Shown here: positions 1 to 64,000 of the stretch, piece after piece
Layout: each line of letters begins with the position of its first letter
Position numbering within the stretch: position 1 is the stretch's first letter
Source: Spirochaetae bacterium HGW-Spirochaetae-2
Lineage (GTDB): Bacteria > Spirochaetota > Spirochaetia > Sphaerochaetales > Sphaerochaetaceae
Assembly: GCA_002839355.1 (NCBI GenBank)
Contig: PGXW01000009.1
Coordinates: forward strand, 1 to 64,000
Reading direction: 5' to 3'
DNA length: 64,000 nt
Translations under genes and position numbers: made by a program
The notes under the pieces: generated by a model
Told to the model about the DNA's origin: nothing
The model's database searches: none
Seen by the model: the letters and a program-made list of their open reading frames with translations, nothing else

Positions 1-1
1 T

Positions 2-1144
2 TCGCTGGTCTTTGCCATTTCCCTGGGAGTCGGTCTCTTCGTCTCCATCGCCTTCGCCCGAATCGTGCTGGCCATTTCCTACCGCTGGGTACTTATCGGC
101 TTCTATGCCATCGTCGCGGTCCTTTCCTTTTTGGTCGACACGTTTTTCCTCGGGATCGCATTCGATGCCGGAGGAGCGACCACCGGTCCCATGACCGTGC
201 CCTTCATCCTCGCCCTCGGTGTCGGTGTCGCAGCGGTCCGCAAAAGCGGAAGCAGCGAGCAGGACAGCTTTGGTCTCGTCGGCATAGCCTCTATTGGTCC
301 CATTTCTGCCGTACTGGTGATGGGGCTGATAGGCAAGGCCTCCGACGGGGGGATCCCGGTCGGGACGGCAACCGGAACCGTGTCCTCCAGCATGGGTCTG
401 GGCAGTCTCATCGGCTCGAGCGCACTCGAAGTCTTGCAGGCCTTGGGGCCGTTGGCACTGTTGTTCATCCTGTTCCAATTCACCCTGTTGCACCAACAGC
501 GTCGGCAACTGATCAGGATGATCGAAGGCCTGGTCTACGCCGCAATCGGATTGGTTCTCTTCTTGGCAGGGATCAACGGAGCGTTCATGCCGATCGGTTC
601 CACCATCGGATCGTTGATCGGCGCTTCCCCCTACCTGTGGATATTGATTCCCATAGGCATGTTCCTCGGGGCGGTCGTGGTCCTGGCCGAGCCGGCCGTC
701 TGGATATTGACCGACCAGGTCCGCGATGTTTCCGGTGGTTCCATCCGAAAATCGCTGGTGCTCGTATTCTTCTCGATCGGTGTCTCACTGGCAGTGGGTC
801 TCGCCATGGTGAGGATCGTTTTCCGGCTGCCCCTATCCTATTTCCTGATTCCCGGCTATGCGTTGGCACTGCTGTTGACGTTCCGTTGCCCTCCACTGTT
901 CACCACGATAGCCTTCGATTCGGGTGGTGTCGCCTCGGGCCCCATGTCCAGCTCCTTCCTGCTTGCCTTCACGTTGGGAGCCTCGGCGGCCTCCGGGGGT
1001 GATCCGTTTGCCGATGCGTTCGGAATCGTCGCCTTGATCGCCATGACACCGCTGGTTACCATACAACTGCTCGGATTGCTGTATCGAACAAGAAACACCA
1101 AGGGCAACCAATCGTCCTTGGAGAGGAATGCCGCCTATGAATGA
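2..1144 (+). CDS. DUF1538 family membrane protein (5' end outside window)
   Basis: Open from the first bases of the window, so the N-terminus is missing. About 380 residues remain, almost all hydrophobic: ten or so predicted membrane segments with a repeated motif, IAFDAGGATTGPMTVPF near the start and IAFDSGGVASGPMSSSF near the end. This internal duplication with a DSGG(V/A).(S/T)GPM signature is typical of DUF1538, a family of putative inner-membrane transporters with no proven substrate. The stop overlaps the start of the next gene, a P-II-like protein, so the two are co-translated. DUF1538 genes are often paired with P-II-like genes, which suggests the small protein gates the membrane one. 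Family call is good; substrate unknown. Confidence 0.85.
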   Translation, partial: SLVFAISLGVGLFVSIAFARIVLAISYRWVLIGFYAIVAVLSFLVDTFFLGIAFDAGGATTGPMTVPFILALGVGVAAVRKSGSSEQDSFGLVGIASIGPISAVLVMGLIGKASDGGIPVGTATGTVSSSMGLGSLIGSSALEVLQALGPLALLFILFQFTLLHQQRRQLIRMIEGLVYAAIGLVLFLAGINGAFMPIGSTIGSLIGASPYLWILIPIGMFLGAVVVLAEPAVWILTDQVRDVSGGSIRKSLVLVFFSIGVSLAVGLAMVRIVFRLPLSYFLIPGYALALLLTFRCPPLFTTIAFDSGGVASGPMSSSFLLAFTLGASAASGGDPFADAFGIVALIAMTPLVTIQLLGLLYRTRNTKGNQSSLERNAAYE

Positions 1145-1841
1145 AGCCATGCAAACCGTCTTCCTACACGCGAAACTACTGCTCAGCATTGTGCAACTGG
1201 GCATTGGAGAACAATTGGTCGATGCGACCAAAGCCGCCGGCGCACGGGGTGGGACCATACTGCCCGGCACCGGCGTAGCCGAGAATGCCATCCTGCACAT
1301 GTTGGGAATGGGAGATTCGGAGAAGGAAATAGTGGTGACGCTGCTCGCCGACCAGGAGGTGGAACCGGTACTGGCGGCGCTACATCATTTCAGAAGGAAC
1401 AAACGGCTGGCATGCGGTATCGCCATGTTGCTCGACGTTCCACAGGTATTGCGGCACAGCAGCCATCCGCTGCCGTCCGAGCCGCAAGGAACAGAAGACA
1501 AAAGGAGAAACCCCATGGATAGTCCGCACACATTGATCACCTGCATCGTAAACAAAGGAGCCGCCGACGAAGTCATGGATGCGGCGCGTGCAGCCGGAGC
1601 CACCGGAGGGACCATCCTCGCAGCGCGTGGTACCGGAAAAGAAGAGGATGTGAAGTTTTTCGGCGTACAATTGGTGCCGGAGAAGGAGATGCTGATGGTT
1701 CTCGTCGGTGCCGGTTTGACAGGCAAGGTTCTGGAAGCTATCCGCGCTGTGCCCTGCCTGGCCGAACCGGGGGCAGGAATCGCCTTCTGCATCGATGTCG
1801 AGCGGTTCATGACTTTGGGAGGCAAACTCCCGGTCAGTTGA
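1137..1841 (+). CDS. Tandem P-II-like regulatory protein
   Basis: 234 residues made of two copies of a P-II-like (GlnB-fold) unit of about 105 residues. Copy 1 has AAGARGGTILPGTG and copy 2 has AAGATGGTILAARGTG, the same segment, each followed by a (E/K)KE(I/M)..V(T/L)V strand. An ATG at 1128 is also in frame, but the GGAGAGG at 1120-1126 is only one base from it and ten bases from the ATG at 1137, so 1137 is preferred. It overlaps the end of the DUF1538 gene. P-II proteins bind ATP/ADP/2-oxoglutarate or other small ligands and control transporters. Two units in one chain is unusual, since P-II proteins normally trimerise from single domains. The 3' end overlaps the convergent pyrC by 8 bases. 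Confidence 0.8.
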   Translation: MNEAMQTVFLHAKLLLSIVQLGIGEQLVDATKAAGARGGTILPGTGVAENAILHMLGMGDSEKEIVVTLLADQEVEPVLAALHHFRRNKRLACGIAMLLDVPQVLRHSSHPLPSEPQGTEDKRRNPMDSPHTLITCIVNKGAADEVMDAARAAGATGGTILAARGTGKEEDVKFFGVQLVPEKEMLMVLVGAGLTGKVLEAIRAVPCLAEPGAGIAFCIDVERFMTLGGKLPVS

Positions 1842-2895
1842 TGCTTGCGAACGGGTCCCACGGATAGGCGTCGCGGGCGTTTGCCAAGGCAGCTGCAGAT
1901 TCTTCCGTTGTAGGAACATGGACAGGAAGGTCTATGCCGAATACCTGGCACGCTCGTGCCCCGCACAGCTGCTCCAGGTACCGCTCCGACACCCCGGACG
2001 ACCTGAGCCGCCCGATGAGCAGCAACGTGCCGGCAAAACCCGGGATTCCCGATGCGCCCGCATGCTTGTCCGCCAGCGTATGGGGAGCATGGTCGCTCTC
2101 GATCCAATCGATGCCTCCGTCGCATAAAGAGGCGAACACCGCATCGCGATCGGATGCGCTGCGCAACGGGGGGTTCATCTTGCACAGGTGTCCCGGCGTG
2201 CCGGCAACCGAATCGTCCAGCAACGCGTGATGTGCCGTAGCTCCGCATGAAATGCGCATACCTTCGGAGCGGGCGGCATGAACCAGGGCAATCGCCCCTG
2301 CAGTCGAAATGTGGGCGATATGGAGCGTCCCTGCAAATCCCGACTCCCTTGCGAATGCTATCTGGTCGGCGACCGAAGCGATCTCCGCTTCAGGTCCCCT
2401 GGCCCATGTATGGCTCTCCGGTCTCGAGGGATCCCACAAGTGCGGGCGCATCTCCGATTCCTTCTCGCAATGGACGGCAAGGACTCCAGTGTACCCGAGA
2501 CGTGCCAGGGACCTGTAGATCGATTCCTGCAACTCCGTCGTGGACAATCCCATATTGCCCGTCGAGTGCCCGGCGAACATTTTCAGTCCGACCACAGCAG
2601 GAAACAATTCGGCATGGATGGATACGATCCGGTCGATCTGGCCGGTATCGGCCGTCACCCCGCCATATACTCCATAGAAGATGTCGTTCCCAACTGCCTC
2701 CGCTACGGTTGCCGCAACTCTCCTACCCGCCTCGAGACGGGCACGGATCGCCGCCTCGGTTGTCAACGGAGGCGCTGTATTGGGCATGTCGAAGAATGCC
2801 GAGATACCACAGGAGGCACCGGTACGCATGCCATGATCCAGCGTTTCCTTCTCCGATTGGATTCCATCCCGCAAATGCACGTGTACATCGATCAT
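1834..2895 (-). CDS. pyrC: Dihydroorotase
   Basis: 353-residue amidohydrolase that closes N-carbamoyl-L-aspartate to dihydroorotate, third step of UMP synthesis. Visible metal and active-site residues are HVHLRD (H5, H7), MPNT at 37-40, K105 in VGLKMF (the carboxylated lysine), H142 in VHCEKE, H195 in HIAHIS and D268 in SDHAPH. The open frame extends upstream, but the family begins at MIDVHVH. That ATG at 2895 overlaps the pyrDK stop as ATGA, so translational coupling is expected. It is the last gene of the pyr operon. It is also the only dihydroorotase seen in the window, so it may serve the catabolic island at 12.4-20.6 kb too (inference). Confidence 0.95.
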   Translation of the reverse strand: MIDVHVHLRDGIQSEKETLDHGMRTGASCGISAFFDMPNTAPPLTTEAAIRARLEAGRRVAATVAEAVGNDIFYGVYGGVTADTGQIDRIVSIHAELFPAVVGLKMFAGHSTGNMGLSTTELQESIYRSLARLGYTGVLAVHCEKESEMRPHLWDPSRPESHTWARGPEAEIASVADQIAFARESGFAGTLHIAHISTAGAIALVHAARSEGMRISCGATAHHALLDDSVAGTPGHLCKMNPPLRSASDRDAVFASLCDGGIDWIESDHAPHTLADKHAGASGIPGFAGTLLLIGRLRSSGVSERYLEQLCGARACQVFGIDLPVHVPTTEESAAALANARDAYPWDPFASIN

Positions 2896-4652
2896 AGCAA
2901 CTCCGGTGCGTTGTCCTGCAGATATCGGTAACTGACAAAGGTTCCCCAGGCGCAGGTGAGCCGATCTCCACACAGGCACTCGCCGCACATGCCGATTCCG
3001 CAGAGGGTGGGCAATTCCAGCGAGAGGTGGATGCGTTGGGCAGGAACTCCGGCCGCGAGCATGTTCGCCGCGGCTATGCGCATGAAGACAGTCGGACCCA
3101 CGATGTAGCAGGAGAGGTCGGACACATCGGCAATGGTCGCAGACTCCAGCGAACCGAGCACCCTGCCGGGAATCCCATCGTCGGCTACGATACTGACCGG
3201 ACCGAACTGCTGCAGCGTAGATTCGAGCAACCCTTCCCCTCCCTTTGCATAAGAGGGTTCACTGGTGCCGACGAATATCTCCATCACCGTCCCCTGGTTA
3301 TGCAAACGTCGCCCAAGGGCTGGCAACACCGCCACTCCCGTACCCCCGGCGACCAGAAGCGCCCGTTTGGTCGCATCGGGTTCGACCGGTGCGCCATACA
3401 AACCACGGATATAGAGGTCATCGCCGACGTGCAAGTCGTACAAGGCCTTGGTGAATTCGCCACGCCGCTTGATCACGAACGTCAACGGATCGGCTTCGGC
3501 AATCGAGAACGGCTTTTCGCCGATTTGGGGTATCCATAGAAAAACGAACTGCCCCGCCTCGTAGTTCCACGCGCCCTCCAGCGTCAATACGACAGTGTCC
3601 GCCCCATGGGTCCTGCGTTCGGTTATGCGTCTCTTCTCGTACCGCATGGAAGCGTCGGTCTTCACGAATCCTGAAGCCGTCGCCGGGTCCCCGCTCCCGG
3701 CCAATATCGCGGCTGCATCGGAGGCCAACGCATCGGTGAATGCCGGCCAAAATTTCTGGTGGACTTTTCCGAAGACCGAACCGACTCCCACCACATCGGC
3801 TCCGGCACCAATCATGGCTGCCACATCGGCACCGGAGGAGACTCCTCCCATGCCGATCAGGGGGACCTGCTCGCCCACAGCCTTGCGGATAGCCGCTATG
3901 CATCCAAGGGCCTCGTCGAGTATCCAGCGCCCGCTCTTGCCACCTTTCCCACCAAGCTTGTTCTGCAATATGGGTTTGCCGCTGATCGGCTCGACATGTA
4001 TCTCCGGTCCCACGGTGTTGACAGCGGTGATGCCGTCTGCCCCTGCGTCCATCACCGCTTTGGCAATGGTGCCGATATCGTCGACATTGGGGGTGAGCTT
4101 GGGGAAAATGAGAGCTCTGCAATGCGGGAAGGCCGTGCGGATTTCCCGTACGTATTGGGCCGAGATGTCGGGTGAGCACCCGATCGAGGCACCATAGCCC
4201 GCACTGGCATGGGGACAGCTGAAATTCAGCTCCAATATGTCGGCGACCTCTTCGAAAGCACCTACCAGCGTGATGAAATCTTCGATGGTGGAAGCCGAGA
4301 TGGAGACATTGAGCAGTGTCCGCATCGGATGGGTCTTCCGCAACAAACGCAACTCGGCCAAAGCGACATCCAACCCGGGATTCTTCAATCCCACCGAGTT
4401 GCCGAACGAACCGGGATATACTTCACACAGGATCGGTTCGCGGTTGCCCGGATTGGTGGTCACCTGGAAACTTTTGGTCGTGACCACCGAAAATGCCGGC
4501 ATATGGGTATCGACATGACGCACTAGGGCTGTCTTGGTCGATAGTACTCCCGAGACCGTGGCCAATCGGACCGGTTCGGTACCGGCAAGGATTCGGGTAT
4601 GCAGATCGGAAAGTGCCGCTCGCACCTTGAGGGGATCCTGGTTCCAAGTCAC
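2892..4652 (-). CDS. pyrDK: Fused dihydroorotate dehydrogenase: PyrD-type catalytic domain plus PyrK-type electron-transfer domain
   Basis: 586 residues. Residues 1 to about 340 are an FMN TIM barrel of the DHODH class with catalytic C146 in ELNFSCPH; the glycine-rich stretch after it resembles dihydropyrimidine dehydrogenase/PreA more than ordinary PyrD. Residues about 350-586 are PyrK-like: an FAD-binding KPFSI, an NAD-binding VAGGTGVAVLP and a [2Fe-2S] cysteine set C551, C556, C559, C567. PyrD and PyrK are normally two proteins; here one chain could pass electrons from dihydroorotate to NAD+. The start is GTG at 4652, with GAGGAG eight bases upstream, overlapping the pyrF stop. Operon context points to the fourth step of UMP synthesis. 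A separate PyrK/PyrD pair lies at 13756-15437. Confidence 0.9.
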   Translation of the reverse strand: MTWNQDPLKVRAALSDLHTRILAGTEPVRLATVSGVLSTKTALVRHVDTHMPAFSVVTTKSFQVTTNPGNREPILCEVYPGSFGNSVGLKNPGLDVALAELRLLRKTHPMRTLLNVSISASTIEDFITLVGAFEEVADILELNFSCPHASAGYGASIGCSPDISAQYVREIRTAFPHCRALIFPKLTPNVDDIGTIAKAVMDAGADGITAVNTVGPEIHVEPISGKPILQNKLGGKGGKSGRWILDEALGCIAAIRKAVGEQVPLIGMGGVSSGADVAAMIGAGADVVGVGSVFGKVHQKFWPAFTDALASDAAAILAGSGDPATASGFVKTDASMRYEKRRITERRTHGADTVVLTLEGAWNYEAGQFVFLWIPQIGEKPFSIAEADPLTFVIKRRGEFTKALYDLHVGDDLYIRGLYGAPVEPDATKRALLVAGGTGVAVLPALGRRLHNQGTVMEIFVGTSEPSYAKGGEGLLESTLQQFGPVSIVADDGIPGRVLGSLESATIADVSDLSCYIVGPTVFMRIAAANMLAAGVPAQRIHLSLELPTLCGIGMCGECLCGDRLTCAWGTFVSYRYLQDNAPELL

Positions 4653-5542
4653 AGCGTTGTCTCCTCAAGCAACTTGTCGATATTTGCGATGCACCGGTCG
4701 AGCCAACCGGCGGGTGCAGGGGCTTGCTTCCAGGGGTGTGTCAATGCGCTGGAGCTGTTGATCCTCGCCAACGCGACAGGGTATCCGGCTTGTTCGAGTG
4801 TCCGCATGGTCATTTTCGCGCTCGCCCCTTGGCTTCCGACACCGGGAATGAGCAAGGGGATGGACCGTTTCCCATGATAGGTGGCGATCTGGCCCAACTC
4901 GTCGAGATTGGTGGCCCCGACCACAGCTCCGATACCATCGATCTTCTCAGCCCAGTGGGCGATCTTGTGGGCAACAGCCATATAGAGCGGATACAGTTCC
5001 TTCTCGTCGACCTCATCCACCACGATCAACCCCTGCAAATCCTTCGCCCCGGGATTGCTGGTGCGGTTGAGCAGGTAGATGCCATGCGAACCCTCGCGAA
5101 GTTCGTCGAAGGGGGAGACCGAATCGGTTCCCATATAGGGTGATGCGGTCACGGCGTCGCAACGCCAGATATCGAACGCCTCATGGGCATAGTTGGCACT
5201 GGAACGGGCTATGTCACCCCGTTTGGAATCGAGGATCACCGGTATGGTGGGAAACCGCTGCTGCAGCATCGACAACACGCCGGCCAAAGCCAACGAGCCT
5301 TCGAAGGCCCCGTTGCGGGGGTCGTCCAACGCACTGTAGTAACCGATGTTCGGTTTGAATGCGGCGGGAACGAGGTTGTAGCGGACCATAGCGTCGAACA
5401 GCTCGCCAAAGAAGCGCTGCAAATCCTCGGAGATATTTCCACTGCGGTATGGGAGGACCTCCCACTGCGGATCGAGCCCCATACAGGCGCAGTTGCCCGT
5501 CTTTTCGGCACTTTGCTGCAATTTCGTCTTATATCCTTTCAT
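4649..5542 (-). CDS. pyrF: Orotidine 5'-phosphate decarboxylase, PyrF subfamily 2
   Basis: 297 residues, last step of UMP synthesis (OMP to UMP plus CO2). The catalytic charge network is DSKRGDI (D105, K107, D110). The length and the SVSPFDELR and NPGAKDLQ segments match the longer subfamily 2 enzymes (as in Myxococcus and mycobacteria) rather than the E. coli type of about 240 residues. The ATG follows the pyrE stop directly, with GGAG six bases upstream; the stop overlaps the GTG of pyrDK. Confident. Confidence 0.95.
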   Translation of the reverse strand: MKGYKTKLQQSAEKTGNCACMGLDPQWEVLPYRSGNISEDLQRFFGELFDAMVRYNLVPAAFKPNIGYYSALDDPRNGAFEGSLALAGVLSMLQQRFPTIPVILDSKRGDIARSSANYAHEAFDIWRCDAVTASPYMGTDSVSPFDELREGSHGIYLLNRTSNPGAKDLQGLIVVDEVDEKELYPLYMAVAHKIAHWAEKIDGIGAVVGATNLDELGQIATYHGKRSIPLLIPGVGSQGASAKMTMRTLEQAGYPVALARINSSSALTHPWKQAPAPAGWLDRCIANIDKLLEETTL

Positions 5543-6253
5543 CTACTTCTCCTCTCTTATTGAAGGGGGAAATCCGTTGTCAGTACCCCACCTGAAAGGA
5601 TTTCTCCTCCATTGATTAAGTAATTCGGCACCGTTTCCATCAACATAGCCTGTCGCAAGCGCTGTTGCAACCATAGTATCGTAATCGAGCAGCGCGATAG
5701 GTCGACACTGGGGCTCCAGCGCGGCGAACGATTGCACCGAGGCTTCCAATCCATAGGTGAAGATCGCCAGGCAATATGCCACCAATCCATCGGCCTGTCG
5801 TATCGATTGCACCGCCTTGACCGAGCTGCCTCCTGTGGAGATTAAATCTTCGATCAATAAGACCCGTTGACCATGGAACGAGCCGTCCGATCCCAATCCC
5901 TCTATCAGGTTCTTCAATCCGTGATCCTTTCCCCATGCTCGAACATAGCATAGAGGTTTTTCCAACTTGTCGGCAAGCGTGGTGGCATGTGGAATACCTG
6001 CGGTTGCTGTTCCAGCAATTGAATCAAATGGAATTTCCAAAGCTTCAGCAATAGCTGCAAGTCCTTCTGCAATCAAAGCCCTTGCTTTCGCGTCGGCCAA
6101 TAACCGCCTGTTGTCGTTGTATATCGGCATGCGGTACCCGCTTGCCCATAAGAATGGATCGTTCGGTGACAATTTGATGGCTCCCATGTACAAAGCTTCT
6201 TTTGCGATTCGCGGGCCGAATTCCTTTTGAACATCTTCCAGTGTGTGGTACAT
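5543..6253 (-). CDS. pyrE: Orotate phosphoribosyltransferase
   Basis: 236 residues, transfers ribose phosphate from PRPP to orotate. The PRPP loop is at residues 131-144 (VLLIEDLISTGGSS). A TTG at 6259 is in frame, but AGGAG sits six bases before the ATG at 6253, so MYHTLEDV is taken as the N-terminus. It lies 9 bases after pyrBI and abuts pyrF. The C-terminal tail after residue 200 is longer than in the E. coli enzyme and contains no recognised motif. Confidence 0.93.
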   Translation of the reverse strand: MYHTLEDVQKEFGPRIAKEALYMGAIKLSPNDPFLWASGYRMPIYNDNRRLLADAKARALIAEGLAAIAEALEIPFDSIAGTATAGIPHATTLADKLEKPLCYVRAWGKDHGLKNLIEGLGSDGSFHGQRVLLIEDLISTGGSSVKAVQSIRQADGLVAYCLAIFTYGLEASVQSFAALEPQCRPIALLDYDTMVATALATGYVDGNGAELLNQWRRNPFRWGTDNGFPPSIREEK

Positions 6254-6262
6254 TCCCAACTC

Positions 6263-7855
6263 CTATTTCCAAATTTCCTTGAATGTATGGACCGTTCCGC
6301 AGTAGGCACAAGCATACCGGTTGTCGCGGGTCCTTTCAAACCGTGCCGGGACCCCCTCGGCGTGGGAAGGGTGCGAGATGCAGGCTTCGTTGTTGCAGGC
6401 CAGATCGTCGAAATTGTAGATCCGCGGCGGAAGGTGGGTGCGGTACTTGGCCACAACCGAGCCGTCCCGGATAATATTGAGCGTGCATCCCGCTGCGACC
6501 GCGGCCAGACGCTTGAGATCCTTGCGGTCGAGTTCCCTCGTGCCCGGACGGAACACGAGTCCCTTGAATTGGCCCGAGTCCTTCTTGCTCGTCGATATCC
6601 ATTCCCCGCCCTTGCCATCGTCCAATCCCATGACCTTGATGATCAACGCCATGTGGCGCCGGATTGTCGCAGGATCGTCCCCCCGGCAGATATGGTCTAT
6701 CACCAGACCGTTGCGAATGGGTCGGACTCCTTCAGAATAGGCGTCCTCCTTCTTGTCGGCACTCGTCCCGTTGCTTTCGACCTGCAGGATATACTCCTCG
6801 TCGTTGCGCCCCTTCTTTTGGGCCTCGCCGGCAAATTCCGCTCCAATCTTTCCGGCTATCAGCGCCAACAGGACGATGCGGACGTACATGCCGTTTATCG
6901 ACTGGCGTTCCCAGCCGTTCAGCGGGGTATCGTCGAGGAACGTCGGGATGGTGGGGTGTACCCGATGCCTCGGCAACGGATGGTAGAACTTGCTCCCTTT
7001 CGGAAGATACTTCATGAATTCCTTGCGAAAGGTGACTTTCGCCCGCAACTCGTCCTGGCGCTTGAGGATCTGTTCACCCATCCGCTCCAGTTGGGGGCGG
7101 GTAAAGTACCACTTGTCGGCCACATCCTGTTGGGCAAGGTATTCGTCGATCGAATCGAACAACCGCACTTCGAATCCGTTCTCCACCATCTTCATGCGGT
7201 ATGTCTCGGGCATTGCCAATTCGGGAGGGGCGATCAGGTCGATGCGCACCCGATCGAAGATCCTCAAGCCGTCGGCCTTCGAGTGGACGGTCCGGCCATG
7301 GTACAAGTCGCCGACCAACGCCAGATGGATGGACGAAGTCTCCCAATTGTTGTCCTCGAGAAAGGTGAACCCGTCGAGCAGCTCCTGGGTCGGATGCTCG
7401 TGCTTGCCATCCCCGGCATTGATGAACGAAGGCCTCCTGCTCAAGTTGTTGCGCCCGGCGAATGCCCCGGCCTCATCCTCGAGCCATCGGCACACACCCT
7501 CCAGCTTGCTGCGGATAATGAACACACTGTTGTGGTAGCCGGCCAAGGTGTTGAAGGTGTCGGCGTAGCTCTCACCCTTGTTGAACGATGAGCTGTCGGT
7601 GGCAAGGTCGCTGACTTTCGCCCGGTGGAACTTCGCCGCGTTGCGAAACGATTCCCGGGTTCTCGTGCTATCTTCCAGAAAAACCTCATACATGCCGAAA
7701 TCGGGATCGTTGATCCTGAACCGGTCCAGGGTCTTCTGGTCGTTCTCGGCCAATGCCGTCTTCAGAATCTTTGTCTGTTCGAACAGATACCGTCGTTCCG
7801 CGATTGTCAGGTCGTCGATCACCGCCAGCGATCTTCCTGTGAAGATGTTGTCCAT
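6263..7855 (-). CDS. pyrBI: Aspartate carbamoyltransferase, catalytic and regulatory chains fused
   Basis: 530 residues. Residues 1 to about 370 are the catalytic chain: the carbamoyl-phosphate loop STRTR (63-67), HPTQELLDG (154-162) and the HPLPR loop. The remainder is a PyrI-type regulatory domain ending in a zinc site C487, C492, C516, C519 (CNNEAC and CAYC). It makes N-carbamoyl-L-aspartate, the committed step of pyrimidine synthesis. A single-chain PyrBI is known from Treponema and Thermotoga; E. coli has separate subunits. It is the first large gene of the operon. The start is ATG at 7855 behind a GGGAGGAG site, preceded by the attenuator and leader peptide listed separately, so control is expected both allosterically and at transcription elongation. 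Confidence 0.95.
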   Translation of the reverse strand: MDNIFTGRSLAVIDDLTIAERRYLFEQTKILKTALAENDQKTLDRFRINDPDFGMYEVFLEDSTRTRESFRNAAKFHRAKVSDLATDSSSFNKGESYADTFNTLAGYHNSVFIIRSKLEGVCRWLEDEAGAFAGRNNLSRRPSFINAGDGKHEHPTQELLDGFTFLEDNNWETSSIHLALVGDLYHGRTVHSKADGLRIFDRVRIDLIAPPELAMPETYRMKMVENGFEVRLFDSIDEYLAQQDVADKWYFTRPQLERMGEQILKRQDELRAKVTFRKEFMKYLPKGSKFYHPLPRHRVHPTIPTFLDDTPLNGWERQSINGMYVRIVLLALIAGKIGAEFAGEAQKKGRNDEEYILQVESNGTSADKKEDAYSEGVRPIRNGLVIDHICRGDDPATIRRHMALIIKVMGLDDGKGGEWISTSKKDSGQFKGLVFRPGTRELDRKDLKRLAAVAAGCTLNIIRDGSVVAKYRTHLPPRIYNFDDLACNNEACISHPSHAEGVPARFERTRDNRYACAYCGTVHTFKEIWK

Positions 7856-7894
7856 ACCCTACTCCTCCCTGTATTCGATTGTCGTCGAAAGTCC

Positions 7895-7921
7895 AAAAAA
7901 AAGACCGGTGAATATCACCGG
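7895..7921 (-). terminator. Intrinsic terminator (attenuator) in the pyr leader
   Basis: On the minus strand a perfect 7-bp stem CCGGTGA-TAT-TCACCGG (positions 7921 down to 7905), with one further G-U pair possible, is followed within two bases by eight T residues (7902-7895). It lies between the leader-peptide stop codon and the pyrBI ribosome site, about 40 bases before the pyrBI ATG, so it must be bypassed for the operon to be expressed. The stem begins three bases after the leader stop codon, so a ribosome finishing the peptide would cover its 5' arm. Confidence 0.88.
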
Positions 7922-7924
7922 CTC

Positions 7925-7999
7925 TCAACACCTATCATTGAAAAAGAAGACACGAGGCCCAAGGTCTGTAGTCAATCTACTGGAAACCCTATGCTTCAT
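7925..7999 (-). CDS. Putative pyrL-like leader peptide, 24 codons
   Basis: A short frame begins at ATG 7999 behind GGAGGAG (8009-8003) and ends at TGA 7927-7925. It starts MKHRVSSRL and contains VFFFN near the end, coded by GTC TTC TTT TTC AAT, so the RNA has a U-rich run just before the terminator. E. coli pyrBI has the same layout: a leader peptide with a U-rich pause site next to a terminator, where low UTP stalls RNA polymerase, lets the ribosome catch up and stops hairpin formation. No homology to E. coli PyrL is claimed, only the same architecture. The frame is too short to prove by sequence alone. Confidence 0.7.
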   Translation of the reverse strand: MKHRVSSRLTTDLGPRVFFFNDRC

Positions 8000-8026
8000 G
8001 CACTCCTCCACATTTCATTTCCACTG

Positions 8027-8055
8027 AACATAGCAAATCGGGCGTATCATGTCTA
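8027..8055 (-). promoter_or_regulatory. Promoter of the pyr operon
   Basis: Minus strand: TAGACA (-35, 8055-8050), a 17-base spacer, and TATGTT (-10, 8032-8027) preceded by TGC, an extended -10. Predicted transcription start is near 8020, giving a leader of about 165 bases to pyrBI that holds the leader peptide and terminator. The -35 box overlaps the stop codon of the upstream kinase gene. Confidence 0.65.
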
Positions 8056-10563
8056 CTCCTCTATTCGACCTGTAGCACGCGGATCATCCTCGATCGCCGC
8101 CAACGGATCCTCATAGTCCCGATTCCCGTCCTCGATTTTCTTTCGTAGGATATTGGAAATCGGTTTGGAGCTGTGGTCATCGTCCTGGAACGGATCCCGT
8201 TTCTCGATGAACGGATGGATCGGCGTGGCAGTTCCCAGGTTCCTGGACTTTTCCCGTCGCTTGAGGTCCTTCAGGAAGTTCTGCCGGTAACTGTTGCGCA
8301 CCTTCGTGCTCTGGCTGGCCTTCTTTCCTTCCTTGTCCCCCGTATTGTAGCGGGAACTGTAATAACGCCTGGCATAGGACGAACCCTGGTAGGTGTAGTA
8401 CCGCCCGCTCGAATAGTGTCCGCCCATCTTCGACTCGATCACACCGTTGAAGATCACACCCAGCACATTGATTCCGGCAAGATCCAGGTTGTCCAACAAC
8501 TCCCTGAGTCCACCTTTTGTGGAGATTCCGGCCCGGACGTTCAGGGCGATCCCATCGACATGCTTTGCGATAGCCATGAGCTCCGATGCGAATACCAGCG
8601 GCGGGGTGTCGATGAGCACATAATCATACAGTCCCAGCAGATGGTCGAGCATCTCCACATATTCGGTCGAATTGAATATCGCGGACGGCAACGGCGGCAA
8701 CAGGCCGGGTGGCAACAGATGCAGTGAGGGGATATCGCCCAAAGGCTGTATGATCACTTCCTCGACGGAAATGTCCGTGGTCGCCACATCGACCAGTCCC
8801 TGGGGCGATTTCTTGAGGTTGAAGAACGTCTCCAACTGCGGCAGGCGCAAATCCCCATCGATCAGCAGGACCTTCAAACCGTTCATGGCCATGGAAGTGG
8901 CGATATTGGCTGTCGCGCTGGTCTTCCCCTCGCCCATTCCCGGACTGGTGATGCTGAATATCCGCTGGTTGTTGCGCATAGTCCCGAACGAGACGTTGTT
9001 TGCAATCAGCTTGTACCGCTCCGATTCGAAGGAAAGCGGGTCGTTGTGGACGACGAGCGATGGGATATCCAGATCCTGGTTGAAGCTCATCAACGGAATC
9101 CAGCCGAGCAGCGGACGGTTCGGTCCCGCCAACTTCCTCAACGTCCCCTCATCCTTGATGGTGACATCGAGCATCTCCATCAGCAGGGCCAGCAATATCC
9201 CGAGTGCTCCTCCGAGGAGCACCGAAACAGCCAGGATCAGCATCTTGTTGGGGCTGACAGGAATTGCCGTTCCCTCACGATTTGCAGTGACTATGGCAGG
9301 ATCGACAACCGTAACGCTTCCTGCTACGGCGGCTTCGGCGATCTTGACTTCCTCCAACAATTCCATCAGGCGCATGCGCAACGTCTCGTACACCTGCACA
9401 TCGCGCTGCAAGTCCAGCAGTTGGCGTTCAAGGATCGGCAAATGCGACAACTCGTCCGAATAGGTCATCTCTATCGATTCCAACACCGACATCTTGGCTT
9501 CGGTCATGGCCCGCTGGTGCATGGCCTTGGCCAATTCCTGCGATGTGACCATGATGAACGGATCGGTACTCAAACCCCGGGGCGCCACCAGAAGCGTCAC
9601 CCGATCCAACAACGACTTGGAGAGCTGGTTCAATGCGCTTTGCAACACGAACAGACGCTCAGATCCTTCGGGAATCCCCTCTTGGATCGCTTCGTACATG
9701 ATCAACTCGCGGCTTCGCTGCATATAGGATTCGAGCAGGTGGTCCATGTCGATATCTGCGAGAACTTCATCGTATCCGGGTGTTTCCAAGGCAAAGGAGG
9801 ACAAGGTCCCCTCGTGGGCCTGTATGATCAAGTCGGCTTCCCGCAGCTGCAACGCAAGCGGTTCGCGGCGAAGCTGGAAGTAGGCGATCTTCTCCGAAAG
9901 CAATTTGCTCTTGTCGGAAAGCTGGATATAGTTGCTCTCTTCCCTGAAGCGCCCCAAAGCATCGGCGGCGGCCTGCAGCTGTTGCTCGTTTATCGGAATC
10001 TGGGATTGTATGAATTCCTTCTGGATGGTCTTGTTGTTTCTGGCTATGCTTCCCAGCAACTCGTTGTAGCTCTCTGCCAAGGCATTGGCGAAATCGCGTG
10101 CGAATGTCGGATCCTGGTCGGTCACGGTGATCCTGACAATATTCGTATCCTTGACCGTGGTGACGCTGGTGCGGCCCTTGATATTGCCCACAATCCCTTC
10201 AACGGCATACGAAACACCATCCTCGGTGCGATAGCGGGACAAGTCGAGTTTCGCCAAGGCACTTTCGATATTGCTTCTGCTGAGGGTCAACTCTACCTCA
10301 GTGGATATCTTCGCTGTGCTCTGTCCCAGCAACATGCTTTCGAAATCGGTCCCCTTTTGCAGCGAATCGACCAGAATGGTCACTTCCGATTCGTACATGG
10401 GCGTCACATACTGCAGGTAGCCGACAGCAGCGGCCACCACCAGCACAAACACAACGATTATCCAGGCAAGGCGGACCTTGAGGATATGGAGCAACTCCTT
10501 GATGCTCATCCCCTCCTGCATCTCGTCATCGGGAATCTGTTGTGCCATATTCATGCTGTCCAC
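8053..10563 (-). CDS. Polysaccharide co-polymerase / bacterial tyrosine autokinase (Wzc type)
   Basis: 836 residues. An N-terminal Wzz domain with a membrane segment (about 30-52) is followed by a long coiled-coil periplasmic region, a second membrane segment near residue 450, and a cytoplasmic CpsD-type kinase with Walker A SPGMGEGKTS, Walker A' VLLIDGDLRLP and Walker B VLIDTPP. A tyrosine cluster at about 714-739 (repeats of YYSS, RYYTY) is the expected autophosphorylation site. It is followed by a charged tail of about 95 residues, so the cluster is not at the extreme C-terminus as in Wzc. Start is GTG 10563 with GGAGG eight bases upstream; an in-frame ATG at 10554 is less well placed. It follows the export gene and should control chain length and export of an exopolysaccharide. 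Confidence 0.9.
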   Translation of the reverse strand: MDSMNMAQQIPDDEMQEGMSIKELLHILKVRLAWIIVVFVLVVAAAVGYLQYVTPMYESEVTILVDSLQKGTDFESMLLGQSTAKISTEVELTLSRSNIESALAKLDLSRYRTEDGVSYAVEGIVGNIKGRTSVTTVKDTNIVRITVTDQDPTFARDFANALAESYNELLGSIARNNKTIQKEFIQSQIPINEQQLQAAADALGRFREESNYIQLSDKSKLLSEKIAYFQLRREPLALQLREADLIIQAHEGTLSSFALETPGYDEVLADIDMDHLLESYMQRSRELIMYEAIQEGIPEGSERLFVLQSALNQLSKSLLDRVTLLVAPRGLSTDPFIMVTSQELAKAMHQRAMTEAKMSVLESIEMTYSDELSHLPILERQLLDLQRDVQVYETLRMRLMELLEEVKIAEAAVAGSVTVVDPAIVTANREGTAIPVSPNKMLILAVSVLLGGALGILLALLMEMLDVTIKDEGTLRKLAGPNRPLLGWIPLMSFNQDLDIPSLVVHNDPLSFESERYKLIANNVSFGTMRNNQRIFSITSPGMGEGKTSATANIATSMAMNGLKVLLIDGDLRLPQLETFFNLKKSPQGLVDVATTDISVEEVIIQPLGDIPSLHLLPPGLLPPLPSAIFNSTEYVEMLDHLLGLYDYVLIDTPPLVFASELMAIAKHVDGIALNVRAGISTKGGLRELLDNLDLAGINVLGVIFNGVIESKMGGHYSSGRYYTYQGSSYARRYYSSRYNTGDKEGKKASQSTKVRNSYRQNFLKDLKRREKSRNLGTATPIHPFIEKRDPFQDDDHSSKPISNILRKKIEDGNRDYEDPLAAIEDDPRATGRIEE

Positions 10564-10584
10564 GTATGTTCCCTCCCTCTGGGA

Positions 10585-12171
10585 TTACAATCTCGATAAG
10601 ACCACGACATCGTAGAGGATACCGACAATTGTCGCTACCAACCCGACCAGGGTCACAGTCGTTGCCAGGTTCAGCCCGTTGACGGCCTGGAAGGTATTGA
10701 GCTTGGCGGTGACGACCGCCTCCGGAGGAACCGGAACTTTCTCGTCGAGTTTGTTGCCGTTCTTGTCCACAACCGTATATGCCCCATTACGGTTTTTTGC
10801 GGGATCGAACCCTCCCGCCATATTGATATAATAGGAAGCACCTTTGTCGGGGATGTAGGGGAATGTTCCCGGACGCAACACCCCACCGGCGACATTGACG
10901 AACAGCTGGTTGAACGGCACCACGAACCGATCTCCCTCCTCAAGGCGCAGCTTGGCGACTTCGGACGGATTGCCCATCAAGATTGCCTGGACATCGACCG
11001 GTATCAGGCGATCCGAACGCAACAGGTAGGTTGCCCCGAGATCGCTGACCGCGGAGAAGCGATGCGCGATTCCCTGCAGCATTTCGCGTACAGTCTCGCC
11101 GGGAAAGAACTGGTAATAGACACGCCCGGAGGAACCGAGGGCACTGGATTGTGTCTGCACGTCCCCCATATTGACTGCACCCTCTATGGTCACCGCACGG
11201 GAGGTGGGGACGATCGGGCTGACGAAGATGGTATCGAGGTGCTTGGCTGCGAATGTGGCGAGCTCGCCCGAAGATACCCTGACCACATCGATCGTGGCAC
11301 TCGTACCGGTACCGTACCTGCGTACCAGCACCGCATCGGAATCGCCACTGGGCAACACGCCGTTTCCATAGCGCGACAAGATGGTTGCCAGTGTCTCGCC
11401 GTCCAGCGGTTGGTACACTCCTGGACGACCGACTTCACCGGCGATCACAATGACTTTGCCTGCCTGGGGAATGGTTACGATATCGCCGGCGCGGACAAAG
11501 GGATTCTGACTGAGGTCGCCTTCCCGCAAAGCGGCATACAGATCGTACGATTTTGCTGTTCCATCGACCGAGGTCACCCGGACTTGCCTGGTGGATGCGT
11601 ATTGGGTGGCGGACAACACGACCGAGGAGAGTCTGCTCAATCCCCATGCGGGAACCTCGCGGGTCGAGTCTACCTCGCCCCTGACTGTGACGGAGAAGGC
11701 TCCTGTACCGACCAGGTTCACCCGTGGCAGGGAGAATGGCAGGTAGGTCACCACCATTCGCTCTATCTCCCGAGCAAACTCCACGAACGTCTTGTTCCTG
11801 CCGTCGACTGTCCCGAATGTGGGAATGACGACACGATAGGAACCGTCGACCTGAAGCGTGAGGCTGGTACTATTCTTTCCTTCCGTGTAGAAGAGATTCA
11901 AGGTATCGCCGGGTGTCACCGGATAGCTGTTGTTGGAAATGGCGGCAAGCACCCGTTCTTGGTTTGCGTTGGCACCGGCAATCGCCGATTCTTCGATCGT
12001 GAGACCAAGCTGGTCACGATAGGTCCGGGGAATGGATACATCGCTCGTAGCGGCTGTTGCACCCCCGTAATATGGGGAACGTACGATCACCGCGTTATCT
12101 TCAGCGGGCAACATCGACAAGAATACAACCAGCACGACTATCGACAGGAGCACCCGATTCCAATTCCTCAT
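10585..12171 (-). CDS. Outer-membrane polysaccharide export protein, SLBB domains (Wza-like)
   Basis: 528 residues with a signal peptide (RVLLSIVVLVVFLSML), a poly-export domain (YPVTPGDTLNLFYTEG, then GSYRVVIPTFG), several SLBB-type repeats (AGKVIVIAGEVGRPGVY, VTIEGAVNMGD, FVNVAGGVLRPGTF) and a C-terminal hydrophobic segment, VTLVGLVATIVGILY. The protein is longer than E. coli Wza (about 380) because of the extra SLBB repeat. It forms the outer-membrane channel that works with the downstream kinase, 21 bases away. No polymerase, flippase or glycosyltransferases are next to the pair. Confidence 0.88.
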   Translation of the reverse strand: MRNWNRVLLSIVVLVVFLSMLPAEDNAVIVRSPYYGGATAATSDVSIPRTYRDQLGLTIEESAIAGANANQERVLAAISNNSYPVTPGDTLNLFYTEGKNSTSLTLQVDGSYRVVIPTFGTVDGRNKTFVEFAREIERMVVTYLPFSLPRVNLVGTGAFSVTVRGEVDSTREVPAWGLSRLSSVVLSATQYASTRQVRVTSVDGTAKSYDLYAALREGDLSQNPFVRAGDIVTIPQAGKVIVIAGEVGRPGVYQPLDGETLATILSRYGNGVLPSGDSDAVLVRRYGTGTSATIDVVRVSSGELATFAAKHLDTIFVSPIVPTSRAVTIEGAVNMGDVQTQSSALGSSGRVYYQFFPGETVREMLQGIAHRFSAVSDLGATYLLRSDRLIPVDVQAILMGNPSEVAKLRLEEGDRFVVPFNQLFVNVAGGVLRPGTFPYIPDKGASYYINMAGGFDPAKNRNGAYTVVDKNGNKLDEKVPVPPEAVVTAKLNTFQAVNGLNLATTVTLVGLVATIVGILYDVVVLSRL

Positions 12172-12401
12172 AGCACCTTCCAGTTCGATGGATTCGACAA
12201 CAGCACGATAGTATCACGCAATAGAGTGTGAAGTAAAGCGGATACTACTTATGAAAATGGTATAAAAACCATACCGATAATCCATGGAACGGGGTAATTT
12301 CCGTCAGATTTGCCTTGCGAATAATTCGGAAACGATGAGTCAAGAAATGAAAAGAAACCAAGCAATCGCTGACATTCAATATTCGGTACTATCTAATTTG
12401 A

Positions 12402-12430
12402 TTGACACATAGGCAACATCATGATACCAT
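12402..12430 (+). promoter_or_regulatory. Promoter of the amidohydrolase-pyrK-pyrD operon
   Basis: Perfect -35 TTGACA (12402-12407), a 17-base spacer, and -10 TACCAT (12425-12430) preceded by TGA, an extended -10. Predicted start is near 12437, inside the IclR-like palindrome that follows, so repression by steric block is likely. Confidence 0.65.
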
Positions 12431-12434
12431 TCAG

Positions 12435-12460
12435 TGGAAATTAATTCCATTTATCGGAAT
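12435..12460 (+). promoter_or_regulatory. IclR-like operator pair
   Basis: TGGAAATTAATTCCA (12435-12449) matches the E. coli IclR consensus I recall (TGGAAATnATTTCCA) at all but one fixed position. It overlaps a second palindrome, ATTCCATTTATCGGAAT (12444-12460). The pair lies right after the -10 box. The island carries its own IclR-family gene at 15441-16190, and related palindromes occur in front of the opposing operon. Confidence 0.6.
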
Positions 12461-12510
12461 TTAGCAACAGAATACATACCTTCATTTAAAGGTTTTGGAG
12501 CTTTGGAAAC

Positions 12511-13734
12511 ATGAATCTTGATCGCCTGAATAACCATATCACCCAGATGGGAAGCATCGGAACAACTCCCGATGGTGGTGTGACTCGTCTGGCATTTACC
12601 GACGAAGATATGCAAGGAAGGAAACTTCTAACATCATATATGCATAATCTTGGACTAGAAGTATATGAAGATGGCATCGGCAATATCAGTGGAGTGTGGA
12701 GGGGATTGAACCCGACCCTACCGAGGTTGATTGTGGGCTCCCATATCGATACTGTACCGGAAGGGGGAAAATTCGATGGTGTGCTAGGTGTTTTAGGAGC
12801 TTTGGAATGTATCCAAACGATGCGAGAGCATGGGTTCATGCCGAATCGTTCAATAGAGGTGGTCTCTTTTTCCGCTGAAGAATCAAGTCGTTTCAATATA
12901 TCTACTATTGGTAGTAAGATGATTTCAAGACCGTTTGATTTACAGGTTCTGCATCAATATAAGGACAAGGATGATGTCTCGCTATATGAAATCCTTTTTA
13001 CCAAAGGATTCGACCCATCCAATCTGAAACAATGGGATCATCAGGAGATATTTGCTTTCTTGGAACTACATATCGAACAAGGCCCACGACTGGAATTATT
13101 ACAAGCCGATATCGGGATTGTAGATAAGATCGCTGCTCCGACAAGGCTGGTTGTTACTATCAAAGGAGAGGCGGCACACTCAGGTAGTTGTCCCATGGAA
13201 TATCGTAAAGACGCATTGGTTGCCGCTGCAATGGTCATTGAACAAGTTGAACAAGTAGGTATCGAAGAATCTGTTTATCAAACTGTCGCAACGATTGGAC
13301 GAATTGATATTGAACCAGGTTCTATGAATGTTGTACCGGAGAGGGCTAAGCTGTATCTGGACATTCGTGGTGTGGATATGCAGAGCATCGAGCGAGCATT
13401 ATCTGCAATCGTGTATAAGATTTCTAATATTACCACATCCAGAGGACTCACATTCACTGTGGAAACGATAAGTCACGAAACCCCGGTCCAGCTGGATTTT
13501 CGATTGGCAGGAATTATCGAAAATATTTGTCTAGATAGGGACTTTAAAGCTATAAGAATGTCCAGCGGAGCAGGCCATGATTCGATGAATCTGGCGAGAA
13601 TAGTTCCTACCGCATTGATCCTTATACCATGTGTTGGTGGGATCAGCCACAATAAACGGGAAAATGTCCTACCCAAGGATATCAATAATGGATTGAATAT
13701 TTTACATGAATGCATGCATCGGCTTTCATTTTGA
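12511..13734 (+). CDS. M20-family N-carbamoyl-amino-acid / allantoate-type amidohydrolase
   Basis: 407 residues, the usual length for the hydantoinase/carbamoylase branch of M20. Metal and substrate motifs are GSHIDTVPEGGKFDG (H78, D80, D89), FSAEESSRF (E123/E124), LELHIEQG (H187), SGAGHDSMN and GGISHNKRE. Members hydrolyse N-carbamoyl groups: N-carbamoyl-L-amino acids, 3-ureidopropionate or allantoate. Next to pyrK and pyrD the most sensible substrate is N-carbamoyl-L-aspartate or a related ureido acid; that is inference from context. It is the first gene of a three-gene operon with 21 bases to pyrK. AT-rich: 23 of 60 bases are G+C at 13261-13320, against 34 of 60 at 9001-9060. Confidence 0.85.
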   Translation: MNLDRLNNHITQMGSIGTTPDGGVTRLAFTDEDMQGRKLLTSYMHNLGLEVYEDGIGNISGVWRGLNPTLPRLIVGSHIDTVPEGGKFDGVLGVLGALECIQTMREHGFMPNRSIEVVSFSAEESSRFNISTIGSKMISRPFDLQVLHQYKDKDDVSLYEILFTKGFDPSNLKQWDHQEIFAFLELHIEQGPRLELLQADIGIVDKIAAPTRLVVTIKGEAAHSGSCPMEYRKDALVAAAMVIEQVEQVGIEESVYQTVATIGRIDIEPGSMNVVPERAKLYLDIRGVDMQSIERALSAIVYKISNITTSRGLTFTVETISHETPVQLDFRLAGIIENICLDRDFKAIRMSSGAGHDSMNLARIVPTALILIPCVGGISHNKRENVLPKDINNGLNILHECMHRLSF

Positions 13735-13755
13735 ATTCTTGAAGGAGAACTAGGT

Positions 13756-14523
13756 TTGAAATTATTTATCGCCAGTATTATCCAAAACCACGCTATTGCA
13801 CACGGTATATATGAAATGGTAATCCATGCTCCAGAAATTGCGCTTCATGCGGTACCAGGCCAATTCGTAAACTTGTATCCCCATCTGGAGTCCACGCTAC
13901 TACCAAGACCAATCAGTATTTCTGATGTGGACTACTCCGGGGGACATGTCCATCTGGCGTATGCCTTGGTTGGAACTGGTACGAAACTATTTGCCACACT
14001 ACGCGTTGCGGATACCGTTACAGTCCTTGGTCCATTGGGAAATGGTTACGCAATTCCCGATAGCATACAGAATCCACTATTGGTTGCTGGTGGAGTCGGA
14101 ACTCCACCGATGATATTCTTAGCACGATCCCTACGTATGCCTGTCATGATATATTTGGGATTCCGTTCTTCGACGCCATATTTCGTGGAACGGCTTGCGG
14201 AGTTTGGTGTTGTTCGAGTGGCAACTGAAGATGGTAGCGACGGGTATAAGGGAAATGTAGTAAATCTTATGGATAAGCATGGAGCGGAAGGTGATATTGT
14301 ATATTCGTGTGGTCCCAGACCAATGCTGAAAGCAGTTCAGGAATGGTCCAAATCAAAGCATATCCCAACACAATTGTCTCTTGAAGAGCGGATGGGATGT
14401 GGAATTGGATCCTGTGTTGGATGTATTGTCAAGATAAAAGAGAATAATTATCAAGGCTGGAATTATAAAAAAGTCTGCCACGACGGGCCTGTGTTTTTAG
14501 GCGAAAAGGTAATCTTTTCATGA
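13756..14523 (+). CDS. pyrK: Dihydroorotate dehydrogenase electron-transfer subunit
   Basis: 255 residues. FAD-binding RPISIS (51-56), NAD-binding GGVGTPPM (112-119), and a [2Fe-2S] site C215, C220, C223, C241 in GCGIGSCVGC and KKVCHDGPVF, all in the standard PyrK order. It carries electrons between NAD(H) and the FMN of PyrD. Start is TTG at 13756 with GGAG eight bases upstream. The stop overlaps the pyrD ATG by four bases (ATGA), as in Gram-positive pyrK-pyrD pairs. This is a second, unfused copy of a function already present in the pyr operon; its company suggests it works in the reducing (catabolic) direction. Confidence 0.92.
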   Translation: MKLFIASIIQNHAIAHGIYEMVIHAPEIALHAVPGQFVNLYPHLESTLLPRPISISDVDYSGGHVHLAYALVGTGTKLFATLRVADTVTVLGPLGNGYAIPDSIQNPLLVAGGVGTPPMIFLARSLRMPVMIYLGFRSSTPYFVERLAEFGVVRVATEDGSDGYKGNVVNLMDKHGAEGDIVYSCGPRPMLKAVQEWSKSKHIPTQLSLEERMGCGIGSCVGCIVKIKENNYQGWNYKKVCHDGPVFLGEKVIFS

Positions 14524-15437
14524 AAAGGACTGATCTTGCTATAAATATTGCTGGACATGAGCTTGCCAATCCAGTTATGACTTGCTCAGGAACTTTTGGG
14601 TCCGGTAAGGAATATTGCAGCTTCATGGATCTCAACATGCTTGGTGCAGTCGTCTGTAAAGGCATTTCCGTTCTACCCTGGAACGGGAATCCACCACCCC
14701 GTATCGCGGAAGTATATGGTGGAATGCTGAATAGTGTCGGTCTACAGAACTCGGGAGTTGATAGTTTTATTGCTAATGATATTCCATTCTTGAGGAAATT
14801 CAATACAAAGATTGTCGCAAATTTGGTTGGCCATAGTCTTTCGGAATATGAAGCGGTGGCGCAAAGATTGAATGAAACGGATATTGATATGATGGAGCTC
14901 AATATATCATGTCCCAATGTGCGGGAGGGGGGTGCGACTTTTGGGACTGATACCAGAAAGGCCGCAGAAATTACAACCGTAGTACGAAGAGTCTGCACAA
15001 AACCGTTGATTGTCAAGCTTTCTCCCAATGTAACAAATATCAGTGAGATTGCAATTGCTGTTGAATCAAGTGGAGCAGATGCCGTTTCATTGATCAATAC
15101 AGTGCTTGCGATGAGAATAGACATATATCGCCGACGGCCAGTGCTTGCACAAAAGGTAGGAGGAATGTCTGGCCCTGCAGTCAAACCAATCGCTATACGG
15201 ATGGTGTACCAGGTTGCTCGGGCTGTGAAAATCCCCGTTATCGGAATGGGAGGAATCCGCACTCCTGAAGATGCGATCGAGTTCCTTCTCGCTGGAGCTT
15301 CGGCTGTCGGTGTAGGTTCAAGCCATTTCTTTAATCCACAAGCATCGGTGGAGGTAGTGAATGGAATCCGTTCATATATGGAGGGACAAGGCTTTGCCTC
15401 GATACGTGAAATCAATGAAGCGTTGATCGATGAATAA
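14520..15437 (+). CDS. pyrD: Dihydroorotate dehydrogenase catalytic subunit, class 1B
   Basis: 305 residues, normal for class 1B. Canonical residues: K47 before GISVLPWNGNPPP, the NSVGLQN loop (71-77), catalytic C131 in ELNISCPNVREGG, VKLSPNV, SLINTVLAM, the GGMSGPAVKPIA phosphate region and IGMGGI. It is a textbook PyrDB, unlike the divergent catalytic domain of the fused protein at 2892-4652. It interconverts dihydroorotate and orotate. Orotate reduction by an NADH-linked enzyme of this type is the first step of orotate fermentation in Clostridium oroticum. The stop is three bases from the stop of the convergent iclR gene. Confidence 0.93.
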   Translation: MKRTDLAINIAGHELANPVMTCSGTFGSGKEYCSFMDLNMLGAVVCKGISVLPWNGNPPPRIAEVYGGMLNSVGLQNSGVDSFIANDIPFLRKFNTKIVANLVGHSLSEYEAVAQRLNETDIDMMELNISCPNVREGGATFGTDTRKAAEITTVVRRVCTKPLIVKLSPNVTNISEIAIAVESSGADAVSLINTVLAMRIDIYRRRPVLAQKVGGMSGPAVKPIAIRMVYQVARAVKIPVIGMGGIRTPEDAIEFLLAGASAVGVGSSHFFNPQASVEVVNGIRSYMEGQGFASIREINEALIDE

Positions 15438-15440
15438 GAA

Positions 15441-16190
15441 TTAGTTTTTGGTGGAATTACCAAGATCGGCAGAAATCAATCTTGCGGTCTGTTTCAATTC
15501 TTCGGCAAAGTTCTGGGACACAGCTTCAGTAATTTTGCTTTTTAGTATGGTGATACTTCCGACAATTGCATCATCATAATTACGAATAGGTGCCGAAATC
15601 CCAATAACACCCGGTTCCAACTCTTCATCACATGTTGCAAATCCTTCACTTCGAATTGTCTCCAGCCGTTTAAGAAGCGCCTCTTTTTCAACTAATGTCT
15701 TCTGGGTAAATGGTAAAAGCTGTTCGGCATTCACGATCCTCTCCATTTCTTTCGGAGTAAGGAATGCAATAATGGATTGCGCAGCAGCTGAAGAATTTAT
15801 CGGCATGGCACTACCGATTTTGACAAAAAAGGAAACATTTGCATCTGTCTGAACCGTATCGATACAAACAACGATATTCTGTTCAAACAAGCATAAGAAA
15901 ACAAAACTTTTCGTCTTCTTACAAAGACACTCCATATGGGGACGGGCAATCCTCCTGATGTCATTATTTTTTATGACTTGTGCCCCCAGACTGAACAGCT
16001 TGATTGACAATATATATTTCTTGGTCATCGAATCTTGCCTGACATACGAATGCTTTTTCAATGCATGCAGGAAACGATGTACTACGCTCTGAGCCAATCC
16101 AATTTGTTCAGCGATATCAGATAAGGTAGCCCCACTGGGATGTGTGGCAAGATACTCCAGTATTAAAGATATTCTATCAATAGCTTGCAA
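15441..16190 (-). CDS. IclR-family transcriptional regulator
   Basis: 249 residues. The N-terminal winged helix (IDRISLILEYLATHP, then TLSDIAEQIGLAQSVVHRFL) and the C-terminal IclR effector domain (VEKEALLKRLETIR, EELEPGVIGISAPI) are clear. The frame is open to a TTG at 16223, but GGAGGG six bases before the TTG at 16190 and the family start (LQAIDR) favour 16190. It is the last gene of the importer operon. IclR palindromes in front of both island operons are its probable targets; the effector may be the imported compound or an intermediate (inference). Confidence 0.88.
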   Translation of the reverse strand: MQAIDRISLILEYLATHPSGATLSDIAEQIGLAQSVVHRFLHALKKHSYVRQDSMTKKYILSIKLFSLGAQVIKNNDIRRIARPHMECLCKKTKSFVFLCLFEQNIVVCIDTVQTDANVSFFVKIGSAMPINSSAAAQSIIAFLTPKEMERIVNAEQLLPFTQKTLVEKEALLKRLETIRSEGFATCDEELEPGVIGISAPIRNYDDAIVGSITILKSKITEAVSQNFAEELKQTARLISADLGNSTKN

Positions 16191-16238
16191 AATATTCCCT
16201 CCAAGCTGGAGATTATAACGCAATTTTTAAATATTTAG

Positions 16239-16261
16239 AAAACATTTCTACTAAATGTTTT
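16239..16261 (-). terminator. Hairpin between the phosphorylase and iclR genes
   Basis: Nine-bp stem AAAACATTT / AAATGTTTT with a five-base loop. On the minus strand it follows the phosphorylase stop and may lower iclR expression or stabilise the upstream message. The run of eight T lies on the plus strand side, so as a terminator it would act best on antisense transcripts from pyrD. Confidence 0.45.
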
Positions 16262-16263
16262 TT

Positions 16264-17052
16264 TTATTGATGTAGCCTTTTAATTGCCTGTACAGCAATA
16301 TCGATACATTTTTCTTGAGTTTCCTTAAAATCTACCAACCAAGTATCGGTTGCTCTATTTCCATGTACACCAAGAATTGCTCCTGTATGCATTCCAAACA
16401 GATATCCCAATGTAAAGATTGTCTCTGCTTCCATATCGAAATTTAAAACACGGTTTCTTATATGTTCTTCCATTTGGGAGGAGTAATCCTGTGAACGCAA
16501 TTCCATCGAATTTCGTAATTGGCCTTCATAATAGGAATCTGTGGAAACACCTATGCCCATGAAATAGGATTCCCCCATAGCGGTCGCAGCTTCAGCCAAA
16601 GCCGTACAGACAAATGGATCGGCGATTGCTGGAAACTCGGGACGAACATACCATCTGCTGCTTCCGCCCATCCGGACAGCTCCGGAATTAATAATGAAGC
16701 TTCCACAAGGAATCCCAGGTTGAAGTGCTCCACATCCTCCCACCCGAATCAACGTCCCAACACCGACACGATTCAATTCGACCACTGCAATTTCTGTTGA
16801 GCCACTACCAATTCCAGTACTGGCAACGCCAAAATGAACACCATCTTTCTGTGCTATTGCTGTCGTGAATTCCCTGTTCTGAGCAATCAGCTCAAAAGTA
16901 TCGGCGTGATCGGCAAACCAAAGTACCCGTTCAGGATCTCCAGGGAGCAAGAATACTTCGGGATAGGTATTGCGAATGTCTATTTTCAGATGGGGCAATA
17001 AATTGTCGACAATCGGATTGGCTGCAACTTGCATTTCACGTCTAGGTTTCAT
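16264..17052 (-). CDS. Uridine phosphorylase-like nucleoside phosphorylase (NP-I family)
   Basis: 262 residues. NP-I motifs: LLPGDPERV (phosphate), STGIGSGSTEIAVVEL, RVGGCGALQPG, GVSTDSYYEGQ and NFDMEAETIF (ribose), aligned in the order found in E. coli Udp. The family splits nucleosides with phosphate into base and ribose 1-phosphate. Several positions differ from classical Udp (DSFYPGQ is DSYYEGQ here), so the base preference is open. ATG 17052 has GGAGG eight bases upstream, partly inside the permease end. Within this operon it would free a pyrimidine base from an imported nucleoside. Confidence 0.82.
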   Translation of the reverse strand: MKPRREMQVAANPIVDNLLPHLKIDIRNTYPEVFLLPGDPERVLWFADHADTFELIAQNREFTTAIAQKDGVHFGVASTGIGSGSTEIAVVELNRVGVGTLIRVGGCGALQPGIPCGSFIINSGAVRMGGSSRWYVRPEFPAIADPFVCTALAEAATAMGESYFMGIGVSTDSYYEGQLRNSMELRSQDYSSQMEEHIRNRVLNFDMEAETIFTLGYLFGMHTGAILGVHGNRATDTWLVDFKETQEKCIDIAVQAIKRLHQ

Positions 17053-17055
17053 AAG

Positions 17056-17835
17056 TCATGCCTCCAATACGATTTGTTTTGTCCGATGCCAGAAAAGCAC
17101 CTTGTTTTCAACAACTGCTATTATGCCGTAGAAAAATAAACCAAGGAATGTGGTGGCAAAAATTCCAGCCATCAACAAATCGGAACTAAATTGGGTACTA
17201 CCAAAAACCAACAGGTACCCGAGGCCGGACTGCCCCGATACCCATTCCGATACAATCGCCCCAATTACACTTTGCACCATACCTACCTTTAGACCAGCAA
17301 AGATCATTGGCATTGAAAGCGGAACTTTGACCTTGAAGACAATTTGCCTCTTGGTTGCTTTTAAAATATTCATCAATTCAAAATATGAGGGATCGATGGA
17401 CTTGAACGACATCAGAGTATTCAGCATTACAGGAAAAAAAGCCGAGAGAACTACCAATATCAACTTTGAAGCAAAGCCAAGTCCAAACCATATCACCAAT
17501 AAAGGGATAAATGCAACTTTTGGAGTACTTTGCAATATGAATACGTATGGCATTATAGTCTTCTCAACCGATCTTGATTTTGTCAGGAGATTGCCTCCAA
17601 AAAAACCAAGCCCCGAGCCAATTCCAAACCCAAGGATTATTGCCATGCTTGTGGCAAACGAATGTCTAAGGAGAGTTCCGTCAAGAAGTATCTCAATAAA
17701 TTTGAAAAGGACCTTCTCGGGAGATGGCAACATATAATCTGAAATATCGTACTTTATTATATAGAATTTCCATGAACCGATAATCAGAATAAGAATCCCT
17801 ATTGAAAGCAAGTAAACTCTCCAATTACGCTTCAT
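17056..17835 (-). CDS. ABC transporter permease (NitT/TauT/SsuC type), second of two
   Basis: 259 residues with about six membrane segments and the BPD permease EAA-type loop ILKATKRQIVFKVKVPLSMPMIFAGLKVG. It overlaps the ATPase gene by 11 bases. Together with the permease at 18628-19389 it probably forms a heterodimeric channel for the NMT1/THI5-like binding protein. Start ATG 17835 with GGAG seven bases upstream. Confidence 0.88.
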   Translation of the reverse strand: MKRNWRVYLLSIGILILIIGSWKFYIIKYDISDYMLPSPEKVLFKFIEILLDGTLLRHSFATSMAIILGFGIGSGLGFFGGNLLTKSRSVEKTIMPYVFILQSTPKVAFIPLLVIWFGLGFASKLILVVLSAFFPVMLNTLMSFKSIDPSYFELMNILKATKRQIVFKVKVPLSMPMIFAGLKVGMVQSVIGAIVSEWVSGQSGLGYLLVFGSTQFSSDLLMAGIFATTFLGLFFYGIIAVVENKVLFWHRTKQIVLEA

Positions 17836-18613
17836 CTCTCAACTCCAATAAGGACTTGGCTTTCTTTGCCAACCCATAGAATTCATTGGACAATTTGGTA
17901 TCGTCATTTCTTGGACGATCAAGGGGAATGTGTATTGTCTCAATTATTCGACCGGGATTTCTTCCCATTACAATGACCCTATCTGAGAGGTAAATGGCTT
18001 CTGCAATATCATGTGTCACAAAAATGATTGTCTTTCCAGTTTTCGACCATATATCCAGCAATACATTATTCAAGCTTTCTCGAGTGATAGCGTCGATTGC
18101 ACCAAAGGGTTCATCCATTAGCAATACTTGCGGGTCATATGATAGTGCTCGAACTATGGAAACCCGTTGTTTCATACCTCCAGAAAGTTCATGAGGGTAT
18201 GCATCCTCAAAACCAGTCAACCCGGCAATGGCAAATAGTCTCTCAATTTCCGATCTCCTCTCTTTTGCAACTTTCTTACCAAACATTATTTCAAAAGGAA
18301 AACTGGCGTTCTCAAGTGCTGTATACCAGGGAAGCAATACTGCGTCCTGGAATACGAATCCAATATCGTTCCGTTCTATATTGTTTGGAGATGGAGAAAT
18401 ATTCACGTACCCCGAGGTTTTGGGAATCAAGCCGCTAATCAATTTTAACAAAGTGGATTTTCCACAGCCGGAAGGCCCAATCACTGAGACAAATTCACCT
18501 TGCTCTATCGAAAAACTCACATTCGACAATACTAGAAGATCCGATCCGCCTTTCTTCTTACCAGCAGAATAAATCTTGGTTACATTATTAACTTCCATTA
18601 CTGTCCGCATCAT
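17825..18613 (-). CDS. ABC transporter ATP-binding protein (NitT/TauT type)
   Basis: 262 residues. Walker A GPSGCGKST, signature LSGGMKQRVS, Walker B VLLMDEPFGAID and the switch histidine in IFVTHDIAEA. The frame is open to a TTG at 18631, but GGAGG lies seven bases before the ATG at 18613, which is preferred (MMRTVMEVNNV). It energises the importer encoded around it. Confidence 0.92.
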   Translation of the reverse strand: MMRTVMEVNNVTKIYSAGKKKGGSDLLVLSNVSFSIEQGEFVSVIGPSGCGKSTLLKLISGLIPKTSGYVNISPSPNNIERNDIGFVFQDAVLLPWYTALENASFPFEIMFGKKVAKERRSEIERLFAIAGLTGFEDAYPHELSGGMKQRVSIVRALSYDPQVLLMDEPFGAIDAITRESLNNVLLDIWSKTGKTIIFVTHDIAEAIYLSDRVIVMGRNPGRIIETIHIPLDRPRNDDTKLSNEFYGLAKKAKSLLELRDEA

Positions 18614-18627
18614 TTTCATTCCTCCGG

Positions 18628-19389
18628 TCAATCACCCAATTGGTGCCATGATAAAAACTTTTTTTGGATCAATTCCATGAAAACATCCAAGAATAATGAC
18701 ATCAAGCTGATGACGATAATTACCACAAACAGCAATGCCAGATCATACATTTCATTTCCCAGTAATAAAAGCACACCCAGACCTTCCTTTGCCCCCATCA
18801 TTTCTCCAATGATCGCCGAGGTGAGGGATAGGACCAATGCAATTCTCAAACCGGAAAACATTTCCGGTAACGCATTGTTAATTTCCACTTTGACCCTCTG
18901 GATACGGGTTGCTTTCAGTATTGTCAGAAGCTCATAATATTCCTTCGGAGTTGATCGGACTCCAACAATAGTATTGATCATGATTGGGAAGAATGTGACC
19001 AAGGCTATCAACACCACCTTCGATGTCATACCTAAGCCAAACCATAGGACAAACAGAGGCGCAAGGGAAATCTTAGGCGCTGTTTGAAAAATAAGGATAT
19101 ACGGGGCTAGGGCCTTCTCCAGAACTATCGCCTTGGAAAGAATATATCCGACCAGGATTCCAAAAACCGCACCATATCCGTATCCTACGAGTATTTCTTG
19201 CATTGTCACCAAGAGATGTTTTTGTACTGTACCCGATTTGAACAATTCCATAGCCCTTGACAATACTTTCTCAGGAGGAGGAAGCACAAGGGCAGAAAGA
19301 TTGAAGATAATGGTGCTCAATTTCCACATAATCACTACGGAAACAAGCACGAGTATTGTATATATTTGCTCGCGTTTAAGTTTACCCAA
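18628..19389 (-). CDS. ABC transporter permease (NitT/TauT/SsuC type), first of two
   Basis: 253 residues, six or so membrane segments, EAA-type loop ILKATRIQRVKVEINNALPEMFSGLRIA. The frame runs up to 19578, but that N-terminus is not hydrophobic and has no ribosome site. GGAGG six bases before the TTG at 19389 (LGKLKREQIYTILV) marks the likely start. A 7-bp hairpin separates it from the binding-protein gene. Confidence 0.85.
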   Translation of the reverse strand: MGKLKREQIYTILVLVSVVIMWKLSTIIFNLSALVLPPPEKVLSRAMELFKSGTVQKHLLVTMQEILVGYGYGAVFGILVGYILSKAIVLEKALAPYILIFQTAPKISLAPLFVLWFGLGMTSKVVLIALVTFFPIMINTIVGVRSTPKEYYELLTILKATRIQRVKVEINNALPEMFSGLRIALVLSLTSAIIGEMMGAKEGLGVLLLLGNEMYDLALLFVVIIVISLMSLFLDVFMELIQKKFLSWHQLGD

Positions 19390-19423
19390 GATATACCTCC
19401 AACCTGTAGTGCCAATAATAGAT

Positions 19424-19450
19424 ATGCGGGCATTGGTACGATACCCGCAT
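19424..19450 (-). terminator. Hairpin after the binding-protein gene
   Basis: ATGCGGG / CCCGCAT, a 7-bp stem with a 13-base loop, 15 bases after the binding-protein stop and without a T tract. Such hairpins often protect the 3' end of the highly expressed binding-protein message or partly attenuate the permease genes. Confidence 0.45.
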
Positions 19451-19465
19451 CCTACAACTTGATTA

Positions 19466-20464
19466 TCAGTTATTCCAGACCAGTGTCGAGGCATCGACAC
19501 GCCTCTCAAGGAGATTATATTCATACATCTTGTCGATCGTGGACTGCCATTTGTCGACATTGGAATAACCAAACCCATTCATCTCGACATCCTGTCCCAC
19601 CCAGAGGTAATCAGCATATACTGTGCCGATAATACCAGTCATATAATCTTCTTTACCTACGTAGGTAGGAGTATATTTTTGGATTATTGTTGGAATAGTC
19701 TCTTTCAAGTGCTCCTTATTGGAAAGATATGTCATGCTTTTATCCAAGGCATTCTTAAATGCAATGACTTGCTGTTCATTTTTCTTTAGATAATTCTCAC
19801 CGACTACGACGACATTTCCAAAAGAAGGCATGAATTCATCCGACCGAAATTCACCAACATCGACTCCTTGGGATTTGAGCTCGAAAGTCCTTAGCATTGA
19901 GAAACAAATAGCATCCACACGACCATTCACGAGTGCAGGTACAATCGCCTCAGTCCCAATCACCTCAATCTTAATATCGTCTAGGTCCATGCCATTTTTT
20001 TTCAACAAAGCTTGCAACTGCACATAATTTGGACTACCCAAACTTGTAATCGCAACAGTTTTTCCCCTCAAGTCTTTTGGTGAATTGATCCCCCTATTTT
20101 TCAAGAAAATTGTTGCCCCCAGACTATGCTGCAAGGTCGAATGGACTACCTTTACTGGTATCCCTTGACTCCTGGCAGTAATCACTGGTTCCCCATTGGG
20201 AAATCCAAACTCAACATTTCCGACCGCTACATTCTTGGTGATGTCAGCAGCATTCCCAAACATATAATCGACTTCAAGCCCCTCTTCAGAAAAAAAGCCG
20301 TTCTCTATCGCAACAAAGATCGGAGCATAGTAGGGAACCGCACTTCCTTCAATCTGGACAGTCACCTTCGAAAGATTTTTGGATTGTTCCTGGGTACCTG
20401 CCGCAAACATTGTCGCACATGTAAACAATGCGATGATCATAGACACAAAGATTTTTCTTTTCAT
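19466..20464 (-). CDS. NMT1/THI5-like ABC transporter substrate-binding protein
   Basis: 332 residues. Signal peptide (KRKIFVSMIIALFTCATMFAAG), then VPYYAPIFVAIENGFFSEEGLEVDY, the opening of NMT1/THI5-like and SsuA-like receptors, and later NVEFGFPNGEPVITARSQGI. Relatives bind thiamine-pyrimidine precursors, riboflavin, nitrate, taurine or other small anions. The start is ATG 20464 with GGAG seven bases before it; 13 upstream in-frame codons lack a ribosome site. It is the first gene of the minus operon. The ligand is probably the compound degraded by the neighbouring enzymes, such as orotate or a pyrimidine nucleoside (inference). Confidence 0.88.
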   Translation of the reverse strand: MKRKIFVSMIIALFTCATMFAAGTQEQSKNLSKVTVQIEGSAVPYYAPIFVAIENGFFSEEGLEVDYMFGNAADITKNVAVGNVEFGFPNGEPVITARSQGIPVKVVHSTLQHSLGATIFLKNRGINSPKDLRGKTVAITSLGSPNYVQLQALLKKNGMDLDDIKIEVIGTEAIVPALVNGRVDAICFSMLRTFELKSQGVDVGEFRSDEFMPSFGNVVVVGENYLKKNEQQVIAFKNALDKSMTYLSNKEHLKETIPTIIQKYTPTYVGKEDYMTGIIGTVYADYLWVGQDVEMNGFGYSNVDKWQSTIDKMYEYNLLERRVDASTLVWNN

Positions 20465-20477
20465 GTGTTTTCTCCTT

Positions 20478-20512
20478 TTCCAATTAAAGGAACTCTTTTC
20501 CATTTAATGGGA
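20478..20512 (-). promoter_or_regulatory. Two IclR-like palindromes downstream of the importer promoter
   Basis: TTCC-AATTAAA-GGAA (20478-20492) and CCATTTAATGG within TTCCATTTAATGGGA (20498-20512). They cover the predicted transcription start (about 20513) and leader, matching the position of the site in front of the opposing operon. Confidence 0.55.
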
Positions 20513-20520
20513 TTTTCAAG

Positions 20521-20549
20521 ATTTTACATCACTCGCGGGAATCTGTCAA
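20521..20549 (-). promoter_or_regulatory. Promoter of the importer operon
   Basis: Minus strand: TTGACA (20549-20544), 17-base spacer, TAAAAT (20526-20521). Near-consensus and therefore strong unless repressed by the adjoining palindromes. Confidence 0.7.
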
Positions 20550-20573
20550 TATAGAATTATCCATAACCGTAAT

Positions 20574-20589
20574 TTCCACCGAAATGGAA
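20574..20589 (-). promoter_or_regulatory. IclR-like inverted half-sites upstream of the promoter
   Basis: TTCCA-CCGAAA-TGGAA, the same half-site in inverted spacing, about 25 bases upstream of the -35 box. Possible auxiliary operator. Confidence 0.4.
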
Positions 20590-21015
20590 GAAACTTGAAA
20601 AAAATATAAAAAACTTCTCGCAACCTCGAACGTATATTTGGTCAAAGTTTGATAGAAGTGGGGACTTTTTAACCCGTTTCCCCTGGTGTTCGGAACGCTT
20701 GCCACACCTCATTGACCGATGTCACCACTTGGTCCCAATAATTCCTATGTTTTTGGATTTATTCCATTTTATGGGAATTCAATAGGAAATTTGCAGGTGC
20801 CGGCGCTACTCATCATGTCATATGTATAGAGCTTCCACCATAGGTTCTACCACTCCGGACAAAACTTCCACCACGAAACTTCGATCAAACCCAGAACATC
20901 TGACATATTCGTAATTCCTTTTATTAAAAGAATTTATATGTTGACTTATCCAAATAATACCAGTACATTGCACATATAACATGGTTGATCCAAGGATCGA
21001 CTGTAGGAGGAAACG
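20590..21015 (+). other. Intergenic region at the right end of the AT-rich island
   Basis: About 425 bases without a convincing gene. It contains another copy of the palindrome, ATTCCATTTTATGGGAAT at 20761-20778, an inverted repeat CTTTTATTAAAAG near 20928-20940, and the promoter of the next gene. The AT-rich composition fades here. No integrase, tRNA or direct repeat marking an attachment site was found. Confidence 0.45.
20941..20969 (+). promoter_or_regulatory. Promoter for the small secreted protein
   Basis: TTGACT (20941-20946), 17-base spacer, TACATT (20964-20969). Predicted start near 20976, followed by AGGAGG and the ATG at 21016. Confidence 0.5.
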
Positions 21016-21267
21016 ATGCGCAGGAACGGACAAACATTCAGAACGGTAGCACTGGTTTTGCTGGCCATTCTTTTTGTCGTTTCCCCACTTGTTGCTTCAC
21101 GGGTCGTTGCTTCCGAAACCTTGACAATCCACGCATTCGTCCCCGAACGCACCTCTATCTCCTTCTCCCCGACCGGAGAACCCATTCTTTCTTCAAATGC
21201 TCCCGGAACCCTGGTCAGTGTCCTTCCTACAGCCGACGCGACACTCCTGTCGGTAACCGCCCGGTAA
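21016..21267 (+). CDS. Small secreted protein of unknown function
   Basis: 83 residues with a strong ribosome site (AGGAGG five bases before ATG) and a clear signal peptide (hydrophobic VALVLLAILFVVSPLVAS, cleavage probably near VVAS). The mature part is only about 50 residues (ETLTIHAFVPERTSISFSP, and so on) and looks like the first strands of a beta-sandwich. It may be a genuine mini-protein or the 5' part of a longer secreted protein cut by a stop. I recognise no family. Confidence 0.6.
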   Translation: MRRNGQTFRTVALVLLAILFVVSPLVASRVVASETLTIHAFVPERTSISFSPTGEPILSSNAPGTLVSVLPTADATLLSVTAR

Positions 21268-21446
21268 TGCTACTTCCGCACTTGCGGTTCCTGGACTTTT
21301 TTATGGACGGCCTTCCTTTTGGAGGGTCGTTTCCTTTTATATGCGAACATGCATCGAAATAGGTCTGTGCAGCACACGTATATTCAAATTCGATAGGATA
21401 TGTGAAGGTTTTCACATGTTTAGTTGCGAATTGTTGCAATTTTTAT

Positions 21447-21475
21447 TTGACAGCATACTTTCCATGGAATACACT
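21447..21475 (+). promoter_or_regulatory. Promoter of the BMP-family importer operon
   Basis: Perfect TTGACA (21447-21452), 17-base spacer, TACACT (21470-21475). Transcription start predicted near 21482; an AGAAGGAG ribosome site precedes the ATG at 21526. Confidence 0.6.
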
Positions 21476-21525
21476 TCTGAAGTGGGACGATTAGCCCCGC
21501 AAGATATCATCAGAAGGAGATTTCT

Positions 21526-22620
21526 ATGAAGAAACTGTCAGTGTTGCTGGTACTTTTGCTCTTGTCCACTACGCTTATGTTCGCACAGGGTGGCAAAGAG
21601 GCCGCACCGGCTGCGGCTGGGCCGTTCAAGGTCGGAGTCATCTACATCACCTCCCCTGGGGACATGGGGTATTCGTACATGCACGACCAGGGAACCAAAG
21701 CTGCCGAAGCGTATTTCGGAGACAAGATCGAAGTGATCCGCATGGAGAACGTTCCCGAGAACGATGCTTCGGCACGTGCCATGGAACAATTGATCGATGC
21801 CGGTGCCAAGATCGTCTTCGCGAACTCCTACAACTACCAGGACTACATGCTGCAGGTTGCCAAGGAGAATCCGAATGTCTACTTCGAGCATTGCTCCGGC
21901 TACCTCTCGAACGAGAACATGTCCAACTATTTCGGCCGGATGTACCAGATGCGCTACTTGTCCGGTATGATCGCAGCCAAAATGAGTACCACCGGGAAAC
22001 TCGGCTATGTCGGGGCATTCAATACTCCCGAGGTTGTCCGTGGTATCAACGCGTTCGCACTCGGCGCACGGGCGGTCAACCCCAAGGCGACGACAACCGT
22101 CGTTTGGACCAACACCTGGTACGATCCTTCCCTCGAACGCCAAGGTGCGATTGCTCTGCTTGACCAGGGTATCGATGTCATCGCACAGCACCAGGACACC
22201 ACCGAACCCGCAAAGGCAGCTATCGAACGTGGCAAGTACGCGATCGGTTACAATGCCGACTTCCGCTCTGTCGTCGGTAGCGACAATGTGCTCGTATCAC
22301 CGATGTGGGATTGGGGCAACTACATGATCCCAGCGATTGAAAGCGCCATGAACGGCACGTGGAAGAGCCAAGCCTACTGGGGCGGACTTGAAGACAAGAT
22401 GGTCCACCTCTCCCCGATCAGCCCTCTCGTTCCCAAGGATTTCCAGAATGTGGTCATGGCCAAGCAGGCCGAGATCGCCAATGGCACCTGGGATGTATTC
22501 TGGGGCCCGCTGAAAGACAACAAGGGTGCTGTCCGCCAGGAAGCTGGTGGCAAAATGGCCGACGACAAGATGCTGACCATGGACTGGTTCGTGGAAGGCG
22601 TTATCGGATCGGTCAAGTAG
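21526..22620 (+). CDS. BMP/PnrA-family nucleoside-binding protein
   Basis: 364 residues. Signal peptide ending LMFAQGGKEA, then FKVGVIYITSPGDMGYSYMHDQG, the BMP/Med-family opening. Other family marks are NVYFEHCSGY, YQMRYLSGMIAAKM, GYVGAFNTPEVVRGINAF and DVIAQHQDTTEP. The prototype is TmpC/PnrA of Treponema pallidum, which binds purine nucleosides. It is followed by the ATPase and two permeases of the same system. Which nucleoside is bound cannot be read from the sequence. Confidence 0.93.
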   Translation: MKKLSVLLVLLLLSTTLMFAQGGKEAAPAAAGPFKVGVIYITSPGDMGYSYMHDQGTKAAEAYFGDKIEVIRMENVPENDASARAMEQLIDAGAKIVFANSYNYQDYMLQVAKENPNVYFEHCSGYLSNENMSNYFGRMYQMRYLSGMIAAKMSTTGKLGYVGAFNTPEVVRGINAFALGARAVNPKATTTVVWTNTWYDPSLERQGAIALLDQGIDVIAQHQDTTEPAKAAIERGKYAIGYNADFRSVVGSDNVLVSPMWDWGNYMIPAIESAMNGTWKSQAYWGGLEDKMVHLSPISPLVPKDFQNVVMAKQAEIANGTWDVFWGPLKDNKGAVRQEAGGKMADDKMLTMDWFVEGVIGSVK

Positions 22621-22642
22621 CCGACGCAAATTCGCTCGAATG

Positions 22643-22668
22643 GGGCAGACTACGGTCTGCCCTTTTTT
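22643..22668 (+). terminator. Intrinsic terminator between the binding protein and ATPase genes
   Basis: GGGCAGAC-TACG-GTCTGCCC, an 8-bp stem with a four-base loop, followed by six T. It lies inside the importer operon, 23 bases after the binding-protein stop, so most transcripts should end here. This gives an excess of binding protein over ATPase and permeases. Confidence 0.85.
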
Positions 22669-22735
22669 GAGAGTCGCACCGTATCGAAGGCATCGCCGGA
22701 CACGCTTGGCCGGTGCCAACCTGGATGGGCAAACA

Positions 22736-24277
22736 ATGAACCAACAGACACAACAGATTCCTGTCGTCCGCATGGAGCATATCACCAAACATTTTCCCGG
22801 TGTTCTTGCGAATGACGATGTCTCGCTGGAGCTCTACCCCGGACAGGTGCTCGCGCTCCTAGGAGAAAATGGAGCGGGCAAGAGCACATTGATGAACATG
22901 CTGGTCGGACTGTATCGTCCCGACAGCGGATCCATCTATATCCGCGGAGAACTGGCGGACATCCACAGTCCCCAAGATTCGATGGCTCTCGGAGTGGGTA
23001 TGATCCATCAGGAATTCATGCTCGTCGGAAACATGACCGTAGCGGAGAATATCGTGCTCGGCATGCGGGAACTCCCCTTCGTTCCCAAGATTGATCAAAT
23101 CCGGGCCAAGATAACCGAACTTTCCAAACGATACGGATTGCAAGTCGATCCGGATGCAGTCATACACGACCTCAGCGTCGGTGAACAGCAACGGGTGGAG
23201 ATATTGAAACTGGTCTACCGCGGAGCCGATATACTGATACTGGACGAGCCTACGGCAGTCCTCACTCCCGGCGAGTCCCGCGACTTGAACAAGATCATCA
23301 AGAAGATGCTGAGCGAAGGCAAATCGGCCATCTTCATCACCCACAAGATGGATGAAGTCATCGAGTTCAGCCACAAGGTCCAGGTCCTTCGGAAAGGAAA
23401 GACCGTCAATACCTGCGACACCGCAGGAGTCACCCCACAGGATCTGGCCAACATGATGGTCGGACGCGATATCCTCTTCTCACTCGACCGCTGCGCCTAC
23501 AACCCGGGCGGGGTCAAGCTCAAGGTCGACCATGTGACGGTCGTCAATCCCCTGGGATCGCGACCGTTTCTCGACGATGTCTCGCTGGAAATCCACCGGG
23601 GAGAGATCATCGGTATCGCCGGTGTTGCCGGTAACGGACAGACACAATTGACCGAAGCCATAACCGGATTGCTGCACTGTACCAGCGGCAAGATATTCAT
23701 CGACGGCAAGGACATGACCAACTCTACCCCATTGCAGGTCATCCGTGCTGGAGTCAGCCATATTCCAGCCGACCGCGGTGCCAATGGCGTTGTCGGAGAC
23801 ATGAGCGTCGGCGACAACCTGGCTATGAAAAAGTATCGGACCAGCGAGATCTCGCGGGGGGTCGTTATCAAGCGATCGTTCCTCCGGGCATTCGCCGACA
23901 AGTTGATCGAGGCGTTCGTGATCAAGACGCCCGACCAGGACACCTGTGTGAAATTCCTCTCGGGCGGAAATATCCAAAAGACGATCCTTGCCCGGGAAAT
24001 CGACTCCTGTGGTGGAGTGCTGATAGCAGTCTACCCCTCCCGCGGTCTCGATGTCGGTGCTACCGAAGCTGTCCGGCAAAATCTGATCCTCCAGCGCGAC
24101 AAGGGAAATGCCGTGCTGCTGGTATCCGAGGAGTTGGATGAACTGCAGATGGTGGCGGACAAGATCGCCGTCATGTTCGAAGGACGCATCATGGGCATCA
24201 GGGATGTCAAGGAAACCAACACCGAGGAATTGGGCATGATGATGGCGGGAGCCACCGGTGTCAGGAGGAATGCATGA
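22736..24277 (+). CDS. Nucleoside ABC transporter ATP-binding protein (double nucleotide-binding domain)
   Basis: 513 residues with two ABC domains. The first is complete (LLGENGAGKST, DLSVGEQQRVEI, ILILDEPTAVLTP). The second has the degenerate Walker A VAGNGQTQLTEA and Walker B VLIAVYPSRGLDVGA, typical of sugar and BMP-nucleoside importers. The frame is open upstream to 22640 across the terminator, but homology starts at MNQQTQQIPVVRMEHI (ATG 22736). Its ribosome site is weak. The stop overlaps the next start (ATGA). Confidence 0.92.
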   Translation: MNQQTQQIPVVRMEHITKHFPGVLANDDVSLELYPGQVLALLGENGAGKSTLMNMLVGLYRPDSGSIYIRGELADIHSPQDSMALGVGMIHQEFMLVGNMTVAENIVLGMRELPFVPKIDQIRAKITELSKRYGLQVDPDAVIHDLSVGEQQRVEILKLVYRGADILILDEPTAVLTPGESRDLNKIIKKMLSEGKSAIFITHKMDEVIEFSHKVQVLRKGKTVNTCDTAGVTPQDLANMMVGRDILFSLDRCAYNPGGVKLKVDHVTVVNPLGSRPFLDDVSLEIHRGEIIGIAGVAGNGQTQLTEAITGLLHCTSGKIFIDGKDMTNSTPLQVIRAGVSHIPADRGANGVVGDMSVGDNLAMKKYRTSEISRGVVIKRSFLRAFADKLIEAFVIKTPDQDTCVKFLSGGNIQKTILAREIDSCGGVLIAVYPSRGLDVGATEAVRQNLILQRDKGNAVLLVSEELDELQMVADKIAVMFEGRIMGIRDVKETNTEELGMMMAGATGVRRNA

Positions 24278-25332
24278 GAATTGTAGTTGAAAAACGAGAC
24301 AACAAGTCCAAGAGTGCGGCAGTTCTCATTCCGTTGGCATCATTCGCCATCTCATTGATCCTGGGAGCCATGGTATTGTTGGCCTCCCGGTCCAATCCGC
24401 TGCAAGCCTACTCGGCGATGCTCAACGGAGCTTTCGGCAATGCACGGCGTTTCCAGTACACCATAGTCGAATCGATCCCCTTGCTCATGTGCGGTCTCGG
24501 TGTAGGTGTGGCTTTCAGGCTCAAGTTCTGGAACATCGGAGCCGAAGGACAGTATGTCTGGGGAGCCATAGGCATCACCTGGGTCATGCAGTTCTGGAAA
24601 TTCCTTCCCGTACCCATGCTGCTTCCTATCGGACTACTGGTAGGCATGACGTTGGGTGCCGTCTGGGCAGGTGTGCCCGGATACCTCAAGGCCCAATGGT
24701 CGGTCGATGAAACCCTCACGACACTCATGCTGAACTATGTGGCCATCGGCCTTGCCGAATACCTCTATATCAGTGCTTGGAAGGCTCCGTTGGGCAATAT
24801 GGGGACACCGGAATTTCCCCGCGAAGCCTGGTTGCCGCCCGTTTGGGGCAAGATCCACTCCGGGCTCTACATCGCATTGGCCTTCGTCGTGCTGCTGTGG
24901 TTCCTCCTCTACAAGACCCGTTGGGGATTTGAGCTGAACATGATCGGCAAGAATCCGCGTGCCGCACGGTACCAAGGGGTATCGATCAAACGCAACATCG
25001 TGCTGGCCATGCTGCTCTCCGGTGCCATCTGTGGTTTGGCCGGTTCCATGAACACAGCGGCGATCGCCCATCGCCTGACCAAGGGTGTCGATGGAGGATA
25101 CGGGTTCACCGGCATCATCATCGCATGGATGGCAGGGCTCAATCCCTTCGCCTCTATCCTTGTCGCCATTGTCATGGCTGCGTTGACTACAGGAGCAGAC
25201 GCGCTGCAGATTGCCATGAAACTTCCCGAATCGATGGGGGAAGTGCTGCAGGGACTCGTGTTGATTCCCTTGCTGGCAGGCAGCATCTTTGTCGAGCACA
25301 AACTCAAAGTCATTAAAAAGGAGGCCGTCTGA
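24274..25332 (+). CDS. Nucleoside ABC transporter permease 1
   Basis: 352 residues, eight to ten membrane segments, family motif FWNIGAEGQYVWGA and YGFTGIIIAWMAGLNP. It belongs to the BPD_transp_2 family used by BMP-type nucleoside importers (as in NupP of Gram-positives). AGGAGG precedes the ATG, which overlaps the ATPase stop. Confidence 0.92.
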   Translation: MRIVVEKRDNKSKSAAVLIPLASFAISLILGAMVLLASRSNPLQAYSAMLNGAFGNARRFQYTIVESIPLLMCGLGVGVAFRLKFWNIGAEGQYVWGAIGITWVMQFWKFLPVPMLLPIGLLVGMTLGAVWAGVPGYLKAQWSVDETLTTLMLNYVAIGLAEYLYISAWKAPLGNMGTPEFPREAWLPPVWGKIHSGLYIALAFVVLLWFLLYKTRWGFELNMIGKNPRAARYQGVSIKRNIVLAMLLSGAICGLAGSMNTAAIAHRLTKGVDGGYGFTGIIIAWMAGLNPFASILVAIVMAALTTGADALQIAMKLPESMGEVLQGLVLIPLLAGSIFVEHKLKVIKKEAV

Positions 25333-26294
25333 TGGATTTTATCACCAAACTCCTTGCCGCGACCATCGCGATGGGAACATCACTCACCTATGCGACACTC
25401 GGTGAAATCTATACCGAAAAGACCGGCATCCTCAACCTCGGTATGGAAGGAACCATGCTCATGGGGGCCCTCGCCGGATTCGCGACCGCCATGGCAACCG
25501 CAAACCTCTATCTGGCCATCCTTGTGGCCATGCTTATCGGTGGCTTGCTTTCCACGATCCATGCGTTCCTCTGCGTGACCATGCGGGCGAACCAGGTCGT
25601 CAGCGGACTGGCGATCACCATGTTCGGTACCGGATTGGCCAACTTCCTCGGCCAACGGCTGGGACCCGCATCCAACAACTACAACCTGGTCGGCATGAAC
25701 CTCCCGAGCAAATTCGACAATATCGCCGTACCGCTGCTCAAGGATATTCCGATCCTCGGAGCCTTCTTCGATGTAAGTGTATTGACCTACGCGCTGTACA
25801 TCATCATTCCGTTCAGTTGGTACTACATGTACAAGACCAAATATGGCCTGGCCATACGGGCTGTCGGCGAATCGCCGAAAACCGCCACCGCCATGGGGCT
25901 GTCGGTTCCCCGCCTGCGTTACCTCTACACCATTATCGGTGGTATGTTCGCCGGCTTGGGCGGAGCCTGCCTCTCGCTTTCATTCACGCCTAGCTGGAAC
26001 GACGGGATGACTGGAGGAAAAGGCTGGATCGTAATCGCATTGGTCATATTCGCCACCTGGAATCCGGGCAAGGCAGTCATAGGCACACTGGTGTTCGGCG
26101 GTATCACTTCATTGCAGTTCAGTTTGCAGGCGGCCGGTGTAAAGATGGTCATACCAACGCAATTCCTTGCATTCGCTCCCTATCTCATTACGTTCTTCAC
26201 CTTGTCTGTCATGACGATACTCAACCAGAACCGCAAGGGATCGTTCGCATCACCCTCCGCCCTGGGAACCTCGTTCGCCATCGACGACAAGTAA
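25332..26294 (+). CDS. Nucleoside ABC transporter permease 2
   Basis: 320 residues, hydrophobic, with LGEIYTEKTGILNLGMEGTM and AVGESPKTATAMGLSV, the second permease of the BMP-type system (NupQ-like). ATG 25332 overlaps the previous stop by one base, and GGAGG lies seven bases upstream. Last gene of the operon. Confidence 0.92.
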   Translation: MDFITKLLAATIAMGTSLTYATLGEIYTEKTGILNLGMEGTMLMGALAGFATAMATANLYLAILVAMLIGGLLSTIHAFLCVTMRANQVVSGLAITMFGTGLANFLGQRLGPASNNYNLVGMNLPSKFDNIAVPLLKDIPILGAFFDVSVLTYALYIIIPFSWYYMYKTKYGLAIRAVGESPKTATAMGLSVPRLRYLYTIIGGMFAGLGGACLSLSFTPSWNDGMTGGKGWIVIALVIFATWNPGKAVIGTLVFGGITSLQFSLQAAGVKMVIPTQFLAFAPYLITFFTLSVMTILNQNRKGSFASPSALGTSFAIDDK

Positions 26295-26315
26295 TCCCAC
26301 TATCATACGTAACAA

Positions 26316-26356
26316 TGGGGCTGTCGCAAAAGTCGGAAGACTCGAGAGGCAGCCCC
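26316..26356. terminator. Hairpin between convergent operons
   Basis: GGGGCTG (26317-26323) pairs with CAGCCCC (26350-26356) across a 26-base loop; flanking CAAT/ATTG can extend it with a bulge. No T tract on either strand. It is positioned to end both the importer operon (plus) and the lipoprotein operon (minus). Confidence 0.4.
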
Positions 26357-26363
26357 CAATTGT

Positions 26364-27458
26364 TCACTTCGCCGCAGAGCCTTGGAGGACAAGGCCAAGT
26401 CCGCCCACCGCCTCGTGCAAGGCCGACCGGAGTGCACGCTGGATCGCATCCTCCATTGTCATGGCCGTTTCCCTCTGCTCTTTCCGGTAGGAGGCCAAAA
26501 CCTGCCGACCATCCTTGACCTGTACCGACAGGGTATACCTCACATTGGCATATGGCCCTCCGGCTTGTGGGATCGGAAGTACCGTATATTCGACGAGAAT
26601 GGAGGTGGCTCCATTTTCCGGCGAATCCGATACGGTGAACCCGTAATCTGTGAACAAAGCCCCGAAGGCACTGGCCAATTGGCTCTTGGCCGATGCGATC
26701 TGCTGTTCGGCCAACAAGTCCCCTGTGGAAGCTACCCTCACATCCAGGCCCAGGGTGATGCTCTGGGCCAAAAGATCCAATTCCCTTTCGACTGCCTGTA
26801 GGAGTGAGGTTCTGGAAGTACCCGTCAAAAGTCGCACCTGCTCGGTCATCTGCTGGTGCTGCAGGGCAGGCTTCAGTGCAGGCAACAACGAGAAGAACCG
26901 AACCACCGCACGTTCTTCACGGGCTGCGGCCATGCGGATTCGTCCGACTTCCTGCTCGATGGCGGCCATATCCTTCTCGTACAACTGCGCGGTCTTTTTC
27001 CGATCGATAGCCACCCGTACCCAGACAATCGAATCGGGTGCGACCCATGTGTTGACCACCTGTCCTCCGACAATCCGGTCCGTCTCGGTAGTCAGACTAC
27101 CTTGGTCGACAAGCGAATCGGAATCAGTGAACGTCACCTCGCCACCCGTACTGCTCGCGGTGCTGGTCGTATAATGGGAGATTGTCGATTCGACGCGGGC
27201 ATTGAACACCTGCGAAAGACTCGAGAATGCCGCGTTCACCGCATTCTCACGGGTCGACCCCGTCCCGACCGCGCACAGGAATGTCTTTTCATCGTACCTG
27301 GAATCGTATAGGGAGTTGACCCACCCGGGGGTCTTTCCGTCAATCCTGCCCGAACCGGCACACCCCACTCCGAAGAGCACCACGGCCAAAACGAAACCGG
27401 CTGCGAGTACCACAGGCATCGAAACCTTTCCTGTTCTTCCCTTCTCTACAATGGACAT
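26364..27458 (-). CDS. LPP20-family lipoprotein
   Basis: 364 residues. Lipoprotein signal with cysteine in LFGVGCAGSG, then TPGWVNSLYDSRYDEKTFLCAVGTGSTRENA, the LPP20-type opening (PxWV ... G.G.S...A). Start taken at ATG 27458 (MSIVEKG), with GGAG five bases upstream; another ATG is at 27470. It overlaps the preceding gene. Cell-envelope role presumed; no enzymatic motif. Last of four lipoprotein genes. Confidence 0.8.
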   Translation of the reverse strand: MSIVEKGRTGKVSMPVVLAAGFVLAVVLFGVGCAGSGRIDGKTPGWVNSLYDSRYDEKTFLCAVGTGSTRENAVNAAFSSLSQVFNARVESTISHYTTSTASSTGGEVTFTDSDSLVDQGSLTTETDRIVGGQVVNTWVAPDSIVWVRVAIDRKKTAQLYEKDMAAIEQEVGRIRMAAAREERAVVRFFSLLPALKPALQHQQMTEQVRLLTGTSRTSLLQAVERELDLLAQSITLGLDVRVASTGDLLAEQQIASAKSQLASAFGALFTDYGFTVSDSPENGATSILVEYTVLPIPQAGGPYANVRYTLSVQVKDGRQVLASYRKEQRETAMTMEDAIQRALRSALHEAVGGLGLVLQGSAAK

Positions 27459-28798
27459 ACGCTCTCCCATAACCCGAGGTTCCCGTGGGCCACCTCAAGG
27501 TTTGTCAAATTCTGTTCATGGATTATCCTACCGTTACGGTCCCGATAGACTACGTGGGCATCATACGTTCCGACCGGAAGGTCCACTCCCCCCACCCATG
27601 CCATATCGGGATAGAAGTGGGAAAGGCGGACATCGGCCTGCTCGCTGGCCTCGTTGAATATCCGCGAGGCGAACGAAAGCAACGTTCCGTAGAACTGGAT
27701 GCTGTTGGCCTCTTCTCTGGTCTCGGCATTCGCCGACATGGCATTGGTTGTGGCATCGATGACTGCGGTCCCGGTCGACTTCAGCAGGGACCGTATCACC
27801 GTCTTCGACTCTATGTAGCTGCGCTTGAGGCGGAAAGCCTCCTGTGCCACCTTTCCGATATCCTCCATGGGCTCGAGGACGAAACGGATTCCATTGCTGA
27901 GGCGGACATCGATGGAGGCGACACTGGTGGGCCGTTCCACCATGCTCGGCAGCGCGATCTTCACATAATTGCCCGGGGACAACCAGAACCGCTCGACGAC
28001 CTCCTCCTTGTAGGGAGCGAGACCGGTGAACGCGACCAGATTGACCCGGACCTTCCCGTCTGTGGGCACTGCGAGATCCTTGGCGACCGTCGAGGGAATC
28101 TTGAAGGGGTAGATCGCAGGTTGCTTGGCAAAAGCCTGCCGTACCTGGTTGGCGGAGAATTGGGCCTGCGAAACCTCTCCGCTATCGCGGGCGAGCACCA
28201 TGTGCAACCAGTTGCCCAATGCACTTGAGGAGAATCGGATCGAAACGCCGGCATCCACCTGGTACCCCGCCGACCTTCCCGCAGTGGTATCGACAGCCGC
28301 CATGAGTGTGTCGAACTTGTTTTGGAGCATCTGCTGCTTCTCGGCGAACCGGCGCAACTCGACCAGAGCCGCATCGGCATTACCCATATGGACATAGTTG
28401 AGGGCCTTGAAGACATTCGCATAGATATCCTCATAGTCCTCCCCTTGGTAGGCACGGGTATTGTCGTTGACCAGATAACTGGCAACATTCGCCGTGATGC
28501 TTTCGGTGTAGGCTTCCCAGATACGACGCTGGGCTTCGTCCAAGAACCTGTTCGAACTGTCCCATTCGTTCGCATAGTGGGCAAGCAGTCCCGCATCGAG
28601 GGCAAAGAGCAACCGTCCCTGTCGCTCGACATAATGGGTCTCGAGGGACAACAGTTCGTCATACGCCGCTTGGAAATCGGCTTGCCGATGGTTTTGCGTC
28701 ACCGTTTGCAGCTGCAAGGCGGACGAGCATGAGAAGGTGGCGGCCATGACGGCAGCCACCAGGAGAGCCATATGGATGCGATTGGTACGTCGGGACAT
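27446..28798 (-). CDS. COG3014-family lipoprotein
   Basis: 450 residues. Signal peptide with a lipobox-like VMAATFSCSSA. The body contains tetratricopeptide-like helices (DFQAAYDELLSLETHYVERQGRLL; IYANVFKALNYVHMGNADAALVELRRF) and a beta-rich C-terminal half ending VYRDRNGRIIHEQNL. This matches the uncharacterised COG3014 group that travels with LpoB and LPP20 genes. ATG 28798 with GGAAAGG upstream; it lies 14 bases after the LpoB-like gene. Confidence 0.75.
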   Translation of the reverse strand: MSRRTNRIHMALLVAAVMAATFSCSSALQLQTVTQNHRQADFQAAYDELLSLETHYVERQGRLLFALDAGLLAHYANEWDSSNRFLDEAQRRIWEAYTESITANVASYLVNDNTRAYQGEDYEDIYANVFKALNYVHMGNADAALVELRRFAEKQQMLQNKFDTLMAAVDTTAGRSAGYQVDAGVSIRFSSSALGNWLHMVLARDSGEVSQAQFSANQVRQAFAKQPAIYPFKIPSTVAKDLAVPTDGKVRVNLVAFTGLAPYKEEVVERFWLSPGNYVKIALPSMVERPTSVASIDVRLSNGIRFVLEPMEDIGKVAQEAFRLKRSYIESKTVIRSLLKSTGTAVIDATTNAMSANAETREEANSIQFYGTLLSFASRIFNEASEQADVRLSHFYPDMAWVGGVDLPVGTYDAHVVYRDRNGRIIHEQNLTNLEVAHGNLGLWESVCPL

Positions 28799-28812
28799 CC
28801 ACTACCTTTCCA

Positions 28813-29433
28813 TTACCAGGTGTACTTGCTCTGTTGGATGAATTTCCTGACCGTCTCTTCACCAACCCAGACCTTGCGACTGGTTTCGATATCAATCAAC
28901 TCCGCGCTCACATAATAGGTGCGTACCGCTTTGCCCGACACCTGGTCGACCACGGTCCTGACCGCTCCCTGCAGGATAAAGTCGGCACCGACCTCCTTGC
29001 CCAAGGCCACCGCTGTCTCTTCGCTGGCGAAGTATTGCTGCGATTCGCGTTCGTCGCGCAACTCGTCGCGCATGGCGATATCCGCGACCATATCGACCTT
29101 TCCCGTATTGATCAGGGCCATCTCGAACCGCTTGGCGATGATCGCGGTGTCGATATGTTCGCTGCTCCGATTCAGGATCGACCCGACGATCACCACGGGG
29201 TTGTGTCCGTTTCGGATCCTGAACTGGTCGATCCAATTTGCCTTCATGCTCGAACCGACCAGCGATTGTGCAACAATCTGGATATCCGTATCATTCCAAT
29301 TTCCGCTGAGATCGATCTCGTCCTTCATATCCAACCGGGTGACCCTCACCGCGGAGGTGCAGCCGGCGAGGACCAGCAGGAGGACCAGTATGATGGTGGA
29401 CAGCATGGCTGCCCTGAACATATGCTTCTTCAC
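28813..29433 (-). CDS. LpoB-like penicillin-binding-protein activator lipoprotein
   Basis: 206 residues. Lipobox LLVLAGCTSA; then DLSGNWNDTDIQIVAQSLV, NPVVIVGSILNRSSEHIDTA and GADFILQGAVRTVVDQ, the LpoB/CsgG-like fold. In E. coli, LpoB activates PBP1b from the outer membrane; here the partner is unknown. Start is GTG 29433 with AAGG eight bases upstream, one base after the previous stop. Confidence 0.82.
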   Translation of the reverse strand: MKKHMFRAAMLSTIILVLLLVLAGCTSAVRVTRLDMKDEIDLSGNWNDTDIQIVAQSLVGSSMKANWIDQFRIRNGHNPVVIVGSILNRSSEHIDTAIIAKRFEMALINTGKVDMVADIAMRDELRDERESQQYFASEETAVALGKEVGADFILQGAVRTVVDQVSGKAVRTYYVSAELIDIETSRKVWVGEETVRKFIQQSKYTW

Positions 29434-29434
29434 G

Positions 29435-29962
29435 TTATTTTCCTTCCTTTGCCAATTCCATTTCCAGGTATTCGATCAACAGTTCGGCTTTCTGGATTTC
29501 GGCATTCCGCTCCAGGGCCGCGCTCTGTTCCTTGTAGGCATCCTTCAAGTTCTTCACCGGGAACGAGACCAACACCCACACCCCTCCGTCCGGTGCAGTC
29601 CAATGCTCCTCGACCTGTACACCCCGCAGGGAAATATTGACAATCTGACGGGAGATGCTCTCCATCATTTCCAACGACTGTTCCCCACTGGTACCCGAAT
29701 CCTGGAAGTAGTTTGTCAGCGCCCCCTGCACCGTCGTGCCCGCCCAACGTGCGATCCCGTCCATTGCCATCGATTCGGCGCGCATGCGCGAGTTCTGCAC
29801 ATTCGAGAGCTTCCCGTATCCGACCGAGTAATAGGTCCTCCAGTGTGTGGGAGGATCGGTAGTCCATTTCGGAGAACCGTCGGAATTGGTCGTCGCACAG
29901 CCCAGTACCGTCAACAGGACCAAGGCTATCGGGATTATCGCAAGTCTATAGGTGCGTTTCAT
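29435..29962 (-). CDS. Short LPP20-like lipoprotein
   Basis: 175 residues. Signal peptide with lipobox VLLTVLGCATT, followed by PKWTTDPPTHWRTYYSVGYGKLSNVQNSRMRAESMA, an LPP20-type segment, and a charged helical end. First gene of the four-lipoprotein operon, with GGAGG seven bases before ATG 29962. It resembles the last gene of the operon in its opening, so the operon may hold two LPP20 paralogues. Confidence 0.78.
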   Translation of the reverse strand: MKRTYRLAIIPIALVLLTVLGCATTNSDGSPKWTTDPPTHWRTYYSVGYGKLSNVQNSRMRAESMAMDGIARWAGTTVQGALTNYFQDSGTSGEQSLEMMESISRQIVNISLRGVQVEEHWTAPDGGVWVLVSFPVKNLKDAYKEQSAALERNAEIQKAELLIEYLEMELAKEGK

Positions 29963-30096
29963 TCGGCATCCTCCTGCATAATTTCAATCGCACACTCATA
30001 CTATGCGATTTTTCAGTCGATTTCCACACTTTATGGGCGAAAAACTCCCAGTTTCGGTACAATGGCATGATATATATGTTACATGGAGAACACCGG

Positions 30097-30125
30097 TTGC
30101 ATCGGAAGGTAACGAACGGCATACT
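30097..30125 (+). promoter_or_regulatory. Candidate leaderless promoter of the ybaK-like gene
   Basis: TTGCAT (30097-30102), 17-base spacer, CATACT (30120-30125), then six bases to the ATG. The predicted start of transcription falls on the start codon, and no ribosome site is present. Confidence 0.45.
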
Positions 30126-30131
30126 GGTCGC

Positions 30132-30596
30132 ATGAAAACCAATGCCATGCGAATACTCGAGGCTGCCGGAATACCCTATGAAATCGTCACCTACGCGTGG
30201 GACGAGGACCATATCGACGCCCTGAGTGTGGCCTCTCTTACTGGACTCGACCCGTTGCAGGTGGTGAAGACCCTGGTCACACAGGCAACCGACCGCTCCA
30301 TCCATGTCTTCTGCATACCCGCACCCTATGAATTCAGCATGAAGAAGGCACGTGCCTTTGTCGGAACCGACACCATAGAACTGGTCAAACAGCAGCAGCT
30401 GCGTCCGCTCACCGGGTATATCAGAGGAGGCGTCTCACCGTTGGGTATGCTCCGTCCCTATCCCCTCTACATGGAGGAGACGATCCAGCTCATGGACCGT
30501 ATCGCCGTCAGCGCAGGGCAACGGGGTTATCAGCTCCTGCTCAAACCGGAAGATTTGCTGGATGCGGCACACGGCAGATGGGCGGACCTGGTCTAA
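30132..30596 (+). CDS. ybaK: Cys-tRNA(Pro)/Cys-tRNA(Cys) deacylase, YbaK/EbsC family
   Basis: 154 residues from ATG 30132 (MKTNAMRILEAAGIPYEIVTY), typical for the family; the frame is open to 30003 but that stretch has no coding character. Family marks are VVKTLVTQ, PAPYEFSMKKARAF and TGYIRGGVSPLGM, which carry the editing-site lysine and glycines. It removes Cys mischarged on tRNA(Pro). Monocistronic, apparently leaderless. Confidence 0.9.
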   Translation: MKTNAMRILEAAGIPYEIVTYAWDEDHIDALSVASLTGLDPLQVVKTLVTQATDRSIHVFCIPAPYEFSMKKARAFVGTDTIELVKQQQLRPLTGYIRGGVSPLGMLRPYPLYMEETIQLMDRIAVSAGQRGYQLLLKPEDLLDAAHGRWADLV

Positions 30597-30641
30597 TGAT
30601 ATGCACCAACTATAGAGTACAACCGGTAGACAGCAACCTGC

Positions 30642-30670
30642 TTGCCTTTACCCGTTTGTGACGGTATGAT
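30642..30670 (+). promoter_or_regulatory. Candidate leaderless promoter of trkA
   Basis: TTGCCT (30642-30647), 17-base spacer, TATGAT (30665-30670), then seven bases to the ATG at 30678. No Shine-Dalgarno sequence is visible before that ATG. Confidence 0.5.
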
Positions 30671-30677
30671 GGCACAC

Positions 30678-32027
30678 ATGAAAGTGGTTATACTCGGAGC
30701 TGGTAAACGTGGCACGCTGTTGGCGCGCCATTTGATTCAGGAAAAACGGGATGTCGTCATAATAGACAACGATCCGAAGCGTGCGGCCGAAGTGCAAAGC
30801 AAAATGGACTGCATGGTCATTGTGGGCTCGGGAACCGACCCCGCCAAACTCAGGGAAGCCGAGGTCGAGAAGGCCGACCTGTTCGTAGCGGTCACCGATA
30901 GCGATGAAATCAATCTGGTCGCCTGCGGTATCGTCGAGAATATCAGAAGCGAAGTCACCACTGTCGCGGCAATCCGCAACCTCACCTATACGGGGAAAGA
31001 CGGCTTGCCTGCTACAATCCTCGGCATCAACTATATCGTCAATCCCGAAGCCGAAGCAGCCAGGAGCATCCATGCGATCATCGATCGGGGAATCTTCAGC
31101 GATGTCATCACATTCGAACGGTCGAACCTGGTCCTCTACAATATCTTTGTCACACCGAAATCACGGTTCGCCAATCAGAATATCGCCAATTGCAGGGCAA
31201 ACATCGGTACCGAGTTTGTCATCGCAGCGATCAACCGCGAGAACGAAGGGATCGTGCCATCGGGAAATACCGTGGTGTTCCCCGGAGATACCCTCTCGAT
31301 CGTCGCCTCGGACAGCAACAAGGAATCGCTGTTCAAACTCATAGGGCAACACAGGGTCAAGCCCAAGAAGATTGTGATTGTGGGTGGAAGCAAGATCGCC
31401 CGCTTCCTTTTGCGCTCGTTCGAACCGGCCCAACACCGTTCGATCGTGCTGGTGGAACAGGATCCGGTCGTATGCGAACATTTCGCATCGCTGTTTCCCC
31501 AGCTTCTGGTGGTCCGCAGCGACATCACCGACGAGACGATCTTCGAGGATGAACGGTTGACCTCCTACGATCTGCTCATCAGTCTCACCGACAACGACGA
31601 ATTGAACATCATCACCGCCAGCTACGCGAAACGTGTCGGGATCAACTATGCGATAGCCCTGATCAAGAACAACAACAACTACATCCGTCTGGCACGGCAT
31701 CTCGATATAGATTCGGTGATCAGTGTCAGTGAAGCCACTGTCGACTCCCTGTTGAAATATATGCGCGGGGCTCATGTCTCGAGTGTGCACTCGCTCTTCG
31801 ACGGACGCTTCGAAATCTTCGAATTCGTCATAAGTGGCGACATGGCTGTGGCCGGCAAGAAGTTGAAGGACATAAACATGCGCAACAAGGGTATCATCGC
31901 AGGTATCACCACAGCTGCCGGTGTGAACACCATCCCGACCGGGGCCTATCGGATCGAGGTCGGCGATACATTGCTCGTGTGCGCCGGACGTGAGGAACTG
32001 GGCTTCGTCCAAAAGATTTTCTCATAA
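30678..32027 (+). CDS. trkA: Potassium uptake regulatory protein TrkA
   Basis: 449 residues with two NAD-binding RCK-N units (VVILGAGKRGTLLARHL at the start; KIVIVGGSKIARFLL near residue 230), each followed by an RCK-C domain. It is the peripheral, nucleotide-sensing subunit that gates TrkH. The frame is open further upstream, but MKVVILGAG is the family start and a promoter -10 box lies seven bases before it. The trkH gene follows after 18 bases. Confidence 0.93.
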   Translation: MKVVILGAGKRGTLLARHLIQEKRDVVIIDNDPKRAAEVQSKMDCMVIVGSGTDPAKLREAEVEKADLFVAVTDSDEINLVACGIVENIRSEVTTVAAIRNLTYTGKDGLPATILGINYIVNPEAEAARSIHAIIDRGIFSDVITFERSNLVLYNIFVTPKSRFANQNIANCRANIGTEFVIAAINRENEGIVPSGNTVVFPGDTLSIVASDSNKESLFKLIGQHRVKPKKIVIVGGSKIARFLLRSFEPAQHRSIVLVEQDPVVCEHFASLFPQLLVVRSDITDETIFEDERLTSYDLLISLTDNDELNIITASYAKRVGINYAIALIKNNNNYIRLARHLDIDSVISVSEATVDSLLKYMRGAHVSSVHSLFDGRFEIFEFVISGDMAVAGKKLKDINMRNKGIIAGITTAAGVNTIPTGAYRIEVGDTLLVCAGREELGFVQKIFS

Positions 32028-32045
32028 AAGACAGGGAAGAGAAGA

Positions 32046-33503
32046 ATGAACTGGAAACAGATCCTACGCCTTTCGGGCACCATGCAGAGCATTATCGGTC
32101 TATTCATGCTCATTCCTACAATCATGGCCATGTATTACGGAGAGTGGCTTGCATTCCGGGCCTTTATCGTCTCGCTGGTGATCATTGTCGCCTATGTGGC
32201 GACCATACTCACCATCGGCAAGTCGTGGAAGTCGCGTGGCCTCAATGTGCGCGATGTCTATCTGTTTGTCACCCTCACCTGGGTTGTAGCAAGTGCCTTG
32301 GGAGCAATCCCCCTCCACTTGACCCATACGACCACGGATTATCCGAGTGCGTATATGGAAATCATGAGTGGATTCACCACCACCGGTTTGACCACCCTTG
32401 CCGATATCGAGGCCGCTCCCCGTTCGATCCTGTTCTGGCGCTCCCTCACCCATTGGTTGGGAGGCATGGGAATTGTCGTATTGTTCGTCGCACTGCTGCC
32501 GCTTGTCGGTGTCGAAGGTTTCCAGCTGTTCGGGGCCGAAGCTGTCGGTCCGACAAAGAGCAAACTCACTCCGAAAATCAAGAATACCGCATTGATCCTT
32601 TGGCTCATCTATGTGGGGGTCACCCTCATGGAGACCATCCTCTTGCTCGCAGGTGGCTTGAGTCTCTACGATTCGCTTACCGTGACATTCGGCTCGGTCG
32701 CCACTGGTGGATTCGTCACCAAGAACGCCTCGATAGGATATTACAACAGCGCCTATGTGGATGTGGTTGTGACCATATTCATGGTGATGGCAGGAGTCAA
32801 CTTCACCCTCTACTTCGCCCTCTTGCGCAAGAAATTCACCATGGTATGGCGCGATACGGAGTTGAAGGTCTACTTGACAATCTATTTCGTCGCCACGGTG
32901 GTCACCACCATCAGCCTCACCTCCAGCGGCACCTACCAGAGCGTTGCCCAGTCGCTCCGCTATGGGGCGTTCCACACCGCGTCGATCATGACAACCACCG
33001 GATTCGCTACCGCCGACTACGGCACCTGGCCGGTCCTTACCCAGGCGATCATCCTGATGCTCATGTTCATTGGCGGTTGTGCGGGGTCCACCGGTGGCGG
33101 TATGAAGGTGACCCGCCTAGTCACCATGTTCAAGTTGGGGCGACAGAACATCAGGTCGCTTCTGCATCCCAAGGGAATCTTCACCATCCAATCGGAATCG
33201 GAGAAGATCGCGTGGAAGACAGTGAATGCGATTGCAGGTTTTGTGGCAATCTACCTTGCCTTGGTATTGGCATCCACTCTCGTGGTCGCATCGGCAGGCT
33301 TCGACCTGCTCACCTCGTTCGCCGCAGGTTTGATTTCAGTTGGAAATATCGGTCTCGGGCTTGAGGCGGTAGGTCCGGCGGGAGCTGGATTCGGTCCCAT
33401 GCCCATATATGTGAAGTGGTTCCTTTCGCTCATGATGCTTGCCGGTCGTCTGGAGATCTATACCGTATTCGCTATCTTCACGCGGACATTCTGGAGACGC
33501 TAG
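32046..33503 (+). CDS. trkH: Potassium uptake channel TrkH
   Basis: 485 residues, about ten membrane segments with four P-loop repeats. Filter-like segments are visible at MSGFTTTGLTTLA, FGSVATGGFVTK, IMTTTGFATADY and SVGNIGLG. GGCAGSTGGGMKVTR is the conserved cytoplasmic loop. It works with TrkA from the same operon. AGGGAAGAGAAGA provides the ribosome site. Confidence 0.95.
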   Translation: MNWKQILRLSGTMQSIIGLFMLIPTIMAMYYGEWLAFRAFIVSLVIIVAYVATILTIGKSWKSRGLNVRDVYLFVTLTWVVASALGAIPLHLTHTTTDYPSAYMEIMSGFTTTGLTTLADIEAAPRSILFWRSLTHWLGGMGIVVLFVALLPLVGVEGFQLFGAEAVGPTKSKLTPKIKNTALILWLIYVGVTLMETILLLAGGLSLYDSLTVTFGSVATGGFVTKNASIGYYNSAYVDVVVTIFMVMAGVNFTLYFALLRKKFTMVWRDTELKVYLTIYFVATVVTTISLTSSGTYQSVAQSLRYGAFHTASIMTTTGFATADYGTWPVLTQAIILMLMFIGGCAGSTGGGMKVTRLVTMFKLGRQNIRSLLHPKGIFTIQSESEKIAWKTVNAIAGFVAIYLALVLASTLVVASAGFDLLTSFAAGLISVGNIGLGLEAVGPAGAGFGPMPIYVKWFLSLMMLAGRLEIYTVFAIFTRTFWRR

Positions 33504-33819
33504 CGATCTGTACCATCCTAATCTTTGCTTTTCTTGGGCCTATCGAACACATGGACTTCGTTCGTGTCAGCTCAGATATCTCGATTGCCAAACGAAGCGA
33601 GAGGAAAGGGGCCATACAATGGCCACTCTCCCGAGCGAGTGCAGGCAACGTAAGGTTCCTTACTTCGCTCCTCGGGACGGCAAGGGAGACGAAGCCTCCA
33701 CTATCCAGGGTTTCCTCCAGGTGTTGATACCTTTCATATCTTCGCTTCCTTGTCCTTGCCCTTTGTCCGATCCGCTCCAAGCTCAGTCACAAGTTTATGT
33801 TGTTGCAGATCGCCAGGTG
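33504..33819. other. Non-coding stretch rich in inverted repeats
   Basis: 316 bases between trkH and the convergent DUF6320 gene with no credible gene. Inverted repeats: CTTCGTT (33556-33562) with AACGAAG (33591-33597); GAGAG...GGCCAT-ACA-ATGGCC.CTCTC (33599-33630); and CCCGAG (33630-33635) with CTCGGG (33671-33676), enclosing GTAAG-GTTC-CTTAC (33650-33663). It may encode a structured RNA on either strand or be an elaborate bidirectional terminator. It does not match the core motifs of RNase P RNA, SRP RNA or tmRNA that I know. Confidence 0.4.
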
Positions 33820-34695
33820 TTACACGACCCTGTTGTTGAAGTAGTTGCGTACCCGACGTAGTGTAAGGTTCAAAGTCAAGAAGATCATGATACACACGGC
33901 TACGATGAATACGCTCGAGGACCAGGAGAGCAACCGTGGACTTGCAATCGTACGCAGGTGGAAGAAATCGGCGGCGACCACACCCCAACAGACCACAAGG
34001 ATCAAAGACATCACGATATCGGTTATGGTCGGCTTGCCGAATCGGATGCGAAGGACCAGGAAGCTCGATGCCACCAGAGCGGTTCCATAGGTCGGCAGCG
34101 CAATGGTGACCGACCACGAGAGGGCGTTGCCTGACAATGCATCGATTGCCAACAGGTAGCCGGCGACTGCGACTGTCGCCAGGACGTATACCTGGATGCG
34201 ATTGCGCTTATGCACCGTCCATGGGGCGACCGCTGTGAGCCAGAACAGTACGATGGACAGGTTGGCATAGCCCGACCAGCCGAGTGTCCGGTCGCTTATG
34301 TCGATAATGAAGAGCAATACGATCGTTATGGCCACGAACCAGGTAGCCAGATGCTGGTAGGTCGGTTTGACAAAAAGACCCACCAGGAGATACGAACCGC
34401 CCAATACCACGCAGCCGATAGGTAGCCAAGGTGAGAAAGATGCACCCAAAGCGAATGCGGTGATGACCAAGGTGATGACAGCGATCGCCATGAAGGCAAT
34501 CACCAATTCAATGACACCTTTACGGTTCTTGTCGAGTTTAGGATGTTCAAAGGGACCGTCCGTGTTGTCGTTGGGAAACAACGGAATGCCCGGCTGCCCT
34601 ATTACCTCGGCCGGAGCATGGACTTCCATACTGCATAGGGGACACACGGTCGCACCGGATTCCAATTTGACTCCACAACGTACACAATATGCCAT
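33820..34695 (-). CDS. Zinc-ribbon membrane protein, DUF6320-like
   Basis: 291 residues. N-terminal zinc ribbon CVRCGVKLESGATVCPLC (two CxxC pairs), a linker of about 40 residues, then about eight membrane helices to the end. The start is ATG 34695 (MAYCVRCG) with GAGGA five bases upstream. An in-frame GTG at 34707 overlaps the stop of the preceding gene. Proteins of this build are found next to alcohol-acetyltransferase-like genes, as here. Function unknown; it may present or transport the partner's substrate. Confidence 0.7.
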   Translation of the reverse strand: MAYCVRCGVKLESGATVCPLCSMEVHAPAEVIGQPGIPLFPNDNTDGPFEHPKLDKNRKGVIELVIAFMAIAVITLVITAFALGASFSPWLPIGCVVLGGSYLLVGLFVKPTYQHLATWFVAITIVLLFIIDISDRTLGWSGYANLSIVLFWLTAVAPWTVHKRNRIQVYVLATVAVAGYLLAIDALSGNALSWSVTIALPTYGTALVASSFLVLRIRFGKPTITDIVMSLILVVCWGVVAADFFHLRTIASPRLLSWSSSVFIVAVCIMIFLTLNLTLRRVRNYFNNRVV

Positions 34696-34703
34696 ACTGT
34701 TCC

Positions 34704-36008
34704 TCACTGTTCCTTCACGTTCCGGTTGGTCGCCACTTCGACCGGAATCCCTTTTTGTACCAGTGCCGTCAATGCTTCACGCTCGAAATCGGTCTTGGTC
34801 GCATAGATGCTGGTAAAGTTCATGACCAGGTACCCGTTCGCGCCGATCGCGGCACAAGAGGTCTTGTTCGTCTTGCTCGGCGAGAGGTGGAAATCAAGAC
34901 GCTCGACCACCTCATGCATCCCCTCGGGGAATGTGACATTGCCGATATTGCTGATCGTCGTGCTGTAAATATCATCGCCATACGAATCGCTGAGGAGTTT
35001 CATCAACGGACGCTTGAATACATTCGGCGCATACCTGATCGCAGGATGGCGTCGTCCGGCCACATTGCGTGATACCTGCTTGCTCAACGATTTCACGTTC
35101 ACATTGCCCCGCAACAGGTGTACCACCTGGTCCAGAATCTCCTCGAACGAATAGTGGCCCAACCGGACATCTATACCGACAACGACAAACAAGGTGAAAT
35201 TCCGCAAAGATTTCGATCCGAACACCTTGCGGATATTTACCGGTACCGAGATCCGGACAGGCTTGTACCGTTTCGGATTTCCGACCATCTGTTCCTGGAT
35301 CCGTTGCATCGCATCGAGTAGTTCCGCCACGAGGTATTCGGTGATCGTGACCTTGTGCACCGAACTGATGCGCTTGAGGTCCTCGATCTTGATTCGCGCG
35401 GAGATTACCTGTACGTTGTCGCTCAATCCATACTTGGACGGCATGTGCCAGGCACTCGACTCGAACCCGAAGACCGCTTTCAGGGGAGTGTAGAACCGTT
35501 CGAAGGAATCCTCCATCTCCTGGGGGTCCATGGGGGAATCGGGTAAGAACACCTGGGGGTCCTCACCGACCTGACGACCGGACAGGCGCAGGTATTCTGC
35601 TACCAGCGACTTGAGAAAGACCAGGGCTCCGGTTCCGTCGGTCAATGCGTGGAATATCTCGATCGCGATCCGCCGGGGAGTATACAACACCTTGAAAAGA
35701 TAGCCGTTGGCTCCCCGCTTGCGATTGAGATATCCGCACGGGTAGGCGACATCGGGGTACACGGCCAGCGGCTTGTGGTTCGGCATGAAATAATACCAGT
35801 AGAACCCCTGGTGCAACGAGACGGCGAAATAGGGAAACCGATCCATGACATGTTCCAAGGCCGTTAAAAGCCGTTCGGGCATCACCTTGACGGTGAGATC
35901 CATGGATAGTCGGAACATATGGGTGTTGTACCGGGCCACTGTCGGAGGGTAGATGATCGCTGAGTTGTCAAGTGGTAACAGTCCATCGCTGTGTTGGTTG
36001 TTCCTCAT
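34704..36008 (-). CDS. Alcohol acetyltransferase-like / condensation-fold acyltransferase
   Basis: 434 residues. Active-site motif HALTDG in IEIFHALTDGTGALVFLKSL (HxxxDG type), preceded by VMDRFPYFAVSLHQGFYWYYF, and later RISVPVNIRKVFGSKSLRNF, the DFGWG-region equivalent. These place it in the BAHD/condensation/alcohol-acetyltransferase fold that transfers acyl groups from CoA or a carrier. Substrate unknown. It is coupled to the DUF6320-like membrane protein, suggesting a membrane-associated acylation. ATG at 36008. Confidence 0.75.
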   Translation of the reverse strand: MRNNQHSDGLLPLDNSAIIYPPTVARYNTHMFRLSMDLTVKVMPERLLTALEHVMDRFPYFAVSLHQGFYWYYFMPNHKPLAVYPDVAYPCGYLNRKRGANGYLFKVLYTPRRIAIEIFHALTDGTGALVFLKSLVAEYLRLSGRQVGEDPQVFLPDSPMDPQEMEDSFERFYTPLKAVFGFESSAWHMPSKYGLSDNVQVISARIKIEDLKRISSVHKVTITEYLVAELLDAMQRIQEQMVGNPKRYKPVRISVPVNIRKVFGSKSLRNFTLFVVVGIDVRLGHYSFEEILDQVVHLLRGNVNVKSLSKQVSRNVAGRRHPAIRYAPNVFKRPLMKLLSDSYGDDIYSTTISNIGNVTFPEGMHEVVERLDFHLSPSKTNKTSCAAIGANGYLVMNFTSIYATKTDFEREALTALVQKGIPVEVATNRNVKEQ

Positions 36009-36055
36009 ATCCGTATTCTAGTGCAATTCACCAGCATGGGCAACGACCTGCCTAT

Positions 36056-37180
36056 TCATTCGGATCTTCGGGGTGTCCGCTTGTAGAAGGGAGTCTTCAC
36101 CAAGCGGGCTTTCCGGCGCTTGCCGTGGATCTCAACCTCAACCGTATCGCCGAAGGAAAGTCCGCAATTGCGGTCTATGAGCACATACCCACAGAAGATG
36201 CCCAAGGTGGGACTCTTGGTCCCGCTGGTGACAAACCCTATATCCGCCTCTCCCAAGTACACACGGTAGCCGTTGCGAGGAACCGAGGGATCGAGCATCT
36301 CGATACCCCTGAGCGAACGGGGGATTCCCCGTAGATGCTGTTCCGAGAGGGCCTCTTTTCCACAGAAATCGGATTTCTCCAATTTGACGAACACCCCGAG
36401 ATTGGCTTCGAGCGGCGTGATCCCGTCCGATATCTCGTGTCCGTACAGTGGCAACTTCGCCTCCAACCGCAAGGTGTCGCGTGCACCGAGTCCACACGGC
36501 AACATGCCGAATTCGTTCCCAGCCTCTATCAAGGCCCGCCACAACAGGACGGCATGTTCGTTGTCACAATAGATTTCGAAACCATCCTCACCGGTATACC
36601 CGTTGCGTGAAACCATGCACCGCATGCCGGCGACCAGTGTGTCGGGGAGGAACCTGAAGAAGGTCAACTTCGGGGCATCGGGACACACCTTGGCCAAAAT
36701 CTTCTCGGCAAGTGGACCTTGCAGGGCAAGCTGGGTGGTATGTGGGGAAAAATCGACGATTTCGATACCGGTATCCTTGGATGCGGCCTTGGGATTGTCC
36801 CGGGTGATCCACGCCAGATCCTTTTCGGTGTTCGCGGCGTTCATCACCACCCAGTACTCGTCGGGACCGAGGCGGTAGACAATCAGATCGTCGACCACCG
36901 TTCCATTGGGATAACACATGAGCGTATAGACGAGCTGTCCATCTTCCATGGCCGCGACCGAATTGGTAACCAGGTAATCGAGGTATTCACTGGCACCCGG
37001 CCCGGTGACCATGCATTCGCCCATATGGGAGATATCGAACAAGCCCGCCTTCTGCCGGACCGCATGATGTTCCGCAACGATTCCCGCCGCAAAGTGGACT
37101 GGCAACTCCCATCCCCCGAAATCGATCATTCTGATTCCCTCATAGGCTGCATACTCATCATGAAGTGGACTCTGGTGCAT
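36056..37180 (-). CDS. gcvT: Aminomethyltransferase (glycine cleavage T protein)
   Basis: 374 residues from ATG 37180 with GGAGG six bases upstream (an open frame of 24 codons beyond it lacks a ribosome site). Family marks: FGGWELPVHF, LFDISHMGE, TLMCYPNGTVVDDL, NGYTGEDGFEIY, LGARDTLRLEA and YGHEI. It moves the aminomethyl carbon of glycine to tetrahydrofolate. No gcvH or gcvP is in the window, so it is either an orphan part of a scattered system or a related folate enzyme; the motifs favour true GcvT. Confidence 0.92.
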   Translation of the reverse strand: MHQSPLHDEYAAYEGIRMIDFGGWELPVHFAAGIVAEHHAVRQKAGLFDISHMGECMVTGPGASEYLDYLVTNSVAAMEDGQLVYTLMCYPNGTVVDDLIVYRLGPDEYWVVMNAANTEKDLAWITRDNPKAASKDTGIEIVDFSPHTTQLALQGPLAEKILAKVCPDAPKLTFFRFLPDTLVAGMRCMVSRNGYTGEDGFEIYCDNEHAVLLWRALIEAGNEFGMLPCGLGARDTLRLEAKLPLYGHEISDGITPLEANLGVFVKLEKSDFCGKEALSEQHLRGIPRSLRGIEMLDPSVPRNGYRVYLGEADIGFVTSGTKSPTLGIFCGYVLIDRNCGLSFGDTVEVEIHGKRRKARLVKTPFYKRTPRRSE

Positions 37181-37251
37181 TCCTGGCCTCCTTGGCGACG
37201 GTGCTCCTCCGATTATACGGCCGAATTGCAGTGTTTGCAAACGAGAAAGCA

Positions 37252-37260
37252 TGCTAGAAT
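37252..37260 (+). promoter_or_regulatory. Candidate leaderless promoter, extended -10
   Basis: TGCTAGAAT: TGC at 37252-37254 followed by the -10 box TAGAAT. Nine bases later comes the ATG at 37270, which has no ribosome site. No good -35 box at 17 bases. Confidence 0.45.
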
Positions 37261-37269
37261 ACGACTATC

Positions 37270-37824
37270 ATGGATAAGATTGCCGACGGTCTCTGTATTG
37301 TCACCACCGGGGGAACATTCGACAAGATCTACGACGAGATACGTGGCGAACTCACCTTTCGCCGGTCGCACCTTCCGAAGATCCTGAAGGCCGCCCGTTG
37401 CGCGGTTCCGGTCTCGGTCAAACGGCTGTTGGCCTTGGACAGCCTCAACATGGAGACCTCCCATCGCAAGAAGATAGCCGATACCTGCTCCAGTCGTCCT
37501 GAACGGCGCATTATTGTCACCCATGGTACCGACACCATGGTGGAGACCGCACACGTTGTCGCCGCAAGGAAACTGGACAAGGTTATCGTTTTCACCGGTG
37601 CCATGGTTCCGTTCGCCTTGGAGAATTCGGACGCGGTCTTCAATCTGGGGTGTGCCTTCACCGCGGTGCAACTGTTGGGCCCGGGTGTATACCTGTGCAT
37701 GAGCGGCAAGGTATTCTCCTACGACCAAGTCCGGAAAAACAAGGAACTGGGGATTTTCGAGGGATTCTCACTGCAAAGCACACCGGTTACCGAAGGGTCC
37801 GGTGATCCTGGAGTTAACGCATAG
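37270..37824 (+). CDS. Short asparaginase-type protein (N-terminal domain only)
   Basis: 184 residues, against about 330 for asparaginase I/II. Both catalytic threonine motifs are present: TTGGTFDK (12-19) and HGTDTM (85-90), with the TGAM segment after them. The C-terminal domain, which completes the neighbouring active site in the usual dimer, is missing. The stop lies 11 bases inside the convergent arginase-like gene, so a longer form has not been lost by a simple frameshift in the visible sequence. Stand-alone N-domain asparaginase homologues exist in databases; activity is uncertain. Confidence 0.75.
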   Translation: MDKIADGLCIVTTGGTFDKIYDEIRGELTFRRSHLPKILKAARCAVPVSVKRLLALDSLNMETSHRKKIADTCSSRPERRIIVTHGTDTMVETAHVVAARKLDKVIVFTGAMVPFALENSDAVFNLGCAFTAVQLLGPGVYLCMSGKVFSYDQVRKNKELGIFEGFSLQSTPVTEGSGDPGVNA

Positions 37825-38644
37825 CATCCCCAAGTGCCTGGAGCACCCGCTGCACCTTCACCGCATTCTCGTCGTCCTTCGGCTGGTATTCGGTCACGGC
37901 ACTCCCCACGATCGGGAACGCCTTGCCCAAATGTGCGATCTCAGTCAGAAGGTCATCGAACCAAAACCCACCGGGAGTCGGACAGGAGACCGCGTCGAAA
38001 TCTGTGGGATCGATCACATCGAGATCCAGATGCATATATATGTGCTTGCGTCCGGTCTTTGCGACCACATTGCCCAACATGCTTGCGCAATCGTGGCACG
38101 TGGGAACGTTGGGAATGCCGTTCGCCACGATATACTGCCGCTCGGCATGGTCGAGTTCCCGCAATCCGGTGAAGACCACCTGACCAGGTTCCAACGTCGA
38201 CGGGAGCATCTCCAACAATCCGGGTGCACCCTCGCCCAACAGCAATCGCAACGGCATGCCATGGAACTTGTTGCTGGGCGAACTCTCGGGTGTATTGAGA
38301 TCTGCGTGGGCATCCAACCAAAGCACGGTCAAATCACCACCATAGAGGCGGTTCAAGTAACTGATCGCTGCTATATCGCTGGCACAATCGCCCCCGATGG
38401 TCAATATGCGCTGGGGCTTCGAAGCCTCGAGCGAGGCCAAGGCGTTTTTCAGGTGCTCGGCTATCTCGTACTCGTACCAGATACCCTCTTCCTTCTTGGC
38501 AACCGATTGCTCATGAACCGGAACCTGCACATCGATACGATCGGCTCCCAGCATCCTTACGATCGCCTGGGCTCCATGATATGGTCCTGTACCGGCCGCT
38601 GCCCCCTGCCATTGGGGAACGACCATGGTGAACACAGATGTCAT
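37814..38644 (-). CDS. Arginase/agmatinase-family ureohydrolase with a His-to-Cys change
   Basis: 276 residues from ATG 38644 (GGAGG five bases upstream). Ureohydrolase motifs: LTIGGDCASD (84-90 region), LDAHADLNTP (D111, H113, D115) and HLDLDVIDP. In arginases the first motif is GGDHS, whose histidine binds manganese; here C87 replaces it, as in some divergent arginase-family proteins. The fold and the carboxylate ligands are intact, so a metal-dependent hydrolase is likely, but the substrate may not be arginine. It converges on the asparaginase-type gene with an 11-base overlap. Confidence 0.8.
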   Translation of the reverse strand: MTSVFTMVVPQWQGAAAGTGPYHGAQAIVRMLGADRIDVQVPVHEQSVAKKEEGIWYEYEIAEHLKNALASLEASKPQRILTIGGDCASDIAAISYLNRLYGGDLTVLWLDAHADLNTPESSPSNKFHGMPLRLLLGEGAPGLLEMLPSTLEPGQVVFTGLRELDHAERQYIVANGIPNVPTCHDCASMLGNVVAKTGRKHIYMHLDLDVIDPTDFDAVSCPTPGGFWFDDLLTEIAHLGKAFPIVGSAVTEYQPKDDENAVKVQRVLQALGDAMR

Positions 38645-38755
38645 CACACTACCTCCATGTGGCTTCGGTTCCAGTCTACTCCAATCGACTGTCAGTGCAA
38701 ACCACCTGAAGGGAATTTTTCGGAATCGGTGTAGCCACAGCTTCACGATGCCGAA

Positions 38756-38779
38756 CGACCGTTGGCGGTAACGGTCGTC
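38756..38779 (-). terminator. Hairpin downstream of trpB
   Basis: ACGACCGTT-GGCGGT-AACGGTCGT, a perfect 9-bp stem, 37 bases after the trpB stop. There is no T tract, so termination by this element alone would be weak. Confidence 0.5.
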
Positions 38780-38816
38780 CAGGAAAGAACTTGTGGGAAG
38801 TATATGTGTGTAGGTG

Positions 38817-40067
38817 TCATTTTACCAAGAGTTTTTGTTCCTCATAGGCTTCGAGCGGATAATGCTCCATGACATAGTCCATGTCCTTGTCCCCGCGTCC
38901 CGAAAGGTTCACCAGGATGGTCTGCTCAGGACTCATCTTCGCCGCGACCTTGATCGCATACCCTATGGCATGGGCACTTTCCAGTGCGGGAATGATACCC
39001 TCGAGCCGGCTCAGGTCGTAGAAGGCGACCAGCGCGTCCCGGTCGGTGGCAACTTCGTACTTGACCCGCTTGATGTCCTTGAGGTAACAGTGTTGTGGTC
39101 CGACACCAGGATAGTCGAGTCCGCTGGCTATGGAATAGACAGGCAATGGTTCCCCATCCTTGTCCTGCAACAGGTAGCAGGAGAATCCATGGATGATTCC
39201 CGGCGTACCGTAGGTCATGGTCGCCGCATTGTCACCGTTTGCCGGACCCCTTCCACCCGGTTCCACTCCGATGATATCCACTTCGGGATCATCGAGGAAC
39301 CCGCTGAATATGCCGATCGCATTCGAACCGCCCCCGACACAAGCCACGACATGGTTCGGAAGGGAACCGGTCATGTCCAGGAACTGCTGCCTGGCCTCGC
39401 GTCCCACGACACTTTGGAAATCCCGTACCATCATGGGAAACGGATGCGGACCCACGACGGAACCGATCGCATACATGGTGGTCACGGGATCCTGCAGATA
39501 GGCCTCGAAGGCTGCATCGACGGCATCCTTGAGCGTGCGTGTCCCACGACTCACCGGAACGACCTTTGCTCCGAGCACCTGCATCCTCCGGACGTTCGGA
39601 GCCTGTTTGGCCACATCGACATCGCCCATGTAGATGTCGCATTCGAGCCCGAGCAAAGCCGCCGCGGTCGCCAACGCGACACCGTGTTGTCCGGCTCCGG
39701 TCTCTGCGATAACCTTTTTCTTTCCCATGCGCTTGGCTAGCAGGACTTCACCCAGGCAGTGGTTGATCTTGTGGGCCCCGGTATGGTTGAGGTCTTCCCG
39801 TTTGAGATAGATCTTCGCTCCACCGACCGCCTCGCTCAATCGTTTTGCGTAGTAGACAGGCGATGGTCGCCCGCTGTAGGTCTGCTGGAGGTAGGTAAGT
39901 TCCTCGACAAATGCCGGATCATCCTTGATCTGCATGTACGAGTCGGTGATCTCCTGCATCACTCCGACAAGACTTGGTGGCAGGTAGGCCCCGCCATAGT
40001 TGCCGAAAAATCCCTTTTCATCGGGTTGCTGTGTATTCAATACTTTCTTTTCAATTGTCTTTGCCAT
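38817..40067 (-). CDS. trpB: Tryptophan synthase beta subunit
   Basis: 416 residues, close to the usual 390-410. PLP lysine K100 in [25 protein letters not shown], and the phosphate loop GGGSNAIG. It condenses indole with serine. The order is trpR-trpB with a 17-base overlap, and no trpA is present, so it may salvage indole rather than make it from indole-glycerol phosphate. This layout recalls the small trpR-containing operon of some chlamydiae. AGGAG lies seven bases before ATG 40067. Confidence 0.95.
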
Positions 40068-40332
40068 GATCGCGCTCCTGTAATATGGTGTTTATTTGTG
40101 ATCCCGGGGTCTTGAGAATCTTCGATCCCCGGGTAATCTTGCAGAGGCTGATGCCAAGACTGTTGGCGATTTCCCTCTGCGGCTTGCCATCGTGCAGCTC
40201 CTTCATGAGTCGCCACCGAAGCGCGAAATCATACTTCTCCCGTTGGGTGAACAGCTCCTCGAAGAGTTTTTGCATGTCTTCGTATTTGCCGGTCCGGGCA
40301 AAGATGCCTATCAATTCATGCAGGTCGTCCAT
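40051..40332 (-). CDS. trpR: Trp repressor-like regulator
   Basis: 93 residues from ATG 40332 behind GGGAGG. TrpR/YerC fold: [36 protein letters not shown], the last part being the helix-turn-helix, then KITRGSKIL. It presumably senses tryptophan and represses its own two-gene operon. I did not find a close copy of the E. coli trp operator (GTACTAGTTAACTAGTAC) in the promoter region. Confidence 0.88.
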
Positions 40333-40360
40333 CGATTCCTCCCATCGGGTGATGGAAGGA

Positions 40361-40389
40361 ACGTTACTATAAATAGAAACAAATGTCAA
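40361..40389 (-). promoter_or_regulatory. Promoter of trpR-trpB
   Basis: Minus strand TTGACA (40389-40384), 17-base spacer, TAACGT (40366-40361). The -35 box is perfect and the -10 box weak. Confidence 0.5.
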
Positions 40390-40464
40390 CACCATTAGGT
40401 CGACAAAAAAGTACTTCCCAATCCATACCAATCGCGGCATACTTGGAAAGAGGGGGAAAATCCC

Positions 40465-41352
40465 ATGGCAGAACGGAAAGAAATCAGCACCGCTACACGT
40501 GCGCTCCTACTCAAGATGCAGATCAACGAGCTTACCGAGAGCATCGTCTATACGAAAGTCGCCAAGCAAGTTGCCGACGAGCACAACAGCAAGGTGTTGC
40601 TGAAGATAGCTGCGGAAGAGCAGCGGCATGCAGGGATATGGAAAGGGTATACCAAGGTCGAGGCCAAACCCAAATGGTTCAAGACCATCTGGTTCCCGTT
40701 GCTGGCCAGGGTCTTCGGCTTCACCTTCGCCCTCAAGCTGATGGAACGGGGAGAAGGCAATGCCAGCGAAATCTATGCGACCTTCGCCTCCGAAGTCCCC
40801 GAAGCCGAGAAGATCGCCAAGGATGAAGACCGCCACGAACAGGAATTGCTGGCCATGTTGGACGAGGAGCGCTTGCAGTATGTAGGTTCCATGGTCCTTG
40901 GACTCAGCGATGCCTTGGTCGAACTCTCGGGCACACTCGCAGGTCTCACCTTCGCCATGCAGAATACCCGGTTGATCGCGCTATCGGGCTTGATCACCGG
41001 AATATCGGCAACCCTTTCCATGGCAAGCAGCGAATACCTCTCCTCACGGTCCGAAGGAAACACGAATGCCTTCAAATCGGGACTGTATACCGGAGTCGTC
41101 TATCTCGCCACGGTTGCGTTCCTCGTGTTGCCGTACCTGCTGCTACCCGATACAGCATTCATGCTGGCCCTCGGCATCATGTTGGGGACCGTGGTCCTGA
41201 TTATCCTCGGGTTCACCTACTACATATCGGTTGCGAAGGACGTGCCGTTCCTCAAGCGCTTCGGCGAGATGGCGACGATCAGCCTTTCAGTGGCCGCACT
41301 CTCGTTCGTCATAGGAATCATCGTGAAGAAGACGCTGGGAATAGAGATATAG
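40465..41352 (+). CDS. Ferritin-like domain fused to a VIT1/CCC1-type iron or manganese transporter
   Basis: 295 residues. The N-terminal half is a four-helix ferritin-like (rubrerythrin/Mbf-type) domain with IAAEEQRHAGIW (EExxH) and KDEDRHEQEL (ExxxDRHE). The C-terminal half (from about 140) is a five-helix VIT1/CCC1 domain opening VLGLSDALVELSGTLAGLTFA with SMASSEYLSSRSE. Fusions of this kind (MbfA) export iron, with the ferritin part acting as sensor or collector. A GAGGGGG ribosome site precedes the ATG. Divergent from trpR. Confidence 0.88.
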   Translation: MAERKEISTATRALLLKMQINELTESIVYTKVAKQVADEHNSKVLLKIAAEEQRHAGIWKGYTKVEAKPKWFKTIWFPLLARVFGFTFALKLMERGEGNASEIYATFASEVPEAEKIAKDEDRHEQELLAMLDEERLQYVGSMVLGLSDALVELSGTLAGLTFAMQNTRLIALSGLITGISATLSMASSEYLSSRSEGNTNAFKSGLYTGVVYLATVAFLVLPYLLLPDTAFMLALGIMLGTVVLIILGFTYYISVAKDVPFLKRFGEMATISLSVAALSFVIGIIVKKTLGIEI

Positions 41353-41386
41353 CGTATCTGTCCTTTTGATCCAAGGGTGAAGTCGG

Positions 41387-42427
41387 TCAGATTACGTGCA
41401 AACCATCCAATGCGGCATCGGTATGTCCGATGACCGCGGCCTCGATTCCCTGTGCTTCCAAGGCTTCTACCACTTCGCCGGCGATTCGATTCGGAACAGA
41501 GGCAAGCAACCCACCCGAAGTCTGCGGATCGAACAACACGAACCCCATCGTCTCATCCAGTTGCCCAAAATCCCCGACGAAGCGCGCACGGTAGTCGATG
41601 TTCGTATATGCCCCAGCCGGGATAAGGCCCATCTCGGCATAAGCTGTCGCGTTTCCGATAATCGGAACCAACTTCGAATCGATACAAGCCCCAACAGGAT
41701 TATCTGTCGCCATCTCGCAGGCATGCCCGAGCAACCCGAAACCGGTCACATCGGTACATGCCGAGACGGGATAGCGGGAGAAGACCTGTGCCGCGTCCTT
41801 GTTCAACCGTTGCATCGAAGCCAATGCGGTCCGTTCTTCCTCCACAGATGCGATCCCAGCCCGAGCTGCGGTGTTCACCAGCCCTACCCCGATCGGTTTG
41901 GTAAGGACCAGCGACTCGCCGTCGTGCCACGTGTTGTTGGCCAGGACCCTGTCGGGATGGACCGTCCCATTCACACAAAAGCCGAATTTCACCTCTGAAT
42001 CGCGTACGGTGTGCCCGCCCACCAATGCCGTCCCGGCTTCTGCGAGGGCATCCAATGCTCCCTCCATCATGGTCCGCAAGTACTGTATATCGAGTAGCTC
42101 CTCGGGGAAACAGACCACACTCACGGCGGTAATGGGCACGGCACCCATGGCATACACATCGCTGAGGGCATTCGCAGCTGCGATCCTGCCGAAGATCCAT
42201 GGGTCGTCGCATACCGGTGGAAAGAAGTCAATCGTCTGCACAAGTGCCAGATCGTCGGTCAACCTATAGACTCCACAATCCTCGGCATGCGAAAAATCGC
42301 TGATGAGGTTGGGATATGCCGGTTGCCGCAAATCGCAGAGGGCCTTGTCGAGCAATGCGGGGCCCAGTTTGGCTCCACACCCGGCGAATCGGGAAAATTG
42401 GGTCAAACGGATCGTATCGTCACCCAT
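41387..42427 (-). CDS. selD: Selenide, water dikinase
   Basis: 346 residues. Catalytic C17 in RFAGCGAKLGP (a cysteine, not selenocysteine), DFFPPVCDDPWIFGRIAAANALSDVYAMG, LVGGHTVRDSE and TDVTGFGLLGH. It makes selenophosphate from selenide and ATP. The start is ATG 42427; a TTG one codon upstream is also in frame. It overlaps the desulfurase stop by 8 bases. In this operon selenophosphate is probably used to mature selenium-dependent molybdenum hydroxylases, since no selA or selB is nearby. Confidence 0.95.
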   Translation of the reverse strand: MGDDTIRLTQFSRFAGCGAKLGPALLDKALCDLRQPAYPNLISDFSHAEDCGVYRLTDDLALVQTIDFFPPVCDDPWIFGRIAAANALSDVYAMGAVPITAVSVVCFPEELLDIQYLRTMMEGALDALAEAGTALVGGHTVRDSEVKFGFCVNGTVHPDRVLANNTWHDGESLVLTKPIGVGLVNTAARAGIASVEEERTALASMQRLNKDAAQVFSRYPVSACTDVTGFGLLGHACEMATDNPVGACIDSKLVPIIGNATAYAEMGLIPAGAYTNIDYRARFVGDFGQLDETMGFVLFDPQTSGGLLASVPNRIAGEVVEALEAQGIEAAVIGHTDAALDGLHVI

Positions 42428-43556
42428 CAAAGGCCTCCTTCACTGCACCCAGCGTAATCTCGATCTCCTCTTCGGTGGTACTGGGACCGACCGAAAATCT
42501 GACGGCTCCCCCATGTGCTTCGGTTTCAAGGAACCGGTGGGCCCATGGAGCACAGTGGTACCCGCCACGGACGGCGATATCCTTCGCATACAAGTGTTGG
42601 GCCAAGCTGCTGATCGTTCCTTCTCGTACTGTTACCGAAACCAAGCCCACCCGCCCCTCTCGGGGACTGAGCAATCGCAGATGCTCCATGGTTTGCAAAC
42701 CCCTGTACAGCATATCGCCCAGAAGCTTGCGATGCGCCTGCATCTCCTCAAAATGTGCCACCACATGCCCGATTGCCGCCACCGAACCTGCTATGGCATG
42801 GATCGCAGGTGTTCCGCTCTCGTACCGGTCGGGAAGCATTTCCGGCTGCAACTCTGAATCGGAACGGCTTCCTGTTCCTCCAAACGTCAAGGGCCTGGGA
42901 GCGAAGGATCCGTACAGGGCCATGACACCAACCCCGGTTGGACCCAACAAACCTTTGTGAATCGAAAAGCACAGGGCACCCTGCGCATCATCCGGCAAGG
43001 GGGGAAGCCTACACTCGCCGATAGCCTGCGCACCGTCTATCACAAAGGGTATGTTCCGCCGGGTACACGCTGCGACCAGATTTGAGACATCGTTGATGGC
43101 TCCGGTCACATTTCCAGCGGCCGTGAAGACTGCCAGACGGATGGGAAGTGTTGCCAATTTCTGGGAAAAATCATCAACGTCCACCCTCCCGAACGTATCG
43201 CACGCACAATACTCCACATGGACTCCCCGTTGGGCCAGCTGATGCAGCACACGGGCAACCGCATTGTGCTCCACTGGTGTGGTGAGGACGGTATCACCAG
43301 TGTCCAGGGAACCAAACAGTGCGATATTCAAGGCATCGGTCGCATTATGGGCAAAAATGGTCCTCTCCAAGTCTGTCGGGGGCATGATCAGCTGCAAGGC
43401 CTGGCGACAATCGTAGAGAATCCGTGCGGCGGCCATGGCAGGCCCGTGCGCAGAACGACCCGCATTCCCCACCGGTTGTTCGATCGATCGCCGTATGCCT
43501 TCGGCGACCGGGGGAGCCTTGGGCCAGCTGGTGGCGGCATTGTCCAGGTATATCAT
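42420..43556 (-). CDS. Cysteine desulfurase / selenocysteine lyase, class V aminotransferase fold
   Basis: 378 residues. PLP lysine K201 in FSIHKGLLGPTG, N-terminal MIYLDNAATSWPK, and the mobile-loop cysteine in RGGYHCAPWAH. It can release sulfur from cysteine or selenium from selenocysteine; lying between xdhC-yqeB and selD, a role as selenium donor is likely. Genes of this type recur in selenium-dependent molybdenum hydroxylase clusters. The ribosome site is weak (GGTGG). Confidence 0.9.
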   Translation of the reverse strand: MIYLDNAATSWPKAPPVAEGIRRSIEQPVGNAGRSAHGPAMAAARILYDCRQALQLIMPPTDLERTIFAHNATDALNIALFGSLDTGDTVLTTPVEHNAVARVLHQLAQRGVHVEYCACDTFGRVDVDDFSQKLATLPIRLAVFTAAGNVTGAINDVSNLVAACTRRNIPFVIDGAQAIGECRLPPLPDDAQGALCFSIHKGLLGPTGVGVMALYGSFAPRPLTFGGTGSRSDSELQPEMLPDRYESGTPAIHAIAGSVAAIGHVVAHFEEMQAHRKLLGDMLYRGLQTMEHLRLLSPREGRVGLVSVTVREGTISSLAQHLYAKDIAVRGGYHCAPWAHRFLETEAHGGAVRFSVGPSTTEEEIEITLGAVKEAFDG

Positions 43557-43574
43557 CGTCTTGCACCACCCTGG

Positions 43575-45155
43575 TCAAGAAAACAGCCGGTTCGCATGAA
43601 ACGCATCGATCGCCTCCAGGACCGCGCCTCCGATGGCACGGGCCTTGTCCGATACACTCGCGCAATGCCCGACTATCCCACGGGGATCAATATCTGCGAT
43701 CTTGAAACCCTTTGGAACCTGCAAGCCATCGTGCAACAGTCCCCGTAGGACACCATTTATCGTTGCCGGAACATCGACACTTCCGATCCGACAGACGACC
43801 TGCCCTTTGGTGACCATATCGCCGATCGAAGCGATTGCCTTGAACACTCCCGCCAGCGGGGCATGGATCACACGCTCGGCACCAAATCCATCGATTATTC
43901 CCGGTACACCGGTATTATCGGCGGCTCTTCCGGTAGTGAGGATCCTGCCCAGATCGTGCCCGCGCTGTGTCTCGACCACCACATGGCAATCCTCTCCGGC
44001 GGTGAAACCGGGTCCGAGTGCCACGACAAGGGGTGCCATGTCACGGGATGTTCCCATGTTGCGTTTGGCTATGATGGCATCCACCACAACCGCCGGACGC
44101 ATCGACTGGATGGACGCTCCCTGCGCATCGCAGAGCAGGGCAACCTCGCCAGCATCCATGATCGACTTCGCCTGCCGGTCGGACAACGCCTTCCTGCAAA
44201 CGATTCCCTCGACGGTCGCAGTCTGGTTGTAGACCGCTTCCGAGAAGGCTACGGTCCTGCGGATGGTGGTCGGCTGGTCGGTCTCCAGCGCCAGGACACG
44301 ATATCCTCCCCGGTGCAGCCGGCAGATCACTCCGGTCGCCAGGTCGCCAGCTCCACGGACTATCACCAGGTTCTCGGCTTTACGGCTGAGCGAACGGCCA
44401 TCGGTGTTGTGGAGCACCATCATGATTTCGGCAACCACTCCGACTGCAATCTGTTCGGGGGTCTCGGATCCGATGTCGAGTCCGATCGGACTATGGAAAC
44501 GCTGCAATGCTTTAGCGGTGACACCCTTTTCATCACGAAGGTATCGCCTGAAACCGTTGACCTTGGTACGGCTTCCCAACATACCGATATACCGTGCGGG
44601 CGAGCCGATAACTCGTTCCAGCACCTGCTTGTCCAGATTATGCGTGGCGATGACCAAAGCGCAATCACTGTCTATTTGTAGCGTGGCGAGTGCTTCTTCC
44701 ACAGTGGCTCCGACGTGGAAAGCGCTGACCCACGGGAACCGCTGTTGCGTGGCGAATTCGGCGCGGGTCTCGACCAATTCGATATAAAAGGAGCACCCTG
44801 CGGCCAACCGGGCGATCTCCAGGTTCACATGGCCGCCTCCGATCAGGATCAGCCGCGACGAGGGCGCGATTACTTCGATGAACATCTCGACGGCCCCTCC
44901 GCAGTTGTGGCCTTCCGCCACGGTGAGGGACATGTTCATGCTCTCGCTGCGCCGTTGTCCGATCAAGACCTGTGCCCGCTGGATCGCCGCAAACTCCGAG
45001 GCTCCCCCTCCGACAGTGCCGAATGTGGTTCCATCGGCCAATACTATCATCCTGGCTTGGCTACGCGGTGTGGATCCTTCGCTTTTGGTGATGGTCACGA
45101 GGGCGAAGGCGATATTCTTGCGCTCCAGTTCGGCGGCTTTCTCAAACAGATTCAC
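43575..45155 (-). CDS. XdhC-YqeB fusion, selenium-dependent molybdenum hydroxylase maturation protein
   Basis: 526 residues. The N-terminal half is XdhC/CoxI-like (FALVTITKSEGSTPRSQARM, GTVGGGASE, LILIGGGHVN, YIGMLGSRTK). The C-terminal half is YqeB-like (VIVRGAGDLATGVICRLHRGGYRV, VVALGPGFTAGEDCHVVVET). This is the EF2563-type arrangement of the selenium-labile hydroxylase pathway. The frame is open to an ATG at 45179 that has no usable ribosome site. AAGGAG lies about six bases before the GTG at 45155, and VNLFEKAAELERKN matches the XdhC family start, so 45155 is chosen. Overlaps yqeC by 14 bases. Confidence 0.9.
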   Translation of the reverse strand: MNLFEKAAELERKNIAFALVTITKSEGSTPRSQARMIVLADGTTFGTVGGGASEFAAIQRAQVLIGQRRSESMNMSLTVAEGHNCGGAVEMFIEVIAPSSRLILIGGGHVNLEIARLAAGCSFYIELVETRAEFATQQRFPWVSAFHVGATVEEALATLQIDSDCALVIATHNLDKQVLERVIGSPARYIGMLGSRTKVNGFRRYLRDEKGVTAKALQRFHSPIGLDIGSETPEQIAVGVVAEIMMVLHNTDGRSLSRKAENLVIVRGAGDLATGVICRLHRGGYRVLALETDQPTTIRRTVAFSEAVYNQTATVEGIVCRKALSDRQAKSIMDAGEVALLCDAQGASIQSMRPAVVVDAIIAKRNMGTSRDMAPLVVALGPGFTAGEDCHVVVETQRGHDLGRILTTGRAADNTGVPGIIDGFGAERVIHAPLAGVFKAIASIGDMVTKGQVVCRIGSVDVPATINGVLRGLLHDGLQVPKGFKIADIDPRGIVGHCASVSDKARAIGGAVLEAIDAFHANRLFS

Positions 45156-45972
45156 AATATGCTCCTTCCGGGTAGGCATTCCCCGCTACATGTCCATGGT
45201 GCTCCATGCGGTCAAGATGCCAGCTTCCGCACACGATATCGAACGGTTTGCCTTGCCATCGGTTAGCCATGGCTTCCAGGACCGATTCGGCTTCTGCCGA
45301 TGAAATAGTGTCGCTTTGATTGCAAAACACAATTACCGGTACCATCGCGCTGCCTTTCAGCAGCCCTTCGTGGTGCTCCAACAGCAAACGGTACACCTGT
45401 GGGGTTACCAGTGTTCCTCCGTACCGGATCAGAAGACGGAACCTGTCCGAAAGATACATGACCTGCTCGTCCAACGAACGGCCGAGAGCTTTCAGACCTA
45501 CCACAACAATAACGAGTTCTGTTATGTCAGGTATAACAGGATCCCGCTGGGCATGGATCCTCAACGGCAAACCGCGGGCTCCGTCGCCTTCGACCAGGAC
45601 CCTGTCGAACCGTCTTGCCACCTTGGCAATGGTTTCCCTGGGAGGTGCGGCCAGCTTGTCTGTGGATTCGAGGCCGAAAAGGACTACCTGACCGCCCCTC
45701 GGTTCGGGCAAATCACCTCCGCCATGCGTATAGGGCACGAATTGTTCAAACGGGTATGCATGTACCGCAGGATGCGCCAGATGGGTACTGGTAGTCACCA
45801 GAACGCTCAGTCCCCGATCGGCCCATAACCGCGCCATCTGTTCCACGGTCGTGGTCTTACCACCGCTTCCCGTGACGGTGATGCAACGTGGAACGGACCC
45901 GGCACGGTTTGAGATGACGGCATCAAGGGCCGCGGCAAGTCTTTTTGAAGAGATCGGGGTTGGAAGTGCCAT
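45142..45972 (-). CDS. yqeC: Selenium cofactor biosynthesis protein YqeC
   Basis: 276 residues. P-loop TGSGGKTTT (about 34-42), TTSTHLAHP, RVLVEGDGARGLPLRIH and VVVGLKALGRSLD, the YqeC signature. Its genes occur with yqeB, selD and molybdenum hydroxylases; the exact reaction is not established. First gene of the four-gene selenium operon. GGGAGGG is unusually far from the ATG (about 15 bases). Confidence 0.88.
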   Translation of the reverse strand: MALPTPISSKRLAAALDAVISNRAGSVPRCITVTGSGGKTTTVEQMARLWADRGLSVLVTTSTHLAHPAVHAYPFEQFVPYTHGGGDLPEPRGGQVVLFGLESTDKLAAPPRETIAKVARRFDRVLVEGDGARGLPLRIHAQRDPVIPDITELVIVVVGLKALGRSLDEQVMYLSDRFRLLIRYGGTLVTPQVYRLLLEHHEGLLKGSAMVPVIVFCNQSDTISSAEAESVLEAMANRWQGKPFDIVCGSWHLDRMEHHGHVAGNAYPEGAYCESV

Positions 45973-45994
45973 GTGACGAGTCTACCACCCTCCC

Positions 45995-46000
45995 ATTATA
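45995..46000 (-). promoter_or_regulatory. -10 box of the selenium operon
   Basis: Perfect TATAAT on the minus strand (46000-45995), 22 bases before the yqeC ATG. No good -35 box at the usual distance, so an activator may be needed. Confidence 0.4.
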
Positions 46001-46090
46001 CAGTCAATAATATAACGGCAAGACACTGAAACCGCAAAGATTTCCAAATCCCGCGAAACACGTGTATACTGGAGGTATGGAGGAGGACGT

Positions 46091-47065
46091 ATGCGATACC
46101 TGACCATACAACGGATACCTGTCCCAGTCTCGAAGATTGCGTTGGGCAGCACCTACTTCGGCACCACGATCCCTGAAAAGACGGTCATGGCCATGTTGGA
46201 TGCCTTCGCGACCGCGAACGGCACGGCACTCGATACGGCACGTGTCTATGGCCAGGATTATCCCGGAGGCCCCAGTCCCAGCGAATCGGTGATCGGCAAG
46301 TGGCTCTCGGAGACCGGCATGCGCAAACGCATGGTTCTGGCTACCAAGGGAATGCACCCCAGTGGCGATGGCAAGAGCCGATTCACCTACCGGGACCTCA
46401 TGAACGACATCGAGATGAGCCAAGAGTCGCTGGGTAGCGAGACGTTCGACATCTGGTTCCTCCACCGAGATGATCCGCAGGTTCCTGTCGGTGAGATCAT
46501 GGACATGATGGCTCCTTTGGTACAATCGGGCATCATACGGGTTCTCGGTGCTTCCAATTGGACCACCGGCAGGATCGAAGCCGCCAACGCCTATGCCACG
46601 GCACATGGGCTTCCGACATTCGCCACCAGCGAGATTCAGTGGAGTCTTGCCAGCAGTACCCCGGAAAGCTGGAACGACCCATCCTTGGTGTGCATGGACA
46701 GCGACTCGTTGGTCTGGTATAGGAAGGAACGGATGCCCATATTCGCCTTCAGCTCCCAGTCGAAAGGATTCTTCAGCAAAGCCATTGCCCATGGACTGGC
46801 AGGATTGAACGAAAAGAGCCGCTCACGGTTCCTGAATCCCGACAATGAGGCGAAGATCGAGCGGGTACGCACCATCTCGGAGAACACCGGTTTGAGTCCT
46901 GCGGCGATAGCCACCGGCTATATCACCAACGAGGACCCCTCTTCGGTGGCGATCGTGGGCTGCTCCTCGGTCGGACAACTGGAAGACACCCTCACCGGTG
47001 CCGATGTGCTGCTCAGTCCTTCCCAATTGGACTATCTGGCGGGGGAACGGCAAGATGCAACATGA
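46091..47065 (+). CDS. Aldo/keto reductase
   Basis: 324 residues. Catalytic tetrad region: ALDTARVYGQDYPGGPSE-like (D48, Y53 area), K in VLATKGMHP, H in DIWFLHRDDP; NADP-binding IVGCSSVGQLEDTL near the end. GGAGGAGG four bases before ATG 46091 gives strong translation, and a TATACT box lies at 46065-46070. It shares an operon with the DUF2804 protein. Substrate unknown; sugar or keto-sugar relatives are common in this branch. Confidence 0.9.
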   Translation: MRYLTIQRIPVPVSKIALGSTYFGTTIPEKTVMAMLDAFATANGTALDTARVYGQDYPGGPSPSESVIGKWLSETGMRKRMVLATKGMHPSGDGKSRFTYRDLMNDIEMSQESLGSETFDIWFLHRDDPQVPVGEIMDMMAPLVQSGIIRVLGASNWTTGRIEAANAYATAHGLPTFATSEIQWSLASSTPESWNDPSLVCMDSDSLVWYRKERMPIFAFSSQSKGFFSKAIAHGLAGLNEKSRSRFLNPDNEAKIERVRTISENTGLSPAAIATGYITNEDPSSVAIVGCSSVGQLEDTLTGADVLLSPSQLDYLAGERQDAT

Positions 47066-48092
47066 AGTAACCGACCGTCAGGACCTGCTCGATGTAAAGG
47101 GACGGATAATCGAAGAAGGTTGGGCACGCAACGCGGTATGGAAATATGATCGGCGCATGATCAAGGCATCGGCGCTGAGGATCAAGGAATGGGACTACTA
47201 TTCGATCATGTCACACGAGCATCGTTTCAGCGTATGCGTCACCTTCAGTGATCTCGGATTCGCCGCTCTGTTTGCCATTGCGTTTGTTGACATGGCTTCG
47301 GGTAAGGTATCGCAGATCGACACTATCCAACCCTTGAGCTTGGGAAAACTCGGCCTGCCGGCGAACTCCGGAGACCACTCTGTCGCCTGGGCCAACAAGA
47401 AGCTTCGCATCGCATTCAGCCGGAAGGAAGAACGGCGAAGGCTGCTGGTTGCCGCTCCCCAACTGGAACTCCCCGATGGACGGGTCGGAATCGACGCCGA
47501 CCTCACCTTGGTCCAACCACCAAACTCGGAGAGCCTGAATATCGCAACCTCATGGAAAGAGAAGCGGACAGCCTTTTACCTGAACGAGAAGGTCAACTGC
47601 CTCGCTGTCAGCGGAACTGTTCGGTTGGGCAATGATCTGGTCACTCTTGGACCGCACGAATCGTTCGGTGTCCTCGACTGGGGTCGGGGCCGGTGGACCT
47701 ATGTGAACCGTTGGTATTGGGCTTCGGCATCGGGCATGTTGGACGACGTCAGCTTCGGTTTCAATCTCGGCTATGGATTCAGCGACCGCAGTTGTGCCAG
47801 CGAAAATGCGATAATCTACGACCGTCGGATCCACAAGTTGGATGAAGTGGTCTTCACTATTCCACCATCGAGCTATACCGATCCGTGGACCATAACCAGC
47901 GGCGACAACCGCTTCGAGATGACATTCGAACCGATCGTCGACCGGACGTCCGACATCAACCTGCTGCTGGTCAAATCGATCCAACACCAGGTCTTCGGTT
48001 ATTTCACCGGAACCGCCGTATTGGATGACGGGACCAAGTTGGAGATCAAGGATTTCCCTGGTTTTGCCGAGGATGTGTTCAACCGGTATTGA
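47055..48092 (+). CDS. DUF2804 family protein
   Basis: 345 residues, start ATG 47055 overlapping the aldo/keto reductase end by 11 bases. Marks of the family: GWARNAVWKYDRRMIKASALRIKEWDYYSI near the start, FGVLDWGRGRWTYVNRWYWASASG in the middle and GYFTGTAVLDDGTKLEIKDFPGFAEDV at the end. The fold is predicted beta-rich and related to lipocalin/AttH-like proteins; function unknown. Cytosolic, as there is no signal peptide. Confidence 0.82.
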   Translation: MQHEVTDRQDLLDVKGRIIEEGWARNAVWKYDRRMIKASALRIKEWDYYSIMSHEHRFSVCVTFSDLGFAALFAIAFVDMASGKVSQIDTIQPLSLGKLGLPANSGDHSVAWANKKLRIAFSRKEERRRLLVAAPQLELPDGRVGIDADLTLVQPPNSESLNIATSWKEKRTAFYLNEKVNCLAVSGTVRLGNDLVTLGPHESFGVLDWGRGRWTYVNRWYWASASGMLDDVSFGFNLGYGFSDRSCASENAIIYDRRIHKLDEVVFTIPPSSYTDPWTITSGDNRFEMTFEPIVDRTSDINLLLVKSIQHQVFGYFTGTAVLDDGTKLEIKDFPGFAEDVFNRY

Positions 48093-48111
48093 TGAATGTA
48101 CCCCAACCTGT

Positions 48112-48495
48112 TCAGGTACCAGATCTCTGTTCGACCTCCAACACCACATCCTTGCTCTCGGCCAGGGAGCGCATGCGGACGATCCTATTCTCGATCGCCT
48201 TGGGCGAACAATTGAACCGTTCGGACAGCTCCCGTATCGAAGTACCCTTGCACCACTCGAACAGCAGGTCCATCTCGTCGATATCGTGGCGCTGCAAATG
48301 CCAATTGCGTGTGAAATAGGTTTCGCTGAAGGTCTTTCCGCAGGTGGAACACCGGTATCTCCGCACCTGTCGGTCCGGGTCGTTCGGACACCTATAGTAT
48401 CCATGGGGACGATACCATCGTTTTTTCTCGGCATATTCGGGAATGTGGTATCGGCATTCCGGATTGGGACAGGTCTTTGTTTTCGTGTTCAGCAT
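48112..48495 (-). CDS. Orphan zinc-ribbon/helix-turn-helix protein, InsA-like
   Basis: 127 residues from ATG 48495, with AGGAGG nine bases upstream. Contains a double zinc ribbon (CPNPECRYHIPE, then YRCPNDPDRQVRRYRCSTCGKTFSETYF) and a helix-turn-helix (LLFEWCKGTSIRELSERFNCSPKAIENRI). The order zinc ribbon then HTH is that of IS1 InsA and related transposase DNA-binding parts. No catalytic partner or terminal repeat is nearby, so it may be domesticated as a regulator. The frame is also open upstream to 48924 with a further cysteine pair (CCGNC) just before the ATG. Confidence 0.7.
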   Translation of the reverse strand: MLNTKTKTCPNPECRYHIPEYAEKKRWYRPHGYYRCPNDPDRQVRRYRCSTCGKTFSETYFTRNWHLQRHDIDEMDLLFEWCKGTSIRELSERFNCSPKAIENRIVRMRSLAESKDVVLEVEQRSGT

Positions 48496-48733
48496 TGAAG
48501 AGCACCTCCTATACCAACAATTACCGCAACAGTATCCATTCTGCTTCAGTATTTCAAAAAAAATCGCATCCTCAGGTGACAATGATCGACACGCCTTGAA
48601 CAAACGCCAACTATCGTATAGAGTTACTGTAGTTCTGCAATGATTCGACCTCCCAGAACATAATGTAGATGTTACATACCATAGTATCCTGCCTGCCCAG
48701 CTCGCCTGAGATACATCCATATTTAGGAGACCC

Positions 48734-50719
48734 ATGCAACAGTTAGAGAAATTTTCAGCTCTCGGTCTAACAGACCGAACTATTGACGCCCTCATAGCAA
48801 AAGGCTTTGAGGAGCCCACCGCCATCCAGGCAGCTTGTATTCCACTACTTTTGAAAGAACAAGTCGACGTTGTCGGAAGAGCCCAGACCGGAACCGGTAA
48901 GACAGCCGCTTTCGGACTACCCATATTGGAAATCGTAGAACCGGAATTGCAATCGGTTCAAGCCCTTATCCTCTCTCCCACGAGAGAACTCGCAGTGCAG
49001 GTCGGTGCCGAAATCGAATCCTTGCAAGGCGACCGCCACCTGCAGATACTACCGGTGTACGGAGGCTCCTCCATGGACCTCCAGATCCGTCGTCTACGCA
49101 GGGGTGTGCACGTCGTTGCCGGAACCCCCGGCCGTGTGCTCGACCATATCAGACGGGGTACCCTCGATCTGTCGGCGTTGAAGTTCGTGGTGCTCGACGA
49201 AGCCGATGAAATCCTGAACATGGGGTTCATCGAAGATGTCGAATCGATCCTGGAGCAGACACCCAAGGAAAAGCGGATGTTGCTGTTCAGCGCCACCATG
49301 CCGAAACCTATCCTCAAACTCGCCGAACGGTTCATGCACGATTACCGTCTGGTGGAAGCGACACAGGATGGTGGAACTCCGGTATTGACCGACCAACATT
49401 TCTACGAAGTCAGGGAGGGAGACAAGATCGAATTGCTCTGCCGCCTGATCGACATAGCCCCTGCCTTCTATGGTCTGGTGTTTTGCCGTACGAAAATGCA
49501 GAGCGATGAAGTCTGTCGCATGTTGATCGACCGTGCATACAACGCCGAGGCCATCCATGGCGACTTGGCCCAGAAGCAGCGCGAGTTGATCCTCCACAAG
49601 TTCCGGGAGAAGCGGATCACCATTCTTGTCGCCACCGATGTCGCTGCCCGGGGCATCGACGTCCAGGACCTCACCCATGTGATCAACTACACGATTCCAC
49701 AGAATCCCGAGACCTATATCCACCGTATCGGCCGTACCGGTCGTGCCGGCAAATTGGGTACAGCTGTCACCTTCGTGACCCCCAGCGAATCGCGGAGATT
49801 CACCTACATCCGACGTGCTGTCAAAAGCGAAGTCGTGCAGGAGCGGATTCCCGATATCGAAACCGTGGTGGCCATCAAGCGTGAGCGTATCATTAACGGT
49901 ATCGCCGACAGCATAACCGCCGACACCTACGACGACTATAGCGTGATGGCCCAGGATCTGATCGAAATTCATGAACCCAAAGCAATCGTAGCCGCATTGC
50001 TTGAACGCCACTATGGCAGCCAACTCAATGAACGGGCCTACAAACATATCACACAAGCGGAGGACCGGAGCCGCAACCGACGGGAGCAGAGTGCTCCCCG
50101 CGAACGGGACGACCGGTACGCCCGCAGGGACGATTGGGACCGCCGTCGGGACGACTACAACGATGGTCGTCGTCCCGGTGCATCCGATGAAATCAGGCTG
50201 TTCATTGCGAAAGGCCGTTCATCGGGAATGACCAAGCGGCTGTTGGTCGATTACATAAAGGAACATGCCCAGGTGACCGACCACGAAATCGATGGTGTGC
50301 AGGTCATGGAGGACTTCTCCTTCGTGACAGCTCCCGAAGCGGCCGCGCAATTGATTCTCCAATCCTTCTCCTTCATGGAAAACGATGGCAAACCGATCGT
50401 GACCAAAGCCCGTCCGGACAATCCGAACGGAAGGCATTTGGCCGGCAGGCATCGCAGCGACCGCAACGACCGGTATGAACGGCCGTCCGATGGTCGCCGG
50501 GAACCGTATCGTGACAGTGCCAGCGCACGGCCGGTACGGGATGACCGCGGTTATTCCCGCGACGACCGCCAGGGGCGACCCGATCGTCCCGAACAATTCG
50601 ATCGTCGCGACCGATATTCGTATCCAACCGACAGGCAAGTCCCCTCGTATGCGAAGAAAGGTTCGAAGAACCGCTTCAAATCGGGCGGATTCAAGAAGAG
50701 TCCATACAAAGGCCGATAG
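48734..50719 (+). CDS. DEAD-box ATP-dependent RNA helicase (DeaD/CsdA type)
   Basis: 661 residues. Q motif FEEPTAIQ, Walker A AQTGTGKT (50-57), PTRELAVQV, VLDEADEIL, SAT, ARGIDV and HRIGRTGRAG; then a DbpA-type RNA-binding domain (LFIAKGRSSGMTKRLLVDYI) and a long Arg/Asp-rich tail with repeated DRxxRRD units, likely disordered. It unwinds RNA in ribosome assembly and cold adaptation. AGGAG precedes the ATG. About 240 bases separate it from the divergent zinc-ribbon gene. Confidence 0.95.
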   Translation: MQQLEKFSALGLTDRTIDALIAKGFEEPTAIQAACIPLLLKEQVDVVGRAQTGTGKTAAFGLPILEIVEPELQSVQALILSPTRELAVQVGAEIESLQGDRHLQILPVYGGSSMDLQIRRLRRGVHVVAGTPGRVLDHIRRGTLDLSALKFVVLDEADEILNMGFIEDVESILEQTPKEKRMLLFSATMPKPILKLAERFMHDYRLVEATQDGGTPVLTDQHFYEVREGDKIELLCRLIDIAPAFYGLVFCRTKMQSDEVCRMLIDRAYNAEAIHGDLAQKQRELILHKFREKRITILVATDVAARGIDVQDLTHVINYTIPQNPETYIHRIGRTGRAGKLGTAVTFVTPSESRRFTYIRRAVKSEVVQERIPDIETVVAIKRERIINGIADSITADTYDDYSVMAQDLIEIHEPKAIVAALLERHYGSQLNERAYKHITQAEDRSRNRREQSAPRERDDRYARRDDWDRRRDDYNDGRRPGASDEIRLFIAKGRSSGMTKRLLVDYIKEHAQVTDHEIDGVQVMEDFSFVTAPEAAAQLILQSFSFMENDGKPIVTKARPDNPNGRHLAGRHRSDRNDRYERPSDGRREPYRDSASARPVRDDRGYSRDDRQGRPDRPEQFDRRDRYSYPTDRQVPSYAKKGSKNRFKSGGFKKSPYKGR

Positions 50720-50749
50720 ATAAAAAAAACAAAAAAATCGATGATACAT

Positions 50750-50780
50750 GGCAGTTTTCAGGCATCACTTGGAAACTGCC
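50750..50780 (+). terminator. Hairpin after the helicase gene
   Basis: GGCAGTTT / AAACTGCC, an 8-bp stem with a 15-base loop, 30 bases after the stop. No T tract follows. Confidence 0.5.
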
Positions 50781-50843
50781 TCAAAATTGAGTATTATTAC
50801 CTTGCGGTTGTTGCTTTGGATATGACCGCAAGGGATACATGGT

Positions 50844-52055
50844 TTGGAACGTTTGGTAGTCGGGCAATTCAGTGAATCTTTTCCTCCCCTCATGGATGGC
50901 GTCGGATTTGTTGTCAAGAATTATTCCGAACTGCTGCTGGACAAGGGACATCAGGTCTATGCGATAGTCTCCGGTTCCGTTGCGGAAGAGGGATACGAGT
51001 ACGACCGAAACCACGGCATAGACTACACCATCCGCTCCACCATGGTGCCGTTGCCTGGAATCAGTCCCTACGGCATCGTAGTCAAGAACATGGAGTTCCG
51101 TAAGGAAGTCCGTGAAATCGAATTCGATATCCTCCACACCCATGCCCCCTTCTTCCTCGGACGGTTCGCCGAGCAATTGAACCGGCACAAGCAAATCCCC
51201 CTGATCAGCACATTCCACTCCCTCTACAAAGATGATTTCTATGGGTTCACCCACTCGCATACCATGACCGAACATCTGATCCGCATGATACTGCGCCACT
51301 ACAATGCGGCCGACGAAGTGTGGACTCCAACCGAATGGAGCAAACGCAAGTTGCACGGGTACGGTTTCGAGGGAGAAATACAGGTTGTGGAGAACGGGTG
51401 CGATCTCCCCGTACCGACGCCCCAAGAGTACCGGGCCTATGCTGAAGAGGGACATCATATCGTTGGAGTCCCGAAGCATATCCCCCTGCTCCTCTATATC
51501 GGACAATTGAAGAAGGAGAAGAACCTGGAGCTTTTGATAGAGGCATTGGCAATCGCGCATGCCCACCATGCCCAATTCCACATGGTGTTCGTAGGATCCG
51601 GACCAGACAAGGCCCATTTCAAGCGGATGATCGATGATCTCCAGTTGAAATCGCATGTCACCTTCACCGGAAAGATCACCGACAGAGAACAGATAAAGGC
51701 CCTTCTGGCTGCGAGCACACTCTTCCTCTTCCCTTCCCAATACGACACCTCCGCATTGGTGTTGCGCGAAGCGGCGGCATTCAGCTTGCCGCTGCTCAAC
51801 ACGCTCGGGTCCAGCACCGCCGGAGTCTCCACCGACAACGTGAATGGATTCGTTGCCAAGAACAATGCGAAGGATTATGGCCGACGCCTGGTTCAGCTCC
51901 TAGGCCAACCGCAATTGTGCAAAAACGTGGGATTGGAAGCGAACAGCACGCTCTACCGCAATTGGGGCGATGTGGTCGATGAAGTCGAGCAACGGTATCT
52001 CGAATTGAAAGCGAAGGGTCCCAAGGCGAAAAGGAAACGGTTAAACTCCCGGTGA
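50844..52055 (+). CDS. GT4-family glycosyltransferase, probable glycolipid type
   Basis: 403 residues. Opening VGQFSESFPPLMDGVGFVVKNYS with the GxG-like donor segment, HTHAPFFLGRFA, STFHSLYKDDFY, LLLYIGQLKKEKNLELLIEA, and the E-x7-E-like region PSQYDTSALVLREAAAF. This resembles 1,2-diacylglycerol glucosyltransferases, which make membrane glycolipids common in spirochaetes. Start is TTG 50844 with AAGGGA eight bases upstream. It overlaps the convergent MFS gene by 15 bases. Acceptor not determinable from sequence. Confidence 0.85.
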   Translation: MERLVVGQFSESFPPLMDGVGFVVKNYSELLLDKGHQVYAIVSGSVAEEGYEYDRNHGIDYTIRSTMVPLPGISPYGIVVKNMEFRKEVREIEFDILHTHAPFFLGRFAEQLNRHKQIPLISTFHSLYKDDFYGFTHSHTMTEHLIRMILRHYNAADEVWTPTEWSKRKLHGYGFEGEIQVVENGCDLPVPTPQEYRAYAEEGHHIVGVPKHIPLLLYIGQLKKEKNLELLIEALAIAHAHHAQFHMVFVGSGPDKAHFKRMIDDLQLKSHVTFTGKITDREQIKALLAASTLFLFPSQYDTSALVLREAAAFSLPLLNTLGSSTAGVSTDNVNGFVAKNNAKDYGRRLVQLLGQPQLCKNVGLEANSTLYRNWGDVVDEVEQRYLELKAKGPKAKRKRLNSR

Positions 52056-53225
52056 TGCGACAGCACGCTTCAACAGCACTTTCCTGAAAAGGAATATCAT
52101 GACAAGCGATAGTATCGCGAACACGGTGTACGAACCGAACATCCTACCGAAACCGATCCATTCGACCACATAGCCACCGATTCCCGCACCCACGACTGTT
52201 GGAAGCCCGATACCTACCGAAGTGTAGAGTGCCATGCCGACCGCCCGACGTTCGGGAGCGATATTGTTGTTCACGAACATGATCGCAGCCGGATGGAAGA
52301 ATCCATATACGACCGAATGGAACAACTGGCCGACCACAGCACCTGCCAAGGTGGGGATGAGCATGTAGGAGAGCAACCTGAAGCAGAGCCCCAGACTCGA
52401 GATACCGATCAGTATGATCGGACGGACTCCCGAACGGAGCAAACGCCCGCCGAGCAGCATGAAGCCCAGCTCGGTCATCGCAGCGAGAGCCATGAGGATG
52501 CTGACCAACTCCCCGCGATGCAATTCCTCGGTCACATACAGAGGAAAGAAATTCGCGATCGCAGCCATGGCCAGGCGATTCATCGCGATCACGGAGATTC
52601 CGATAATCAGTTTCCTGCTGAACACGGCATCCTTGCCTTTCGAACGCCAAAAGTTCCAGGTAATCTTCCGACGCTCGTGCTTGGCTATCGCCTCGTCGGG
52701 TTTCAACACCGCAAGCGAACCGAGATACAGGCAGGTGGCGATACCAGCCCACAGGAGCATGGACCGGTTGTCGGTCACACGCAGTACCCCACTGAATTGG
52801 AAGAACAGGCTGAAGCTGATGAAACCCAACGTCCCCGAGGAGCGCAACTTGGTGTATTGCCACAAATCCGATCCGATCCGGTGCATGAACATGGCGTCTT
52901 GGATTGGCCAGACGGGCTTGAAGAAAAAGGCCAGCAGGATAATCGAAGCTACTGTGGCAACCGGGTGGCCGAGGAGCGTCAAGGGAATGGTGAAGGCAAA
53001 GGTTCCCATCGTAAGGAACAGGAGTACCATGCGTGGTCGCCCTGTCCTGTCGGCCCAGTCGGCAAGTATGAACGGACTGATGATACCGACAGCTTCGAAC
53101 AGTCCGAGAAGCACGCCGATGCTTGCATGGCTGTATCCGTGGTTGCGGATTATTATCTGCAGGTACGGAACCAGAATTGCCGATATCGTGTGGACGAAAA
53201 ACGCGGGCAGGTACAGTTGCGACAT
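52041..53225 (-). CDS. MFS transporter
   Basis: 394 residues, 12 predicted membrane helices, MFS loop motif ADWADRTGRPRM between helices 2 and 3, and WPIQDAMFMHRIGSDLWQYTKLR, seen in the LacY/NupG/PPPi-like branch. Substrate probably a sugar or nucleoside (inference). No ribosome site; a TACACT box lies six bases before ATG 53225, suggesting a leaderless message. Confidence 0.88.
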   Translation of the reverse strand: MSQLYLPAFFVHTISAILVPYLQIIIRNHGYSHASIGVLLGLFEAVGIISPFILADWADRTGRPRMVLLFLTMGTFAFTIPLTLLGHPVATVASIILLAFFFKPVWPIQDAMFMHRIGSDLWQYTKLRSSGTLGFISFSLFFQFSGVLRVTDNRSMLLWAGIATCLYLGSLAVLKPDEAIAKHERRKITWNFWRSKGKDAVFSRKLIIGISVIAMNRLAMAAIANFFPLYVTEELHRGELVSILMALAAMTELGFMLLGGRLLRSGVRPIILIGISSLGLCFRLLSYMLIPTLAGAVVGQLFHSVVYGFFHPAAIMFVNNNIAPERRAVGMALYTSVGIGLPTVVGAGIGGYVVEWIGFGRMFGSYTVFAILSLVMIFLFRKVLLKRAVASPGV

Positions 53226-53578
53226 AGGCTGAGTGTATGTTTGTGCAGAAAAAAAGACAATAGAAGCGGCAATGATACTTCTTGGAGAATTTCTGCCCTA
53301 GATATGTCACAAGCTGGTCCCTTCCATACGAGTTGAACCGAACCGAAGGCAATACCAGATTCGAAGCCGTCCGGACATTTGAACCGGATACTGATTCCCA
53401 GCTGCTGCACACTAGTCCGGAAAACAATGGCTATTGTGTCCCAGTACATGATTTAATGCTAAGTAGTCTATATTGGACCAGAACTGCGATGCAAAGCACC
53501 ACACCGATCGAAGTATTACCCAACTGATTTCATTTCACCCCTTCACGGAACACTTATGACATAGTATACTTGGGTATT
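53226..53578. other. Intergenic region with divergent promoters
   Basis: 353 bases. It carries TTGTCT (53260-53255) and TACACT (53237-53232) with 17-base spacing for the minus MFS gene, and the plus promoter for the secreted protein listed next. The middle holds a duplicated GTCCGGA(C/A) (near 53369 and 53416) and no gene. Confidence 0.45.
53542..53570 (+). promoter_or_regulatory. Candidate leaderless promoter of the secreted protein
   Basis: TTCACG (53542-53547), 17-base spacer, TATACT (53565-53570), then eight bases to the ATG at 53579, which has no ribosome site. Confidence 0.5.
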
Positions 53579-54577
53579 ATGAAACGATTGAAATTTTATT
53601 TGTCGATAGTATTCATATTCTCATTTGGAATACTGCTCGGGGCACCACCCGAATATTGGTATCAGATTCAATGGAACACCAACAATACCTGGCTAAATAA
53701 TAGTTCCCAACAGTTGGTATGGACCGGTTTCACCGGTAAGGATACGGGCACGTTTGGAGTTCAGAGATCATCATCAATCGCGCCACCCGTAGGCATGAGC
53801 TATGATTCGAACTTGACCATGATCGTCAGCTCTGAACCCCATTTAGATGAATTCAGACTGACAAAGGTAGGAGATCCAACCAAATATTTTCGTGCGTATC
53901 TCACCTTCAGCAAAGTCAGCGGATTGGAAATAGATTCTACTTTGGAAAATGATTACATCGCTATTTCTATTTCTGGCTCGAGTTGGTGGGGTGGTAATTT
54001 CCATTTGAACACACGATCGAATGTCGGCTTGTTTCCTGATGATACAGATTTCAATGGAATTTATAGGACCTATTTCCGCTTCCAGTTATATCCAACGGAC
54101 CATTTGTTTGACGATGACTATCTTCTCCTTGACGAAACCATGCACTACAATCTCAAATATTGGGGTTCTGGGACGTGGACAGCTACTTCATTGGCGGTAA
54201 CTCCTTTCACCAACTATGTCGATGTCATTGGATTACAACAATCGAGTGCCAGCATGCAAGTCGGTTCAGTGGAATTCGCATCCGATGATAGTAACAACAA
54301 CAGAACGTACAAAATTTACATAACTCCGGGTGAGTTGGGTTCAACACAATTTGCATTCCACCGGACTGATGGAACAGCTCCTGCCATCACCTACTCTGTA
54401 AGAATTAATAATGGAATATTCAACCCATCCTCCTTAATCAGAACTGTAACAACAAAAGATTCCAATAACCACTGGTACGATTTCTTTACCCTTTCAATCG
54501 GAGGATTCCAAACCAATATTGTCTATAAAGCCGGTAGTTATGTTAGTAAAATAAAGGTCGAGCTGGTCTCCGAATAG
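53579..54577 (+). CDS. Secreted beta-rich protein of unknown function
   Basis: 332 residues from ATG 53579 (a TTG three codons earlier lies partly in the promoter). Signal peptide KRLKFYLSIVFIFSFGILLGA, then a beta-rich body rich in N, S, T, W and Y (TGFTGKDTGTFGVQ; ISISGSSWWGGNFHLNTRS; SLRI-like VRINNGIFNPSS). No lipobox. AT-rich (24 of 60 bases G+C at 53881-53940) beside GC-rich neighbours, suggesting acquisition or a fast-evolving surface protein. No family recognised. Confidence 0.75.
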   Translation: MKRLKFYLSIVFIFSFGILLGAPPEYWYQIQWNTNNTWLNNSSQQLVWTGFTGKDTGTFGVQRSSSIAPPVGMSYDSNLTMIVSSEPHLDEFRLTKVGDPTKYFRAYLTFSKVSGLEIDSTLENDYIAISISGSSWWGGNFHLNTRSNVGLFPDDTDFNGIYRTYFRFQLYPTDHLFDDDYLLLDETMHYNLKYWGSGTWTATSLAVTPFTNYVDVIGLQQSSASMQVGSVEFASDDSNNNRTYKIYITPGELGSTQFAFHRTDGTAPAITYSVRINNGIFNPSSLIRTVTTKDSNNHWYDFFTLSIGGFQTNIVYKAGSYVSKIKVELVSE

Positions 54578-54583
54578 TTCTGA

Positions 54584-55588
54584 TTAGACATTGAACCGTC
54601 CGTAGATATGTTGCCCACAAATTACGCACACTCCACCCGGAATATTCTGTTGGATTTCGTTGAAAGCCTCTCCGGCGTAGGAATGTGAATGGATCAGGGT
54701 CTTGTGGCATGCCGGACATACAGTCTTTTCCCATGCGTACAATGCACTGTTGCCTGCATAGACATGGGGAATACCGACAGCCTCGGCAATCAGCAACATC
54801 TCTTCAAGGAAACCCTCCGAGGTTTGAGGTAGGGCGGTCATCCGGTAGTGGGGAAAGAATCGGCTGAGGTGCCAGACCTGTACACCCCGATCGGCCAATT
54901 GTCGGGCCAGGGTCTTCACCATCCTTTCGGTGTGGATTCCTTCGATCAGCAAGGTCGTCACCTCCAAAACCGTATCCCGGCGCGCCGCAATAGTCTCCAC
55001 CGCATCAAGTACAGGCTGCAGGGCTCCACCACAGTACTCCCGGTAGAACCGGTCGTCACCCTTCACATCGATATTGAAGGCATCGATGACCCCGAGTATC
55101 CGCTGCAAGGCGCGTGGGGAAAAACTCCCATTGGTCACCATACAGTTCAGTTTTCCCTTGTCACGCACCAGGGTGGCCACCTCAAGCATATAATCCTGCC
55201 AGACCAGGGGTTCGCTGTATGTGTAGCTCATGATCTGGCAGCCGCTGCGTTCCATCATATCGACCAACTTCCGGGGAGTTGTCGGATTCGGAGTCGAGTG
55301 TCCGGTTCTTCCCGGCCAAGAAGGACTATCCGTTTGGGAAATCCGGTGGTTCTGGCAAAATCGGCAGGTGTAGTTGCACCCGAACAACGCGAACGAGAAG
55401 GTCTTGCGACCGGGCAGGAAATGGTACATCGGCTTCTTTTCGATCGGATCGACACCGGAAGCGACAACCTCGCCGAAGCCAAGCGTCACCAAGGAATTGC
55501 CTGTATGCTTGCGTATGCCACAGATACCGGTCTTGCCCTCGGACAACACGCATTGGTGCCAACAAAAATCGCACTGCAGGGAAGACAC
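54584..55588 (-). CDS. AmmeMemoRadiSam system radical SAM enzyme
   Basis: 334 residues. Radical SAM cluster C71, C75, C78 in FGCNYTCRFC; N-terminal cysteines CDFCWHQC and GICG; C-terminal CPACHK and CVICG may bind zinc or a further cluster. SGVDPIEKKPMYHFLPG and YTYSEPLVW are marks of this PflA-like subfamily. The start is GTG 55588 directly after the upstream stop, with GAGGAGG eight bases before. It forms an operon with AMMECR1 and Memo proteins; the biochemical role of the trio is not settled. Confidence 0.9.
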   Translation of the reverse strand: MSSLQCDFCWHQCVLSEGKTGICGIRKHTGNSLVTLGFGEVVASGVDPIEKKPMYHFLPGRKTFSFALFGCNYTCRFCQNHRISQTDSPSWPGRTGHSTPNPTTPRKLVDMMERSGCQIMSYTYSEPLVWQDYMLEVATLVRDKGKLNCMVTNGSFSPRALQRILGVIDAFNIDVKGDDRFYREYCGGALQPVLDAVETIAARRDTVLEVTTLLIEGIHTERMVKTLARQLADRGVQVWHLSRFFPHYRMTALPQTSEGFLEEMLLIAEAVGIPHVYAGNSALYAWEKTVCPACHKTLIHSHSYAGEAFNEIQQNIPGGVCVICGQHIYGRFNV

Positions 55589-56164
55589 CTACATATCCTC
55601 CTCGAACACCTCGGCCTGGAATACCTCGAACAGACATTCGCTTTGTTGCCATGCCGTCGGATACATCCCCGCCTTCATCGCCAGATGGTTGAGCATCGTA
55701 TCCCTGTCCCACCCTTGTTCGGTCGCCACTTGTGGCAGAAAGACCGCACGGTGATGCCCGCAGGTGAGCAACACGCCATCGGTTCCCACTACTATTTCCC
55801 CGGGACTTTCAATGGGTCTCGGTATGGTCAATACGGAGATTTCAATCGTCAAGTGTGCAAGTTCCTCAAGATGCACCGCCTGGAAACGCGGATCATGGAA
55901 GGCACTCTCCCGAGCCAACCGTTGTATCAACCGGTACAGGGGTTTTTGCCCGAGGATATTGCCTATGCATCCCCGCAAGGCACCTTCTCCGCCTGGAGAG
56001 ATACCCTTGCGCTTGAGGGTGACGAAGGCCCCTTCCTCTCCCTGCAACTCGAGGGGAGGGTTTCTCCCGATCAGGGTTAAGGTTGCGGACGGTTCCCCCG
56101 TAAGCGCTTCCTGGATCGATTCACGGGCGATACGCAACAGATGCCGCCTATTCTCTTCGTTCAT
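55589..56164 (-). CDS. AMMECR1-domain protein (AmmeMemoRadiSam system protein A)
   Basis: 191 residues from ATG 56164 with GGAGG five bases upstream. AMMECR1 marks: FVTLKRKG, LRGCIGNI (the conserved LRGCIG core), DPRFQAVHLEEL, TIEISVLTIPRP and VFLPQVATEQGWD. Touches the radical SAM gene without a gap and lies three bases from the Memo gene stop. Confidence 0.92.
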   Translation of the reverse strand: MNEENRRHLLRIARESIQEALTGEPSATLTLIGRNPPLELQGEEGAFVTLKRKGISPGGEGALRGCIGNILGQKPLYRLIQRLARESAFHDPRFQAVHLEELAHLTIEISVLTIPRPIESPGEIVVGTDGVLLTCGHHRAVFLPQVATEQGWDRDTMLNHLAMKAGMYPTAWQQSECLFEVFQAEVFEEDM

Positions 56165-56166
56165 AC

Positions 56167-57072
56167 CTACCTCCAAAGAATTGTGCAATAGGCCACGAAT
56201 TCGGTCGCTTTCGTTCCCAGTACATCAAGCGAGGTATAGTAGTCGGCAACCCGCCCCGATTGCTCCAATCGTACCCCCAACGCGCTTACGATCGACGCGG
56301 CGGCTATGCCACACACAGTCGAATGTCCCATGCGCTGGGTAAGGAAAACAGGACCCAACTCCCCGTTGGCCAATTCGGTGGCCAACTTGAGGTCCGCCTC
56401 GCGGACTTTCGCCGCAACACCGGCATCGACATGGGCCCCGAACGGAGCATGCCCGAACCGGTGGCCATAATGAGTGAAGTCACTCGAGGCGACAACCAGC
56501 GTCTCGCCACGCTCCAGGGTATCGGCACCCAAGACCTTCACCAGAGAGGCTGCCAACCGCTTGGCATGGCTGGCATCGGTCACATGGGAAACCAATGCCA
56601 TCGATACGGCGATCGGTTCGGCTTGCCGCAATTGCAGGTATGCCAAGAACGGTAGGACCATCTCGACCGCGTGCTCTCGCTGGATAGCGTTGGTCGCATC
56701 GGGTCCATGGGTTTCCAAGCCGGTGCGGAAAGCCGACAATCTGCCCAATGGCGTGTCGTATCCCGAAAACGTACCGAAAGACAATGTGTCGTCTGGCAAT
56801 ACGATATTGTGCGAAGGTGAGAGTATCACCACCCGCCGGATGATTTTCGGGGCATTACAGACCAGGTGCCCCAATCCTCTGGCGCTGTAGGCCAATCCTG
56901 CATGGGGCAGGACGGCCAAACCGATTGGTCCCCGGGTATCCTGCTGTGAACCGACAGCCTGGGCAGCTTGGATAGCAGCATCGATGGTCGAGCGCAGCAC
57001 GTCAGGTTCGGCAGCATACCAGGTTCCCGCATACCATGCCTTGCGCACGGTGGGCGTTCCTTCATTATCCAT
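56167..57072 (-). CDS. Memo-family protein (AmmeMemoRadiSam system protein B)
   Basis: 301 residues from ATG 57072 (GGAG six bases upstream; the frame is open 11 codons further). Marks: KAWYAGTWYAAEPDVL, LPHAGLAYSARGLG, ILSPSHN, EHAVEMVLPFL, VVASSDFTHYG and STVCGIAAA. These give the three histidines and a cysteine of the metal-binding pocket that relates Memo to class III extradiol dioxygenases. First gene of the trio. Confidence 0.92.
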   Translation of the reverse strand: MDNEGTPTVRKAWYAGTWYAAEPDVLRSTIDAAIQAAQAVGSQQDTRGPIGLAVLPHAGLAYSARGLGHLVCNAPKIIRRVVILSPSHNIVLPDDTLSFGTFSGYDTPLGRLSAFRTGLETHGPDATNAIQREHAVEMVLPFLAYLQLRQAEPIAVSMALVSHVTDASHAKRLAASLVKVLGADTLERGETLVVASSDFTHYGHRFGHAPFGAHVDAGVAAKVREADLKLATELANGELGPVFLTQRMGHSTVCGIAAASIVSALGVRLEQSGRVADYYTSLDVLGTKATEFVAYCTILWR

Positions 57073-57135
57073 ATCCGACTCCTCGGCACCAGTATACTCC
57101 ACCACATGCCTCCAGTACAGACTTGGACATGAGAG

Positions 57136-57160
57136 AGCCCCGAACGCGATGTCCGGGGCT
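57136..57160 (-). terminator. Hairpin after the sugar operon
   Basis: AGCCCCG / CGGGGCT, a 7-bp GC-rich stem with an 11-base loop, followed on the minus strand by CTCTCTC. It lies about 20 bases after the binding-protein stop and probably ends the sugar operon before the Memo promoter. Confidence 0.55.
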
Positions 57161-57180
57161 GGTGTTCATGCACGAAGCGG

Positions 57181-58179
57181 TCAGTAGATCGAATCGGGTT
57201 CGTAGAACTGCGCTACATTCGTCTTGTCCACCATAACCGAGGGAATCACCATGGACGTCGGCTTGTTGGCCAAATGGAAATCATCCGGCTTCTTTCCCGT
57301 CGCCACATCGACGATATAATGGATACCGTCGGCGATCATCGACGGATGGTAGGTTGCGGTTGCGCGAACCAACGGATTTCCATCCATGATCATCTTGTAG
57401 ACAACCTTGGATCCTGCACCACCGAGGGCGACCTTGATGTCCTTCCGTCCCGATTCCTTTATTGCCTGCAAGACTCCGGTAAGCACATCGTCATCCTGGC
57501 AAAATACGGCATCGATCTTCGGATACTGCTGGAGGAACGTCTCCATGAGCGACAAGCCCTTCTGCGTCGACCAATCGGCGAACTCATACTTGTCCTTGCC
57601 CAGCAGGTTGACCAACGAGGGATCCTTGTCCATTTCCGCGAAGAACGCATTCATCCGTTCGGTATCGATGGTCACCGGCAATCCGCCCATCGCCACATAA
57701 TTCTTGAGACCCTCAGCCTTCATGGTCTTGGCAAGCCAAGCGCCGGACAAGCGTCCCAATCCGGTGTTGTCACCAGCCAGATTCACATAACCGAACGAGG
57801 TGTCTGTCAAGCCGCGATCGACCACTATGATGCGGACACCCTGGGTGTGGACCTCCTTCACGATTGGAGTAAGTGGGGCCGATTCATGGGGAAGGATAAC
57901 GAGGTAATCCATGCCCCAGACCAACAGGTCCTCGACATTGCGGACTTGGGACGACGGGTTGTCGGCAGTGACTACGCGGAATTCGAAACGTCCCGGCATC
58001 TCGGCCTTCACATCGTTGACAGCCTTCTCCGCCCACCACACGATACCGCCGGTCCATCCGTGGTCGGCACTCGGGATGGATACACCGATCTTTGTGACTG
58101 CCGATTCCTTCCCTCCTTGAGCGAACAACGGCATCACGGTCATCAACACGATCAGCACAACTAGCGCTACTTTTCTCAT
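57181..58179 (-). CDS. Sugar ABC transporter substrate-binding protein (ribose/RbsB type)
   Basis: 332 residues. Signal peptide ending PLFAQGGKES, then TKIGVSIPSADHGWTGGIVWWAEKAV, VWGMDYLVILPHESAPLTP, RIIVVDRGL and IDAVFCQDDDVLTGVLQAIKESG, all typical of RbsB-like receptors. AGGAGG precedes the ATG. It is the last gene of its operon, whereas binding proteins usually come first. Ligand probably a pentose, hexose or polyol. Confidence 0.92.
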   Translation of the reverse strand: MRKVALVVLIVLMTVMPLFAQGGKESAVTKIGVSIPSADHGWTGGIVWWAEKAVNDVKAEMPGRFEFRVVTADNPSSQVRNVEDLLVWGMDYLVILPHESAPLTPIVKEVHTQGVRIIVVDRGLTDTSFGYVNLAGDNTGLGRLSGAWLAKTMKAEGLKNYVAMGGLPVTIDTERMNAFFAEMDKDPSLVNLLGKDKYEFADWSTQKGLSLMETFLQQYPKIDAVFCQDDDVLTGVLQAIKESGRKDIKVALGGAGSKVVYKMIMDGNPLVRATATYHPSMIADGIHYIVDVATGKKPDDFHLANKPTSMVIPSVMVDKTNVAQFYEPDSIY

Positions 58180-58191
58180 ACCAACCTCCTG

Positions 58192-59184
58192 TCAGTTCTT
58201 GTTATTGTATTGCAGCAATACAGCCACAATGATCACCAATCCACGGGCAGCCTGCTGCAGGTAGGAGGAGACTCCCCCCAAGACCAACATGTTGTTGATC
58301 ATTCCCAGCATGACCGCTCCCATAACCGTTCCCATGACCGATCCCTTGCCTCCCGACATCGAAGTTCCCCCGATAACCGCGGCAGCGATCGCATCCAACT
58401 CATACCCTGTGCAATCGCTGGGATTGATACAATTGAGTCGACTCGACCAAAGCAGTGCTGTCAAACCAGCGGTGAACCCTGTAATCACGTAGGGAATCAA
58501 TTTGATTGTCTGGACCTTGATCGCCGAGTAACGGGCTACCTGTTCGTTCGCCCCCACCGCGCAGACATAGCGTCCGAAGCGGGTATCGTTCAGCACGATG
58601 TGGAGCACAACAGCCACGGCAATGAACACCCATACGGGAACCGGAATCCTCAGGAACACTCCCGAACCGATATCGGCATAGAGGTTGTTGTTCGACAGGA
58701 TGTTTCCGGCTCCGGAGAAATATTGGATCAACGAACGGAAGATCGACATGGTTCCCAGTGTCGCGATAAACGGGGCGATACGGCCTTTGGTCACCAACAG
58801 TCCATTGAACAAACCGCAGATGGAGCCGAACACGATCGCGAACATCGAGGAAAGGATTACAGCCAGAACCGAATCTCCCGGGAATAAGTTCAAAAAGAAT
58901 ATCGTGATGCCACCGGTGAAGGCAGTCATGGATCCGACCGAAAGATCGATTCCTCCCGATATGATGATCAGCGTCATGCCCAAGCCGATGATTCCCGTAT
59001 AGGAAATCTGTCTGAGGATATTCGTCAAATTGCGGAACTGCAGGAAATTGGGCCAACCGACAATCGTAGCCAACAGGAACAGCAGGATAAATCCCACCCC
59101 CGTCGCATGCTCGCTCAACTTGAAATTCCCGAAATACCCAGCCAGGGCAGTGGCAAAGCTTTTCTTCTCCAATGAATCAACCAT
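58192..59184 (-). CDS. Sugar ABC transporter permease (RbsC type)
   Basis: 330 residues, about ten membrane segments. GMTLIIISGGIDLSVGSMTAF is the RbsC signature, and ELDAIAAAVIGGTSMSGGKGS follows in the C-terminal part. Start taken at ATG 59184 (MVDSLEKKS), eight bases inside the ATPase gene end; ten earlier in-frame codons overlap the ATPase further. Confidence 0.93.
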   Translation of the reverse strand: MVDSLEKKSFATALAGYFGNFKLSEHATGVGFILLFLLATIVGWPNFLQFRNLTNILRQISYTGIIGLGMTLIIISGGIDLSVGSMTAFTGGITIFFLNLFPGDSVLAVILSSMFAIVFGSICGLFNGLLVTKGRIAPFIATLGTMSIFRSLIQYFSGAGNILSNNNLYADIGSGVFLRIPVPVWVFIAVAVVLHIVLNDTRFGRYVCAVGANEQVARYSAIKVQTIKLIPYVITGFTAGLTALLWSSRLNCINPSDCTGYELDAIAAAVIGGTSMSGGKGSVMGTVMGAVMLGMINNMLVLGGVSSYLQQAARGLVIIVAVLLQYNNKN

Positions 59185-60721
59185 ATGCTTTCCTTCCCTT
59201 GATGCCTGTGGCATGGAACATGATTTCCTCTTCGTTGATATGTTCGTCGGTGAGGCAACCGGCGACCATCCCCTCTTTCATGACATATACGCGACTACAT
59301 AGCCCGATAACCTCTTCCATCTCCGACGAGATGACAATGCACGATATGCCCTTGGCCGCCAGCATGTGGATGAACTCGTAGATTTCCCGCTTGGCGTTCA
59401 CGTCGATCCCCCTGGTCGGTTCATCCAATACCAGGATCTTGGGATCGGTATCTACCCACCGTGCAAGATAGACCTTCTGCTGGTTGCCGCCGCTGAAATA
59501 CCGCAAGGCCATCTTCTGTGAGGCCGCTACGATATTGAATACCTTCACATAGTGCGAGGCTTTCTTTCCCTCGGCTTGCTTGTCGATCAGGTGCCGCTTC
59601 ACATACTCGACCAATGATATCAACGTGATATTCTTGGGAATGTCGAAGTTTTGTACTATTCCCTTTCCCTGACGATCCTCGCTTATGTAGGCCAGACCGA
59701 GATCGACCGCATCACGGGCATGCCGTATCCTCACCGCCTTGCCCTCGATAGCGATCGAACCACGTTCCACATGACGCAAGCCCATCACCGCTTCGAACAA
59801 TTCGGTCCTCCCCGCACCAACCAGACCGGCAAACCCCAAGATCTCCCCGCGTCGCAAGGTGAACGAAACATCGTGGAGCAGATTCCTCACCTCCAGATGC
59901 TCCACCTGCAATACGACGTCGGTACCATCGCGATATTTTTTCGCCGGAAACACTTGGGTGAAGTCCCGTCCGATCATCTTGCGCGCAAGATCCTTCTCAT
60001 CGACACTATCGACAGTATCGACACTGATCAGTTTGCCGTCCCGCAACACCGTGACCCGATCGCAAATCGTCTTCACCTCCCTCAGCTTGTGGGACACGAA
60101 GATGATGGTGACTCCCTGTGCCTTCAATTGCCGCATGAGGGTGAACAGCGTCTCCAGCTCATGCCCAGTCAGCGTGGTGGTCGGCTCGTCCATGATCAAT
60201 ATGCGGGCGTGCAGCATGAGGGCTTTCGATATCTCGACCATCTGCTTCTCGGCCACACTCAGGTCCCCGATCAACCGATCGACTTTCACCGGCATCCGCA
60301 ATTCCTGTAGTTGTGCAGCAGCCTGCTTGCGCATGGTTCCCTTGTCCAACAGGCCCGACTTCAACCGTATCTCGTTTCCAAGGAAAATATTCTCATACAC
60401 GGTCAAGGTGTTGATCAGGTTGAATTCCTGCGGGACAATCGAAATGCCGAGGTTCTTGGCTGTACTGTAGTCACCGATTCTCACAACCTCGCCATTGAGC
60501 CGGATCGTTCCGGCAGTCGGCTGGTAAATACCACTTATTATCTTGATCAATGTCGATTTGCCGGCACCGTTCTCGCCGATAAGGCCCATGACCTCGCCGC
60601 GTTCGATAGCAAGGTCGATCGAGTCGAGTACCCTGACTGTCGAGAATTCCTTGGTGATGCCTTCCACCGACAGTATGATATCGGCCGAAGGCACAACCCC
60701 TGGTGGTTTCGGTATATCCAT
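59177..60721 (-). CDS. Sugar ABC transporter ATP-binding protein (RbsA type)
   Basis: 514 residues, two ABC domains. Domain 1: LIGENGAGKST, DLSVAEKQMVEI, ILIMDEPTTTLT. Domain 2: the degenerate P-loop GLVGAGRTEL, YFSGGNQQKVYLA, ILVLDEPTRGIDV. ATG 60721 overlaps the stop of the isomerase gene (TGATG). Confidence 0.94.
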   Translation of the reverse strand: MDIPKPPGVVPSADIILSVEGITKEFSTVRVLDSIDLAIERGEVMGLIGENGAGKSTLIKIISGIYQPTAGTIRLNGEVVRIGDYSTAKNLGISIVPQEFNLINTLTVYENIFLGNEIRLKSGLLDKGTMRKQAAAQLQELRMPVKVDRLIGDLSVAEKQMVEISKALMLHARILIMDEPTTTLTGHELETLFTLMRQLKAQGVTIIFVSHKLREVKTICDRVTVLRDGKLISVDTVDSVDEKDLARKMIGRDFTQVFPAKKYRDGTDVVLQVEHLEVRNLLHDVSFTLRRGEILGFAGLVGAGRTELFEAVMGLRHVERGSIAIEGKAVRIRHARDAVDLGLAYISEDRQGKGIVQNFDIPKNITLISLVEYVKRHLIDKQAEGKKASHYVKVFNIVAASQKMALRYFSGGNQQKVYLARWVDTDPKILVLDEPTRGIDVNAKREIYEFIHMLAAKGISCIVISSEMEEVIGLCSRVYVMKEGMVAGCLTDEHINEEEIMFHATGIKGRKAYG

Positions 60722-61713
60722 CAATTCTCCATGGCGCCGTCAAAACTGACCGACGAGCGATCGAAATCTATCTTTCGCACAAAAGCCAAGGCTTCTTTCG
60801 CCCCGAACAGACGGTCCATGCCGTTGTCCTCCCATTCGATCGAGAACGGTCCCTTGTATCCGGCAGTATTCGCCTCGCGCACAATAAACTCGAAATTCAC
60901 ATCGCCATGTCCCGGACTCACAAAATTCCAACCCCGTCGCACATCACCGAACTGCAGGTGGGACCCGAGGATTCCAGAACGCCCGTCGAGTTTCACATAA
61001 CAGTCCTTGATATGGACATGGTAGATGCGGTCGGCGAAATCACGATAGAAGAGAGCCGGGTCCACCCCTTGCCACTGCAGGTGGCTGGGATCGAAGTTGA
61101 ACCCCAGGGTCTCGCGATATCCGAAGACTTCCAACAACCGTTTCGCGGTGTAGTAGTCGAATGCAATTTCGGACGGGTGTACTTCCAACGCGAACTTCAC
61201 CCCACATCTGTCGAACTCATCGAGGATCGGTGTCCAGAGTTCCAGTATCTCGGCAAAGCCGTCGGCAACCATGGCTTCGGTCGTCTGGGGGAACGAATAG
61301 AGGTACTTCCATATCGGAGACCCCATGAATCCGGTGACCACGGAACATCCCATGTTCTTTGCGGCTTGGGCTGTGTAGAGCATCTGTTGGATACCCCATT
61401 GTCGGATATTCTCCCATTGTCCGGCGAGCTTCTTGGGTGCGAAGCCTTCCAAACGTGGATCGCCAAATGCATCACCTACGCACTGTCCGGCCAAATGGTT
61501 TCCCAGAGCCCAGCATTTCAATCCATATTTCGCGAGAGTTTTCTTCTTCTTCGCCACATAGTCGGGATCCTTGGCTGCACGTTCGACATCCATGTGGTCT
61601 CCCCAGCAGGCAATCTCCAATCCATCGTATCCAAACCCACCGATGAGGCTACAGACATCCTCGAACCCCAGGTCGGCCCATTGCCCTGTAAATAGTGTTA
61701 CCGGTCGTGCCAT
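60721..61713 (-). CDS. Sugar phosphate isomerase/epimerase-like TIM-barrel protein
   Basis: 330 residues, xylose-isomerase-like AP-endonuclease fold. Metal-binding candidates: E in ALEVHPSEIAFD, D/H in NFDPSHLQWQGVD, H in IYHVHIKDC, and E in PFSIEWEDNG. It resembles hydroxypyruvate isomerase, inosose and keto-sugar epimerases. Coupled to a dehydrogenase and a sugar importer, it probably acts on a keto-sugar or inosose intermediate. GGAGGAG upstream of ATG 61713. Confidence 0.88.
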   Translation of the reverse strand: MARPVTLFTGQWADLGFEDVCSLIGGFGYDGLEIACWGDHMDVERAAKDPDYVAKKKKTLAKYGLKCWALGNHLAGQCVGDAFGDPRLEGFAPKKLAGQWENIRQWGIQQMLYTAQAAKNMGCSVVTGFMGSPIWKYLYSFPQTTEAMVADGFAEILELWTPILDEFDRCGVKFALEVHPSEIAFDYYTAKRLLEVFGYRETLGFNFDPSHLQWQGVDPALFYRDFADRIYHVHIKDCYVKLDGRSGILGSHLQFGDVRRGWNFVSPGHGDVNFEFIVREANTAGYKGPFSIEWEDNGMDRLFGAKEALAFVRKIDFDRSSVSFDGAMEN

Positions 61714-61738
61714 TTTTACTCCTCCTCCATCATAGGTA

Positions 61739-62911
61739 TCATAGGGTCACCCAGGCGGCCCCTTTCTCCGAGCTTTCCACACATGCGCCGATAAACCGGA
61801 CCCCGTCGGCACCAGCTTCGACCGTGGGGAATTCCCATGCCGTGCGATCCAATTTCTTTCCCGCCTTCTTTGACAACAAGGCATTCGCATAGGCCTTGTA
61901 GATGTTGGCGAACGCTTCGAAGACCCCCTCCGGATGGCCCGAAGGCAGCCGGTTGTACCGCTGGGCAGCATCCACAAAGACGTCGCGTCCCCGCGACCAT
62001 CCTTGTGTGGCTTCACCAAGCTTGACCATGGTGAAATGGTCGGGATGCTCCTGGAACCATTCGATGGTCCCCTTTGTGCCGAATATCCTGACACGCAGGC
62101 CGTTGTCATAGCCGATCGCAATCTGGCTCGACCAGTACAATCCCTTGGCGCCGTTCGTGTATTCGACCATGATAGTGGCATTGTCGTCCAACTGCCTTCC
62201 CTCGACAAACTTGTCCAACCGTGCGCTGAGCCGCTGTATCCGCAAACCTGTCATGGTGGCAACCATGTTCTCGACGTGCGAGCCGATATCTCCGACACAG
62301 TTCGACTTTCCACTGAACGCCGGATCGGTTCTCCAGGCGGCCTGGCGGTTTCCCGAGTCCTCACTACGGGTCGCCAACCATTCCTGGGGATACTCCGCGT
62401 TGACGAAGCGGATGTCCCCGATCTCACCCGAGGCTATCAAGTGGGTGATCTGTTTTACCGCAGGATAACCGGTATAGGTGTAGGTGACGCCGAAGAGCAA
62501 TCCCTTGCGTTCGACCAACTCGGCGAGTTCCTTGGCTTCATGGTATTCCACAGTCAACGGCTTGTCACACACCACGTTGATACCGTGGTTCAAGAAGGAC
62601 TTGCATGCTTCATAGTGCGCTGCATTCGGTGTCACAATTACGGCAAAATCGATACCGTCGGGTCGTTCGGCCTCTTTTCGTGCCATCTCTTCGAACGACG
62701 GGTACAGGCGAGCCGGATCCAATCCCAGCGACGCGCCGAATTCCTTGCTCTTGTGTGCATCCCGTGAAAAGACACCGCAAACCAGGGTTGCCTTGTCGTC
62801 CATGCGTATGGCGGTCCTATGTACATCGCCGATGAACGCACCCGGCCCACCACCGACCATGCCATAGGTCAGCCGATCCACTCTCTTCTCTGTCTTACTT
62901 GCTTCAATCAC
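61739..62911 (-). CDS. Gfo/Idh/MocA-family NAD(P)-dependent oxidoreductase
   Basis: 390 residues. Nucleotide-binding YGMVGGGPGAFIGDVH, the CDKPLTVEYHEAKEL motif with the catalytic-region lysine (family EKP), and VGDIGSHVENM with the conserved histidine. Relatives oxidise sugars or inositols. Start is GTG 62911 with GAGGAGG five bases upstream. First gene of the sugar operon, followed by the isomerase after 25 bases. Confidence 0.92.
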   Translation of the reverse strand: MIEASKTEKRVDRLTYGMVGGGPGAFIGDVHRTAIRMDDKATLVCGVFSRDAHKSKEFGASLGLDPARLYPSFEEMARKEAERPDGIDFAVIVTPNAAHYEACKSFLNHGINVVCDKPLTVEYHEAKELAELVERKGLLFGVTYTYTGYPAVKQITHLIASGEIGDIRFVNAEYPQEWLATRSEDSGNRQAAWRTDPAFSGKSNCVGDIGSHVENMVATMTGLRIQRLSARLDKFVEGRQLDDNATIMVEYTNGAKGLYWSSQIAIGYDNGLRVRIFGTKGTIEWFQEHPDHFTMVKLGEATQGWSRGRDVFVDAAQRYNRLPSGHPEGVFEAFANIYKAYANALLSKKAGKKLDRTAWEFPTVEAGADGVRFIGACVESSEKGAAWVTL

Positions 62912-63281
62912 GGTATCCTCCTCATGACCTTTCCGACCATACGCGGCAAACCGTGGGATTCTGCTTGGATAGGGGGAGGGGAAAATAGTTCGACCTTCGA
63001 GCTATCGTCGCGTCATGTACTGCAGGAATAAAATCCCCTTCCAAAAGGGCCTGAAGTATACACTCCAGACCACCAGACAAAATACACACGGATCAAACCA
63101 CACTGTCGACATGTCCAGTATCGTAGGAATACAAGGGCACTTGAATAGATAAAATTGCTATGGCATATCTAAAATTGACCTGAACAGGTGCTGGAAGGTG
63201 CACTTGCAAAGCCGATTGAAAAGGAAGGCAATTACCGTTACCACCCTTTCCTCTGGTCTGGAATTCGGCTATATTGCTTTC
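62912..63281. other. Intergenic region between divergent operons
   Basis: 370 bases without a gene. On the minus strand TATACT (around 63062-63057) could be the -10 box of the sugar operon. A small hairpin CCCTT-TTGG-AAGGG followed by an AT-rich run lies just downstream (about 63035-63048) and may be an attenuator. A CTGGTGGTCTGG repeat precedes the -10 box. On the plus strand TATATT at 63270-63275 lies six bases before the phosphatase ATG. Confidence 0.4.
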
Positions 63282-64000
63282 ATGGAACGAATCAAAGGGC
63301 TCTCCAACTTTCATACGCACTGCGGTCTCGACGATGGTGTCGGAACCATGGAAGAATATGTGCTCAGTGCACTTTCGAAAGGTTTTGGTGCACTGGGCTT
63401 TTCCTGTCATGCCCCGGGGTCCCTCGAAGACCAGTGGCACATGGACAAGAAGGACTTCCCCTACTACCTTGAGGAGATAGGTCGCCTGCGTACCCTCTAT
63501 CGTGACCGGCTGGAAATATATGTCGGTCTGGAGTTGGATTACCTTGAGGATACCGAGGAGCTTGTAGGAGCCGAATACCGAGACCAACTGGACTACACGA
63601 TCGCTTCGGTGCACCTCATGCGGCATACGAAATCGGGAACATACCTTTCGATCGATGGACCGGTTGTCGAATTCGAAGCACTGCTACAGGACAATTTCCG
63701 TGGAGATATCCAAAAATTCGCCACCCATTACTTCACCTTGCAGGAACGGATGATCACACAACACAGCTTCGACCTGCTTGGACATTGCGATCTCATGAAG
63801 AAACTCAATATCGACAACAAATATTTCGATCCCAACAGCACATGGTACCGCAAGGCGGCATCGCACCTGCTGAAAGTCGCCAGAAAGCACAATGTCCGTA
63901 TCGAGGTGAATACCGGAGGAATTTCCCGAGGTGCTACCACAGAACCCTATCCATCCATGGACATGCTCTCCGAGTGTTCGGAACTCGGCATTCCGGTGAC
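63282..64000 (+). CDS. PHP-domain histidinol phosphatase-like protein (3' end outside window)
   Basis: 239 residues visible, then the window ends. PHP metal motifs: NFHTHCGLDDG near residue 9, GFSCHAPG, VGLELDYLED, TIASVHLM and LLGHCDLMKK, the HisJ-type order. It would dephosphorylate histidinol phosphate in histidine synthesis, although some relatives act on other phosphates. No ribosome site; TATATT six bases before the ATG suggests a leaderless message. The frame has no stop up to position 64000. Confidence 0.85.
   Translation, partial: MERIKGLSNFHTHCGLDDGVGTMEEYVLSALSKGFGALGFSCHAPGSLEDQWHMDKKDFPYYLEEIGRLRTLYRDRLEIYVGLELDYLEDTEELVGAEYRDQLDYTIASVHLMRHTKSGTYLSIDGPVVEFEALLQDNFRGDIQKFATHYFTLQERMITQHSFDLLGHCDLMKKLNIDNKYFDPNSTWYRKAASHLLKVARKHNVRIEVNTGGISRGATTEPYPSMDMLSECSELGIPV

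Follow-up and report, generated by a model that had tools for sequence, protein, structure and literature searches.

The window, as we call the whole 64,000-nucleotide stretch of DNA analysed here, carries on its minus strand a gene for the catalytic and regulatory chains of aspartate carbamoyltransferase, pyrBI (7855-6263). The Pfam domains OTCace_N, OTCace, PyrI and PyrI_C all fall in this one open reading frame (ORF), which identifies it as a PyrB-PyrI fusion. Downstream of it on the same strand come a protein with a phosphoribosyltransferase domain where pyrE would be expected (6259-5543, assigned by domain and position), a pyrF-like protein of the OMP-decarboxylase family (5542-4649, Pfam) and a pyrD-like dihydroorotate dehydrogenase (4652-2892, Pfam), whose length we read as including a pyrK-like portion. 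Judging from the spacing, pyrBI and the genes down to 2892 are presumably co-transcribed as one operon. Another protein that carries a dihydroorotate-dehydrogenase-B iron-sulfur domain is encoded beside an M20 peptidase-family (amidohydrolase-like) gene at 12511-14523, in divergent orientation to the genes for pyrimidine and polysaccharide synthesis. The nearest named record to the window's PyrBI belongs to a Spirochaetae MAG (97% identity), Sphaerochaeta and Spirochaetales records were also matched, and the genome is a member of the Sphaerochaeta group.

The leader region is flanked by the gene for a wzc-like tyrosine kinase (stop 8053) and the start codon of the fused pyrBI (ATG 7855), again on the minus strand. 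All elements listed for 7895-8055 in an earlier note on this DNA were found on the minus strand: promoter, GGAGGAG, 24-codon frame, U-rich tract, stop, 7-bp stem with T8 and pyrBI ribosome site. The note's guess of a spirochaete as the source is likewise correct. In the direction of transcription, a motif scan places a -35 box TAGACA at 8055-8050 and, after a 17-bp spacer, an extended -10 element (TG 8035-8034, TATGTT 8032-8027), with a predicted RNA start at about 8020. The first three bases of this -35 box, TAG at 8055-8053, double as the stop codon of the kinase gene. The promoter is followed by a Shine-Dalgarno sequence (SD) GGAGGAG (8009-8003) and a pyrL-like leader ORF of 24 codons (MKHRVSSRLTTDLGPRVFFFNDRC; ATG 7999, stop ending 7925), within which lies the presumed pause tract, the U-rich UCUUCUUUUU (7950-7941, that is -29 to -20 relative to the stem of the terminator). 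The SD and this tract are also the 5' and 3' arms, respectively, of a predicted SD-tract hairpin. The stop codon sits 3 nt ahead of the stem of an intrinsic terminator (7921-7895) with a 7-bp stem CCGGTGA/TCACCGG (7921-7905), a G-T pair outside that stem and T8 (7902-7895). The pyrBI SD lies at 7869-7862. In the minimum-energy fold of 7904-7862 the U-run of the terminator pairs with the pyrBI ribosome site, and by this model the readthrough RNA might be translationally muted as well. Motif scans of the window alone performed no better than chance (one promoter found versus 0.5 expected, one terminator versus 0.7), so the case rests on comparison.

DNA upstream of pyrBI was taken from 139 genomes of the Sphaerochaetales (for which the order set and the family set are the same) and from other families of the class; after removal of near-duplicates, 79 family loci and 32 loci outside the family were retained. 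Simple scripts made the start-codon and terminator calls, a few of which are visibly wrong (e.g. L107, L111, L144). Of the non-redundant loci, 74/79 in the family and 16/32 outside have an intrinsic terminator no more than 110 nt from pyrBI, and 55/79 family loci have one when a stricter terminator score (at least 26) is applied; control DNA contained 32 terminators at this stricter score in 463 kb, both strands summed. The promoter is kept in relatives as TAGACA or TTGACA with 17-bp spacing. The earlier note had suggested a comparison of the upstream regions of relatives as a check; in these, many genera share the leader ORF, the U-rich tract, the position of the stop and the stem. The pattern it had named as speaking against its reading, a terminator kept with no clear ORF, is the exception, seen in a few relatives (L017, L111, L117). 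Leader and terminator are both gone at L048, L068 and most sampled loci of families f11, f26, f36, f41 and f43, and this absence from several families at the sampled loci points to loss or replacement. The architecture also extends to Treponema and several more families of the class; examples outside the order are MIYSLVTISCKFCISRLF (the Treponema-type family f24, which we read as 'Treponema' from 72% identity and genome type), MIKRRGKKPDDILRGTDFPLLFF (f22) and MEISERKKPDNVLNRGLCPLLLCFC (f26).

The reading frame of the leader was evaluated with starts picked by SD quality and distance alone, blind to frame. From these starts, 58 of 61 SD-led leaders were open to the stem in frame, compared with 24 and 20 in the other two frames and 21 in shuffles, and the first stop fell between -13 and +16 nt of the stem in 49 of 61, compared with 6 and 9 in the other frames and 10.6 in shuffles. 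A stop in this interval around the stem was found for 37/70 leaders and 3/32 same-family control terminators (p=2e-5), two of these three control cases being tRNA-like by eye. By these sequence comparisons the leader ORF is more than a chance frame. Many leaders end at the stem and some run through it rather than ending ahead of it. The amino-acid sequence is under weak constraint, with a pN/pS of 0.68 in the reading frame compared with 0.86 and 1.06 in the other two, and on the strength of this value strong constraint on the peptide was rejected. The peptides vary between genera, with motifs recurring in some clades (DLGPxVF in g1 and L019, KKPD in f22 and f26). What appears to be conserved is thus translation up to the stem together with a U-rich passage just ahead of it, the peptide itself being barely constrained, and retained translation up to the stem matches what a pyrBI-type attenuator requires. 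The leader ORF is presumably translated.

A subset of about 18 leaders, picked by eye, has no SD. Their ATG lies 7-11 nt past the -10 box, which predicts an RNA start at the AUG or a few bases off, and they look leaderless. In this by-eye subset, 18/18 ORFs were open to the stem, compared with 11 and 7 in the other frames.

The base composition of the leaders changes sharply ahead of the stem: at -28 to -11 the U fraction climbs from about 0.25 to 0.44-0.52 and G drops to 0.10. The leaders contain on average 8.3 U in these 18 positions, compared with 5.0 at the 32 control terminators (p=1.4e-7). The tract is weak in some leaders (L025, L145, L041).

Ahead of the terminator the leaders fold better than their shuffles, at a mean z of about -1; the extra stability comes from base pairing between the SD/start region and the U-rich tract, and this pairing is specific. 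Swapping the tract between leaders reduced the number of pairs from 12.5 to 8.5 (p=1e-8), GC-matched swaps (L107, L111 and L144 left out) from 13.0 to 8.9 (p=1e-9) and reversal of the tract from 13.0 to 9.2 (p=5e-6). The partner position of the SD pairing averages -21.7. An artefact of purine-rich and pyrimidine-rich halves was rejected as the source of the pairing, which persisted after block shuffles, swaps and reversal. In several clusters the consensus fold has altered bases in both arms of the stem (for example, the window has GGAGGAG/UCUUCUU where L004 has GGGGGGA/UUUUCCCC); such changes were counted by script in small alignments with some broken pairs, so that the swap test carries the weight for the SD-tract pairing. 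Pairing of this type was absent from the leaderless leaders (5.5 versus 5.6). Taken together, the pairing suggests that the pausing tract also conceals the ribosome site, and that a gate-free, leaderless version may operate in other spirochaetes.

We conclude that this region is probably a pyrBI/pyrL-type attenuator that couples transcription to the ribosome, and we infer the UTP signal, the pausing, the translation of the leader and the direction of the response from its sequence. The conserved ORF, U-rich tract, stop position and stem speak for the pyrimidine attenuator with a pyrL-like leader that the earlier note had proposed. Transcription would begin near 8020 and the ribosome would load at GGAGGAG. 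With plentiful UTP the polymerase would cross the U-rich tract fast with no ribosome close behind it, the terminator would fold and transcription would stop before pyrBI. With scarce UTP the polymerase would pause in the tract and the ribosome would catch up; standing at the stop codon 3 nt from the stem, it would cover the 5' arm and allow readthrough into pyrBI-pyrE-pyrF-pyrD. In E. coli, abundant UTP leads to fast transcription and termination, and scarce UTP to pausing and ribosome catch-up (PMC10135430). Terminators are repressed when a ribosome occupies a stop codon close by, and in amino-acid attenuators the leader stop lies more than 20 bp from the terminator (PMC4824070).

The SD-tract pairing would add a likely second gate to this attenuator, in that the tract, on emerging from the polymerase, would pair with the SD and the start codon of the leader, and a fast polymerase would in this way close the ribosome site too. 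SD and ATG lie at -85 to -75 from the stem; with the polymerase in the tract (about -25) they would be out and free and the pairing arm would still be inside the enzyme, and this exposure favours a kinetic gate. We therefore propose, tentatively, a dual role for the tract: slowing the polymerase at low UTP and, once transcribed, pairing with the leader SD/start and thereby gating ribosome entry and catch-up. On this proposal the UTP level would decide whether a ribosome loads before the SD is closed.

The strongest competing reading keeps the ribosome-coupled attenuator and replaces its signal by ribosome availability, growth rate or another nucleotide, with the tract serving mainly as an anti-SD arm. 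Tract-SD pairing could indeed explain part of the pyrimidine richness, and the identity of the signal is not readable from sequence. We nevertheless regard this reading as unlikely: the context is one of pyrimidine-synthesis genes throughout, the position of the tract equals that in E. coli, and several leaderless, SD-less leaders are very U-rich (L139, L141, L157: 12-13 of 18), although the leaderless mean is lower (7.7 of 18) and some are poor in U (L145: 1).

The hairpin could alternatively terminate transcription of the wzc-like gene, which lies upstream on the same strand and ends at 8053, 131 nt ahead of the stem. The promoter of pyrBI would then follow the hairpin, and the ORF before it would be a chance frame. 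A promoter conserved in relatives stands between wzc and the ORF, the T-run is only 39 nt from the pyrBI start codon, and frame and stop position are conserved far above chance, which together make this arrangement very improbable. There is a similarly slim chance of nascent-peptide arrest, in which the leader peptide would stall the ribosome on a pyrimidine signal: the clade motifs would fit, but the peptides differ between genera and their pN/pS is near 0.7.

As for other regulators, the genome of the window gave weak matches to PyrR (NF003549) far below the cut-off only, and PyrR scored above this cut-off in 5/139 family genomes. The carriers are five g11 genomes (G033, G034, G035, G060, G061; L125-L128), and the g11 pyrBI leaders L102, L116, L122 and L123 (4/4 read) keep the terminator together with a leaderless ORF, MTQRxRRDI. 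An Rfam search of the window and 18 relatives gave no match, the PyrR element included, in agreement with the earlier remark that no PyrR-type binding loop is recognisable here. The 5' arm of the terminator shows less pairing with the upstream leader (0.32) than dinucleotide shuffles do (0.47, p=1e-7), which indicates that there is no hidden antiterminator; on this low pairing and the empty Rfam search an antiterminator or riboswitch was rejected. Control of the terminator by PyrR or a riboswitch, for which the few true PyrR genes of the family could be invoked, is thus hardly tenable given that the window's own genome has none, Rfam finds no element and the 5' arm avoids leader pairing.

Arginine sensing was considered because the N-terminal halves of the peptides are Arg/Lys-rich. 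It was rejected, since the leader has no antiterminator and a ribosome that stalled early would not block the terminator, and it is further disfavoured by ARG-box-like repeats at carA of relatives instead. Such repeats (TGCATAAATATG) occur upstream of carA in 4/6 family genomes read (L198, L200, L201, L202). The readable carA upstream sequences contain no pyrBI-like attenuator. This division suggests that ArgR may control carbamoyl-phosphate supply while pyrBI is attenuated.

To our knowledge, the pyrBI-type race between ribosome and polymerase is known only from E. coli and its relatives, and we found no report of pyrBI attenuation in spirochaetes in the open-licence literature. The present leaders would place this type of attenuator in a second, distant phylum, in a whole order and several more families, and would imply tight transcription-translation coupling in spirochaetes. 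The earlier note remarked that the mechanism, if real, arose or spread outside the enterobacteria; the architecture recurs over the Sphaerochaetales and more families of the class, and its likeness to pyrL may reflect either common descent or convergence. Natural variants, of which there are dozens (SD-led, leaderless, stop-before-stem, read-through), offer a means to separate which features matter.

Compared with known systems, the leader shares with the PyrR-dependent pyr attenuators of Bacillus the attenuation of pyrimidine genes, but has a leader ORF and neither a PyrR gene nor a PyrR element. Like trp/his-type attenuators it combines a leader peptide with an intrinsic terminator ahead of a biosynthetic operon, whereas it lacks an antiterminator and a run of a single control codon, and its stop adjoins the terminator. 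The closest likeness is to E. coli pyrBI/PyrL, with which it shares the gene controlled, the order promoter-SD-short ORF-U-rich tract-terminator and the independence of a trans-acting protein. The distance from ATG to stem is 89 nt in E. coli and 78 nt here, and the E. coli U-rich TTTTTCTTCCC lies about -29 to -19 from the stem, compared with -29 to -20 here. The two differ in that pyrL runs on through the terminator and stops a little short of pyrB, whereas the leader of the window stops 3 nt ahead of the stem; E. coli also has pyrB and pyrI as two genes, and many spirochaete relatives look leaderless. Homology of the peptides was considered: the window peptide gave a pairwise E of 0.002 to PyrL, the best of 69 leaders, and 15% of shuffled sets did equally well or better, so that the resemblance is not significant over all 69; the mechanism does not need homology. 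The SD of E. coli pyrL, CGGGAGGA, is complementary to UCUUCCCG within the U-rich pause tract of the same leader. The two can form 13.6 pairs, or 8.4 if the tract is reversed, and 4/58 swapped tracts equal it in this one case, which makes the E. coli pairing suggestive. The SD-sequestering role suggested for the U-rich tract may hold for E. coli also, and the gate may be a general component of pyrBI attenuation that has so far been overlooked.
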